Shown here piece by piece: positions 1 through 64,000 of a stretch of DNA of 64,000 nucleotides. The translations under genes and the position numbers were made by a program. Position 1 is the stretch's first letter. Every line of letters starts with the position of its first letter. The notes beneath the pieces were generated by a model. It was given only the letters and a program-made list of their open reading frames with translations, ran no database searches and was not told the DNA's origin. Source of the DNA: Daucus carota subsp. sativus (lineage: Eukaryota; Streptophyta; Magnoliopsida; Apiales; Apiaceae); assembly GCF_001625215.2 (NCBI RefSeq), contig NC_030381.2:42654689-42718688 (forward strand). Direction: 5' to 3'.

Positions 1-439
1 TGTATCACCTGGTTTTTTGTTACAAATGGATGCTTTAAAAGCTACACTCTATTTTATTTCATTTTTATATATTATTTTTACAAATACATGCGAACTTGCT
101 TATTGTTTTGTTATATAATAAATCCGTTGAACATGGGATCCCAATATAGGAGACAAGGTATTTTTTGGGGTTCAAAACTTTGTAGTAATGTTCAGTTCCT
201 ATGTGTAACTTTCTTCTTAAGATACCAAAACCAAGTTATTTTTTGACTATTTTATATATTCTCGGAAATTGGAAGTGACATAGTATATCAGTGATAGGGT
301 GTATATCATGGGCCTTCTCCATTCCACAAGAATTTTCAAATATCAAACGCTTATGTATTCTTTACTCCTGGAGATATTTGTTTTTCGGCCTATGATTCAT
401 ATTATAGCTTTCATTAATTTCTTTATCCTGGTTTTGTAG

Positions 440-3400
440 ATTGGAGCTATCATCTCAGGTATTCAGCCTGGGCTAACTATGGTTGTTGGTCCACCTGGTA
501 CAGGAAAGACTGATACTGCTGTGCAGATCTTGAATGTCCTATATCACAACTGTCCTTCTCAAAGAACACTGATAATTACTCATTCAAATCAAGCTTTGAA
601 TGATCTCTTTGAGAAGATAATGCAGGTTTGTACTCAAGTCTCTGCAAACTACTATTCAATTTGAGCATATTAGATGTCTGTTATTCCCTTTCCTTGCTAG
701 TGTAGTGCCGGACTATTATTTCATAAAGTTCTTAGGAAGTATTATGTTGCTTTAATATCTTTGTAGTCTCATTTGTCTAAGCATATAACTGTTTACATGA
801 CAGAGGGACGTGCCTGCTCGTTATCTTCTCCGTCTTGGTCAAGGTGAACAAGAGTTAGCAACAGATCTTGATTTCAGTCGCCAAGGCCGTGTTAATGCAA
901 TGCTTGTTAGACGGTTAGAATTGCTTGCTGAAGTAGAGAGGCTAGCGAAATCTCTTCAATTGCCCGAGGATGTTGGTTATACATGTGAAACAGCTGGATA
1001 CTTCTGGTTGCTTCATGTGTATTCTCGTTGGGAACAATTTCTGGCTGCATGTGCTAAGCCTGAGAATAAAGAGAAACCCAGCTTTGTTCATGATTTCTTC
1101 CCCTTTAAAGAGTTCTTTACGAATAGTCCAAATCCAATTTTTACCAGCCAGTCCTTTGAGAAAGACATGCGTGCAGCTAAAGGGTGCTTTCGCCATCTAA
1201 AAACCATGTTCCAAGAGCTTGAAGAGTGTCGGGCTTTTGAATTGCTCAAGTCTACAGCTGATCGGGCAAACTACTTGATGACCAAACAGGCAAAAATTGT
1301 AGCAATGACTTGCACTCATGCAGCTCTGAAGCGGAAAGATTTTCTTCAGCTGGGATTTAAGTATGATAATCTACTAATGGAAGAAAGTGCTCAAATTTTG
1401 GAGATCGAAACTTTTATTCCAATGTTGCTTCAGAGACAGGAAGATGGATACGCTCGACTGAAGCGCTGTATTTTGATTGGTGACCATCACCAATTGCCTC
1501 CAGTTGTAAAGAATATGGCTTTCCAAAAGTACAGTCACATGGATCAGAGTCTATTCACAAGGTTTGTCCGACTGGGTATACCATATATTGAGCTCAATGC
1601 ACAAGGTAGAGCTAGGCCAAGTTTAGCTCGACTCTACAACTGGAGGTATAGGGATCTGGGAGATCTTCCAAATGTGAAGGAGAATGCCATTTTCCATAGA
1701 GCAAATGCTGGGTTTTCCTATGATTATCAGTTAGTAGATGTGCCTGATTACCATGGGAGAGGTGAGAGTGCTCCTTCTCCATGGTTCTATCAAAATGAAG
1801 GAGAGGCTGAATATCTTGTCAGTGTCTACATTTTCATGCGCTTATTGGGATACCCCGCAAATAAGATTTCCATCTTGACAACTTATAATGGCCAAAAGCT
1901 GCTGATTCGTGATGTCATTAGCAGACGATGTGTACCATATGATTTCATTGGCCCACCACACAAAGTAAGTACAGCTATAAAAGTAAATTAGGCGAGTATT
2001 GAATTAGTCAATAAGTGTTCCACCGTAGTATATTTTTTGTTCAACCAATAAACACAAAGTACTCTACCTGTCTATCATATCAAGGAAGAACTTGCTCAGA
2101 ACAATTTTGAATTTAGTTGTCAGTACTAGTATGTGCACTTTCAATGCCAGATTTAATGTCCAATGATAGATAATGGTTGTACTTGGTTCATAATCATTCT
2201 ACCACCCCCATGTTCACTGGTAGATTTCTACCTTAACTTAGCAGTTTATACCGGACTTAAGTTTGTGTTCTGATTTGCTCCCCTGTTTTCTCCTTTCCTT
2301 CGATGTGAATGGAACTAAGCTTCACTTGTTTAATGTTTCTAGGTTACAACAGTCGACAAATTTCAAGGTCAACAAAATGATTTTATATTGCTATCGCTTG
2401 TCCGTACTCGCTTTGTGGGTCACCTTCGTGATGTTAGAAGATTGATTGTTGCCATGTCTCGTGCACGTCTGGGCCTATATGTTTTTGGTCGACGATCACT
2501 GTTTGAACAATGCTACGAACTGCAACCCACATTTCAGCTTCTGCTTCAGAGACCAGATCTGCTTGCCCTTAATTTAAATGAGGTTACAGCATTTACCAAT
2601 CGTCACGTGGAGGACACTGGACAAGGGCAACTTGTCAGCGGGGTTGAAGAGATGGCTAGTATTGTCAACTACAAAATGGATCAGGTGTATCAGGTAATTT
2701 CTACTATATATTATTTGTGATATGTTGTTAGCAATTTTTCTTCCTGATTTGGATTTGTTTTTTAGCTTTACATAGTCATTTAGGCAATCCTACTTTGAGG
2801 TCATGAGTACTAGCAATTTTTCTTCTATATATATATACACATATATTTTAAAAATAGATGTTAATTTGTTGTTACAGTTTCCCTTTAAAGACATTAAATT
2901 ATTGAATTATGGGAGGTATACTGAAGATACATCTACCATCTTCACTATTAAAACGAAATGGTTAATTGTACAATGCTCGAATTTAAGAGCTTTCTTAAAG
3001 TTGTTAGTCCTGTATAATACTTGTCTCCTGCTAAACATAACATTAGACCTGTTTGTTCTTTCTTCTCGACCTGCAAAAGTGTCCAGACTTTCTCATACTT
3101 TATACTTTCTAGTGGTAGCTTTTGGTTGCTGAATCGTGCAACTGCAGGAGACTCGGCAAGTCCTGATGCCTTGATCTCGTGAGCAGGAAACTTAGTTAAC
3201 ATGGTACAATTTATCGGTTCATTTCATGCTAAATATCTCCCATCGCTGAGCTCTTATGTGGTATATACGTTATGTGTTTTAATAGTATTGAGAACAACGA
3301 AGTTGGCCTGTGTTATGTATTTTTATTTATTAGTTACTATTGTAAGCAAGAATAGTTAGCAGTTTTAAATGATATACACTATGCGAGGGATTCAAACCAT

Positions 3401-3898
3401 ATTGATTGATTGTTCATATTTTTGTTTAGATCCAAGCTTTATATACATAGTTTACCATAAGGGTACATTGATTTTTAAGTTTTTTAAGGTCTAATTTCTT
3501 GTATATTGTTGTTTGGAGAAATATATAAGGATTTCTTTAGTTTTTCATCGAGTTATTGTAAACTAAAACTCCCTTTTTGCCAGGCACGGATGCTGAGCTT
3601 TCCTGCCTACTCAGAACATGCACCAATGATGAGTATATCAGGGCAAAATGGTCTTCAGAACTCATTGTCCTCAGGTGATATGATGGATACTGATACACCT
3701 GCATCACAAAATGGGTCCCCGGAAGACGTGCCAGCTGAGCATAAATCTCAAGATCCTACAGTTGTAGAACACCCATCAGCGGCAGAGGGAGAGATGGGTC
3801 CTCAAAGTGTAAATGGAAATCTCACAACAGAAGCACCTGGAGTTGACGGTAATAGTATAGCCCCTGGTAACAGTTTAGATGAGGAAAGGGGGGAGTAA
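440..3898 (+). CDS. AQR: Intron-binding protein aquarius homologue (SF1 RNA helicase), C-terminal part
   Basis: C-terminal 670 residues of the spliceosomal helicase Aquarius (Arabidopsis EMB2765 type), which binds the intron upstream of the branch point in the nucleus. Four exons are visible: 440-625, 804-1964, 2343-2693 and 3584-3898 (stop TGA-free, TAA at the end). All are in frame at GT-AG borders. The 5' exons lie before the window, and 1-439 reads as intron. Helicase motifs appear in order: Walker A GPPGTGKT (nt 488-511), motif II as EES-AQ rather than DEAD (about 1378), GDHHQLPP (about 1481), [16 protein letters not shown] (about 1605), [11 protein letters not shown] (2346-2378) and [14 protein letters not shown] (about 2450). 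The last exon is an acidic Ser/Pro-rich tail. The full-length family is about 1500 residues, so slightly under half is here. The family assignment is strong. Confidence 0.95.
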
Positions 3899-4814
3899 AA
3901 ACTCACCAGGTATGCCCATCTGGACTTTGGAAGGGAAAAGACTTGACAGTTACAGGCAACTGGGTGCATCAATATTCAGTGGTGCATCTTGAGGAAGTCA
4001 GGAAGCACACGAAAGAGGTCTTATTTGTCTAGAGCTTAGTATGTCTCCTTTTGAACTTGGTTTCCAGAAGAAGCAACAGTTTGTATGCTAGAAACCAGTG
4101 ATCTCTCATTTTGGCTGGGGTGCAAAATGTATGGGAAATCTTGCCTGGCATGTATCAACTATTAACCCAGAGAAAAAAACCCTTCAACTATTTTTGCATT
4201 CAGCTACAGGGCAATACTACTGTTATTGTAGAAAACTTGAGTACTGACTAGGCATCCGACGGCATTTAAACTAAATTCTACATGCTTGTTAGTTGTTGAC
4301 TTATTGTACAGATGTGTAGACCTCTTTACTTGATATTTATCTATTCCATAATTGTGGCTAATTTATTCATTTCGTAGCTATGTTTAAATGGAAGTATGTA
4401 ATCGACCATCCCGATTTCCACCCTGGCTGAAGTAACATATATTTATTCTTTAAATTATTAAAAAGCAGGCAAAATTGTTTAGATAAAGCAGTTCAGTAAA
4501 AATATAAAATAAAGTATATTTAAGAAGTACAAAGTTATAAATATTTATCCTCTATATATCTCTTGTAATATCATCTATTATTTAAGCAATGATATTCAAG
4601 TAACAGACTCAGAAAAAGTCTGCGTCATCATAGTAGCTGCACAGCTGCCACGTTTTAGCAAAAGGTGCCAACACTCTCTTACTTGCTACATACATGTATG
4701 CGAATCTAACTTGATAGTCGGTAGTAGCAAACAATACTAAAATATATGAGCTACTGCTGTTCTATACAACAGAATAGATTACAATTATAAATTGGTGTAG
4801 GAGATTTAAGGAGG
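3899..4814. other. AQR 3' UTR and intergenic gap to the channel gene
   Basis: No coding sequence is seen. The first part is presumably the 3' untranslated region of the helicase gene. From about 4440 the sequence is AT-rich intergenic DNA leading to the first-exon copy at 4815. Confidence 0.6.
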
Positions 4815-5125
4815 ATGATAACAGGGGAAAGCCTACTAGCATCGGCAGGAATCAACATAGGAGTAGCTCTTATACTCGTGACTCTTTTCTCAATCTTTAA
4901 ACGACACCGTTCCAACGCTGATATCTATTATGCTCGACGTATCTCCCTCCAGGAAGAAGATAATCTTTACGTTAATATCCCCGTTCTCGATCGGCGTCAA
5001 TATTATTTCCGGCAGTTTGTTCCTTCGTTGCAATGGATGAGAGACGCTCTTAAAGTCACGGATGATGATATTCTTCAGGATTGTGGCCTTGATCCTCTGG
5101 TTCTCATCCGTCTCTTCAAATTCGG
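4815..5125 (+). CDS. Alternative or orphan first exon of the CSC1/HYP1-like channel (exon 1A)
   Basis: An open exon of 103 codons plus two bases starts with ATG at 4815 and ends at a GG|GT donor at 5125. Its product is clearly paralogous to the first exon of the channel gene at 5953-6290. Both share the motif order: hydrophobic N-terminal helix (ASAGINIGVAL / ASAAINFGVAV), F-IFKR, IYYAR, VPS-W, ALKVTD-ILQ, GLD-L-LIRLFKFG. Both end in phase 2, so either could be spliced to exon 2 at 6675. No other channel exon lies between 5125 and 5953. It could be a functional alternative first exon with its own promoter, or the only remaining exon of an older tandem gene copy. The open frame and intact donor favour expression but do not prove it. 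Confidence 0.7.
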
Positions 5126-5488
5126 GTACTCAACCATTTTATTTGGGTGTTTACTAAATGCACTTCAGTTTTAGTTGCGTAAGAAACAGGATCATAGAAA
5201 AAGTGTTTGTAAAATCATATAAGCGTTTGGTAGTATGTTTGGTAATATTTTTTGCTATTTGCATACTTGTTATAATATAGAAAATATTTCTTTTTATAAG
5301 GTTTGATAGTGAAATTTATGACGGATAAATATTTTTTTTCATGAGGTTTGATAGTGAAATTTTTGAAGGTTTTTTTATGGAAGGACATGTTTTTCACTAA
5401 AAGTAGTTTGTGAATATGAAAATTTAAATTGAATATATTAGTGTCTTATTATGTAAAAAATTGAACGATGGTTACTAATTTCTTTTGT

Positions 5489-5578
5489 AAGCTAATATAG
5501 AAGGTGTTTTACTTTCATTAAGATTTATATTAATAAGCTAATATAGAAGGTGTTTTACTTTCATTAAGATTTATATTA
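5489..5578. repeat. Tandem repeat, two 45-bp units
   Basis: Two perfect or near-perfect consecutive copies (5489-5533 and 5534-5578) begin AAGCTAATATAGAAGGTG. They lie in the AT-rich gap between the two first exons of the channel gene. The rest of 5126-5952 shows no gene. Confidence 0.85.
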
Positions 5579-5952
5579 ATATTTATATTCTATAAAATAT
5601 ATGATTTTATTTTTATAACAAAGTATTTTAAAGGATAATTTTTTAAAAGATAAGTAAAAAATAATTTATTTTAAGATATGAATTGATTAATTAATACTAA
5701 TAAGAAGTATGCCTTAAATTAAAAATACAAAATTACATATATTAAACAACATAGAAAATAATAAGTTAAAAAAGAAAAGATATGTTGTTTTTTTGAAAGA
5801 AAAAAAGAAAAGATATGGTAAAATCTTTGCATGACCATGGCAGTTACAAGCCAGTTATACTTCTTTTCCAAACTGCAACTTCTCTGTCTCTCTGCTATGT
5901 TTGACATGCTTGTATAAACCTACACATCCACAACAATGTATCTCATCTGAAA

Positions 5953-8900
5953 ATGAGGTTTCTTGACCTGGGCTCCTCCGTGTATTCCTACGTCTCTGTG
6001 GTGAACTCGGGTAGCATATATGCTTCTGCAGCCATTAATTTTGGTGTAGCCGTTTTTCTCCTCTGGCTCTTTGCTATTTTCAAGAGATTACCTTGTAATG
6101 CAACCATATACTATGCTCGTGCAATAAATCTTAATCACCATGTTCCACCATATCATGATCACTCCTCCTGTCTACTTAAACTTGTACCTTCTGTCCATTG
6201 GATTCCTCACGCTCTTCATGTTACCGATAATCAAATTTTGGAGGAGAATGGACTAGATGCACTTATTTTGATCAGACTTTTCAAATTTGGGTCAGACTTC
6301 TCAGTGTAACTTGATGCATTTTTCTTTAGACTGTAGTTAATTTTTTAATTGTATCCATGGCTCTGAACTTCAAATATATGCTTACTTATATGGTTAAGTA
6401 CTATTTTCGCTGTCTTAACTTTTTTCTTGCAAGGAGAGGTCTGATGAGTATTTTTGTTTTTGATTTCATCTTTTATATGGTCTAGACTTTTGAATCCTCA
6501 ATAAAAAAGATTTTTTTTAGAACTTATATTGTATTACACATGCCATACTGCAATAATTTTAACAAATAGTGATCTCAATTCATTGGTGTGCATATAGGGC
6601 ACATTCATGAAAGGGTTTTGTATATAGATATATTTAGATTCTTTTATACCTGAATACAAATTTGTATTGGACAGGATCAACTTATTTGTTGTCTGCTCAG
6701 TTATTGGTTTATGTGTACTTCTCCCTCTCAATTACTGCAGCAATGAGAGGTCATCTGATGATCCGCAATCAATGGATCACTTCACTATTTCGAATATTAG
6801 TGGAGGCTCAAACAGGTAATGTTTTTTACGGCTTGTAATTCTGCAGTCACATGCACAGTATTCTGTTAATCATTAACTTCTGCTCCAAAATATTGGTATG
6901 AAGATGTTGGAGGACTACCTAGTTGAACAAAAGCCTTCACAATTTTCCAATGACCTTGTTTTCATAAATGTACAACATTACGGGCAATGATCAATTACAA
7001 AGTTTTGGTTCTAAACTAGACGTGGAATAATGGGATAGCATCTGCTTAAGAAACATGTCACCTAGGTTTTAACATGGTAAGAACTACAAGAGATCCTTGG
7101 TGAAAAGAACAAAGAGAGGGAGTATGATTATTTGCATGTTTTTTTTACTAATACAACACTGGAAGGTGAACTGCCAAGTCTTGTAGTCCTCTGATTCTAT
7201 AATTATACTCCTCTTTGTGGTCTGACTCTCCCGACTCATGGACAAACACTATTGTGTTTCATTTCTTTCTTTTTGGAGAGGGCTAGATGTAAATTGTATT
7301 CTCGTGCATATGGCTTATTTCTTGAATAGTTAAACTTAAGTATGTTGCTTTAGAAAGTCGCATAAGAAGTGGTGTCTGTTGTCCTTCATTCACAAAAGTG
7401 CCAAGTCGAGAGTTCAATATTATTACATTGTTGCCTTTGTTCCACATATTGAAGAAATTCTCTCTCAAGAATGATTCAAGCATAGAGTAATTATTCTTTT
7501 ATCAACAGGCTTTGGGTGCACTATTCATGCCTATGTTTTATCACTTTATATGGAGTATATCTGATGCACAAGGTAATTTCTACACCTTTTTTTATATATT
7601 GTTAGCAGAGTGCATAACTTTCAAGATATCACAGCCTATTTTGTCAAATTATTTTATTTTCACACTATTTTCACACTGCACACCCGCTGTCTCCTCTCTC
7701 TAAGGGTATCTAAAAAAGGGATAAGATTAATTCTTTCATACACTAGATTATTTATTTTGGGATTGTTGTGTGCTCTACCAGAGATTAGCATAACAATCGT
7801 AGATTGTTGTGATGGTTAACTACAATTTAAAAACATTGTCTTATACCTACATGCTTGCCCTTACATGCTTTATTTCTTTGGTGGTTAACTTTCCATGAAT
7901 TAACATTACAATGTATGAACTTACATCATGCATGTAGGAAGAAATCTTCAAATGTAGGAAAACCTATATACTGTTGTGACTTATGAAATATGGTGAAGTG
8001 AAGTACACTATTTAGCTTCATAAAGTTTTCATGTACTTAACTTTAGGTAAAGTTTGATATTGAGTAAAGTGGTTATAACAGGTGACTTCCTGCATCGTGT
8101 CATACTCAGGAATACAAGCATATCACGGTCAAAAGGGTTCAGCAGCTACGTCTTCTACGACATCAACCAAGTCAGTTTACAGTTCTAGTTAGAAATATTC
8201 CTTTCTGCGATGAACACAAGGCTCATGGATGCTGTGTAGATCACTTCTTTTCCAAGTATCACCCTCATACCTATCGATCTTGTCAAATTTTATATGAAGG
8301 GAAGGATCTTGAAGATCTGTTGGTAAGAATAAAAATAACAGTTGTTAGAACCTTTTTTATTCATGGTCAAATTATGGCATGGCATCTTTAATGCAAAGGC
8401 TAGGTTTATATTCTATTTATCTACTGTTCATTCATTCTGCTTTCAACATTCTTCAAATTAACTACAGTGAGATTTGAGCATGTTGTTGGCTAAAAATTAA
8501 TTGATCTCTTGATGAAATTGATTTGTTGTTATGGCTAGTTATAATGTTCAAAATTGTTTTGAGATTTTATTTTAGAAGATATGTGCATGTCAAAGAGTTA
8601 AATGTGATGTAAAATGACTAGTCCCTTCAGCTTTTCCTCTCTTTTCCTCCTCACCATACCTGAAACTCGGTCTTAAATTGCTCTTATCCCAGAGATTAGG
8701 AGAGCACTAGACATAGTGAAATGTTATCTGCACTCTGAATTTGTGTAGTTGCGCCCCTTTAGAGAATAATATATGCTACACTGGATATATACCAATTAAT
8801 CTTTGTATACACTCGGACACACACGCACAGCTATGTCATTTTATCTTTAAGGCCGATATAATGATTTTTTTCTATATTTTTTAATGAGCATTTCAAACCT

Positions 8901-11900
8901 ATGGATTGTTTTCATTTCCTCTAACTTTTCCTATGCCCTTTCATAACTAATTATCAAGAAGCTAAAGTATTGAATCTTTTTGGTTTTGAATACTATGTTG
9001 GCTAATATTAAATGTCCAAAAATAAGCTTATATCAGTTACACATATCGTATCACTTATAGTCGTTCAAACAAGTGATTTTAACTTGCTATTTATGTAGAA
9101 TCAGGCCAAAAAATTATCAGACAAGATTGAAACTTTGAGGTTAAGAGCATTGACTAAGAAACATGTCAGTGGATCTTCCCTGTCTCAAGCTTTTAATGAC
9201 GACACGAAAATCGAACGGCTTGAGGAAAAACTTCAAGAGCTCCATCATAAGATACGACAAACTCGAGGGAAAAAGATGCTTGAAGAAAAGGTATATTTTT
9301 TTTTTACAGTCAGCTACTATTACAAGGTTAAAATTGCACGCAGTCTTCATGCAATTTGCTTGTGCGCATTTTTCTGGTGTCCTAGAAGATATGCTCGTTT
9401 AAATATGAAGAACTAGTTTTTTTCTGGTGTGCTAGAAGATATGCTCATTTAAATATGAAGAACTAGTTGTATACTACAGATCTTGCCATTTTCATAAATA
9501 TTCCGAATTTTTTCATTTCTCTCGGACTTCTTCTAAATTATTTTATCTGTTAAAGTTGTTGGCATGAAACCAGTTTCCTGGAATATTGTGGCATACATTG
9601 TAGAATGCAGATATCCTTTTGGTTATGTTTGTAGGTAATCATTACTTTATTAGGTCATCTTGGTTATTTCCTGCTCAATTTACTGTATGATACTTGAAAG
9701 TTTTGGTCAAATTATGATTCTTATTATTTTGGCAGTGGTAGCCATTGTGTAAATACTTGTATTTTCTCAGTAGAATAAAACAGTTCATGCATGTCAAACA
9801 TAGAATGTCAAAAGGTTTAATGTAAACTGTTCTGATGATTACTTAGCACTTGGTATAATATCATGAAAAGCTCATCATCATGTAGCTCATTAACTATTGT
9901 GTCAGGTGTCAGAGTTGCTAGAATCATAGTTGTATTGTGAGTTGTTGAAATATATAAGCATTTTGCATTTATAATAATATAGAGGTTAACTAATGTCGCT
10001 AAACATTTGTTTTAATGCAGAATGTCATATTATCTGTCCAGAATTTTCTTAACTGCTGGACCAAAATATTCCAAATTTTAATCAAGTTTACCTTTCTACT
10101 TTGTAGGATATGCCTGTTGCTTTTATAACATTTAGTTCGCGGCGTGGTGCTACCTTAGTTGCCCAGTCTCAGCAGCACTCAAATCCACTCTTCTGGACCA
10201 CTGAAATGGCTCCAGAACCCAGGGATGTTCTATGGAGGAGTTTGGCGATACCATATAAACGTTTACCACTGTATAAAATTACAGTCTTGGTGGCTGCATC
10301 GCTGCTTACAATTTTTTTCGCCATTCCAGTGACAGCAGTTCAAGGAATAGCGAAATTTGAAAAACTTAAAAAATGGTTTCCTCCTGCCATGGCTGTGCAG
10401 TTGATGTAAGATAATTTACTCTCATATTTCCTCAAATATTGTCAATCCTGTGGGCGAGTACATACTCTGATAGTTGGGGAAATTGTCACTCAAACACAAA
10501 GCTTTTATCATTCAGGAACTAGGGGTTGTGTAAACTGTAGGTGGCTAACTTTTCTGTTGATATTACTGGGTGATCGAGAATGGCATAGCCACTGTTACAT
10601 GGTTACCCTGTCTGTTGTACCATGTATCAAAACTTCCTCAAACTTTTTCACTTACAGCGTGGGCATGGGAGGTTTTGATCCAGAGTCTATAAACATGGAG
10701 ATACTGGATATATAAAAAAGAAAAAGGATGAAATAACCATATATGTGGTCCCTGGATAGGCACTAATTACATAGCAAAAGCAAATATCTAGTTACCTTCT
10801 CTGCATTTTCAAAATTTCAGATCACATTCTGATCATATATATATATATTTTTTATTACAAGCCAACCTTTTCTAATTTGTTCGGAGTTATGCTTACTATG
10901 TGAATTTTGATCATCCCGTATCAGTGTCAGCGAAACCACGTTGCTATGGTTTAAATTTTTCTAGTCCCTTGAGATTCTTTGAGTTCTTATACATTAACTT
11001 TGTGGTATTGTATTTATTATGTCACTGGTGTTATATGTGTAATGGTAAATTAATGTCTTAGCCTTTTATTTTTGTCTCAGACCAGGATTACGATCTACAA
11101 TAACAGGCTATCTTCCAAGTGTGATCCTTACTGGTTGTATATACGTAGTTCCTTTTGCAATGATTGGAATGGCTAAACTAGCAGGATATGTATCAAGAAG
11201 TAGAAAGGATATAAAGGCTTGCAACATGGTCTTCTACTTTTTAGTTGGAAATGTGTTCTTCTTAAGTCTGTTATCAGGTTCATTACTTGATCAAATCGGG
11301 AAGTCTTTTAGCCAGCCCAAAGATTTTCCTAGTCATCTTGCAAGCGCGGTTTCTGCTCAGGTAAGTTGGTCAAACTATTGTCCCTTCCGGTTACTTGTAT
11401 AACTTTCTTTGGTGCATTTAGTTTGTAGAATATCCATCAGTATAGCATGTGATCAGGCTCCGTCTCTTGTGATATATTAGCATGGATTCACTAAAAGGAT
11501 AATCCACATGTTAATTTCAGAATTCATTTCTTTCGAACATTTTTGTGTTCACCCCACAATTACTGTGTATTATTACTTATTCTCTATGAATGCAGTATAA
11601 ATACAACTTTAAATTGTTATAAATACTTTCTTCTACTGTTTAAAAGCAAATTAGCTGTTTGTATAGGAGATACGAAGGCTTCATCATGCAGTCTCTGTTG
11701 CCTTGGTTTTTATTTCTTACCGACTAGTTACTCAATGACTAATCTTGTACTTGTTGACTTTTTATACTGTATAGAACACTGCCTTCTATATATGAGATAT
11801 TTTGAATTTATTATTCTGTGTAATTCTGTAGAGATCAGGTAATAGATCATAAACTTCTTATGTTGTTTTTTCAGGCAGACTTCTTTATGACATATATCTT

Positions 11901-12826
11901 GACGAGTGGGTTGACAGGATTTTCTTTGGAGATTCTTCAGCCGGGGTTACTTGTCTTGAACTGTATTAAACTGCATACATGGGGACGTGGGAAAAATAAA
12001 AATCCTTATCTTTATTCTCTGCCTTACTACCGAATCATCCCATTCATCTGTCTGTTTATACTCATCGGCATGGTGTATGCAGTCGTAGCACCATTGCTGC
12101 TCCCTTTCCTAATTGGCTACTTTGCTCTTGGATATGTTGTGTTTATTCACCAGGTCAGGATTCTACAATCTTGAAACACTCTAATCATCTACGTGTTTGG
12201 AGTTAAATATGCACTGGTACACTGCTATCCTGAATAACTGATGAATGATAACATTTTTTTTCTGGCAGATCCAGGAAGTGTATAAAACTACATACGAGAC
12301 GTGTGGTCAATATTGGCCCTACATCCATCACTATATCGTTATTGCACTTGTTATCATGCAAATTACTATGATAGGTCTGTTTGGGATGAAGGCAAAGCCA
12401 TCAGCATCCTTTGCAACAATACCCCTCCTAATAGTTACTTTGCTTTTCAACGAGTACTGCAAGATGCGTTTCCTTCCTACATTTGACAATTACTCTGTCC
12501 AGGTAAGTTCTGTCCAGGTAAGTTATATCAGCAGTTTTATGATTGAAACCAGAAGTGTAGCTGTCACTTCGGTTACTTTAGGCCCCACTACATACTATGA
12601 TAAAATATAAATACACGTGTTTATCAAGAACTACAGAAATTGTTAGCAAGTGAATGCATTATGTTTTAAACATGGTCAGGATGCGGCCAAAAATGATGAA
12701 CTTGATGAACAGAATGGCCTGATGGAGAGTAACTATCAAAAAGCACTGGATGCCTATTGCCCTCCCTGTTTGCGGCCGGCAAGTGTTAACGAAGAATCAA
12801 GTTTGGCGGAGCCATTGATTTTGTGA
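5953..12826 (+). CDS. CSC1-like / HYP1-type osmosensitive cation channel (DUF221, TMEM63 family)
   Basis: Ten exons: 5953-6290, 6675-6815, 7509-7572, 8110-8322, 9099-9290, 10107-10405, 11081-11360, 11875-12153, 12269-12502 and 12680-12826. They join in frame to 728 residues, the usual length for HYP1-like CSC1 proteins (about 710-770). Family hallmarks in order: N-terminal helix with IFKR and IYYAR; GINLFVVCSVIGLCVLLPLNY (exon 2); EYKHITVKRVQQLR then QFTVLVRNIP (exon 4); a coiled cytosolic linker (exon 5); AFITFSSRRGA (exon 6); GYLPSVIL (exon 7); and multiple membrane helices in exons 7-9. The family forms hyperosmolality-gated, Ca2+-permeable channels in the plasma membrane; that role is inferred here. 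Exon 9 has a duplicated donor at 12502/12517. Exon 1 has an upstream paralogue at 4815. Exon 7 through the 3' UTR is partly duplicated at 18706-21340. Confidence 0.93.
9371..9470. repeat. Tandem repeat, two 50-bp units in channel intron 5
   Basis: TTTCTGGTGT...AGAACTAGTT is repeated at 9371 and 9421 with two base differences. It lies inside intron 5 and has no coding effect. Confidence 0.85.
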
Positions 12827-13145
12827 CATCGCCTTTTTTCTTCTTTTTTTTCTTGGTAATGATCGCAGCATTTGGTCATTATGTTTTGCTCTAATTCTTT
12901 CATAGCTGGAGCTTTCATAAGCTTGTTTAGTCACTAGATTCATACATTAATCTGATAGAGTAGTGGACATGATTGTATTATTGGAGACCCGGAACTGAAA
13001 TACATGTATCATTGTACATGTAGCTTACTTGATACCTTCTGCATGCTTTTCAATTGAGGCCTCTTTTGATTTTATATTTTAATATATAGGAATTATTTTA
13101 ATTAATTTAATTAGTTTAATAAAAAGCAATTCATTAATAAATTTC

Positions 13146-13694
13146 GGGTTAATTATCAAGTTGGTCACTGAAGTGGGCTTAATGTATCAAGTTGGTCACT
13201 GAACTCAAAACGGTATCAAGATGGGAAGTGGCCATAAATATCAAACAAGTACCTTGAAATATAAGTTTCAAGCAGTAAAAATATTATTTATAAAGTTTTA
13301 CACATTATTTTTAAATTTTACCAAAACCAAGTAAAAAGTTATGATTCTAATATTTATGATAATATAATTAGATTTTATCAAGTTTATTTATTATTTATTT
13401 TTAATTAAAACAAAGAAAATAACTATATAATAAAATATAAATAATAAATAAACTTGATAAAATATAAATATATTATTTTAAATAATAGAAGTCATAACCT
13501 TTTAGTTGGTTGTAATAATATTTAAAAATAATGTGTAAAACTTTATAAATAATATTTTTACTACTTGAACTCATATTTCAAGGTACTTACTTGATAATTA
13601 TGGCCACTTCAGTGACCATATTGATACCGTTTTGAGTTCAGTGACCAACTTGATACATTAAGCCCACTTCAGTGACCAACTTGATAATTAACCC
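13146..13694. mobile_element. MULE-type MITE with arms of about 270 bp, flanked by a 10-bp target duplication
   Basis: The 549-bp element starts GGGTTAATTATCAAGTTGG and ends with its reverse complement. The two arms are complementary almost to the centre, so the whole element is a long hairpin. It is flanked by the perfect 10-bp duplication AATAAATTTC (13136-13145 and 13695-13704). Long inverted repeats and a 9-11 bp duplication are typical of Mutator-like elements. The duplicated locus at about 21340 has the same flank with a single AATAAATTTC and no element. It encodes no transposase. Confidence 0.92.
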
Positions 13695-14136
13695 AATAAA
13701 TTTCTTCGTTCATAGAATAAAAATTGTTATTGCTTTTTAAATACCGACTACAACAAATTAATAATATGCAAAATATTATGAGATTCTGTTGTCTGCAATG
13801 TTAAAAAAGAATATCATATAAAATAAACAGGGAAGACAAATCAAATGTATGCTCCTAGTATATGGAATTTTCTACAGCACATACCTTGTCTGATATGTTA
13901 AAAAAATTGTATTTTTTTAAAAATAAAACAGGATGTTAACATACACAAACAAAAATATAGGAGCAGAAAGTAAAAATAAAAAACATAGTAGAATTTTCAA
14001 AATTCATAACCAACATTAAATCCACTTGACAGAAGAAAGTCTGCCAAATCTCAACCAACACAGCAAATGTTAACAAAACAAAAGGCAAACATTCCCAGCA
14101 AAGCCCAATCAAATTCAAAAATCAGTTAATAATTTG

Positions 14137-15247
14137 CTAATCTTGCTTTCCTAGCAAAGTCAAGAGGAATGCCTTGTAGTGCCCAGAAGTCTCCTTTGCA
14201 ACTGCATTCTCCAGAGTCACACTGTTCCTCTTGTAGTAAAGGTCTTTTATCTCCTCCAAATCAACCTCAGCCCTCGTAACGATCACACGAGTCAGTGCAT
14301 CTTCATCTGTCCCCTTCTGCTTTATAGCAGTTCACAGCACCTGCAGTATGCAATGTAGTTCTGTCATTGTCTGTTGAGGGAACGTTGTTGCAATTAAAGT
14401 CGTCGTTAAAGTAACAGGAATATTATACCTTTTCATAGTATCTTTTCGGCTCAGTCAGGCATTTAATGGCAGTAAGTAATGCTGATAAGAACTCATTAGC
14501 TGGATTCTCAGCAAGATGCTGAAGAAAATACAAAATCACAAAACATTTGCCTTCAGTTAATATTCTTGGTCGAAAATCATGTTGATTTGAGCACATTACG
14601 TCTTAGCAAGGAAAAGATTGTTATTTATGTTTCTTTTCATACCACATTATAAACCAATTTAAAAACTGGTCATCAGAAACTGCTTTCATCTCTCGGTGTG
14701 TGTGACATTACTGATCTTCACTTTCAATTCTACTGAATGTATACGAAACCAATGGGACCTTTAAGCTTTTACCTTGGAAAGTGAAATGCCATGGGCGTCT
14801 TTGTAGTGATTTCGAGTTGCCATGAGCTGTGCCTTGCTTCTTGTAGTTATGATTCTTATGATCTCCTCATGAGTCAGCAGTTCTCTTTGATAGCTTTGTT
14901 AAGAACATCCGCCTCAGACTTTGCTAATTTCGTATCAGTTTCACCACGGTCGTACCTATGCTATGTACGCCCACCAGTGCAACCAAAAACTGCAACAAAA
15001 TCTCAAGCCCTAAGTTTCTCCACCAACATAAAAAATAACAACTTTAGCAGCAAAACAAAACAAAAAAACAAGGAGATTAGCATGCCTTTCTCATATCGCT
15101 AGAGGTATGTGAGGCGATATCTTCTTCCATGGAACGCTTGTAACGAATCTGATAAGCCCGTTTCACAATCAACAAGTCTTCAGGAGCCTTAACGCAAGAC
15201 ATCTCAACAATCACACGAGGATCCGGAACTTTCTTTATAGCTACATT
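14137..15247 (-). pseudogene. Truncated annexin pseudogene
   Basis: Near-identical duplicate of the 3' half of the annexin gene at 21907-24458: exons 6, 5, 4 and part of exon 3, with their introns. Three lesions are visible. In exon 6 a CGA arginine codon has become TGA (complement TCA at 14332-14334), a C-to-T change in a CpG context. Exon 4 has a 5-bp insertion near 14955-14965 that shifts the frame. The gene stops abruptly near 15247 inside exon 3, so exons 1-2 and the promoter are absent. It cannot make an annexin. The forward reading frames across 14791-15102 are antisense shadows. Confidence 0.92.
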
Positions 15248-15590
15248 TGTTGGAAGTTTGTCATTTTGAGCATAAATTTGAGTGAGGCTCGGCTACGTGT
15301 TCGTGGCGGGTTATGCTTTGATTATGTTCTCTTCCGAGAGAGCTTTCCAATGCATATTTATTCACTCAAAACGACTAAGGAATAGATGAGTTGTGATGAT
15401 CCAAAGTTGCTTCCTTGATAGTGGAAAATTGGAGAGTAAAGCTTGAATCCCACATTGATTCAATAAAGAGCGTTTAAAGGCTTTATATAGCAAGACACTT
15501 TGGTAGTGTCCAAAAGTGTTACTAGTGTATTTCTGCACCACCTACCTGCGCGCAGGGTGCAAATTGTGAGATGGTCCACCGTACTGTTTA
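15248..15590. other. Junction filler, unidentified
   Basis: This sequence follows the annexin breakpoint and has no similarity to either duplicated gene. It resembles retrotransposon-derived leader sequence (a CCCACATTG motif followed by a TATATAG stretch), but I see no paired LTR or coding domain. Confidence 0.35.
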
Positions 15591-16083
15591 TTTGTGCATA
15601 TTTTAACATAGTTGTTATCTGTTAATATTTAGTTTATTTGGTCTCTTATTGTATTTCTTTTTATAAATCTGAATAAAATTTACTCATTTAACTTTTCATG
15701 TATTTGTGCATATTTTAACATAGTTGTTATCTGTTAATATTTAGTTTATTTGGTCTCATATTGTATTTCTTTTTATAAATCTGAATAAAATTTACTCATT
15801 TAACTTTTCATGTAACTTTACTCATTTCTTACACAATTTCTTGGTTTTCGTGTCCCAACCATGGTGAGACGGGAGGAGTACTATATTTTCTACTTATCAA
15901 AGTTAAACTAAACGGGTAAGAGGGTATTTCTTTTTATAAATTTGAATAAAATTTACTCATTTAACTTTTCATGTAACTTTACTCATTTCTTACACAATTT
16001 CTTGGTCTTCGTGTCCCAACCATGGTGAGATGGGAGGAGTACTATATTTTCTACTTATCAAAGTTAAACTAAACGGGTAAGAG
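15591..16083. repeat. Compound tandem repeats of 112 bp and 161 bp
   Basis: A 112-bp unit beginning TTTGTGCATATTTTAACATAG occurs at 15591 and 15703. An overlapping unit of about 161 bp beginning GTATTTCTTTTTATAAAT occurs at 15763 and 15924 and ends at AAACGGGTAAGAG. The copies differ by a few bases only, so the amplification is recent. Confidence 0.85.
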
Positions 16084-16139
16084 CTGGCAGACTTTGTGAC
16101 ACTGAATTATGTACAATTATCCTTTACAAGTTAAACAGT

Positions 16140-16443
16140 CAGAGGCGGATCTTGATAAGGGCAAGAGGGGTCAGTCGACCCCCCTTAAATTTTTGTCCTT
16201 AATTTTACATAATGTCGTGAACGGTAAAAAATTACATAATCTGAATATTAATTTTTTGTTTTCTATGTTATCATGTTGGTATCCACCATTCTAATCAAAA
16301 TGCACATGTCTTATTTATTTTGTTCAACGGTAAAAAATTATATAATTTGAATATTATTTTTTTTTTCGTGTTTATTCCGATTAATCATCATTACAAAGTA
16401 TTATATGCGACCCCTCTTATTTTCGGAGCTGGATTCGCCACTG
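16140..16443. mobile_element. hAT-type MITE (family A), perfect 8-bp target duplication
   Basis: The 304-bp non-autonomous element has ends CAGAGGCGGATC and GGATTCGCCACTG (inverted). It is flanked by the perfect 8-bp duplication TAAACAGT (16132-16139 and 16444-16451), diagnostic of hAT insertion. The same family occurs inverted at 17732-18036, and a related element lies at 23735-23916. Confidence 0.9.
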
Positions 16444-16619
16444 TAAACAGTACAAAATATATAGATACGTAATTTGCGGATCCGTAGAACATTTATGTGT
16501 TTTTTGTAAAAAAAAATCATATTTGCACATAAAACAGAGAGAAAGAGGCATGACTAGTGTTTTTACTATATATAAACACACATCCACTGAAAAGAACTAT
16601 CATTTTGTAAACACGAACT

Positions 16620-18470
16620 TTTTTGTAAACACTTCACTGCACAAAGCAATGTAATGTCTCTTTTGCTCCATTCTCCTCCATTGTTGCTTGTTCATCTTCT
16701 ACTACCTGTTCTAACGTTTTAATTTTGTTCTTGTCAATTGTCTGTCTTAACAGATGGCAACAACACTCTCTCTCAGTGGGGAGGATTTGTTTAAGGCTTT
16801 AAGCTCGAGGCATCAGTTGTGATTCTGGTTAGAGTAAGTCCAACAATGTTTTAGCAAATGCCTTATAAATATAATAAAATAATATGTTCTAGTGATTTAG
16901 GACATTATCTTACTATATCAACTCCAACAACATGTCTCATTATTGTGCCTTATTATTAAAATATTAATATATTTGAATTGTTATTGTAGGGAAATGAAAA
17001 GGAGAGGGGAGAGAGACGGAGTGGAATGGTATGAAACTTTTTTTTATTGAATAAAGCATGCATAGTGGTTCCTCAAAAATAAGGGATTTGTTACATGTCC
17101 TAGTGTTTTAAGGCACCACTAGGAGCATTGATTTGTTTCACATGCTTTAACTTTTAATTTAGAACATCAATATAGGGCACTCGTGGACTTGCTTTTACTA
17201 TCTCATTGATGATGTTTCTCTTTTCGGGGGACAAAAAATTGAGGGTCAAGGTAGAGGAGCTTACTATTTGCATCTAGTTATATATGTCTTTAGTATCTAA
17301 TAAAATATGTAATAAAATATGTAATATTAGTTGTTTATATATTGCAGGAGTTAGATAGGGAAAAGCTGTGATGGTTGGTATTACACCAACATTGTTTCTC
17401 TGTGTGGATTGGATGCCATATGCTGTTTACATTCGTTTGGGGATTAGCATCTTTGGAATCCGATATCCGATCTGCTGTGATGTCTGTTTATAGGGATAGT
17501 AAAGAGGCTGAAGTAAGTGTGGTGGAATGGTTGTTTGGCGTCAAGGGAATGAGGGGAAGGATGACATATATGAATTTGACCAGGGTTTTAGAATTAGTGC
17601 GGCCACTAGTTAATTTTGGCTCGGTTAATGTAAATGTTGCCAACTTTATTATTGTTACCGTCAACTATCGTGTCCAGATAAGTTTTGACAGGGTTTTCTA
17701 GCTTATGTTAGGAAAAACTTATGACCGCAAGCAGTGGCGAATCCAGCTCCGAAAATAAAGGGGGTCGCATATAATATTTTGTAATGATGATTAATCGGAA
17801 TAAACACAGGAAAAAAAATAATATTCAAATTATATAATTTTTTACCGTTTAACAAAATAAATATGACATGTCCACTTTGATTAGAATGGTGGATACCAAC
17901 ATAATAACATAGAAAACAAAAAATTAATATTCAGATTATGTAATTTTTTACCGTTTCACGAAATTATGTAAAATTAAAGACAAAAATTTAAGGGGGGTCG
18001 ACGTACCCCTCTTGCCCTTATCAAGATCCGCCTCTGGCCGGAAGGATGAGAATAACTACTTGGTTGAGATGAGAAGAATTTTTACTATGACATCATCCGC
18101 CTATGACGTTGTGTTGGAGGATGTTTATGATTTTGATTTGGAAGCGATAGAAGGTATTGATGACTGGAGAGTTCGTTTAAACGCATGTAGCTATTGTGAA
18201 AATGGAGATTCCTAGAGAGTTAATAGTTTAGAAGAGCTAGCAGAAGTATGTTATCTATCTATATCTAGTATTGCTGTAGGACTGCAATTTTTCAATTTGC
18301 GCCTTGTCACAATATTTTCCATTAGTCGTGGCCTATGTACCCAAATTTGGTTTATCTAAGTATAAATAGACTTGTTTTAATTTTTCAGTTTGCACCTTGT
18401 CACCACATTGATCTCTTATATTGGAGGGTGCATGTGTATATATTTTTTAGTTGTTTGTGTATATAAAGGT
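16620..18470 (+). pseudogene. Unidentified gene-like repeat, copy R1, interrupted by MITEs
   Basis: Open stretches and intron-like joints suggest a decayed copy of a spliced gene: ATGGCAACAACACTCTCTCTC at 16754, a frame at 17375-17701 (SDIRSAVMSVYRDSKEAEV, then MTYMNLTRVLELVRPL), and a continuation after a MITE at 18044-18213 (DENNYLVEMRRIFTMTSSAY, ending CSYCENGDS). A diverged second copy lies at 27245-29440. I do not recognise the protein. A further MITE-like insert with weak inverted ends lies at about 16838-17190. Two copies with independent decay indicate a repeat family or a gene carried by a mobile element. Confidence 0.45.
17732..18036. mobile_element. hAT-type MITE (family A), inverted copy
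   Basis: This 305-bp element is the reverse complement of the one at 16140-16443 with minor differences. Ends are CAGTGGCGAATCC and GATCCGCCTCTG. The flanking octamers ACCGCAAG and GCCGGAAG match at six of eight positions, so the target duplication has decayed. It splits the reading frame of the R1 repeat. Confidence 0.85.
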
Positions 18471-18705
18471 TATTTGTCAAATCAACAATCTTTTGGTTTT
18501 ACTATTCCATAAGAGTATGTTGGATATGGAAGTAGTTAAGAGGTGTGCTAGTGTGGATAAAAAATGCTAATGTTTTGCAAGAAAATACTTGGAAACAACA
18601 AATACGTATGCTGTAGTAGATAATCAATGTCTTTCAATTAACCTTTTAAATTTGAAGTTTAAACTACTGAACAAGTGTAGTTGTTTTCTTTCTTGATATA
18701 AAATG

Positions 18706-18912
18706 TTTGCAATGATTGGAATGGCTAAACCAGCAGGATATGTATCAAGAAGTAAAAAGGATATAAGGGCTTGCAACATGGTCTTCTACTTTTTAATTGG
18801 AAATGTGTTCTTCTTAAGTCTGTTATCAGGTTCATTATCTGATCAAATCGGAAAGTCTTTTAGCCAGCCCAAAGATTTTCCTAGTCATCTCGCGAGCGCA
18901 GTTTCCGCTCAA
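18706..18912 (+). pseudogene. Channel gene exon 7 fragment (right copy of the duplication)
   Basis: About 207 bp nearly identical to exon 7 of the channel gene (11154-11360), followed by the same intron start. The frame is open, but there is no upstream exon and no downstream membrane exons. The donor has changed from CAG|GTAAGT to CAA|GTAAGT. The left edge at about 18706 is the duplication breakpoint. This is a non-functional remnant. Confidence 0.9.
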
Positions 18913-18962
18913 GTAAGTTGGTCAAACTATTATCCCTTCTGGTTACTTGTATAACTTTCTTT

Positions 18963-19626
18963 TAGGGCTGTTAACAAACAGAGCCGAGCCGAGTTTTGAC
19001 CGAGTCAAGCTGAGCTTTAAATTTTTTCGTATTGAGCCGAGCTTTCTTATCGAACAAATATTGTGTTCGAGCTCGAGCTCGTTAACTAACGAGCCGAGCT
19101 CGAGCTTGTTCACGAACAAACTCGAGCAAGCCAAATAAATTTTATTTTTTTAAAAATTTTTGGTCATTTCACTAAAATGTATATATGTTAACATCCATAC
19201 GGTTGGATCGGTAAAAATTATTTTTAAAAAAATCAAAACACTAAATTAAGATTAAACACTAGTTAGCGGTACTAGTCAAATTGATGCTTGATTATAAATT
19301 AGCAAACCAACACTTGGTACTTATAAATTAGTGTATTTTGATGTTACCATATTATAATTAATATTTTTTTGATCAATTTGATATATTATATGTTGAATTC
19401 TGAGTTCCATTACATGTATATATTATAAAATTATCCTGAAAAAATTGCATTTTGCGAGCTTTAACGAGCCGAGCTCACTAAAAGCTCGGCTCGAGCTCGT
19501 TTTCTTAACGAACACACACATTTATGTGTTCGAGCTCGAGCTCGAGTTCTTTAACGAACCGAGCCGAGCTTTTATCGAGCCGAGCTCGAACTTGTTCGCG
19601 AACAGCTCGGTTCGTTAACGGCTCTA
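18963..19626. mobile_element. hAT-type non-autonomous element with 8-bp target duplication
   Basis: The 664-bp element starts TAGGGCTGTTAAC and ends GTTAACGGCTCTA. It is flanked by the perfect 8-bp duplication CTTTCTTT (18955-18962 and 19627-19634). Its subterminal regions are packed with inverted GAGCTCGAGCTCG / CGAGCCGAGC repeats, as in hAT elements. The paralogous intron at about 11392-11401 has a single CTTTCTTT and no element. No transposase is encoded. Confidence 0.92.
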
Positions 19627-19659
19627 CTTTCTTTGGTGCATTTAGTTTGTAGACTATCC

Positions 19660-21100
19660 ATCAGTATATTAGAATGGGGAAAGATTAGACCAGAGCACTC
19701 TGTTTTCTCATATTATTCCATATTCATTCTTTATTTGTCTCCAAAACACAACTATTTCTATACTGACAAAACCAACCACTTTGAATTCTCACTACACAAT
19801 TTCATGCTTTATATAATAATACTCTTGCTCGACAAGAATTTCATTTTGCCTTATCTGAACCACTTTAAAACATGTCCTTTGGAGCAGAGGAGCTTTTGAG
19901 ACAGACCCTTGCTTCTTGATTTTTTAAAATTTTGTGAGATTTCGAAAAATCTTCAAGGGGTTTTCTGGGTTTTTGGTGTTTTATAATACCCACATGTAGA
20001 GTTGGATTTGGTGCTGTTTTTCACTGTTGTTCAACAGAAGTGTTATACTGGTGAGTCTATTTTTGTTGCTCTGTTTCTGTTTGTCTTTCATGTTGTTATG
20101 TTTGATTTGAACAGTTTGTGCAACTAGCTTAACTCAGTTTAACTATATCTATGATCTATCTGTGTTATTTTACCCAGATGTTTTCTCTTAGCTTGCTATA
20201 TTAGCATCCTTTACCTATGCATGTGTTTTTGAGCTTGTGATGAGAGTGATTATGCTCTATACCTTCAGTTTGGCTGATACTTTGCCTGTGAAAAACTTTG
20301 TTTTTAGTTCTGTCTGGTTTTTAGATCATGCGAAAATAAGTTGAATATCAGTAGATGAATTTTTTCCCCAAAATTGTGATGGCAGTAAAGAATCAGAGTT
20401 ACCCTAGACACAGACAGGCCAGTTTCTAAATTATTTGAAGGTGATTTGAATTTATTGGTTGTACTCTTATAAATTATTTTGTTTCGATACACATACTTCT
20501 CAATACTTTACTTTCTAAGTATATGGAAAGGCCAGTGAGGATTCGTGCTTTATGCCCTTGATCGCGGGGAAAGAACCTTGCCACTACACTGTCAATGAAG
20601 ACTCACTTATATTTTCTTCTCCTATTGTACACCAGAACACCGTAAATTTAACAGCATCATCAGTTTCTTTGGTATTCACTAGAGCTGTCTTTGTTGATGT
20701 CTTTGTTAGAGCATCTCCAAGAGCCTCCTTGTTGGCTCCTAAATATAATATAAAAAATGTGGCTCTTAGTAATTTAGGACAAAGTTAAGAGTGTAAACTC
20801 TCTTTCACCTGGCATTGGATTACCTTATCCATGGCTCAGAGAAATGAAATTAGAAGAAAGAGGTTTATATCTAATCCATATCCTGGTTACAACAGCCAAC
20901 CATGTAGCTGCTGGGAGTATTGAGAATGCCAATATAAGCCTTGAGCAAATCTCACATCTATCTTCTCCTGATGGAGATACAATGCAAAGAATTGCTGCTC
21001 ACTTTACTGAGGCACTAGCTGATAGGATGCTTAAACGCTGGCCCGGATTGCACAAGGCCCTCAACTCAACAAAGATAACTTTAGTATCTGAAGAAAGGCT
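19660..21100 (+). pseudogene. SCARECROW-like 3 (GRAS) gene 5' fragment
   Basis: From 20801 the frame SPGIGLPYPWLRE, MKLEERGLYLIH, NHVAAGSIENANISLEQISH, SPDGDTMQRIAAHFTEALAD, WPGLHKALNSTKI matches the start of the GRAS domain of SCL3, a gibberellin/root-patterning regulator. It stops at about 21100, where sequence switches abruptly to the channel gene 3' UTR. Upstream, 19660-20790 looks like promoter and intron-bearing 5' leader, with an in-frame stop before SPGIG. A short MITE-like piece (AGAGCATCTCCAAGAGCC) is near 20708. About 80% of the GRAS domain is missing. It replaces channel exons 8-10 in the right duplicate. The family call is confident; the 5' limit is uncertain. Confidence 0.75.
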
Positions 21101-21906
21101 TGGTCATTATGTTTTGCTCTAATTCTTTCATAGCTGTAGCGTTCATAAGCTTGTTTAGTCACTAGATTCATACATTAAGCTGATTGAGTATTGGAGACCT
21201 GGAACTGAAATACATGTATCAGTACATGAAGCTTACTTGATACCTTCTGCTTTTCAACTGAGGCCTCTTTTGATTTCATATTTTAATATATGGAAATTAT
21301 TTTAATTATTTTAATAAAAAGCAATTCATTAATAAATTTCTGGGTAACACAAGTTCCTCCATATTCTTTAATTATTTATAGAATAAAAATCACATTTGAT
21401 ATATATACAAGCAGTAAAATATCATAGCTAAATAAAATATATATTGTTAATTATATATATAGCCGCATTAGCAGTTCTGCTAAATACCAGTTACAAACGA
21501 ATAATATGCAAATATTATTCGATCAAAAAGAAAAAATATGCAAATATTATGAGATTATATAGTCTGCAACGTTAAAAAAGAATATCATATAATATAAACA
21601 GAAAAAATAAATCAAAGCTATGATCCTAATATATGGAAATTTCTACAGCACATATACCTTGTCTTCAAAAAAAATTGAGAGTTTTTTAAATTAAAATAAG
21701 ATGCTATCATTGACAACAAAAATATAGGAGCAAAAAGTAAAATAAAAAAAAAAGCAGAAATTTCAAAATTCATAACCAAACAAAATAAAATCCACTTGAC
21801 ATAAGAAAGTTTACCAAATCTCAACAACACAGCAAATGTGAACAAAACAATAGGTAAACATTCCCAGCAAACCCCAATCAAATTCATAGAATCAGTTAAT
21901 AATTTG

Positions 21907-24458
21907 CTAATCTTGCTTTCCTAGCAAAGTCAGGAGGAATGCCTTGTAGTGTCCAGAAGTCTCCTTTGCAACTGCATTCTCCAGAGTCACACTGTTCCTC
22001 TTGTAGTAAAGGTCTTTTATCTCCTCCAAATCAACCTCAGCCCTCGTAACGATCACACGAGTCAGTGCATCTTCATCTGTCCCCTTCTGCTTTATAGCAG
22101 TTCGCAGCACCTGCAGTATGCAATGTAGTTCTGTCATTGTCTGTTGAGGGAACGTCGTTACAATTGAAGTCGTCGTGAAAGTAACAGGAATATTATACCT
22201 TTTCATAGTATCTTTTCGGCTCAGTCAGGCATTTGATGGCAGTAAGTAATGCTGATAAGAACTCGTTAGCTGGATTCTCAGCAAGATGCTGAATAAAATA
22301 CAAAATCACAAAACATTTGCCTTCAGTTAATATTCTTGGTCGAAAATCATGTTGATTTGAGCACATTACGTCTTAGCAAGGGAAAGATTGTTATTTATGT
22401 TTCTTTTCAGACCACACTATAAACTAAGTTAAAAATTGGTCATTAAAAACTGCTTTCATCTCTCGGTGTGTGTGACATTACTAATCTGCACTTTCAATTC
22501 TACTGAATGTATACGAAACCAACGGGACCTTTAAGCTTTTACCTTGGAAAGTGAAATGCCATGGGCGTCTTTGTAGTGATTTCGAGTTGCCATGAGCTGT
22601 GCCTTGCTCCTTGTAGTTATGATTCTTATGATCTCTTCATGAGTCAGTAAGTTCTCTTTGATAGCTTTGTTAAGAATATCTGCCTCAGACTTAGCTAATT
22701 TCGTATCAATTTCACCACCATCGTACCTATGTACGCCCACCAGTGCAACCAAAAACTGTAACAAAATCTCAAGCCATAAGTATCTCTACCAACATAAAGA
22801 ATAATAGCAACAATTATGGAGATGTGCATGCCTTTCGCATATCACCAGAGGTATGTGAGGCGATATCTTCTTCCATGGAACGCTTGTAACGAATCTGATA
22901 AGCCCGTTTCACAATCAACAAGTCTTCAGGAGCCTTAACGCAAGACATCTCAACAATCACACGAGGATCCGGAACTTTCTTTATAGCTAAATTTACTAGC
23001 ACTGCATCTCGATCAGCTGGATCCAAAACCCAACGGTATACTGCCTTCTGTTCTCATTTCAAAAACAAAAATTATACATTGTCTTAAAACTAGTGAAGGA
23101 CTTCTAATATAACTACACAACACAATCATCTAACCAATATTTTAAAAAAATTCAGTACTTGATAAATATATTTAATGACTACAAAATCAGACATTATGAA
23201 CAACACCTCTAACCTCAAAGTGTCCGGAGAGCTCAGATTCGAGGCGCTTGATAAAATTCTCCTGATATTTTTCTTCGTAAGCTTTCCAGATCATCTTCCT
23301 TTGAGCTGCATTTCGATGACCAAGTATTGCTATTACACCCTTCTCATTTGTTCCCCAACCTACACAAGTTTCATCCAGTTTCACCATAACCACAAAAAAA
23401 CATAAAATATATATCGAGAAAAACAACAATTTTACATAATTCAAATCATAAATATTAGGCCAACAAAAAATGAGGACAATTCAAATTGGTAATGTACCTG
23501 ACATAAAAACATATTGTTTTCTGTCAAAACAAAATTTTCATCGAAATAATTATATTGTTTAAAACAACAAAAGTAATCTTGTCTTATAGGCTATAGTGCA
23601 AATCTGTGACAAAATAAACACATGATTAAAATCATAGAAGCAAGTGAGGAAGTCAGGTGGTTTAGAAATTGCAGCGGCAACTATAAATCAGAACTCATGC
23701 AGTGGGGGTTTCATTTTTTAAAGCAACCTCTAAGCAGGTGTGGATCTAGGAAGAGGCACGCGGACACGTGTCCCCTCTAAATTGTTTTTTTATATTTTTT
23801 CACCATTTTAAATTTTGCAAAATCATAAAAGTGCCCTCACAAAATTTAAAAATATATATGTATTTTCCGAAAATTTGCTTGGTACCCCCTAAATTTTTTG
23901 TGCTAGATCCGCCTCTAAGTTCTAACATAATAGTTTTCACAGGTGCAACTTTTTTTTATTTCCTGCCATCGAAATCATAATATAAAACATAGGAAAAGTC
24001 TAACTAATTTAAAAATATAGACGCTTTTCAAGTTTTTTATTAGACTGCTAAGATACCATCAATCACATAAAAACATAAGATCATAACATATCGCAAAACT
24101 AATTGCCGATGACATAAAATCGGCCGGTTCAATCGTTTTCATCGGTTTAAGTGAACAGTTTTGCAATATTCACAAAACACAAATATAACTAAAGATGTAG
24201 AACTAATTATTGATGACATAAAATCGACCGGTATTTAACTTTTCCTCACCTGAAAACAACTATTTGTATGCAGATTACTTTTGCAAAATTTACTGTACAC
24301 ATACATAAATTAAAGGAATACACTAAACAATATCTATGCAGATTAATCAGAGAGATGCATGCACGAGAGAGACAGAGAGAGAGACCATGGAAAGCCTTTT
24401 TAAGAGCTTCAGCATCAGCAACAGCAGAAAACTCCTCAGGAGCAATGAGGCTGGCCAT
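21907..24458 (-). CDS. Annexin (plant D1/D2 type)
   Basis: Six exons on the minus strand: 24386-24458, 23214-23359, 22832-23047, 22543-22755, 22199-22288 and 21907-22110. They join in frame to 313 residues, the usual plant annexin length. The ATG at 24458 gives [20 protein letters not shown]. Repeat I has the Ca2+-site loop [21 protein letters not shown] with a distal acidic residue in ELSGHFE. Repeat IV has [20 protein letters not shown]. Repeats II and III lack clear type II loops, as in other plant annexins. These cytosolic proteins bind phospholipid in a Ca2+-dependent way. Intron 3 appears to use a GC donor (AAG|GCATGC), conserved in the pseudogene copy. A MITE sits in intron 1. This is the intact partner of the pseudogene at 14137-15247. 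Confidence 0.95.
23735..23916. mobile_element. hAT-type MITE in annexin intron 1
   Basis: About 180 bp with inverted ends CAGGTGTGGATCTAG and CTAGATCCGCCTCTA, related to the family A elements at 16140 and 17732. A CCTCTAAG octamer lies on each side but overlaps the right end, so the exact target duplication is ambiguous. Confidence 0.7.
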
Positions 24459-24530
24459 TTTTTCACTGAAATATTTTGTTACTAATAAACAAGAATAGGT
24501 GGTGATGAGTTATTTCTCTTGTATTAACCA

Positions 24531-24542
24531 CTTATTTATACA
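24531..24542 (-). promoter_or_regulatory. Probable TATA box of the annexin gene
   Basis: On the minus strand the sequence reads TGTATAAATAAG, about 75 bp upstream of the annexin ATG. This would place transcription start near 24500 and leave a short leader. Confidence 0.6.
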
Positions 24543-24599
24543 CAACAACTTCACTACTCTCATAACTTGTCACACATAGATAGTAACGCTTTGCTACAT

Positions 24600-25118
24600 T
24601 CAACTTTTGGCTTTTACGGTAAAATCTAAACTAAGAAAATTCGATACGAATAATCACATACCAAGTGGACCTACAATATTTAAAAAATACACATCAAAAA
24701 TTTATTTGATTAACTTTTTTTATTAATTTGTGTGATACAGCTGGATTTTGCAAATGCCAACTTTTGTTTTTCTTAACCAAGAAGAGTCGGGGCTTTTTGT
24801 CTCTGGTATTTGCCTGTCTATTTTATACTATAGGCTGAATATCTATCTTTAAATCATTTCTTTTACTCTGTATGCGTTTGCATTATAAGATTGGACAATA
24901 AATTTTACGTTAAGAATTATAACCGTTCCGTCATAACTCATATAAGAAACGTCCCAATTAACTAGATGTTTTCTCCCTTTATTTTTATTATCTATCCTTT
25001 TGTTTTTTTCTGTTTGCTCCCTTCAGGACAGAGAGCTGTTTCTGGGATTTTTTGAAACGGTTGTATTCGGATCTGTTACATGTTACTTGATGATGGCCCA
25101 TATATTCTAGAATGCACT
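24600..25118. other. Intergenic DNA, nothing recognised
   Basis: AT-rich sequence upstream of the annexin gene. No open frame with family resemblance and no clear repeat was seen. Confidence 0.5.
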
Positions 25119-25588
25119 GGGATTGTATTCGATTGAAATATAAAAAACAAAAAATTATTTGTAAAATTTGAGGGTATTTAATTGAGATTGTTTAAAATTC
25201 ATTAAAATCTTGAAATATTCGATTGAGATTTTAAATTATACTACAAAATCTGAAGGTATTTGATCAGGATTTTGAATTATGCTTAAACATCTGATGATAT
25301 TCAATTGAGATTGTTTAAAATCCATTAAAATATGATAATATTTAAATGTTGGTGGAATTTTTTGCATTTCATAAAATGATGGATTTTATGGGATTTCTCC
25401 ATGTATTTTAAGTCTTTTGAAATCCCACCAAAATCCATGAGATTTTGAAGCATTGTGCTTAAATCCTAAAAAATCTATATCAACTCTACGATGTTTGATC
25501 AATAATCCGCGCAAAATCAAAATAACATACAATTCATTAAAATCTATACATAAAAAATAACTCATTAAAATTTCAATTGAATACACCA
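25119..25588. mobile_element. MITE of the GGTGTATTC-GATTG family, copy 1
   Basis: The sequence from TGTATTCGATTGAAAT to ATTTCAATTGAATACACC has inverted ends. Its interior is made of repeated (GGTATTCGATTGAGATT / CATTAAAATC) motifs. It matches the element at 32519-32976 along its length. No target duplication could be assigned. Confidence 0.7.
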
Positions 25589-27244
25589 CTCTCAATGACT
25601 TGCACCAAGTTTTTAGCACAGTCCAAGAGCAAGGCAAATTGCTCTGTTTGTACCAGTACCCATTGTATCATTTTTAGCGGTGATACTTGTGTTCCATCTG
25701 AGGAATGTATGCAGCCACAGAGGAAAATGTTAATGTATTCTTGATATACATCTCAAACAAAAAATATTAATCGATTTTATTTTATTATTTTTTATTGAAT
25801 AGTGTATTAAAAATTGACAGTCCTCGGATTAAAGCTAGAAGGGAAAATAAAAGATGTTGGCGAAATATGACATAAGGTACATGAGAAAAAAATTCGTAAT
25901 ATATGACAAATTATTCTGATCACTTTTTTATCGGAGTTGTTTATGGTTTATAAAAAAAATCATAAATAATATATGCTATATATATTCTGATCGCTTTTTG
26001 ATTGATGAACATATGTTTACATAGCATCCATCTGTGTCCTTCCTATATAACAATATATTATTTGAAAATTTGTGGGAATAAATTTGTTAGTATTTTGTAT
26101 TTTCCTTCATTCATTCGGATTAAATAATCAAACAAATAAATAATTTATATAATTATATATATAATTAAGCTTTATGCCTTTCTTATCTTGCGTGGAAGTC
26201 CTTAAATTCATATATATTGTACAATTAAAAAGTTGTATAAAATATTGTACACGTATTATCTTATGAATCATATTTTACTAGTTTAACACTATAAAATATA
26301 TAATTTTAGATACTTAATTTGCGGAACATACACATAGAACATATATGTGCCATATGTAAAAACTATTATATTTGCAAGATTTTCATTGAAACAATAATGT
26401 TTGTAAACATATTTTACAAAATAATATGTTTTGTTATATTTTATTTATAGACCGTATGTGGACTTGAAGAATTCCGAAAAAAAACAGGGATTCTAGAATT
26501 TAACTCATTATATATATTTAAAGTTGAATCCTGAAAAGGGTAAAAGGGTGTTTTTAAATTTTTGTCGTTAATTTTATATATACTCGCATGATGCTTATAT
26601 TTAAATTGATCTTCTGAAAATTTTAATTTTACAATAATAAATTTTTAATTAGGGACAAAGATATATGAACTAGGGGCAAAAGCATAATAAGGGCAAAAAA
26701 TAATGAGAATTTATCAAAAATACCACTTTTTGTAAGTTTTTTTGCGATGTTACTTTGTTTTGAAAATATTTGCAAAAATACTAACTTTTTAGAAAATATC
26801 TGTAAAAATAAGATCTGCAAATGCATCTGGTTGCAAGTATAGTTGAATGTGGTTGCAACGAGTTGCATACAGTATTTTTGCAAATATTTTCATAAGTTTG
26901 GTGTTTTTGCAAAATATTTAAAAAAAGATGTAGTATTTTTGCAAAAAATATTTTGGACTTGGCTATTTATGAGAAAACCTCAAAAAAAATTAGAATTGCA
27001 CTAATTTTTTAAGTGAAAAAGGAGTATAATAACTAGTCTTATACTAGTTTTTTTTTTTCTAATAAAGAAGAATATTAGATTTTGTGGAAAAACAATAAAT
27101 TACGAGTATCATAGATAATATTGTGCATCGGTAAAAAATTACATAATCTGAATATCAAAATTTTGCTTTCTATGTTATGATTTTAGTATCGGACATTCTA
27201 ATAAAAGTGAACATGACTTGTTTAGCATCACATATCAGTGTTCT
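25589..27244. repeat. Gene-free AT-rich stretch with decayed repeats
   Basis: No gene was seen. About 26690-26990 holds an array-like run of (TATTTTTGCAAATATTT) phrases with GGTTGCAA and GAGTTGCAT motifs. A related run occurs at about 47230-47510, so this is a dispersed family. About 27120-27230 is a remnant of the family A hAT MITE (GGTAAAAAATTACATAATCTG). Confidence 0.5.
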
Positions 27245-29440
27245 AAAACTACCTGTTCGTCTTCTACCTGTTATTATATTAACAATAATATCCCTACATT
27301 CAACACATAAATGATGATATTATTTGTATTGTCTAGATACAAAAATTTGAGGTTTAAGGTAAAGTAGCTCAGTATTTGCATCTAGCTAAATACATATCTT
27401 TACTATCTAATAAAATTTGTACTATTATTTGTTGATATATTGTAGCGGGGAGTTAAATGGGGAAAGACGTTATGGTTGCTATCACACCAGCTTATTATTG
27501 TGTGTAACTTGGATGAGATATGCCTTCTATTTTCGTTTGGCGATTAGCTTGATATGTTGTGACTCTTTCTAGGGATACTAACGAGACTATAGTAAGTGTA
27601 TCTGATTGGTTGTCTGGCTTCAAGGGAAAGAGGTGACATATATCAATTTGTCTAGGGTTTTAAAATTGGTCTTCCCATCGTTTAATTTTGGCTTGCTAGT
27701 GTAAATCTTGCCAACTCTGTTATTGTTATTGGCTATGTTGTGTTCGAGAATGCAGGGCCGTTTCATAATTTTTGACGGCCCAAGGGCAAAAAGGAAAAAT
27801 GAGCTCTATATTTTTTTACTTTGGTAGATTTGAGAATATGTAACTTGTTGTAATACAAACTCAAATTTTAGTCTAATTTAATAAAAAAATAATTTAAAAA
27901 GCATCCAAGTTCCAGCAATAATTCAAATAACAACAAACTACGAAAAACAATTTCGTCGGTTTAGTGTGTATTGGATGTACAAAACAACAGATCAAATAGA
28001 TGTTTGATGATATATACCTTTAATTACATGTGCAGTCAGAAGAGTACTATTAATTTAGGTAGAGACGTATTCACATAAGGTAGGATAGACACAACTCATA
28101 CACGAACATTGAACAATAAAAAGTTTAATAGAAAAATTGGACCAAAGTATACTAGTAATACATGGATTATATAATTTTTGGGCTCCTAAATGTTTGGGCC
28201 GGGCATACGAGGATGTTTTTGTTTTTGATGAGGAAGCGACAACTAGGGATGGCAATTTTTACCGAACTGATGGATACCCGAACCGTACCGACCTGATTGG
28301 GTTTTACCAAACCCGAATATTTCGGGTTTGGGTTCGGGTTGGGGTTTAATTTTTAAACCCGAACTATTTTCGGGCCGGGTTCGGGTTTATGGGATACCGT
28401 TTCGAACCCAACCCGAAAACTCGGAACCCGTTTCAACCCGACCCCGACCCCAAACCCATATTAATATATACATAATTTAATATTTATTAATAATATATAC
28501 ATAATACTAATACATAACATAAGACAGACTTCTTTAGTCACGGTTTCACATTTTAGCAGCCCATGATAAAGTAATTCCTTCCATTCATTTACATAGTAAA
28601 CGCTATATTCCTATATTGATTTTTTTATATCTGCTTGAATCTTGATAGTTTGATACCTTGTTTCTGTAATTGAGATTTGATAAAAAAATATTCCTATTTT
28701 TCCTTCCATTAATTAAGTCAAAACCCTATACTCATGTGTCCAAATCTGTTAATTTGTATCAAAGCTGTTGGTTGTATTGATTTGTGGATTTAAAACTCTA
28801 TGCCGTCACCATAATGAACACTCAATCAAGACCAGCGGATGAAAGTTCCGAGCCTACAAAATCAAATCCGTCAGGACCTCGGTCAGGTTTCAATGACAGC
28901 AACTATCAATTTTTTCGGGTTTCGGGTTAACCCGAATCCGAATGAAACCCATTGGGTTCGGGTTCGGTTCGAGTTCGGGTTTACATATATCGGGTTTTCC
29001 GGGTTTGGGTTCGGGTAGACCATGTAAAATTGGATTCGGGTTTGGTTTTTACTAAACCCGTTTTGATTGACCCGATTGCCATCCCTAGCGACAACAGGAT
29101 ATTGATGAATGACAGGAGAGTTCAATTAAGTGCATGTAGAGCTACGGTGGAGATGAAGATTCCTAGAAACTGAATAGTTTAGCTTATGATTCTCAACTCT
29201 TAACTCTTGAACAAGTCTTATTGGAAATGGCAAAGCAAGAAGAAGAGCGGGCAGAAATCAATATCGTAGTTATATGCAAGCTGGTTAATAAAGAATAATA
29301 TCGTATGTTATCTATCTGAATATAGTATTGTTGTAGGACTGCAATTTTCCAGTTTGAAGTATCACCTTGTCACAACATTTTCCATTAGTTGTGGTCTATG
29401 TACATGAATTTGCTTTATTAATATAATCTCGGTTTAGTTT
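27245..29440 (+). pseudogene. Unidentified gene-like repeat, copy R2
   Basis: Diverged copy of the R1 sequence at 16620-18470. It shares the segment preceding GGGGAAAGACGTTATGG (about 27350-27480), a stretch corresponding to MTYMNL/RVLE with frameshifts (about 27590-27720), GAGGATGTTTTTGTTTTTGATGAGGAAGCGA (about 28209) and the terminal GTAGGACTGCAATTTT (about 29333). It is interrupted by the hAT element at 28244-29087. Stops and shifts show it is not functional. The protein family is unknown to me. Confidence 0.45.
28244..29087. mobile_element. hAT-type non-autonomous element with 8-bp target duplication
   Basis: The 844-bp element has inverted ends TAGGGATGGCAAT and ATTGCCATCCCTA. It is flanked by the perfect 8-bp duplication GCGACAAC (28236-28243 and 29088-29095). 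Subterminal CCCGAACCCG / CGGGTTCGGG clusters on both sides are typical of this hAT group. There is no transposase; the short frames inside (e.g. 28883-29125) are products of the repeats. Confidence 0.92.
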
Positions 29441-29575
29441 TTCAAAAAAAAATATATAATCTCTGTTTTAGAAAAAAAAAACTCATTTTATATTTATCTA
29501 TTAGTAAGCGATGTGAGATGGGTGGAACACTTTTTTACCCCTCCAACAGAGAACGACTCCACCATCCAACTAAAA

Positions 29576-30800
29576 TCAATATACTTATATAAAGGAGAAG
29601 CGAGGGGCGTGTATGTGGCGCCTCTCACATCGCTCCGTTCGATATTTCTAATTTTCAGAAATTTTTGAATGAAAAATATCAAAAACTAGAACTACTTTTT
29701 TTAGTTTTGGGTATATTAGAAGCAAGTTTCACGAATTTGATTTTGTTTCAGATTATTTATGGAATATGGTAGCTTGAAAGTTTTAATCTGATTTTGTTTC
29801 AGATTATTTAATTATGAGAAAGAGTAGCACACAAGTCTCGCTGCACCTATAAATACCCCTATAGATTGTAGGGTTTTGGATCATCCAAACACAACCTTCT
29901 CTCTCTCAATACCACATCCCTACTCTCTCTGATAATTCTTTTGCTCGATTTCTAACCTCTAGTGATAGTTCTCTTGCTCTCGGTAGTGCCGTTCTTCTGC
30001 AACGATAAGTGAAGGCTGTTTATACAATATTAAAAAAAAATAAAGGTTGTTCCAAGCAAAGGTAGTTATAGACCGCTCTGTGGGAGTCGACAAATTCAAA
30101 CACGGGAAAAGAATATAGTCTTTACATGATATTGATGAAGGAGTCGACAAATCGAAACACGGGAAAACATGATATTGATGAATAATATCAATAAATTAAC
30201 TATTAGTGATGTTTGTTTGGTGGGTATTCTTTTATATTTGTTTTGTTAATTGGACATGTTTGTTATTGTTAATTTTTATATGATTTATTTTGTATACGGG
30301 AAAAAATTATTTATGCATTATCTGTTCACTCTGTTCAAGCAACTTTTAAGTGAAGGCTGTTTATACGGTATTAAAAAATAAAGATTGTTACAAGCAAGAG
30401 TAGTTATAGACCACAATCTCACGAATTTAAGTTAAATGTTTTTGTGCACAATCAATCCAAAAAAATTGGATGAAGGTGACGATACAAGAACATGATTATT
30501 TTTCAAAAAAAATAAAATTAAATTAAAATTCGTCGTACTTTAAATTGTTAATTACGTGTATAAATTTATTTTCATTTTTTCACCATGAATTATAGTCCAG
30601 TTTTGCAATTTTATATATAATTATTTGTATTACATCAAGATTTTAATAATATAAAATTTATTTTATCCTACAAATATTAATTTTAAATTATTAATATACT
30701 TTTTATAAACAATCACAAAATTATTTTATTCTACAAATATTAAAATTAAATCATTAATATAATTTTTATAGGCCGCCGCACCTCGCGTGTTATCAACTAG
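29576..30800 (+). mobile_element. Probable non-autonomous Helitron
   Basis: It begins A|TCAATATAC followed by TTATATAAAGGAGAAGCGAGG and CGCCTCTCACATCGCTCCG, a phrase common at the 5' end of small plant Helitrons. It ends with a GC-rich stretch (GCCGCCGCACCTCGCGTG), TTATCAACTAG, then T. That fits Helitron 3' ends (a hairpin then CTAG) and insertion between A and T. The hairpin is imperfect. Inside, a phrase (AAGTGAAGGCTGTTTATAC) occurs at about 30008 and 30350, and GTCGACAAAT..AAACACGGGAAAA is doubled at about 30087/30132. There is no Rep/helicase coding. Confidence 0.5.
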
Positions 30801-31134
30801 TATGTCAATAAATTGCTATGCTACAATCGTTCTTTTCTTAGGAATTTCTTAGGACTTGGGAGTTTCTGATCATGAACACCTGAGATGGAATCCAATTACA
30901 TAAATTTACTGTCACTACTTTTTGAGATCTGTATAGTTTCTTTTTGCTACTGTATATTTCAACCATTGCATCTCTTTAGTTTCTTATTTATTTATTTTTT
31001 AAGCAAACCCCAAACCTACCTCGTTAGAATTCATCACACAAATAAAAAACATAATCCACAACATTCATAAATCACTTGTAATGAGAATCCACATTCACTA
31101 ACAAGGCTTCAACTTGATATTTTGTTCTATTACT

Positions 31135-32313
31135 TCAACCTATATCAAGCAAGACGAGACTCTCCACAAAAGGACTGATGAAAAAAGGTGGTGCAAAGCC
31201 TTCCTCGTAATATTTGTAAGGAGTCCAACTATCCCATGAATCAACAAAATTCTTTGCCTCGTGGTTATCTAGATTATATGAAATCAAGTCATATGATCTT
31301 GCAAGAATTGGTTCACCATTGTTCCTTACACCCAAGACCTCCACACGAATATCTTTATTTGGACTAATACTCATCTTCTTCTCCCAAAAAAAATCATTTA
31401 TGGAATTGTATCTTAATACCCACATGTCAAAATAATCATATCCGCTGTCCCAAACAAAGTAAGCAATATACTGATCAAATAGATGAATAATAGGATTACC
31501 AGGCGTATATGGAACATAGTTGGGCAATGAGATTTCACGCAGTATGTCGGTCTTGGTATCAAAGCACATAAGTATTCTACGTTTGTCCAAACTAATCCCT
31601 ACCCAAAATGCAGCAGCATTAAAGAAAACAGTGTCACTATCACTGATCATACGAACAAAGACATCATCTTGAGTTAACATCTTCCAAGAATCGGTGTTTA
31701 GATTATAAACACCAATGATGACTGAGTGGGGATCAGATTCTCCGTGGCTCAAATGCAAACAAGGACTGACAACATGCACCACAACATAATCATTGATTTC
31801 TGGCACAAACCCAAAAGCTAAAGCCTTCCACTTAGTCTTGGTAATTGGAAGAGGCGAATCTGGAAGAGTTTTATATTTTTGCACAAGAGGATTCCACAAA
31901 TATATTTTTTGAGTAGCATTACGAGGCGGCCAGAGTATAGTTGACACACAGATTAAACCATATGATAGTGCCCGCCAGGAATGTTGAGGCAAGCCAGGAA
32001 GAGTTTTGAGTGTGCAGTATTCTTGACATTGTACATCATCAAAACGTAGTGACAGCACATCAGTATAAGCATTTTCGAAATACAGATATTTAGGATGATG
32101 ATTATTAGGGGTCTTCTGATAATCTAATTGAAGTGTGATAAACATAGGAGATCGTATGAGATAATACCACGACTTTTGGACGCACAGGCAATGCAATATA
32201 TGTTTGACAGGAAGTAGTTTGAGAATTTCTGCTAGCAATTCTTCAGGTAAGTCGTGAATCCTTGTCTGATTATGCTTTTTAAGAATTGGGGCATCATTGT
32301 GAAACAAAGTCAT
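31135..32313 (-). CDS. F-box protein with C-terminal F-box-associated domain
   Basis: Intronless gene. From the ATG at 32313 it encodes 392 residues; the frame is open upstream to an ATG at 32484 (449 residues). I prefer the internal start because the F-box (IHDLPEELLAEILKLLPVKH, about residues 19-60) then sits near the N-terminus, as usual for this family. The upstream 57 residues are basic and lack resemblance. After the F-box comes the typical KSWYYLIRSPMF and an F-box-associated (FBA type 1) pattern, with YGL-CV, LWNPLVQKYKTLP, ALAFGFVPEINDYVVV, VYNLNTDSWK and FWVGI. Such proteins are substrate receptors of SCF ubiquitin ligases; the substrate is unknown. A MITE lies immediately upstream at 32519-32976. 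Confidence 0.9.
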   Translation of the reverse strand: MTLFHNDAPILKKHNQTRIHDLPEELLAEILKLLPVKHILHCLCVQKSWYYLIRSPMFITLQLDYQKTPNNHHPKYLYFENAYTDVLSLRFDDVQCQEYCTLKTLPGLPQHSWRALSYGLICVSTILWPPRNATQKIYLWNPLVQKYKTLPDSPLPITKTKWKALAFGFVPEINDYVVVHVVSPCLHLSHGESDPHSVIIGVYNLNTDSWKMLTQDDVFVRMISDSDTVFFNAAAFWVGISLDKRRILMCFDTKTDILREISLPNYVPYTPGNPIIHLFDQYIAYFVWDSGYDYFDMWVLRYNSINDFFWEKKMSISPNKDIRVEVLGVRNNGEPILARSYDLISYNLDNHEAKNFVDSWDSWTPYKYYEEGFAPPFFISPFVESLVLLDIG

Positions 32314-32518
32314 CTTCGATTTCGAGAATCTATAATTAATAAGGGGCGATATGATACTCGCGTGTCTCAATTGTCTCAATTGAGGGCAAATACTAGTAAT
32401 CGGAATATGTATCTTGGAGCTTAACTTACCTTTGGATCGCTTTGAGTGTTTCAGCTTCCAAAGCTGAGCATGGAAAAACCCCATAGCCTCTGCTGCTTTT
32501 TTTTCTTCTTTTTGCTTC

Positions 32519-32976
32519 GGGTGTATTGGATTGATATTTTAAAGCATTTTTTTACATTCATGAAATCCGAGGGTATTCGATTGGGATTGTTTGAAATCCA
32601 TTAAAATCTTTAGGTATTCAAGTGAGATTTTAAATTATGCTACAAAATCTGGTGGTATTCGATTGAGATTCTAAATTATGCTTTAAAATCCAATGGTATT
32701 CAATTGGGATTGTTTAAAATCCATTAAAATCTGATGGTATTCAAATGCTGATGGATTTTTTTGGATTTCATAAAATGATGGATTTCATGGCATTCTTCGG
32801 TGTATTTTACGTTTTTTAAAATCCCACCAAATTCAATGGGATTTTGAAGCATTCTGGTTAAATCCTATCAACTCTGCGACATTTGATCAAGAATCCGCAC
32901 AAAATCAAAATCACATACAATCCATTAAAATCCATAGACTAAAAACAATCCATTAAAATCCCAATCGAATACACCC
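32519..32976. mobile_element. MITE of the GGTGTATTC-GATTG family, copy 2, in the F-box gene 5' flank
   Basis: About 458 bp from GGGTGTATTGGATTGATATT to AATCCCAATCGAATACACCC. Ends are inverted repeats, and the interior carries repeated CGATTGGGATTGTTT / CCATTAAAATC phrases in both orientations. It is the same family as 25119-25588. It lies only about 35 bp upstream of the longest F-box open frame. Confidence 0.8.
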
Positions 32977-33956
32977 CGAGTTTCTTATTTGCTACCGTAT
33001 ATGTAACCATTTCATCTCTTGAACAATTTGTTGGCTTAATTTTAGCACCTATCGAAAAAAAACTGCTACTGTTTTTTGTTTCAAACTTATTCCTTTAAAT
33101 TGTGTTTGATTTGTGAGAGTGTTTGGAGTACTTTAAAAATTGATTTGCATTTAAAAAAGGTTTTGCAGAAGAAATTGGATAATTATTTGATAATTTTTTT
33201 TCGATCTTTGATATATTTTGAGTTATGATATAAAAATAATATTTTTTATGAGGAGCTTGAAATACAGCTTTTCATCAAAATATAGGGAGAGCTGCTTTTA
33301 CTAAAACAGCTTTTAAATTAAAAACTGTTATTTAGAAAAAATTATCTTTAAATTTATCAAATAAATTTTCAGTAAAACAACGATATTATTTTCACCAAAC
33401 TGTGCCAAGTTATTGGAGATGTATTTGCACAAACCGGTTAATTAAAAAAATCATTTCTCTTTTGTGATATTCAAGAAACAATATTTTCATATTTTCTTAC
33501 TTTTAGTTTTAGAATTATTTCTGATTATTTAGTTGATATCCCATGTGTAAAATATATTATTTTCTAATATAAAAAATAGGGAACAATGTGGAAAAATTAG
33601 AGTACAACTCGAAAATACCATCTTATTTCTAAAAAATGATTTAATAAGATCGAACAGCATATTTAGTTTATTTTCAATTTATTCTAATACTTTCAAAAAT
33701 AAAAATATTTATCTAACAAATTAAACAACCACTTTAATTTCACCAAAAGGAAGAAAAAGAAAAACTGGAATTACATATTTCCGAGGAAACAAATAAAACC
33801 CGAAAATTAGACTCAGATTAAGAAGATTTAGGTGTATGATGTGAGTTCTGAGTAATGAATGCTGCAATTTTCCTTAAAAAAAAAAAAGTCATACCCATCC
33901 TCGTATGATAAATATAGTAGATAATAGATAATAGATTTGAATTTGAAGTATGTATA
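32977..33956. repeat. Gene-free stretch with one half of a direct repeat (33588-33835)
   Basis: No gene was seen. 33588-33835 is duplicated at 38008-38455 (start GGAAAAATTAGAGTACAACTCGAAAATACC; end near TTCCGAGGAAACAAATAAAA). The second copy carries a SINE and this one does not. About 33240-33320 has short inverted GAGCTT / AGCTGCTTTT motifs. Confidence 0.6.
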
Positions 33957-34099
33957 ATTAATTTGAATTTGAATATAATTTATATTTGATTTGACAGAAT
34001 TATTATTTTTATTAATCCTATTTTGTTATGTTGAATCCAAGTTGAATGTGATTAGATCGAAATTAACTCGATTTGATTTTGGATTAATTGCAGCACAAA
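33957..34099. repeat. Direct repeat, upstream copy of a promoter-like module
   Basis: About 143 bp (AATTTGAATTTGAATATAATT ... TTAATTGCAGCACAA) recurs at 34549-34696 with about 10 differences. The second copy is directly upstream of the TATA box of the small membrane-protein gene. 34100-34548 between them has no recognised gene. Confidence 0.85.
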
Positions 34100-34548
34100 T
34101 TTTATTCCAGTTTGCTTCTCCCCTCTCTTTCTCGCTTACTGTATAAACAACTTGATGCTTTCTTTCGCTGTCAATGGGTCTAGTTTTTATGTAAAGAAGC
34201 TTAAGAATATCTTCGCTCTTCACTCTCAGTTACTCACTTACTAACAGCATATATTTTAGCCTCGTGTATCAGGATCTTGAGTTTGAGTTTGTCATTTAGT
34301 ATCGATGTCTTATGTACCATCATCTTTAAGGGTTATGTTTTAAGGATCAGTTTGGCAGGGTGTTGCTAGTTCTTCATAATATATGTTTAAAGTGACTCCA
34401 GGGGGTTTATAAACAATGAGATGGCCTCTCTCAAGTTGTACGCCGCAGAATTCAATCGTAGTTAGTATTTCAGCGGAGGTATTGCTTTAGTATATATCCA
34501 GCGTGTTGGAACTTGGAAAGGATTAGATGGTCTTTTTGAAGCATGTTT

Positions 34549-34696
34549 AATTAATTTGAATTTGAATATAATTTATAGTATTTGATTTGACAGAATTATT
34601 TTTTTTATTAATCCTATTTAGTTATGTTGAATCCAAGTTGAATTTGATTAGATTGAAATTAATTCGATTCGATTTTGGATTAATTGCAGCACAAGT
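34549..34696. repeat. Direct repeat, downstream copy adjoining the small-gene promoter
   Basis: Counterpart of 33957-34099. It ends at GCAGCACAAG, just before TCTATATAAG. Confidence 0.85.
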
Positions 34697-34703
34697 GTTT
34701 GTC

Positions 34704-34710
34704 TATATAA
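34704..34710 (+). promoter_or_regulatory. TATA box of the small membrane-protein gene
   Basis: TATATAA lies 79 bp upstream of the ATG at 34783, predicting a leader of about 50 bases. Position and sequence fit a plant core promoter. Confidence 0.65.
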
Positions 34711-34782
34711 GAAACAGCTCCCTCCACAAATCCTATCTTCATCTGTGTCACAAACCTAGAAGTTAATATAAAACAAAGAACG

Positions 34783-35112
34783 ATGAGCACAGTTGATCAG
34801 CTCCCTTGCAGTAGAAAACAACTAATTTTTCATTGGGTTGAATTGGTCCTTCTTGTTTGTATATACGGCGCAATATCCATAACTGCAATGTATTCGTTTA
34901 TTCGAGATTTCCGACAAGATGCTCTGAGGAGGCTAGTGGATCTACTATTTGTCGTGTTACTTTTAGTATGTGTTTGTGTTAGTATATTTTTTATAGCTAA
35001 AGATACAATCAATCATACCAAAGCCTACATTCAAGCTACGAGATTGGACCAAGAAGTTAAGACTACTGATCTACCGGTTGCTAAGGATTGCTTAATCGTA
35101 ATCAATCCTTGA
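34783..35112 (+). CDS. Small two-pass membrane protein, unrecognised
   Basis: Intronless frame of 109 codons with a good TATA box upstream. The product has two hydrophobic segments: about residues 15-37 (WVELVLLVCIYGAISITAMY) and about 50-72 (LLFVVLLLVCVCVSIFFIA). A short charged loop (RDFRQDALRR) separates them, and a hydrophilic tail follows. There is no signal-peptide-like start, so it is probably an integral membrane protein. I recognise no family; the helix lengths and Cys-rich second segment are all that can be said. Overlapping antisense frames are shadows. It sits in a repeat-duplicated region, so it may be lineage-specific. Confidence 0.65.
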   Translation: MSTVDQLPCSRKQLIFHWVELVLLVCIYGAISITAMYSFIRDFRQDALRRLVDLLFVVLLLVCVCVSIFFIAKDTINHTKAYIQATRLDQEVKTTDLPVAKDCLIVINP

Positions 35113-35329
35113 TTATGTTTACTTAGTTATTTAATTAATATTATTGAACAAATTAATTAAAATTGTATGTTTTGAATTGGTGGAGAGCTGCACTTTACGT
35201 TCTTGGTGCATTATTTATCATTGTAAACTTGTAGCTTCTCTGAATTTAATTTCGTGCTTGAGTTGTATTTTTGTTGAATAAACGTGTATCTTTAAGAGTA
35301 CTTCAAATATGTAGAACTCTTCTCTGCAG

Positions 35330-35638
35330 TTTTTGCATCTTGAATTCTCTGCAGCTTTCATGGCAATATCTTTTAAGGAAGTGGATCATATATTATCGTA
35401 AAACTTAAGTAACTCGTCAATAGGCAGAATTCAACCAAGTACTGTACTAAAGGAGTTCATCAACAGGCAGATATCTAGCTGTGCACACATTACATTCGTA
35501 ATTTATATATAAACTGTTGGTACCAGGTTGCAACAGTTGTGACTGCATTTGAGTTCTTCTTTTACCCACGTTCCTTGCTACTTTGATATTGATTGCAGAA
35601 CCGGTGACTACTAGATATATTAATAATCAGACAATAAA
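35330..35638. repeat. Direct repeat flanking the amidase relic, left copy
   Basis: About 310 bp from TCTCTGCAGTTTTTGCATC to ACTAGATATATTAATAATC. It recurs at 37473-37799 with small indels. The two copies bracket the amidase pseudogene, with a spacing of about 2.14 kb. Confidence 0.88.
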
Positions 35639-35739
35639 GGGAAAATTCAGCTGTGCCATAAAATGATAAATTACTCTTCATCAGAAAATTCTGTTCAGAT
35701 TTGTAAAGCTGAACTCTAATCTGTACTAATGGTGGCATA

Positions 35740-37394
35740 TTGAGAAAGTTCCAAGCTCAAGAAATTACTGTACAAGACATTCAGATTGCTTTTAATCAAA
35801 AGAAGCTCACCTCAAGGAAGCTTGTTGAGTTCTATATTAGTGAGATTCAGAGACTCAATCCAGTCCTCAAGAGTGTTTCGGAGATAAACCCTGATGCACT
35901 TTATGAGGCTGATAAGGCAGATCAAGGACGGAAGTCCAAGGCACCTGTGTCGCTGTCAAACATTCATGGTATTCCTATTTTGCTCAAGGATAATATTGCA
36001 ACAAAGGATAAGCTTAACCACTACTGCAGGGTCATACGCTCTTCTTGGGTCAGTTGTGCCACGCGATGCAGGTGTGGTGGAGAAGTTAAGAAAAGCAGGC
36101 GAAATTACTCTTGGAAAGGCTAGTTTGAGCGAGTGGTCTCATTATAGAGCAGATTTTATCCCTAGTGGTTGGTGTGCTAGAGGTGGCCAAGCTGTGGTAT
36201 GTTAATGTTATTGATCTTGTTCAAGTTTTTCTAATTATGTAGAACGAGCTCAAATCAATCTTCCCTGTAGAACGAGCCTGTCTATAGTGTATGTTACCGT
36301 AGTTTGCAGCTAAAGTTGTGTCTTCTTTCTGTAGACATTCTTTAGTTAATTGGTCTTTAGTTAATTGTACCGATGGATTAAGAGTTTTGATAACTCCATT
36401 AAGTGAAAAGTTCTGAGATATATGTGTTAATTAGTTGTCTCGACATTGCATTCTTGAAAGTTTCCTGATTTCATGCAGAACCCGTATGTAGCATCTGCAG
36501 ACCCGTGTGGATCAAGCAGTGATTCAGCAATATCAGTTGCTGCAAATATGGCTGCAGTGTCACTTGGTGCAGAGACCGATGGATCCATATTATGCCCTTC
36601 CAGTTACAACTCTGTTGTTGGAATTAAACCTACATTAGGCTTATCATACCGGGCAGGGGTTGTTCCAATTAGACCTAGGCAGGACAGTGTCGGGTGAGCA
36701 ATATTTATATTTTACTCACAGACCATCCTCCTGTATGTTTAATTCAATGAATGTAGACTACAGGTCTACAGCATATAGCTGGAACTAATTATCTGTGTTC
36801 AAGACAGGCCTATTTGCAGGACAGTATCAGATGTTGTTTTATGTACTCGATGCCATTGTTGGTTTTGACTGCAATGATGCAGCAACAAGAAGATCTTCCA
36901 AGTTCATACCAAGTGGAGGCTATTTACAATTTCTTGGGTTGATGGGCTCAGAGGGAAGAGATTGCTGATAACACATTATCCTGGATTTGGTTTTTCAAAT
37001 GACTCTGCAGCTGTCAATGCTTTTGAACCACATTTATGCAAACTAAGGTAAAGCTGTATATGGTCCTTGTCTCCTAGCACTGAACCTTCCTTATTCATGG
37101 CATAAAGACTGCTTCAGTGTGATCGAGTAAAAACTCTACAAATTTATCTGACAGTATAATAATCAGACATCTAATGATAACTCTCAATCTTGTTAAAGGG
37201 ATAAAGGTGCAGTTTTGGTCGATAAGCTGCTGGAAATACCCAACGTCAATGATTACTTTGGCTCAAGCGGTGAAGAGACAGCAATGTCACTCGAATTTAA
37301 ATCAGCTATAAATACTTACCTGAAGAAATTTTTGGTCTCCCATGTTCGTACCCTGGAGGATTTAATAAAATTCAATTACAAATTCTCTGATTTG
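35740..37394 (+). pseudogene. Amidase-signature enzyme pseudogene
   Basis: Resembles probable amidases of the At4g34880 type. Pieces: 35740-36195, 36479-36693, 36807-37047 and 37199-37394. Family motifs are clear: KLTSRKLVEFYISEIQRLNP, GIPILLKDNIATKDKLN, GSYALLGSVVPRDAGVVEKL, SADPCGSSSDSAISVAANM, ETDGSILCPSSYNSVVGIKP. Lesions: no ATG or signal peptide at the 5' end (the frame opens on TTG); a 1-bp insertion near 36020; +1 shifts near 36843 and 36925; GSSSGS changed to GSSSDS next to the cis-serine; and loss of the C-terminal third, cut at the 37473 direct repeat. The catalytic Lys and TDGS serine codons remain. It is non-functional. Confidence 0.92.
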
Positions 37395-37472
37395 GTAGGT
37401 ACTGAGACTCTGAGTGTATATACATTCCATTTGTTATTTAAATTTTCAAAGACTAATAAGCACAATGATATA

Positions 37473-37799
37473 TTCTCTGCAGTTTTTGCATCTTGAATTC
37501 TCTGCAGCTTTCATAGCAATTTCGTGTAACATCTTTTAAAGAAGTGGATCATATATTATCTTAAAACTTCAATAACTCATCAATAGGCAGAATTCAACCA
37601 AGTAATGTACGAAAGAAGTTCATCAACAAGCAGATATCTAGCTGTGCTCACATTACAGTCGTAATTTATATATAAACTGTCGGTACCAGGTTGCAACAGT
37701 TGTGATTGCATTTGAGTTCTTCTTTTACCCACGTCCCTTGCTACTTTGACATTGATTGCAGAACCGGTGACTACTAGATAAATAATAATCATACAATAA
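37473..37799. repeat. Direct repeat flanking the amidase relic, right copy
   Basis: Counterpart of 35330-35638. Differences are scattered single bases and a short insertion near 37522. Confidence 0.88.
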
Positions 37800-38007
37800 T
37801 ACAATGGTTCGTTGATGGTTTTGCTCTGTACCTATACCATCCTCTAAATTATGTTGCTCTGAATTAGTTTCTTGCTTTAATGTGGCTGCAAACCCAGTAA
37901 GTTGCTGCTTATTTCTATTACTCTGTTATAAAGATACGTTTTTCTGTCAAACGGATGATGACATAAGAGATAACAGCAAAGGACCTGTTATCTTCCTCCA
38001 AGAGAAC

Positions 38008-38455
38008 AATACGGAAAAATTAGTGTACAACTCGAAAATACCATCTTATTTCTAAAAATTGATTTAAAAATAAGATCGAACAACATATTTAGTTTATTTT
38101 TAATTTATTCCAAATATTTTCAAAAAAAAAAAAAATCTAACAAACCAAACAACCACTTTTTTTTTCTTTTTGACAAATATGGCTTATAGCCTTACAAATG
38201 AGTATCTGTTCTAAGATATTCTCGACATGAGCCAGGGTCGAACCCAAGACCTGTTCTAAGATATTCTCGACATGAGCCAGGGTCGAACCCAAGACCTGGG
38301 ACGACAGAGGATAAGCCCTTAACCACTAGGCTATCCAACCGTGCTCACCAAACAACCACTTTAATTTCACAAAAAGAATGAAAAAGAAAAAGATTTGAAT
38401 TACATATTTCCGAGGAAACAAATAAAAACCGAAAAGTTAAGAAGATTTAAAGCTA
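38008..38455. repeat. Direct repeat of 33588-33835, carrying a SINE
   Basis: Starts GGAAAAATTAGTGTACAACTCG and ends near TTCCGAGGAAACAAATAAAA. It matches 33588-33835 apart from the SINE and its target duplication. Confidence 0.88.
38160..38346 (-). mobile_element. tRNA-derived SINE with 16-bp target duplication
   Basis: Read on the minus strand, it has a Pol III A box (GGATAGCCTAGTGGTTAAG, about 38319-38338) and a B box (GGGTTCGACCCTGG), and ends in an A-rich tail (poly-T on +, about 38156-38169). It is flanked by ACCAAACAACCACTTT at 38144-38159 and 38347-38362. A 45-bp segment containing the B box is tandemly doubled (38206-38250 and 38251-38295). The paralogous site near 33717-33732 is empty. 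Confidence 0.92.
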
Positions 38456-38489
38456 AAAACAGTAGAAAAGACAAGTAACCATTTCACAC

Positions 38490-38498
38490 AGATATTTT
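38490..38498 (-). promoter_or_regulatory. Evening element (AAAATATCT) upstream of the LNK2-like gene
   Basis: AGATATTTT on +, i.e. AAAATATCT on the minus strand, a perfect evening element. This is the binding site of CCA1/LHY/RVE-type MYB clock factors. It is about 455 bp upstream of the ATG. Confidence 0.6.
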
Positions 38499-38783
38499 TA
38501 ACAAACATTTTGGATGACAGATGATAATACCAAACATTAAGACATTGGTGTAATAATAAGATCATAATCCAGGAAACAAGTTAGGCCCAGATCAAAAATA
38601 TCAGGGGCCAAGAAAATCACATCCACAAAAACTCAAACAAACCTAACCATTCAAAATGTTAACAGCTAGCAAATGAGGTCCCAGAAAAAGATCACAAAGG
38701 CCATACAGCCACAAATAATATATTAGTCTAGATATACATGCACTTGCATGACACGTTAGTACACATTTCAGCCATCCATTTCA

Positions 38784-38793
38784 GCCACGTGGC
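38784..38793. promoter_or_regulatory. Palindromic G-box
   Basis: GCCACGTGGC, a perfect ten-base palindromic G-box (bZIP HY5 / bHLH PIF site), about 150 bp upstream of the first LNK2-like ATG. It is close to where transcription would start. Confidence 0.65.
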
Positions 38794-38944
38794 TTTTATT
38801 TCTCTCTGCAAATCTATCTGTATATTTCTTCACTGCAGCACTGCTTGAAGCTTTGCTTGGGATTTGCTGTCTCTTGATTGTTAAGGAGGTTTTGGTTTGT
38901 GAAATTTGGATATGTTTTGGCTATTTCTTGATACTTCTTGAGCA

Positions 38945-41900
38945 ATGTTTGATTGGGATGATCAAGAGGTAAACTACGATTTATTATGTTTTTTTTTAGT
39001 TGATGTGATCAGGGTTTCTGTTTAATTGCATAATGCACTGGAGAAAAATGATGTGGAAGGAAGATGAAGATTGTTTTTAATATTTCGAAATGGAAAAAAT
39101 AAACCTTTTTAGTATATATGTTTGATTTAGCAGTTTGTGGGAAACTCTAAAATCTCAAGATGATCCGAAGAGATATTACCAAGATCATATATTATATTCT
39201 AATACGACATGAATTAGTGGTGGTTTGATCAGTTGCGAACTATAGGACTGTATTAAGGTAAAAGAAGAACATTTTGATAGAAAAAATTGCTTCATTTATG
39301 TGTTTTACTGTCATGTAAATGCTAATCTTGATATATTTATTTGTGTATTTTTCTTAGGTAGTGATAGGGGGTGACAATTTCGGGAACAGGTCGTGTGAAC
39401 ACGTCGTGTTCGTGTCAACAATCGGGTCGATTTTGGGTCAAGTTAAAATAATTTGAAATTGAATAAAACTGAAAATTGAGGTTTTTAGAAATGAAATTCT
39501 AATTTCGGGCCATTTCGGGTCAATCGGTTGATTTTCGGGTCACTTTCGGGTTTTCTCTCAGTAAATCGGATTGCGGTTTGGATCAGGTTCGGGTCGTGTC
39601 TGATATTGCCAGTGCCACCCCTTCCCATCCCACATATTTATGGCAAGCTTTTTTTTGGCCAAGGAATTTATGATGTTCTCTTTCTGATTCTAGGCTAGGG
39701 GTTCTCATGTAATATGGTTGATGTGATTTTATTTTCTTTTGACAGACATAGGTATGAATCAAATTGATTAGTCGACTAGTTTTCTCAGAAGCAAGCTTAC
39801 TTTTACTGCTTCAGATAAGCTAACAAGTAACAAGTAACACTTTGTGTCTTCCTTAAATGAATCTAGCAAGTCATACTAACTAAATGGCGTTCCAAACATT
39901 GGTCAAGTATCCACTTGCTATCCGCTAGGTCACAACTTCATGTTAGAGTCACGGCTTCATGTTAGAGGCGGAGAAGGAAAACTAGCCTTTTCTGATATTT
40001 TTAGATGATTATAGAGAGCCCTAAAGAGTCGGTTCACTTTTTTTTTATCTCTTTTCTGTGAAAATATTTTGGAGCTGTACTTTGGCCTCATTTTCCTGGC
40101 AGGCCCTGGGAGTGCTTGAGGCCATCCTTAGCTTTCGAAGTCAGCTGCTTTTCTTGAGCATGCAAACTTGACTGCATCTTGTTATGATAACTATAAGATA
40201 TTATTGTGTTATATGTTTAGATGTTCAATCCAGTGGATCCGAACGTATATACTTCACAACTTCAGATAACATTTAAGTTTAGGATTAGAATTTCAAAATA
40301 CCGGTTAATATTTACAAAGTGATCATTTTCATTTCTGCTGCATCTGGTACCCTGTCTCTCTGCTCATTAAAAGTTCTCTATATCTGACAAGTGAAGGTGT
40401 AGATGACATGCAATTTTTCTATTTATCATGTCATACTGATACTGTGCAATCTGTTTATTGTTAGCTTGTAGATATATTATGGGCTGGGGCTGAGGACACT
40501 AGTGATCATATCGTACCATTTCCTCGTGGATGTGAAGAACTACCTGCAGATGTGCCAGGGGATCTTATTAAGACGCCGCAGAATGAAGAGATTGCCAATG
40601 GGAAAATGTCTAAGCAGAAGAAGCCTGTTTCCTCGAGTGAGTTAGACGGGGTTAAACAGGAGATATCTTTCGAATTTGATAATAATAAAATTCTTTCAGT
40701 GGATGGAGACAGTGTGGACTCATGGAGCAAATCCTTGGCCAAGGTGTCCAAGAATTCGAGGGGTACTGTTGCTCTTAACAACTTACTATTATGACGATTC
40801 TTTGCTAGGAGTTTGTACTGTAAAATGATCTCTCCTCTATTAAAGATACAGGTTTATAATCGCGTCTTTCATTAGCAGATAAGCCCACTAAACAAGATGG
40901 TGGCTCTCAAATTTTACAAGATCTCAGTGATGACAAGGAAAGTGATTTGGTTGGCTACGACTGGCATACCATTGGAAGCTTTGAAGATCTAGATAGAATG
41001 TTCAGGTAATGCATAATCTTATTATTGTGTATCGCTTCAGATGCTGTCTCAGACTTTATTATTCTTACCCTGTCATCCCTCTTCCCTGATTGTGGCCATC
41101 TAACCAAATATTCACACAAGCGATAATTTGCAGCATTGGTGATACCGAATTTGGATGTACAAGTCTCGAAAATACTGATGAGCTCTGGCCGTGTTCCATG
41201 GACTACTCAAGCTTCGCGTCTGGAGCACCTAGTACATCCGATCAATGTGGTAAAACAGAAGACATGTTAGACCAAGATCAGCCATGTTCCCTTGGATACA
41301 GTAACATGAATGATCTCACACGCTGTTTTCCACAGAAGAAGCTTGCAGAGTTTAAAAATCATCCCTTTGGGGATAACAAGGTATACAAGGCCAATGAAAA
41401 GGTCAAGAAGAGTTTATATACATTCATCTATTTCTTTTTTCTGTTTTCTTTTCAGGGTAATAGTTGTTCCGTTCCTTTTAATATGATGCCCCGATAAAAG
41501 CAAAAGTACTTGTCTGTCAATTTCCACAGATTGATAGGGATATGGTTAGCAAGACTCTACAAGTCGACTCGGATTTCAGTACTGGGAAAGTTTCAGTCCC
41601 AACAGAATTTTCAGACAAGGTAAACTTACAATCACATGAATTCTGTAACTAAATCATAGCACCATCTAGCCAAAACAGTCACCCGAAATGTTTGCTCTGC
41701 TTTTGACTTATTGGACTCTCCTGTTATATCTGCTAAATTTGTAATGATAATTGAGAAAAATAAATGCGGAGTCTGAATAAGGCAAATGCCTAGCAGTGCA
41801 AAAGCAATACTGATACAAAGAATGTCATCTTATTATCACAATTCTTTTTAAACATGTATAGGATGCTAGAGCCTTAATTTTTGATGACCATGTCTTGGTC

Positions 41901-43597
41901 CACTAGTACCATGCAAGAGGCCTTCAGCCCCCAGACCTGTAATTGAAGAATTGCTGTACTGGTTACCAGATTTTCTGAGGATCATCATAAAAACTTAAAA
42001 TATTGTAATAATACATTGTGTTTCAAGTATATACAGCTTGAAAGTGAAGCTCCAAATCTTCATGTATGCTAATAGGTAGCAGAAACATGCTCACGGTCCT
42101 CAAATTTCCTCTATAGATTTTCTTTGTTTTGAACATCAGAGTGTTGCTCGAGTTTGTTTCTTGTGTACAGGTGGATAGACAAAAGTATATACTGAGAAGA
42201 CGTAAAAGATCAGGAGAAGATAGTAAAGCCAGACCTTATCAGGATCTCCCCAAGACCTGGTTTTCATCAGAAAACCAATTTCTGCAACTTGAAGACCACC
42301 ATGCAAAGACTGGACAGTCTCCTGCATTTAAGGGGATTAATCGGCAAATAAAATTCCCAGAAACTGCATCTTCTCCATACAATAAATTTACCACTGCACT
42401 TTTTTCTCCTTCTGGGCATACACATGTGCATATTCAAGATCCTTTTACGCCCATTTTGCCACAGTTTCATTCTTCTTCAAAAGTTCCTTCCGGCAGATCA
42501 AAAACTTTAAACAAGTTTCCAGCCTCTTCAGCAAACCCTTTGACAATGACGCCTGAAGAGAAGATTAAAAAGCTGAGGCGACGACAACAACTGCGAGCTA
42601 TGCTTGCAATTCAAAAGCAACAGAAGCAGTTTGGTCATGACACCTCTGAATCTCAACAGTCGATTTATCAGAAATATACCATTCCTGATCAATTGCAGCT
42701 TGCAGGAGGGAACTTAGAAGTTGACGTTTCAACTCTTAATATGAACTCACCAGCGGAACAGGATTATTCTGGTACAATGTCTTTGGCAAGTGATGATTGC
42801 TGCCCGGAGAGTGCAATACTTTATCGGCTTCAAAATATTGTTGCAAAGGTTAGTGTGGTCAGTAGCAAAAAGTTTTCCTCTCTTACATACCATTTCCATC
42901 TTAGTTCACTACTAAGGATATATTTTTTGCAGCTAGACGTTCAACTAAGACTTTGCATTCGAGACAGCTTATGTAGATTGGCTCAAAGTGCGACACAAAG
43001 GCAACATGCTAAAGATACAGGCAGTGCAATGAAACAAAGTGGAAATTATTTAAACTCTCTGTCTGAAGAAGGCACGAATTCGGACAACAGGTTAGATGCA
43101 AACTGCAGTTCCAGAGATAGATACTTTTGAGGTTTCTGCTGTCTCATTTCAGTTTTAAAAAATAACTAAATTATATCTAATACCTTAACTTATCTATGGT
43201 TGAACTTGAATGTGACATCACTGATCATCTCTATATGTAATGATCCCAAGTATACTGATTAAGATGTAAAAGATGGTGCAAAATCAGGAAAGCGTGAATC
43301 TTATCATTCATTAATTAATTTATTTAATTGAAATTTTACCAGTCCTTAATCACTCAAACATTAGTAGTTAATAAATAGATTTGTTTGATCTTTACTACTA
43401 TTTACATAAATCTTACAGTTAATCTGTGACCTTCCAGATATGCAAGAACACCAGAGGGGGAGACTGATACCAACCCAATTGACCGTACTGTTGCTCATTT
43501 ACTATTTCATAGGCCTATTGAGTTATCAGAAAATCTCGAGACAGCTGAGTCACCTAGATCTGCCAAGATGCTCCAAGAGAGAACATCAACTTGTTAA
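38945..43597 (+). CDS. LNK2: LNK2-like clock and light coactivator
   Basis: Eight coding exons: 38945-38968, 40465-40762, 40879-41005, 41134-41380, 41530-41619, 42171-42848, 42933-43090 and 43438-43597. They join in frame to 593 residues. Family signatures: MFDWDDQE then LVDILWAGAEDTSDHIVPFP at the start; GYDWHTIGSFEDLDRMF; DTEFG with ENTDELW; the basic LRRRQQLRAMLAIQKQQKQF; and the C-terminal SAILYRLQNIVAKLDVQLRL, CIRDSLCRLAQSATQR. LNK proteins are nuclear transcriptional coactivators recruited by RVE8/RVE4. An evening element and G-box upstream fit clock and light control. Intron 1 (about 1.5 kb) carries a MITE. After the stop at 43595 the same frame stays open for 43 codons to 43729. LNK2 rather than LNK1 is inferred from the N-terminus. 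Confidence 0.9.
39366..39622. mobile_element. hAT-like MITE in LNK2 intron 1
   Basis: Ends AGGGGGTGACAAT and ATTGCCAGTGCCACCCCT are imperfect inverted repeats. The interior has CGGGTCAATCGG / CGGGTCACTTTCGGG phrases like the hAT element at 28244. The target duplication is not clear. Confidence 0.55.
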
Positions 43598-44773
43598 CAA
43601 TGCCTGAGGGGAATTTTAGCTGAAAACTACAACAGTATGGAAACAAGGTCTGATGAGGTATTCAGAGGTCTCGGTTGCTCTGAAATAGAAAAATCTAAGA
43701 CCAGCTCTTATGTGAACATATCTGAGTAAGCATCAAACTGTGAAGAGGTACAAAAGAAGTGACAGAGCTTCAGCCTCACACCAACTGATAAAGATAGCTA
43801 CTTCATTTATCTTTCTTTCTACTTCTTTGCGCTCGAATATATACTAGCAATTACCTTTTCTTGCACTGTCAGCTAACTGGATTCTCGTGAAAGAATATTA
43901 TCAGCATTCGTAAATTGAGTCGTATCAGAGTCTGTTTGCCCCCTTAGTTGAAGATTGAGGATCTGCCTTGTGTTGTTTTCGCAAAGAGCTTCCCCACCAA
44001 AAAAGCAAAAATTCTTCTCATCATTCTATGTTAGCCCAGGTTCCTAGAGCATATGTCAAGTGTTGACATCAATTGATGAAGTTTGTCCTTGAGTCCCAAC
44101 TTCCAGCATTCATAGTTTATATAACCAGTTATCATAGAGTTACACTTGCTCAGTTTGTTATTTCCTTCACATGTGAGCATTTTTCTTAGACCCTGAACTG
44201 CTTCAAGTTTTTCTAAAGTTACAGGAAACATGAACACAGAGAAAAATGAGATATGTACTCAGAAATTCATTATAAGAGTGAAATATGATTGACTTTTAAC
44301 ATATAAAAAGTATATATATACTAGTTTTCAAATTTACATTTCTACTCATGCTTGTTGAAACTCGAAACCAGCTAATTCTTCCCTCTGCTTTAATTTGGTG
44401 TTGCTCTGTTACTCATGGTCAGGACCCAAGCTAATGCCTATGTAGGTAAATAAGCTAGCCAATTTACTTGCAAGTTGCATTTTCCTGCCCAACGATTACT
44501 AAACAAAAGACACACAAGTTATTATATATCCAATCGATGTCGCGGCTAGGAGTTCCTGCTGTTTTAATAAGCTAGGAGCTTGTATTTCCAATTAATGTTG
44601 CTTCATACTGTATTCTAAATGTTACTGTACCAGATGTTTAAGAATAACCTTGTGATCAATATGCTCAGCAACTTCCAAATTTTTTTTGGCAAATATATCG
44701 ATTATAAATGAATGCTAATGATAAAATTGAATTTTGATCTTAGTAGCTCAATCTAAAGTCAAGTCCCCGTGAA
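43598..44773. other. 3' flanks of the converging LNK2-like and DTW genes
   Basis: Contains the possible in-frame C-terminal extension to 43729. The rest shows no gene; the short frame at 44031-44237 has no family resemblance. Confidence 0.5.
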
Positions 44774-46053
44774 TTACCAATCTTTATCAGCTCCATTCTC
44801 GATACCTATGCTTTTACTCTTCTTTGAAAGCTTCACTCTCGGCTTCATGGGCTTTAGAAAACAAGCTTGAAGCTTTACCATATCTTTCAAAAGCTCAATC
44901 AATCTTGACTCAATCTCAGCCCCATTTGGTTCAAGAATCCGCAAGCATCTTGCAATAGCCTCCAACGTACTCATACACCCACTGAACGGTTCTTTCCGAA
45001 GTGTTAAATCAGAAGTATAAATCGAGTCACCGTCTACCTCAACTTTACAAGGCAAAGAAATCTGAATGGCAAACTTGGTTAAAAAGGGTAAGCTAGCTTG
45101 AACCATCTCCTTGGCATGCTTCCAAGTCGCATCAAAAGCAATCAAAACGAGATTGCTCATAACATTAGCATCGCCATGCAACGATTTCCACTCATCAATA
45201 TCTAATGATGGCATTGTCTCTGTACCTGAGAAATGAGAATTCATTTGCTTCCAATCACATTGAATAAATTTTCAGTAACAGTAATAAAAATTGCTTTTAA
45301 AATCACATCCTCTAGTTAAATGTTAAGAACCTCAATATAATCCCGCCTAAAGAACTAACAAACCATAACTGTCTTTCAACATACATACATTTATATCAAT
45401 GCAGTTGGTTCTGATTCAACCTTAAAATTTAATCTTTTTTCAGCTAAGCGATCAAAACAAATTCACACTGTTCAACTAGTATACATAAAAAGCAAAAAGT
45501 TCTAATCTTTTTACTAACCTACACAAGTTTGAACATAATTAAACCTAAAAATCCAATCTTTCCAGCCATTTTATCGAAATCAATTCACAAGTTCCACTAA
45601 ACACACATAAAAACCACAAAGCGCTAATCTTTTCACATCACATGACAATCCATACAAAAATCATATATTTTTAACAAATGAATCCACAATTCACAAAATT
45701 CACTAAAACTACTAAAACTACTGACCAGGGAACAAAAACACGACACGGCGCGCATTCTGAGGGTGCGCAACAGCATCAGCGCACAGCGAATCGAGAAATG
45801 GAGAGACCGTACGGCGCAGTCGGCGACCGAAGACGATCTCACAGTTATCAAGACACTTGGCGAGTACCGGAACAGTAGCGAGCTTGTGTCGTCTCTCGTG
45901 TGGGTGTTGTATTATGATTATCTTTGTTATGGTGCCGATTTTATCGCGGGGGATTTTATCGCAGAGACATACGTTGATTGGTCTGTCGCACCCGGTGGTG
46001 CAAATTCGCCGCCGTGTGTTTCCGCCGACGTTTTCCGTTAGGTTTGCTTCCAT
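44774..46053 (-). CDS. DTW-domain tRNA-uridine aminocarboxypropyltransferase
   Basis: Two exons, 45726-46053 (or to 46089 with an earlier ATG) and 44774-45225, joined across a GT-AG intron in phase 1 (FLFP|GTETMP). They give 259 residues (271 with the earlier ATG). Motifs: CTTGCDRPINVCLCD, the Cys/RP-rich start of the domain; IQHPHERRHKLATVPVLAKCL; and FDATWKHAKEM, the D-x-T-W core. DTWD2/TapT enzymes transfer the aminocarboxypropyl group of S-adenosylmethionine to tRNA uridine (acp3U). The C-terminal tail is basic (KPRVKLSKKSK). The later ATG is chosen because it starts closer to the domain, but either is possible. Forward frames over 45678-46153 are antisense. Confidence 0.9.
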
Positions 46054-46089
46054 TGAGAGGGCCCCCCAAATTTTCAGTTTTGATGTCAC

Positions 46090-47995
46090 CTCAGGAAATT
46101 TCCTTTTGCTACTTCTGCTAAAATTATTTTCCAGGTTAACAACGTCATTCTAAAAACTCCCGTTCGACCAAAATCACTTTTTTTAAATAATATAACAAAT
46201 CCAGTTTTAATCTGATTAATGACCCCAATATTTAGTACCTCCAACCATTAATCCTGCTTCCAGCAACGATAATTAACAATAATATTTAAAATATTTTTAT
46301 AATTAAATAACGAATTTTGAAATAAGGCTTACCGGGTGTTTGGGCAGGACTTTTAAGCCCGGCTTCTGAAGTTATAAATTAAAAGCACTTATTCGTGCCC
46401 TTTGTGTGAAAAATAAAGACGTACTTACTAAAAGTTAAGAGTTTTAACTTTTGTTTCATGATTTCTATTTTTTTCCAAACATTATAATCATTTATAAGTC
46501 TTAACTTGCTTCTAACTTATACTTCTCTTTTTTTTTTTACTTTAAACAAGAAGCACTTATTTTAAGTGCAAGCAAACAACCTCATCATTTACAATTAAGA
46601 TTATTATTATAATTATTGCTATTATTATTTGAACCTACACATCTGCCATTATTCACTATAAAACATATAATCAAGATTTATAAACAAGTCTAATATAATG
46701 TGTTAGTTTATATTATATAACAGAAATTTTAGAAAATTTATCCCATATATGTGTTTTTAGAACTTATTTGCAGGAATACGTTGTCATCAAATACTTTGCA
46801 TATATACGATCTCATGTGTCTTGTTATTTCTAATACCATGTTTCTTGTCGCTGCTTCGTGCTGTTACTTTCATTTCTCCGTCTCTCTCACAAAATGGCAC
46901 AGAAAGAGGAAACCACCGTCTCCTCCGTCGTAGACACCTCTTCTACAGCGAATCCCATCACTCTTTCCTCCATCCCTCTCCTCCACCTGCCATGAAGTTA
47001 TCGACCTCTCTCCTCCGTGTAGTCCCACATCGAAACCATCGTGGACTCCAACTTCTCTCCCCAATACAACCAAACCCCAAACTCAATCCAATGCTCAATC
47101 AATCAATTGAATCCAAAACTTCAATTTTACTCAGCCAACAAATACTGGACTCGCGACTCAACACAATAAATCTCAAACACAAACAAAACCAGCAAATAAT
47201 CAATTTGCTATTGAGTTGATTTCTAGTTTGTTATTTTAGTTTTTTTTAGGTTGCAATGTTGATATTAGTTGGTCCCGCAAGGGTGTTTTTCTGCCTTTTG
47301 CAATCAGTTGCAACTTATTATGCCAATAAATATAATTTTCATACATTTCTAGTTGCATAAGGTTGCTAGCAGTTACAAATATGGTTGCATATGCAACCAC
47401 CGTATTTTTGCAAATATTTTCATGAATATGCTATTTTTGCAATTTGTTTTAAAAAGTGATAATATTTTTGCACAAATTTTTTTAAACTTGGTTATGTTTA
47501 GAAAAAGCCCTATATTTTATCTATCAAAATTTCATTTCTATCCTTACAAATTTTATGTCCATTTCAGCGAATAATAAAACTTACTAGTTTAAAAAATTTC
47601 ATTATTTTCTCTTATATATCTGGTATTGGGCATGATCTTTTAATTAATTTTACGGAACAAGATTAAAATCATCCAAATCCAGCCAACACATAAGTCAAAT
47701 CTGGCCGAATCAACCATTTTCGGTTTAAGTTCAAGCATTTTTAGTCAAACTAAGTGAGCATTATTTTTTTTAACTAATATTAATTAATTCATTTTTTAAT
47801 ATATTATATTAGTAAATTAATAAGTATAATATGCTAACGACAATTTTAAGGAATTGATGTATGTTTTATAATGAAAATTTGATGGACATTACAATATTGC
47901 TAATTCTGGTTAAAAAAATATTTTGAGTACAATATGAATTGTATATTTACAAGTCGAGTGGTATATTTTCTTATGGTCTCCTATTAATCCAAGAG
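46090..47995. other. Intergenic stretch without a supported gene
   Basis: AT-rich. About 46334-46590 has weak inverted ends (GGGTGTTTGGGC / GCAAGCAAACAACC) and may be a decayed MITE. About 46860-47220 is C-rich with a low-complexity frame (46821-47219) that resembles no family. About 47230-47510 belongs to the GGTTGCAA / TATTTTTGCAAAT repeat family seen at 26690-26990. Confidence 0.45.
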
Positions 47996-50900
47996 CTATT
48001 GTGTTAAAAGAACACATTCAAGTTCAATCTCTAGCAATCCTCTTTCAACATTATCCAGCGTTAGTGTAATCGTTTGCTTCACTTTTCCATCTACTAGACT
48101 AATGTTACTGTCAAATACTAGAGTATTTTCTTTGCTTGCGATCAACTTTCCGAGCACCATCGACTCTCCAGATTTAACATTGTCAGCTGCTTTAGCGGCA
48201 GATACTAGTGGTCGAATGTCAATCTGAGCTTCTCCCATATAATCATCATACGTGAATGTGTCCTTGTCATATACACGCTACAAACCAATTCCATGTGAAT
48301 AAAACGATAATATCTTATCATCATAAATGCTAAAATAGGTATAATAATATTCAACTACATATCCAAGTCTCCGTTGCAAGAATATATATCGGCAATCTTG
48401 GTCGAAGAGAGAAGACAATTTTTAACACAACAACAAATCATGTAAAGCTACTATTGATATTCTAAAAATATATAAAACGACGATCTTACAAGTTATGGAT
48501 ATAAATTATTAATTATATATATACTCCATCACCTCAGTACGACATTGGTAATTAGATTCTAAAGTATTTTTTTTATGTATATGTGCATAATCCACTATTA
48601 CATGGTACAAATATCACAAAAGATGACAAGAACTAAGTATATAATACACACACACACACACGTGTACATATATATCAAGTGATAACTAATATCCATCATA
48701 TATACTTGATTGTCCATATAAGCTGGCTACCATCATATATTTTAACTATTGTCAAATTATGTAGAAATGATATGTTATTGTTAAAATTTCTATCTTAAAG
48801 ACATGCACCAATGCGTTGTTTACCAGCTTGAGAGGAGGAATATTTTCTGGAATTGATAACATAATCATGTCCTTCCATACAGGATTCAAACTGTTTTTAA
48901 CGGATTGTGTCTTCACTGACTGCAGCATATCAAACAAGAAGGTTCATTACTTTAATTATGCCTTTTTAATTCCACAAAATGATTTTATTAAAAAAAATGG
49001 AAAGAAGGCTTACCTGATTTCCCAGTGCAAGGATGACATAGGGATCACTAGACATTATATCTCGAACTGCTAGATTACTGCCTTTGACTATATTAACCTT
49101 TATTAGTCCTAGAAACTCAACCATACCAACCTGTAGAGCATATAAAGTACATGATGTTTACATAAAGTATCTATTAGATAAAAAATTGCATAAAAACTAT
49201 TGACATCAAATATTTATAATTATGGAGTGAAGTAGTGAGTTAAAAAAGTATATGCACTGTGAATAAATTATTTTGAAGGTAACATTTATTTAAGCCATAT
49301 GTGATAGGAATATTTTTTATTGATCTTATTTAAAATGGAACCTGGTAAATCATTAATCGATTACAGTAGTTACATAAGATACTCCATAGCATGTAATCAT
49401 TCTTCTACAATCACTATGAGATCATGCTAATAAGATTTAGAAGGGAAATATTTTTTGTTTAATCATAACATGACTTGTAAGGGCGTTAGTAAATATCGAA
49501 CGATCAATACATATACTATTGGAGAAATAAGAGTAATATTTGATGTTTTTCTCTAGGGTCTAATTTTAATCAATCAGTGTGTCCTACTCTTTAAGGCATG
49601 GGACAGGGTTAGACTTCATGGAATAGGGATAATATCTGATTTGTTTTCTTATTATCCAATATTGTTCTATCAGTATGTCCTACTATTAAGGTAACAGGAA
49701 AAGGTTAAGTTGCTTGTATAACAAGCAACAAGAACGTCCAATATTATTATAATGTTTGTTAAGGATTGAGTGATGATGGTGATTGTTTTCAAGTTCAATA
49801 GAGTTCTTAGTTACATTTGAATATGCATTCATTCAATGACAGTTGCATAGTTTACTTCTAGTAAAATTGGTTATATAGAACACAAATCAAATGGAATTTC
49901 GTGTATGTTTACACCTGAATCTTCAATGCAATTTGTACCCATGATAAGTTCATTATGAGTTCTTTCACTATAAATAGATACAAGTAACTCCATGTGAACT
50001 CTAATCAAAACCTATTCTGATCAAAGAATAACTTTTTTCTAGCATATATGAAGAAATTAATCATTGATGGTTAAAATGATTACCGTTGAATTGCTTTTCT
50101 TAGTGGACTTGCTTTCAGATTTTCTCCAACTATTGCGAATAACATAGCCAAGGCTATAACTTCGGTTGTTGCTATTCTTCTCAACTGAACAAGATCTGCT
50201 ACTTGATGGCAATGGATATGGTAAGGGGCAGTTAATCAATTCATCGGCTCTCAAAAATTGTTGGAGCTCATACTTTCTTCTGCATATATAATTGTTATTT
50301 ATTTAATATTTATAGTGTATGAGCATGTATTGATCATGTATCTAGCAAGATTAATAATTGTATTACCTGATGAAATCAGCTCTCTCCTCGATGGAAGAAT
50401 CTGGCTTTGGTTTCGTAAAGTTATCGGGAATGGATCCTTCATACTTGTAGTTTACAGCTGTATTTCCTCCCAACTCTTTTAGAGCGTTAACATCCGCATC
50501 TGTCCATTGATCTAGTTTTATGGATAAGATCTGACATATACATGATTAGTCACATTAATAAAGTATCAAATTATATTGCCTTGTTAAACTGACGTAACAG
50601 ACTGATTTATAGCAATACATAATACAATATGTAATATTTCCTTGATCTCGATATATTAAAAATCTAGTTTACAAAAATTCAGGTATTGATTTATTTATAA
50701 GTTTTTTATAACCATTTTTAAGTATTTCAAGGTTGTTTATATTATTAATAGATTGATGACCGGTGGAAATAAAGGGTATGAAAATAAATTTGATTCCATA
50801 TCATAAAAATTTGTTATAGTTTATCTAACATGCGAAACTATCAATGATTCATCATTGACTATATTATGCATGATTTGGACAATACTGTTAAGAACTTAAA

Positions 50901-53900
50901 AAAGTAAGTAACGAAAGACGATGTCATGTAAGTTGTACCTTTGATATATGCACCCCAAGACTTCTGTGTACTCCAGAACACTTAATACATATAAATGCTC
51001 CTATATTTGAAGATCTGGATCAGAAGATTAGATATAGTCATTACAAGAAATAAACCAACTCTAACATAAATTTTTGCTCTAGAGCTGTGCATCAAGGTAG
51101 CATAAGATATCATGACTTAATGTCATTATATATAATGGTGCTATTGTGAATCCTTGAAAGGTGGGAGGAGCAACTCGCATCTACTGAGTCCCTAAATAGT
51201 AGATTATTTTAGTATAATATATTAGACATTGGACGACGATATATCAGATGTGTATTTCATGAAAAACATAATTAGATATTACTTAACCCCATGGCACTAT
51301 GTCCATTACACTATGTTAGGTACTAATATTTTGATATGTTAATCAATGGTCACAATTATTTTATATCACTTTTGGTATTTAATTAATCCATATTTCTTTT
51401 GCATGCATGTAGTGAGAAAAAGTAAAAGATTACAAAGCATTCTAAATTCTAAGAAATTTTTTCTCTTCCAAATATATGTATGAGATAATAATGATTTTAT
51501 CTTAAATTATACTAACGTGATATACTTACATCCATTTTGGATCTGGTGTCCCACAATCTGCACAAAATTTATTGGCACCTTCCGATGACAATTTATCCAG
51601 TCTTTGTTGAGGACCTGATGATTACAAACTAAATCTCAGTAGAAGTAAAAATCTATGATAACATGACAATAATATCTTTAAGACATATGAAAACCATAGG
51701 GTATGGATATTGTGTTTTTCAATCTATACAAATATTAAAACACATATTAATTGAATAAATAGGTTAATTTACATCTTTTCAGAATAAGAAATAAATGTTT
51801 ATATGAAAAATTAGGTATATTCTAATTTTTATTGGTTTCATAATATTCTTAATTAGGTTTGACTATCAACTGAGAGGGTTCAACTTGTAAATGTCTAAGA
51901 TTCAATTCTTAGAGTTATTAACAAAAAATGTTGACGAAATAAATATATAATTTAATTAATAAATTAGGCACATATTTAAGACCATCACTTCATTTCTTAA
52001 AAATTTGAAACTCCAAATTAATTATTATTATTAAATATTTACAAAGTGATTGAGTTTAGTACAAAGATCAAAACAAGCTGATATATTGTTCATGGTTCAA
52101 AACACTTAAAACATGAATATGTCAACGATGCTTATAATTTCCTAATAAATAAAAAGAAAAAATTCCGACAAAAATGATCATATTATACAACATATACATT
52201 CTTACTTTCACCATGATTCTTGTGTCTTGTATTTTGATTAGTTTCAGAGTGTGCCATATCACGGGACTGGGAACCTGCAATGAGCAATTTTCATTTCTTA
52301 GTGGTTCTAAACTCCTAATTAATTATTATTATATCTTTACAAAGTGAGTGGGTTGAGTGTGAAGATTAAAACAATGCTAGTATATTGTTCATGGTTGAAA
52401 ACACTTAAAACATCAACATATCAACTATGCATAGAATTTCCTTAAAATATAAAAAAAAAATTATGATAAAAATGGTCATATCATACAACATATACATTCT
52501 TACTTTCACCGTGATTCTTATGGCTTGTATTCTGATTGGTTTTAGATTGTACCATAACACGACGCTGGGAACCTACAATCAACACACTTCATATCTTAAT
52601 GGTTCTAAACTTCTAATTAATTATTACAAATCTCTACAAAAAGAGCGGGTTTAATGTAAAGATCAAAACAATGCTAATATATTGTTCATTGTTCAAAACA
52701 CTTAAAACAAAGATGCCTAAAATATTCGTATAAAATGATATAATTTTTTTTTGACAAAAATGTTCATATTGTACAACATATACATTCTTACTTTCACAAT
52801 GATTCTTGCGTCTTGTATATTGATTGGTTTCAGAGTGCACAATATCACGGGGCCGAGAACCTACAATTAGCAATCGTAAAATCAATTAATTAATTGTAAT
52901 TTACATTATTATATTTTACAAGCAATAAATATAGTATGATTCCTAATATTGTAACTCTTGGCATTATATTTAGCAATAATTAATAAGTATACTTTGATTT
53001 TTCATACGAACAAAGAGAGAGTTTTTGAATATCATTACAGAAACAAGCTTAATTTAAAATTTTAGAATCATAAATAAGAGGTTATGACTCTCAACAAATC
53101 TAATATAATTACAACAGTAACATTATAATATGTTATCTTAACCATTACGCCTATCATATAAAACAAAGCACCAAACTTATGGTGGTCATCGACTCGACAA
53201 GGCCAAGTTAGTAAGTATTGAGCTTATGATATGTTTGGTAACTTGAATTTCATTTGAAAATTTGAATTTGATCAAATGGTATGTTTAGAAGCAAAAGAAG
53301 TTGGATTTGGATTTCATTTGAAATCTATAACATTCAAATACTGGTATAAAGTTTAGAATTTGAAATGACACCTTAAATCATGTTAATTGAAATCCAAAAT
53401 TTGAAATAAAATACATGTTACCAAACATAATCCTACATTAGTTAAATTTATAAAAAAAAAGGTGTAAGAACAATAAACTTTAAACATCTCCATCTCCAAA
53501 GCTAATAGGTCAAATGCTTATGTATAATTAGAAACACAGTTAGCATGAGACATGGTTAGTATCAGACAATATATTACTTATACCATGAATTCTAAAATAT
53601 CTTTGTCATGTTATATGAATTAGGAAAAATGTATTCGTAGTCTAGCCTCATTGTGGAAGGTCTGGAGGTGTTTGCTGCCACTTATATCACTTTGTGTTCA
53701 ACTCCTGCGGCCTACCACCTTCTTTTATATACTTTTGTTTTGTTTTTCTTCTTCAATATTTTATGTTTAACATATATACGTAGGTTTACATACTAGCTAG
53801 TTTACTCATAATTTAGTAATTTATTTTTGATTTTATGTGACACAAACTTTTTCTTATATGTTTTTGTCTTCTGAACTAAAAATCCTAGATTCAGCTATAA

Positions 53901-54264
53901 TAGTTGCCTATTATAATTTTGTTATATTTTAGCCTTTTCCAATAAATATATTTTATGGCTATAAATATATGAAATTGTACTAAAGAGTTTCTTCGTTCGA
54001 CAAATATAATCAACAAAATATAGTTCATAGTTGTATATGTTTTACCAATGTGGTAGAAGTTTGATGCGCTACAATGCTAACATAAATGTCACCTATTTGT
54101 CACATAAATTATTTAGTTAAGAATTTTTGCATGCTGGAATGTACATTTACAAAAAAAACTTGCAACTACAAATAAATCTAAAGCAATGCAGATTTGACAA
54201 GCTCAGAATTAGAGACACAACTACCTGAAACATGTGCATCCATTCTTTGTTTCTGGGCAGACAT
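47996..54264 (-). CDS. ArfGAP-C2 protein, AGD12/AGD13 type, with three mini-exon repeats
   Basis: Exons on the minus strand: 54225-54264, 52798-52860, 52510-52572, 52212-52274, 51530-51614, 50939-51014, 50367-50530, 50084-50279, 49014-49130, 48824-48919 and 47996-48277. All join in frame to 414 residues. The ArfGAP zinc finger is complete (CADC-x16-CIKC), with the arginine finger in [10 protein letters not shown] linker follows, then a C2 domain starting [39 protein letters not shown] with NPVWKD and [16 protein letters not shown]. It stimulates GTP hydrolysis by Arf GTPases at membranes; C2 binds phospholipid with Ca2+. Arabidopsis relatives are about 336 residues. The extra length is mainly the three 21-residue mini-exon products before the zinc finger. 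Confidence 0.9.
52010..52870 (-). repeat. Three tandem units of about 290-300 bp, each with a 63-nt mini-exon
   Basis: Exon-to-exon spacing is 298 and 288 bp. Each unit contains the same intron text (ATATTGTTCATGGTTCAAAAC, ACAACATATACATTCTTACTTTCAC) and one 63-nt exon with AG acceptor and GT donor. Products read [40 protein letters not shown] and [20 protein letters not shown]. All exons are phase 1-1. Confidence 0.9.
53225..53425. mobile_element. Small MITE with ATGTTTGGTAAC ends, in ArfGAP gene intron 1
   Basis: TATGTTTGGTAACTTGAATTTCATTTG at the left and TACATGTTACCAAACATAATCC at the right form inverted ends, with GAATTTCATTTGAAA phrases inside. About 200 bp. The target duplication was not resolved. 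Confidence 0.55.
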
Positions 54265-56422
54265 TTTGATCCCCAAATCAAGATTCAACCCGGTAATTAA
54301 TAACCATGCACATTCGTCATTCTTATCAACATCCTCTGCACTAACATAATGTAAATGAAATTAAGATGTCTAACAGGCAAACATTAATATTTACTCAGAA
54401 AATCTCAACAAAACAAAATTTTGACATTTACATATTTCCAAAACCATGAATGACATCTGAAATCTCCCATAAAATGTGCAGCTGAAATATATAGATACAA
54501 AGAATCAACGCGTATATACGATTTAAAAGATTGAATTGTCAATGCCTGAATCAAGAATAGAGATGAGGATGATTATGCGTAGATATAGATAATAATAAAA
54601 CTATGAAAATGGCAACTATTTTTGTGTACGTTCATAAGTTAGATTTCAAGAAATAGATTTTGGGCTTTTTTGCAGTTTTTTGTTGATGGGCTTGTATTGG
54701 CAAGCCCATAAGGTTGAAATTCATAAATTTGAAATTTGTTTAAAAGTGTGTATATTTTTGTGAAAAGCATAAGTGAATGACTTTGTAGTCAAGTTTCGAA
54801 AGTGGTGAGTTTTATTTTATTTATGTATGTGTGTGTGTTTGTAATTTTTTCTAATTTATATTATTAACTAATATTTTTTTATGGACATGGTGAATTTTGT
54901 TTATTTTTGTAATTTTGGGCAGGAAAATAAGAGGTTGAAGACAACAACAAAGTAGACGGTTGAATTGTTTAAGTTCACAGCAGCGAGTTCAGCATACTGA
55001 CGAGGCTCGAGGTTATATTTAGGCTATTAAAGTTATTGGCGAACAACTCATTGTTGCAAATCCTGAACACTTGATTTTCGATGTATTTTATCAGTATTTG
55101 TTTTATTGAATTTAAATTTTTTTTGTTGTCGAAAACTTTTTTGTTTTTTTAAAGCTATTTTTTTGTAAGCAATGGATTGTAAAGTGTAATTAACTTGAAT
55201 ATCTATCAGATATGTACATTAATTAATGATATTTTATATTTTAAATATAATAAATGAATTATATATTAATGTTTTTGTAATTATATGTTAAACAAGCATA
55301 CATCTAATTTTTTCACTCATTTAATTATTTTATACTTGTTTGCAATATAATATCTAGAACTAGATTATCCTGTGTTATGTCAAAAGATATATAAAGGAGT
55401 AAAGTTCTATGGAGACCACTTTTATTGGAGACCGTGGAGACCACTTATGTTCTGCAAGTGAAATATTGCATAAAAACATTGCAAAACGTATAGTTTTGCA
55501 CATCATGTTGTACAAAATCATTATTTCACTTTAAAATCTTGAATATTATATAAGTTTCCCATATAGAACGTTACAAAATGTTATATTCTATGAAATATAT
55601 TTAGTTTGCAGGACATTGTTCAACTTGCAGAACATACATTATATACTTATGAAACATAGATGATCTTCAACAATTTTAATGAATACATGATATTTGTTGA
55701 ACATACTTCACAAAATAATGTATTTTATAATGTTTTGATTGCAGAACATAAATGGTCTCTACGGTCTCCAATAAAAGTGGTCTCCATAGAATGTTTAATC
55801 AACTTTAATATATTATTTCTGATAAATGAAATATATATGAGCAGATACTTATCTTCATTGTTGATAATTTATAAGATTTTTTCTTTAAAAAACCAATTTA
55901 TAAGAATTCAATTCTATTTGGAATTCAATTATGAATTATGTATGTCACTAAATTCAAACTATATATTGTTTTTGCAAAATAAAATAGTACTAGTCACCGA
56001 GTTTGCCGGAAACAATATCCGTTACAAACTACAAAACTATACTACCGATATATAATATTTTTTTTTTGAGTAAATATATGAATATTTAGTTGTAAAAATC
56101 AATTTTGTAGCCCAAGATACAGTGAGATACATGTGGTTGAGACTATAAATAAAAACAGGTTAAATTATAACCGAGGCTATAAAAACACCAACTCACGCAG
56201 CCTCAACATATTTGTTTCATAAACGCCGTCGTTTTCAACATCTTCATCGTCTCCATTTTTTATTTTATTTTTGTAAGGATCATCTTCTCCATTTGTTTCT
56301 TCTGTAATTAGAATATACAAACCATTCTATTTTATTCTATTCACTATGTGTTTTTCACACACTTCTCTGAAAACCCCCCATTCGGAACCCTAATTCGCGA
56401 AATTGATCCTTGATTTGATCCC
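54265..56422. other. Divergent intergenic region between the ArfGAP and helicase-like genes
   Basis: Shared upstream region of two divergently transcribed genes, over 2 kb long. It contains the MITE at 55404-55791. The frames at 55660-56055 are non-coding by appearance. No other gene was seen. Confidence 0.55.
55404..55791. mobile_element. MITE with inverted ends of about 50 bp
   Basis: Starts TTCTATGGAGACCACTTTTATTGGAGACC and ends with its reverse complement (GGTCTCCAATAAAAGTGGTC, then CATAGAA). 388 bp in total. The interior has repeated TTGCAGAACAT / ATGTTCTGCAA phrases. No target duplication could be assigned. Confidence 0.8.
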
Positions 56423-59400
56423 ATGGACGATAATTTAAGCACGAATCATAAATTATGCGGTTATTTATGCACAATTCTCCAAACGGACCCCCCAATTGCA
56501 CCCAACCTGATCTCCACCACCTGCGAAATATTCGCTGAAGGGTCAGAAACCGGATTTATATGCGAAAACGGCACCGTTTTGTCGACGATTAACGGGGAAA
56601 CCGAGTATGCGGTGGGGGAAGGGAGCAATACGGCGTCGTCGTCGAGGAAGAAGTGGAGTGGGATAGGGTTAGTGAATGGGAGTATAAGTGTGGTGAACCA
56701 GTTGTATGCGTTGGTGAGTCACAAGTGTTTGAGTATTGTTTCGAAAGTCGTTGAGGTTGTTGAGGTGGTTGGGAAGGCGGTTAGGGTTGTTGTGTTGGTT
56801 GATGTTTATTTGCCTATTCAGTTGTGGTCTGGTTGGCAGTTTCCGAGGTCTGCCACAGTTGCTGCTGCGCTTTGCCGACATTTGAGGTGTGTCAGTTGCT
56901 TCTCCTTTTGCGATAATTTTTCGTGTTGTAGCTACATTGTGAGTTGTGATATGATGAGAGCTGATACACGTCATTAATTTGTTAGTATATGACCCTGTTT
57001 CGTTATTATGAATAATGATAAGAGAATTAAGAGCTGAGAGCACACATACTTTTAATGTCTTCATGAAAAAGGAACTTTAGTGTAAGGTTGTGAATTAGTG
57101 TGAACGCCATATGCAATCAGCTTGGGTTGAAATGTTAGAGCTCCCATTGTTATATTATAAAATCTGAAGGCTTCATGCTTACTTTAAATTTTTTATAGGA
57201 AGTACCATACAAGTATTTGAGCTATTGGGAATATTTATCTTCTATTGAACTTAATTCCATTGTTTTTGTAATATCTTTATTTATTTTTATATAATTGCAT
57301 TGTTGGAGTAGTCTTTATATTGATTTTGTGGTAAAAATAGTTGAAGGATATTTTTATATTTTTAGCTGTAATTGGGAGGCTAGAAGGTCGTTGCTTCAGC
57401 TTGGCAATACAGATGATCAACGTAGTGATAATATCTGGAATATTTCAGACTGTCATGTACTTGGTTGTAAGCTACAATGTGTTGCACCCGGGACTTCTAA
57501 GAAAAAGCTTTTTGAACTTCATGACATATTCATGAGCTTGCCTAGTCTCTCCATGAAAGGAGGTAGCGACCTTTCAAGAGTATATCCAGCAGATGATACT
57601 TCTGACTCTGGTATTTGGGATGTCTCTGATGATGTTTTGATCAATATATTTGCTACATTGGGACCAATTGAGCTTCTTAGAGTTTCGGCTACCTGCCGCC
57701 ATTTAAGGTCTTTGGCAGCTTCTATTATGCCATGTATGAAACTTAAACTTTTCCCTCATCAACATGCAGCAATTGAGTGGATGATGCAGCGCGAAAAGGA
57801 CTCTGAGGTGCTGCCACACCCTCTGTATTTAGATTTGGTAACTGAGGATGGATTCACTTTCTATGTAAATGTGGTATCTGGTGAAATAGTCGCTAACATA
57901 AAACCTGTATTCAGAGATTTTCGTGGTGGAATGTTCTGTGATGAACCGGGATTGGGTAAGACCATAACTGCCCTTTCTCTTATTTTGAAGGCACAAGGAA
58001 CACTGGCCCTCCCTCCTGACGGCGCAGAGGTCATATGGTGTACACATAATGGTAAGCAGGGATGTGGATATTACGAGATCAGTGCTGATAAATTGGCAAG
58101 TGGCCAAGCTTTGCCAACTACAAGAGTTGTTGGCCAAACACCACGCAGAGGACAATTTCATCTAGATGATTCACAGGAGAAGCTTGTACACTCCGCAAAG
58201 AGAACTAGAGTCATGGGTTCTGCCAAAATTGTTGCAGAGTCTGCTAATAAGTTGTCCCCTCACGAGGAGGCTGGATCACCTCAAGCTGCATGTGTGGCCC
58301 ATTGCAGTAGTAAGCAGAGTAGATCAAAGAAAAATCTTTTGGATGCATTTGATGAAGAATCTGATTATAATACAGGCACTGCAAGAAGAAGCTCGCGAAA
58401 GAGAAGGCATCCATCAAATTGGCCATTTTACAGCTCCTTAGAGAAAGATAGCTCTTCAGATGTGTCATCTTACCGCAGAAAGAGGGGTAATAAGATCACT
58501 AACGATTCTGACAATAAACAAACTTGGATTCAGTGTGATGCGTGCAGAAAGTGGAGGAAACTTACAGAATTAGATGCTGCTAAAACTACAACTGCATGGT
58601 TTTGTAGCATGAACAGTGATACTTTTCACCAGAATTGCCTTGTTCCAGAAGAAATTTGGGATGCTCGCCAAAAATTAACATCTTTACCTGGATTTCACAC
58701 TAAAGGAAAATCTGGAGGGGAAGAGGAAAATATCTCATTCTTCATCACCGTGCTTAGGGAGCATTCTGCCCTCATTGATTCAGTAACCAAAAAGGCATTA
58801 ACTTGGTTGGCTAAGCTCTCAGCTGACAAACTTTTGGAAATGGAAACAGTAGGATTGCTGCAGCCAGTCATGCAACCACAAGCAGCGCGCCGCGGAAATA
58901 TCCATCAGTTTCACAGAGTGTTTAAAGCATTTGGACTTATAAAGAGAGAAAAAGAGGGGACTACAAAATGGTACTACCCAAGAACTGTCTCAAACATGGA
59001 TTTTGATGTAGCTGCCCTCAGAATTGCTTTATGCGAGCCATGGGACTCAATAATGTTATATTTGTCGAAGGCAACTCTTATCGTCGTTCCTTCGAATCTA
59101 GTTGATCACTGGAATACTCAAATTCAGAAGCATGTCAGACCTGGTCAATTGCGTGTTTATATCTGGACCGACCACAAAAAGCCTCTTGCCCACAACCTGG
59201 CCTGGGACTATGACATTGTTCTGACTACATTCAATCGTTTAAGTGCTGAGTGGAATCCTCATAAGAGAAGTGTGTTGATGCAAGTTCATTGGCTCAGGGT
59301 TATATTTGACGAAGGTCACACCCTTGGCTCGAGTCTTAACTTGACGAACAAGCTGCAAATGTCCATTTCATTGACAGCTACAAGTAGGTGGCTATTAACA

Positions 59401-62400
59401 GGAACACCAACACCCAACACTCCAAACAGTCAACTGTCTAATCTTCAACCTATGCTTAAGTTCCTTCGTGAAGAAGTGTATGGACAGAATCAGAAGTTAT
59501 GGGAAAATGGTATTCTCAGGCCGTTTGAGGCCGGAATGGAAGAAGGTAGGTTACGTTTACTGCATATGCTTCAAAGATGTATGATAAGTGCAAGAAAAGC
59601 AGATTTAAAATCAATTCCTCCTTGCATCAAGAAAGTGACATTTGTGGACTTTACTGAAGAACATGGGAGGAGTTACAATGAACTGGTTGTTACAGTGAGG
59701 CGTAACATATTACTGGCTGATTGGAATGATCCTTCTCATGTTGAGAGTTTACTGAACCCAAAGCAATGGAAGTTCCGAAGTACTACTATAAAAAATGTCC
59801 GATTGTCTTGCTGTGTTGCTGGTCATATAAAAGTATCTGATGCTGGGGGAGACATTCAAGAAACTATGGACCTGCTAGTTGAAAATGGAATGGACCCTTC
59901 TTCGGAGGAATATGCTTTTATTAGATATAATATTCTGCATGGTGGCAATTGTATGCGGTAAGATGACCATGATATACCATATGCAATCTGATTATGATTT
60001 ACTGTCAGAATATATACTGATTCCTTTTAACTTTTGTAGGTGCAACGAGTGGTGCCGATTGCCTGTCATTACACCATGCAGGCATCTCTTATGCCTTGAG
60101 TGTGTAGCTTTGAACAGTGAGAGGTGTACATATCCTGGATGTGACAACTTTTATGAGATGCAGAGTCCTGAAATATTAACCCGGCCAGAAAACCCCAACC
60201 CGAAGTGGCCTGTTCCGAAAGATTTGATTGAGTTGCAGCCGTCATATAAGCAGGCATGACTTGTTGCTAGTATACGTAAAGTTCTGTCTTTTGAGTGTCC
60301 TCTAATAATCTGTTTTACATTTCATAATGTTCTTCTTGTAGGATGATTGGCACCCTGATTGGCAATCAACTTCTAGCAGCAAAGTAAATTATCTAGTGCA
60401 TCGATTGAAAGAACTGCTGGGAGGTAATCAAAACATTAGCTGCCCTATTAATGGAGGGGTTGATCTGAAGCAAGTCTCTGAAACTACCTCTTGTTCTGAA
60501 CCAAGCAATGAGTCTAACGTAGCACCTTCTGAGAAGATTATCATATTTTCTCAATTTCTTGAGCATATACACGTCATTGCACTGCAGGTAACACTTAAAT
60601 TACTGTGAATTCTAAACAGGAGAATTTATTCTTTTATGTGCATTATGCAATGATAACTTATTGAGGTCCGTCTTTTTTTACCAGCTTACGATTGCTGGTA
60701 TCAAATTTGCTAGCATGTATAGTCCAATGCATTCTAGCAACAAGGTGAGAATTTGGCTTATCTCAGTTCTTCTGAAAATAACTTCTTCTGTTATAGTCTA
60801 AAAAATAATTTTCTTTAATCATATAGATGAAATCCCTGACGACCTTCCAGCACGACCCGGACTGCATAGCATTACTGATGGATGGAAGTGCAGCATTAGG
60901 TCTTGATTTGAGCTTTGTAACACATGTGTTTTTGATGGAACCAATATGGGACAAGAGGTAATAGATCTATAAACGGTTTTTTGACTAGAATATACTAGAT
61001 TGTCAAATTTGTGAAACTACCTATGTCTCTACTATATCCTTACAGAATTTTCCTCTGCTATATTTGTGCTGTTAGTTGTTAATTATAGGTAGAGCAACTG
61101 TCTCTGTCCTGACTAAACAAATAAATAATTATGATACTCAACTAAGCAAATTAAAGATATAAATTAAGCGACAATAATAAATTAAATGTAGATTATCATA
61201 CCATTAGATCTGTATTTCAAGGGTTGGGATTGAAACCTGTTTTTTTAAGTATCCGCTATAATTTTCCGCGGATAGGGAAAGTTCCTATCCGCGGAAATTA
61301 TCCGCGGATAGGGACTTTCCCTATGTCCCTATCCGCGGAAAATTATAGCGGATACTTAAAAAAACAAAGTTTTAATCTGGACCCTTGAAATAGAGATCCG
61401 ACGGCCCTGGAAGTGTGTGTCAGGGACCAGGACCCTATGCACTATTAATCCATATCTGCACACTGTTGAACTGATAATTTTTTTTATTGAAATGAATATT
61501 TAGTTGCACTTATTTTATGGTGTATAAAATAAAGGATAGGAACAAGTAATATCATCTTGGATAAAGGGACCGATTCACGTACAGAAAAAATGAAGCTTAC
61601 AAACTTACAGTGTTGAATGGATGCCGCTACTCTAAAACGATCATGGTTTTAGCAAGTAGAGAGGAAGGTAGAGAATTCTGCAATACTTCATCTGCCAGTA
61701 AAGCTAGTGAGATAACACAGAAGATAAATTATAAGCACGTATTCTTAAAAGTTACACAGTAGGCATACTCTTTTTTCTTCTCCCTTTTCTTTTCTGTCGT
61801 TACTTATGATGGTGACTCCAACTCTATCACTTTTTCTGTATGCTAAGAATGAACCACTTAATTGTCTGACATTTATAGAATGACTCGTACTACACCATAG
61901 TTTTAATTGCAAATTTAGGATCTGGAATTGATTTGTACATTTGCCTATATTTGTGCCGTTGGCTGTTAATTATTGAGAATAGTACTTCTACCTCGAAGTT
62001 CACTTTTGAACTTTAGTAATAATACATATATTTGTTCAAACACTGTCAGCATGGAAGAGCAAGTGATTAGTCGTGCTCACAGGATGGGTGCTACACGTCC
62101 TATTCAAGTTGAAACGTTGGCTATGAATGGTACAATTGAAGAGCAAATGTTGAATTTTTTACAGGTATTCATAACTTGTTTATATTGTCGTTTTAGGAAC
62201 CCGAGAAAAAAATTCTAATTATCTCTTAATTAGTTATAGTTAATATCTGAGTACTCAAGATGTCTTTACTTTCTTCAGTAGCCAAGTCTATTAACATTTT
62301 AGGTATATGTTTTGATGGCAGAAGTTTATGACCTTTGTTTATACATTGATGCTGTGTATTTGTATGTGTTTTAGCTAATAGAATTTATTTTTTTGTTAAA

Positions 62401-62795
62401 ATGATGAATGATGCAACATAAGTACTTGCTAGTTGCTATCTAATTATCGGGAGAAGTACTATATAGAGCTATCAATATATAGAGCAATATAGAGCTATCA
62501 TTATATCTGCTTAACTTGGCATTTGTTGTTTATATGTGGGTTAAGATGCAATAGCATTTTCTGTGCCTTACATATTCTTCTTGCGCTTTGACTGTTGCTT
62601 CCTCTAATACCCTCCAATTTGTTGCAGGATGCTGATGAATGCAGAAAGCTATTGAAAGAAGGAACTGGAAAGCACGATCGGGAGAGCAGTCGGACACGCC
62701 GGAGTCTGCATGATTTTGCTGAGAGCAACTACTTGACGCAGCTTAGTTTTGTGCGGACAGTCCCTAGACTTGAAGGTATACATCCTCAAACTTGA
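56423..62795 (+). CDS. F-box / CW-zinc-finger / SNF2-helicase / RING protein (At3g54460 type)
   Basis: Eight exons: 56423-56886, 57366-59957, 60040-60253, 60342-60587, 60685-60744, 60827-60957, 62050-62164 and 62628-62795, in frame to 1329 residues (relatives about 1350-1380). Order of parts: N-terminal region; F-box about 237-277 (IWDVSDDVLINIFATLG); Walker A DEPGLGKT about 347; CW zinc finger about 541-590 (WIQCDACRKWRKL...WFCSMN); motif II DEGH about 803; TGTPTPN; RING about 1019-1055 (CNEWCRLPVITPCRHLLCLEC); helicase C-lobe from about 1150 (EKIIIFSQF) and motif VI SRAHRMG. The combination suggests a chromatin-associated ATPase and possible ubiquitin ligase; function is inferred. Intron 3 appears to use a GC donor. 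Intron 6 (1.1 kb) holds a perfect foldback. Confidence 0.95.
61207..61398. mobile_element. Foldback MITE in intron 6 of the F-box/SNF2 gene
   Basis: Perfect 39-bp inverted arms at 61239-61277 and 61327-61365 (GTATCCGCTATAATTTTCCG core). An inner palindromic part repeats TCCGCGGATAGGG. Outer, diverged inverted ends GATCTGTATTTCAAGGG / CCCTTGAAATAGAGATC extend it to about 192 bp. Confidence 0.8.
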
Positions 62796-63087
62796 CAGTG
62801 ATGCCGGTGTATATATTTTTCTTATGATGCCTTGTCTTGCAAGCTTTTGGGTTGTATTTAACTGTATCATTACTATTACAGGTTTGCAATTGGCTGCCCA
62901 ATAACCAGAATTTTTTTGTTTCCCTATCTGTATAGTTCTCATCAATAGTGGTACTCATCTGCCCTTTGTTTATAATTCTTGCCTCTGAAGTGCATATGGT
63001 AATTAAGATTAGAACAGGACGTAGTGCCTGGGGCTTTTCGCATGAAAACCCCACAGCCTTGGTTGTAATGTCCTGAAATTTTTATAT

Positions 63088-63093
63088 AATAAA
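63088..63093 (+). terminator. Likely polyadenylation signal of the F-box/SNF2 gene
   Basis: AATAAA about 290 bp after the stop codon. The rest of 62796-64000 shows no gene. Confidence 0.45.
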
Positions 63094-64000
63094 GTGGCCT
63101 TATATGTATTTTTGGTTTTTTTTTTTTCCCGTTTATCTTAGATCGACACTGCCTCTATATGATACATTTTTCCATCTCAGATTTTATTAGAAAAGCAAAA
63201 ATCACCCAATGTAAACTTTTCTCTCAACAGTTTTGTAAGATTTGTTTTTAGAAAACAGAGTTTTCTACTGAGACTGCCTTCCATTGGGGTAAATATCTAT
63301 GGGAAATCAAATATCCTCGGGTCATTTAAGTTATCATGTTGCAAGTGGTGGAATGAGGTTTCATGTGTATTCCTATTTCGAAAGATTTATTATTGACAAA
63401 CTACCAAATAAAAATTATTGATTGAAAAAAATCTGTTGACAGTTCGATTTGTATTCCGATTTCGAAATTTTATTATTGACAAACTAGCATCCGTTAACGC
63501 AACTAAAAGAATTATTGAAAAAAACTGTTGATAAATGAAACCACCATCCGCTTGAACTAAGTTTGAAATGTACCAACAGTTTACACGATTTTGGTTCCTA
63601 CTTAAAAAAGAGCACGTGATGAGAATGATTAAGATTTAAACTTAAAATCTGAAGTCTAATTTTACTCATTTCTCAAGAACTCTGAAATTTTAAAATTTTT
63701 CAAAAGATGTTTTAATATAACCAATCAACAGTGGACTAGTTTTCTCTCACAGAAAACAGGATTCTTTTTCTAAACCTTATTACTCAAGAATACAAGCTGA
63801 AATGCGATTTTAATTTTTTATTGCCTCGTATGATGCAAGAAGCTAACACACATACTATTACTCAATATCATGTCCTAGCACTCTGCCTATTTGATAGATT
63901 AGTACAAGTTTATAACAAAGAGCAGCCCTGCAACACTCCACTCAATCAATTAGTACTTCGTTTGTTCAAGTTACATTTGCGTTACAGCCTGCATACAACG

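Follow-up and report, generated by a model that had tools for sequence, protein, structure and literature searches.

Tandem exon duplication was reportedly put forward by Kondrashov and Koonin in 2001 as an origin of alternative splicing. Removal of tandem-repeat units through alternative splicing is described for Arabidopsis, rice, and maize, where the units are Pfam domains (PMC2674458). Plant ArfGAP-C2 proteins of the AGD11/AGD12 (ZAC) class carry an N-terminal ArfGAP zinc finger, a linker, and a C-terminal C2 domain. Maize AGAP is a protein of 385 residues whose ArfGAP domain starts at residue 50, behind a long N-terminal segment (PMC8533723), and binding of phosphatidylinositol 3-monophosphate is reported for the N-terminal region of ZAC/AGD12 (PMC4140167).

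Here we analyze a 64,000-nt stretch of the Daucus carota subsp. sativus genome (the window), which contains a gene with the same order of zinc finger, linker, and C2 domain. It departs from the AGD11/AGD12 class in having an intron 1 with three candidate exons that repeat one another, whose peptides had no tblastn match better than E 0.13 in five further ArfGAP-C2 loci of its own genome (L062–L066). Neither the maize AGAP report nor the ZAC report assigns a function to these repeats; among the openly licensed PMC papers listed, titles and abstract openings yielded no repeated N-terminal exons in AGD11/12 and relatives, and those on exon duplication in plants were of a general kind. We consider it likely, judging from the sequence, that the repeats reflect recent tandem duplication of an additive, in-frame exon that would encode a passive spacer under weak or relaxed constraint. 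As in other tandem exon duplications, exon and intron occur together in tandem, the exons are frame-neutral, and splice-site sequences are kept in each copy. The window exons differ from the typical case in being additive and in probably encoding a spacer rather than a variant of a fold.

Results

The gene runs from 54264 to 47996 on the minus strand. It is intact without the repeats: the basic model, which contains no mini-exons, comprises eight coding exons with GT-AG introns and specifies 351 codons plus a stop. Its exons are as follows, a slash marking the splice junction.

54225–54264, minus strand: coding exon 1 (gene model), 13 residues plus the G of the next codon, donor CAG/GTAGTT
51530–51614, minus strand: exon 2 of the basic model, in which the ArfGAP zinc-finger domain begins (GPQQRLDKL...)
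50939–51014, minus strand: ArfGAP exon (gene model), 26 residues
50367–50530, minus strand: ArfGAP exon (gene model)
50084–50279, minus strand: exon that completes the ArfGAP region and encodes the linker (gene model)
49014–49130, minus strand: C2-domain exon (gene model and domain matches)
48824–48919, minus strand: C2-domain exon (gene model and structure matches)
47996–48277, minus strand: final coding exon, with C2-domain sequence and the stop codon (gene model and domain matches)

Domain and structure matches bear out the earlier note's claim of an ArfGAP-C2 gene, and the predicted product is a member of the AGD11/AGD12 (ZAC) class. One exon exceeds the Pfam ArfGap cut-off of 28.7 bits (38.4 bits), and two others fall below it when taken alone (26.4 and 27.8 bits); single exons matched Pfam C2 at 16 and 16.8 bits, under the 22-bit cut-off. 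Among the best 60 of 81 structure matches, the spliced protein matched the SMAP1 ArfGAP domain (E 2.9e-32), and residues 193–347 matched C2-domain structures (best E 1.7e-38). Searching the genome (441 Mb in 11 contigs, the window lying on contig 1) placed the protein closest to L062 and L063, with 67–72% identity, and at 49–51% identity to L064–L066. We label the latter three AGD12-type, the assignment of the two groups to AGD11 and AGD12 being provisional. The start codon and leader in exon 1 can be aligned with L062 and, loosely, with L063. The window also holds a large ORF (57295–59961) whose domains are SNF2-related, CW zinc finger, and F-box.

Intron 1 spans 2,610 nt and contains three units arranged head to tail. 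In each of them a short acceptor region precedes an open stretch, and about 220 nt of AT-rich intron follow. The spacing of 288 nt (A–B) and 298 nt (B–C) agrees with the three tandem units of about 290 bp described earlier, and Tandem Repeats Finder reports an array at 52008–52875 (score 1040). The introns between successive mini-exon copies measure 219 and 229 nt.

51989–52875, minus strand: tandem array of three units, each with about 15 nt of acceptor region, the exon, and the downstream intron
52792–52860, minus strand: mini-exon A, 69 nt, phase 1-1, first of 34 intron 1 candidates
52504–52572, minus strand: mini-exon B, 69 nt, phase 1-1, third of 34
52206–52274, minus strand: mini-exon C, 69 nt, phase 1-1, second of 34

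The distinctiveness ascribed to the repeat holds within this genome, where it was found at these three places only. A DNA search with the unit, by a method that skips very common words, returned three matches, all of them the window copies, and the same was true of the mini-exon peptides (3/3). As a control, the 210-nt inverted-repeat element of intron 1 gave many genomic copies with the same tool. With no second genomic site found by DNA or by peptide, a transposable-element origin of the unit is rejected, and the array represents local tandem duplication rather than a transposon family.

The inverted-repeat element itself (53230–53429) is MITE-like, with 40-nt arms that are 85% complementary (TATGTTTGGTAAC...GTTACCAAACATA). 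A first look genome-wide gave 736 candidates, 40 of which were scored; besides its own copy, the long matches were 80–88% identical. The window contains further repeats: two separate arrays with a 41-nt period (25181–25342 and 32563–32744; 4.0 and 4.4 copies), the AT-rich consensus units of which appear similar on visual inspection, and near-perfect duplications measuring 112 and 161 nt (15589–16083; 99% and 98% matches), which overlap and are probably recent.

All three mini-exon copies have the acceptor AG/GTTC, an open frame, phase 1-1, and the terminal sequence GTGAAA/GTAAGA. The earlier note was correct in describing symmetric exons with intact AG and GT in every copy, and its length of 63 nt corresponds to a cut ahead of GTGAAA; a cut ahead of GTAAGA gives 69 nt. 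Scored with plant splice-site matrices, which are rough and carry no training on this genome, AAA/GTAAGA ranks joint 6th among the 344 GTs of the gene and outscores three of its seven other donors, whereas the 63-nt donor comes 47th in copy C, 65th in copy B, and 174th in copy A. The 63-nt donor was therefore rejected as the main site, GTAAGA six bases downstream being far stronger in all three copies. Given this far better donor, the mini-exons are most likely 69 nt long, encoding 23 residues per repeat. Both versions are phase 1-1, so alternating use of the two donors would merely add or drop two residues.

Each repeat is hydrophilic, as proposed, with a mean hydropathy of −1.8 to −2.3. The description of the repeats as basic fits copies A and B (net charge +2 and +3) and fails for copy C (net charge 0). 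The first residue of each repeat depends on the exon joined upstream. Copy B is the most altered within the exon, departing from the consensus at 9 of 73 nt, and has the lowest-scoring acceptor of the three. A Pfam scan of copy A within its ORF gave a single sub-threshold match (E 0.19), which lies outside the repeat. Joint inclusion of the 69-nt symmetric exons does not break the frame; as they are phase 1-1 and a multiple of three in length, a mutually exclusive choice among them is unnecessary. As far as the reading frame goes, transcripts with zero to three repeats would be possible.

The exon-like signals in the array might be relics or coincidences within a neutral intronic tandem duplication, with the normal mRNA skipping all copies. 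We regard this as unlikely, for several signals weigh against it. We scanned intron 1 for open, symmetric, phase-1 exons, scoring acceptor, donor, and G+C, and among the resulting 34 candidates the three mini-exons took ranks 1–3. Of 1,000 dinucleotide-shuffled versions of the intron, 1.1% reached the best score (p 0.011 for the best copy), 1.6% the second, and 6.6% the third. The G+C content of the mini-exons (0.41–0.42) is exon-like, compared with 0.34–0.42 in the six of eight coding exons measured and 0.22–0.25 in the unit introns; G+C of at least 0.405 occurs in 3.8% of 3,505 overlapping intron 69-mers. The longest run invariant across the copies measures 26 nt, 6 at the end of the exon and 20 at the start of the intron (p 0.0055 by permutation), and such a run spanning AAA/GTAAGA is expected if that donor is in use. 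Two observations speak for neutrality: the divergence and codon pattern of the copies, presented below, and the paralog L062, which shows no such exon, so that proteins of this type do not need it to be produced. RNA folding energies around the mini-exons were not better than those of shuffles (z 0.55, 0.78, and 2.04), giving no sign of a structure-based splicing switch at the mini-exons themselves.

L062, on contig 6, is the closest paralog. Its intron 1 measures 783 nt, and the same scan found no comparable exon there, only two open symmetric candidates, both of 24 nt (best score 4.89). The unit introns diverge by 0.18–0.24, whereas dS is 0.83 to L062 and 1.44 to L063; because copy divergence is below the dS of 0.83, the duplications are younger than the split from L062.

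We measured divergence among the copies as changes from their majority consensus. The exon set included the splice dinucleotides; for the intron count we set aside 6 alignment columns at the start and 20 at the end, any column with a gap, and those in which all three copies differ, this last exclusion pulling the intron figure down somewhat. Change per site was 19/219 (0.087) in the exons and 51/555 (0.092) in the introns. Pairwise, the exons differ at 16, 10, and 12 of 69 positions, and the introns, with all-three-different columns kept, at 47/217, 51/214, and 41/224, for an overall divergence of 0.18 versus 0.21. Invariant columns are little different in proportion (50/69 in the exon and 127/192 in the intron beyond the donor). 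Codon changes come close to what would be expected without constraint, with 12 nonsynonymous codons observed and 13.2 expected. In simulations without constraint, all three copies lack a stop with probability 0.43; this falls to 0.15 when intact AG and GT are also demanded, and to 0.04 when the nonsynonymous count is added.

Such about equal divergence of exon and intron is a result that the earlier note had itself named as refuting, and its idea of a selected modular linker is therefore not supported. These data do not show that the repeat came under selection once duplicated, and exon use is still compatible with them. A selected modular spacer, in which splicing sets the repeat number and so tunes ArfGAP membrane binding or reach, would fit the symmetric phase that makes zero to three repeats frame-neutral, the NG86 dN/dS values between copies (0.36, 0.58, and 0.28, based on 10 to 16 differences per pair), and the binding of phosphatidylinositol 3-monophosphate reported for the ZAC/AGD12 N-terminal region (PMC4140167). 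However, exon and intron rates show no clear difference, the repeat has no known function, and the ZAC binding segment is not established as its homolog. We consider this explanation very unlikely.

In the second close paralog, L063 (contig 1, 28.2 Mb), intron 1 measures 1,639 nt and holds 79 open symmetric candidates. The highest-scoring (9.13) is a predicted exon, GPCLYDLLRLETNLPPKSCCRQSTEEIDLQPKQSCRLSTEETPS, which occurs once in the genome and contains two internal 45-nt copies with 84% identity.

L063:4395–4526, minus strand: candidate exon from the intron 1 scan, 132 nt, phase 1-1

The mini-exon could be an old exon of the class, homologous to this L063 candidate, lost in L062 and later triplicated here. 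Such a history is compatible with recent triplication, and both exons are phase 1-1 within the same intron. When the sequences are anchored at the acceptor, the L063 exon and copies A and C have DxxxxETN in common, a match that 0.55% of 2,007 coding windows equal or exceed, and anchored shuffles give p 0.0001–0.0076 by residue and 0.0006–0.013 by base, the anchor having been chosen after looking. Against homology, copy B is unremarkable (6.1% of the 2,007 windows score as high), and free local alignment gave p 0.029–0.69 against shuffles. A tblastn search of the five ArfGAP-C2 loci (L062–L066) with the three mini-exon peptides found nothing better than E 0.13; the L063 exon was absent from the best 30 matches listed, and nothing convincing appeared in L064–L066. 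Intron 1 DNA gave only short, weak matches to the L062 and L063 introns (20–81 nt, best E 0.003). The L063 exon is itself a prediction with a low donor score (1.16), and a separate 45-nt candidate in the same intron rivals it (8.31 versus 9.13). Motif strings of this exon were not found in the openly licensed PMC literature. On balance, this history of an old exon appears unlikely.

One paralog has tripled a 69-nt exon, and another has an unrelated or distantly related 132-nt candidate with an internal 45-nt duplication. On these grounds, the hinge before the ArfGAP domain might, in this gene class, be especially prone to being lengthened by symmetric phase-1 exons, the repeat number set by splicing providing an adjustable spacer or membrane-binding tail; this generalization strikes us as quite improbable.

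Discussion

The mini-exons are probably real exons that arose through recent tandem exon duplication. We propose that intron 1 originally held one symmetric phase 1-1 exon, and that two tandem duplications after the split from L062 copied it along with its acceptor region and the following intron. The spliceosome would probably recognize each copy at AG/GTTC and AAA/GTAAGA, with inclusion varying according to splice-site strength. We infer that mRNAs could then carry zero to three 69-nt exons with the frame intact, placing as many as 69 additional residues ahead of the ArfGAP zinc finger (from 351 to 420). Constraint on the repeats would be weak or relaxed, and they would most likely serve as a spacer that is passive and probably disordered. 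The earlier note's observation is confirmed in part, and its interpretation likewise finds partial support.

Skipping of repeat units, as proposed here, would parallel the systems of Arabidopsis, rice, and maize; those units are Pfam domains, whereas the window repeat, as scanned in copy A, has no Pfam match above threshold (PMC2674458).

If the mini-exons are spliced, they would provide a clean and recent case of a plant gene with an additively triplicated exon, in which the number of copies, the strength of the splice sites, and the length of the protein can be traced separately, and they would indicate that ArfGAP-C2 proteins can accommodate large changes in the length of their N-terminal hinge. 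If they are unspliced, the locus would show that convincing exon-like arrays can persist within introns.
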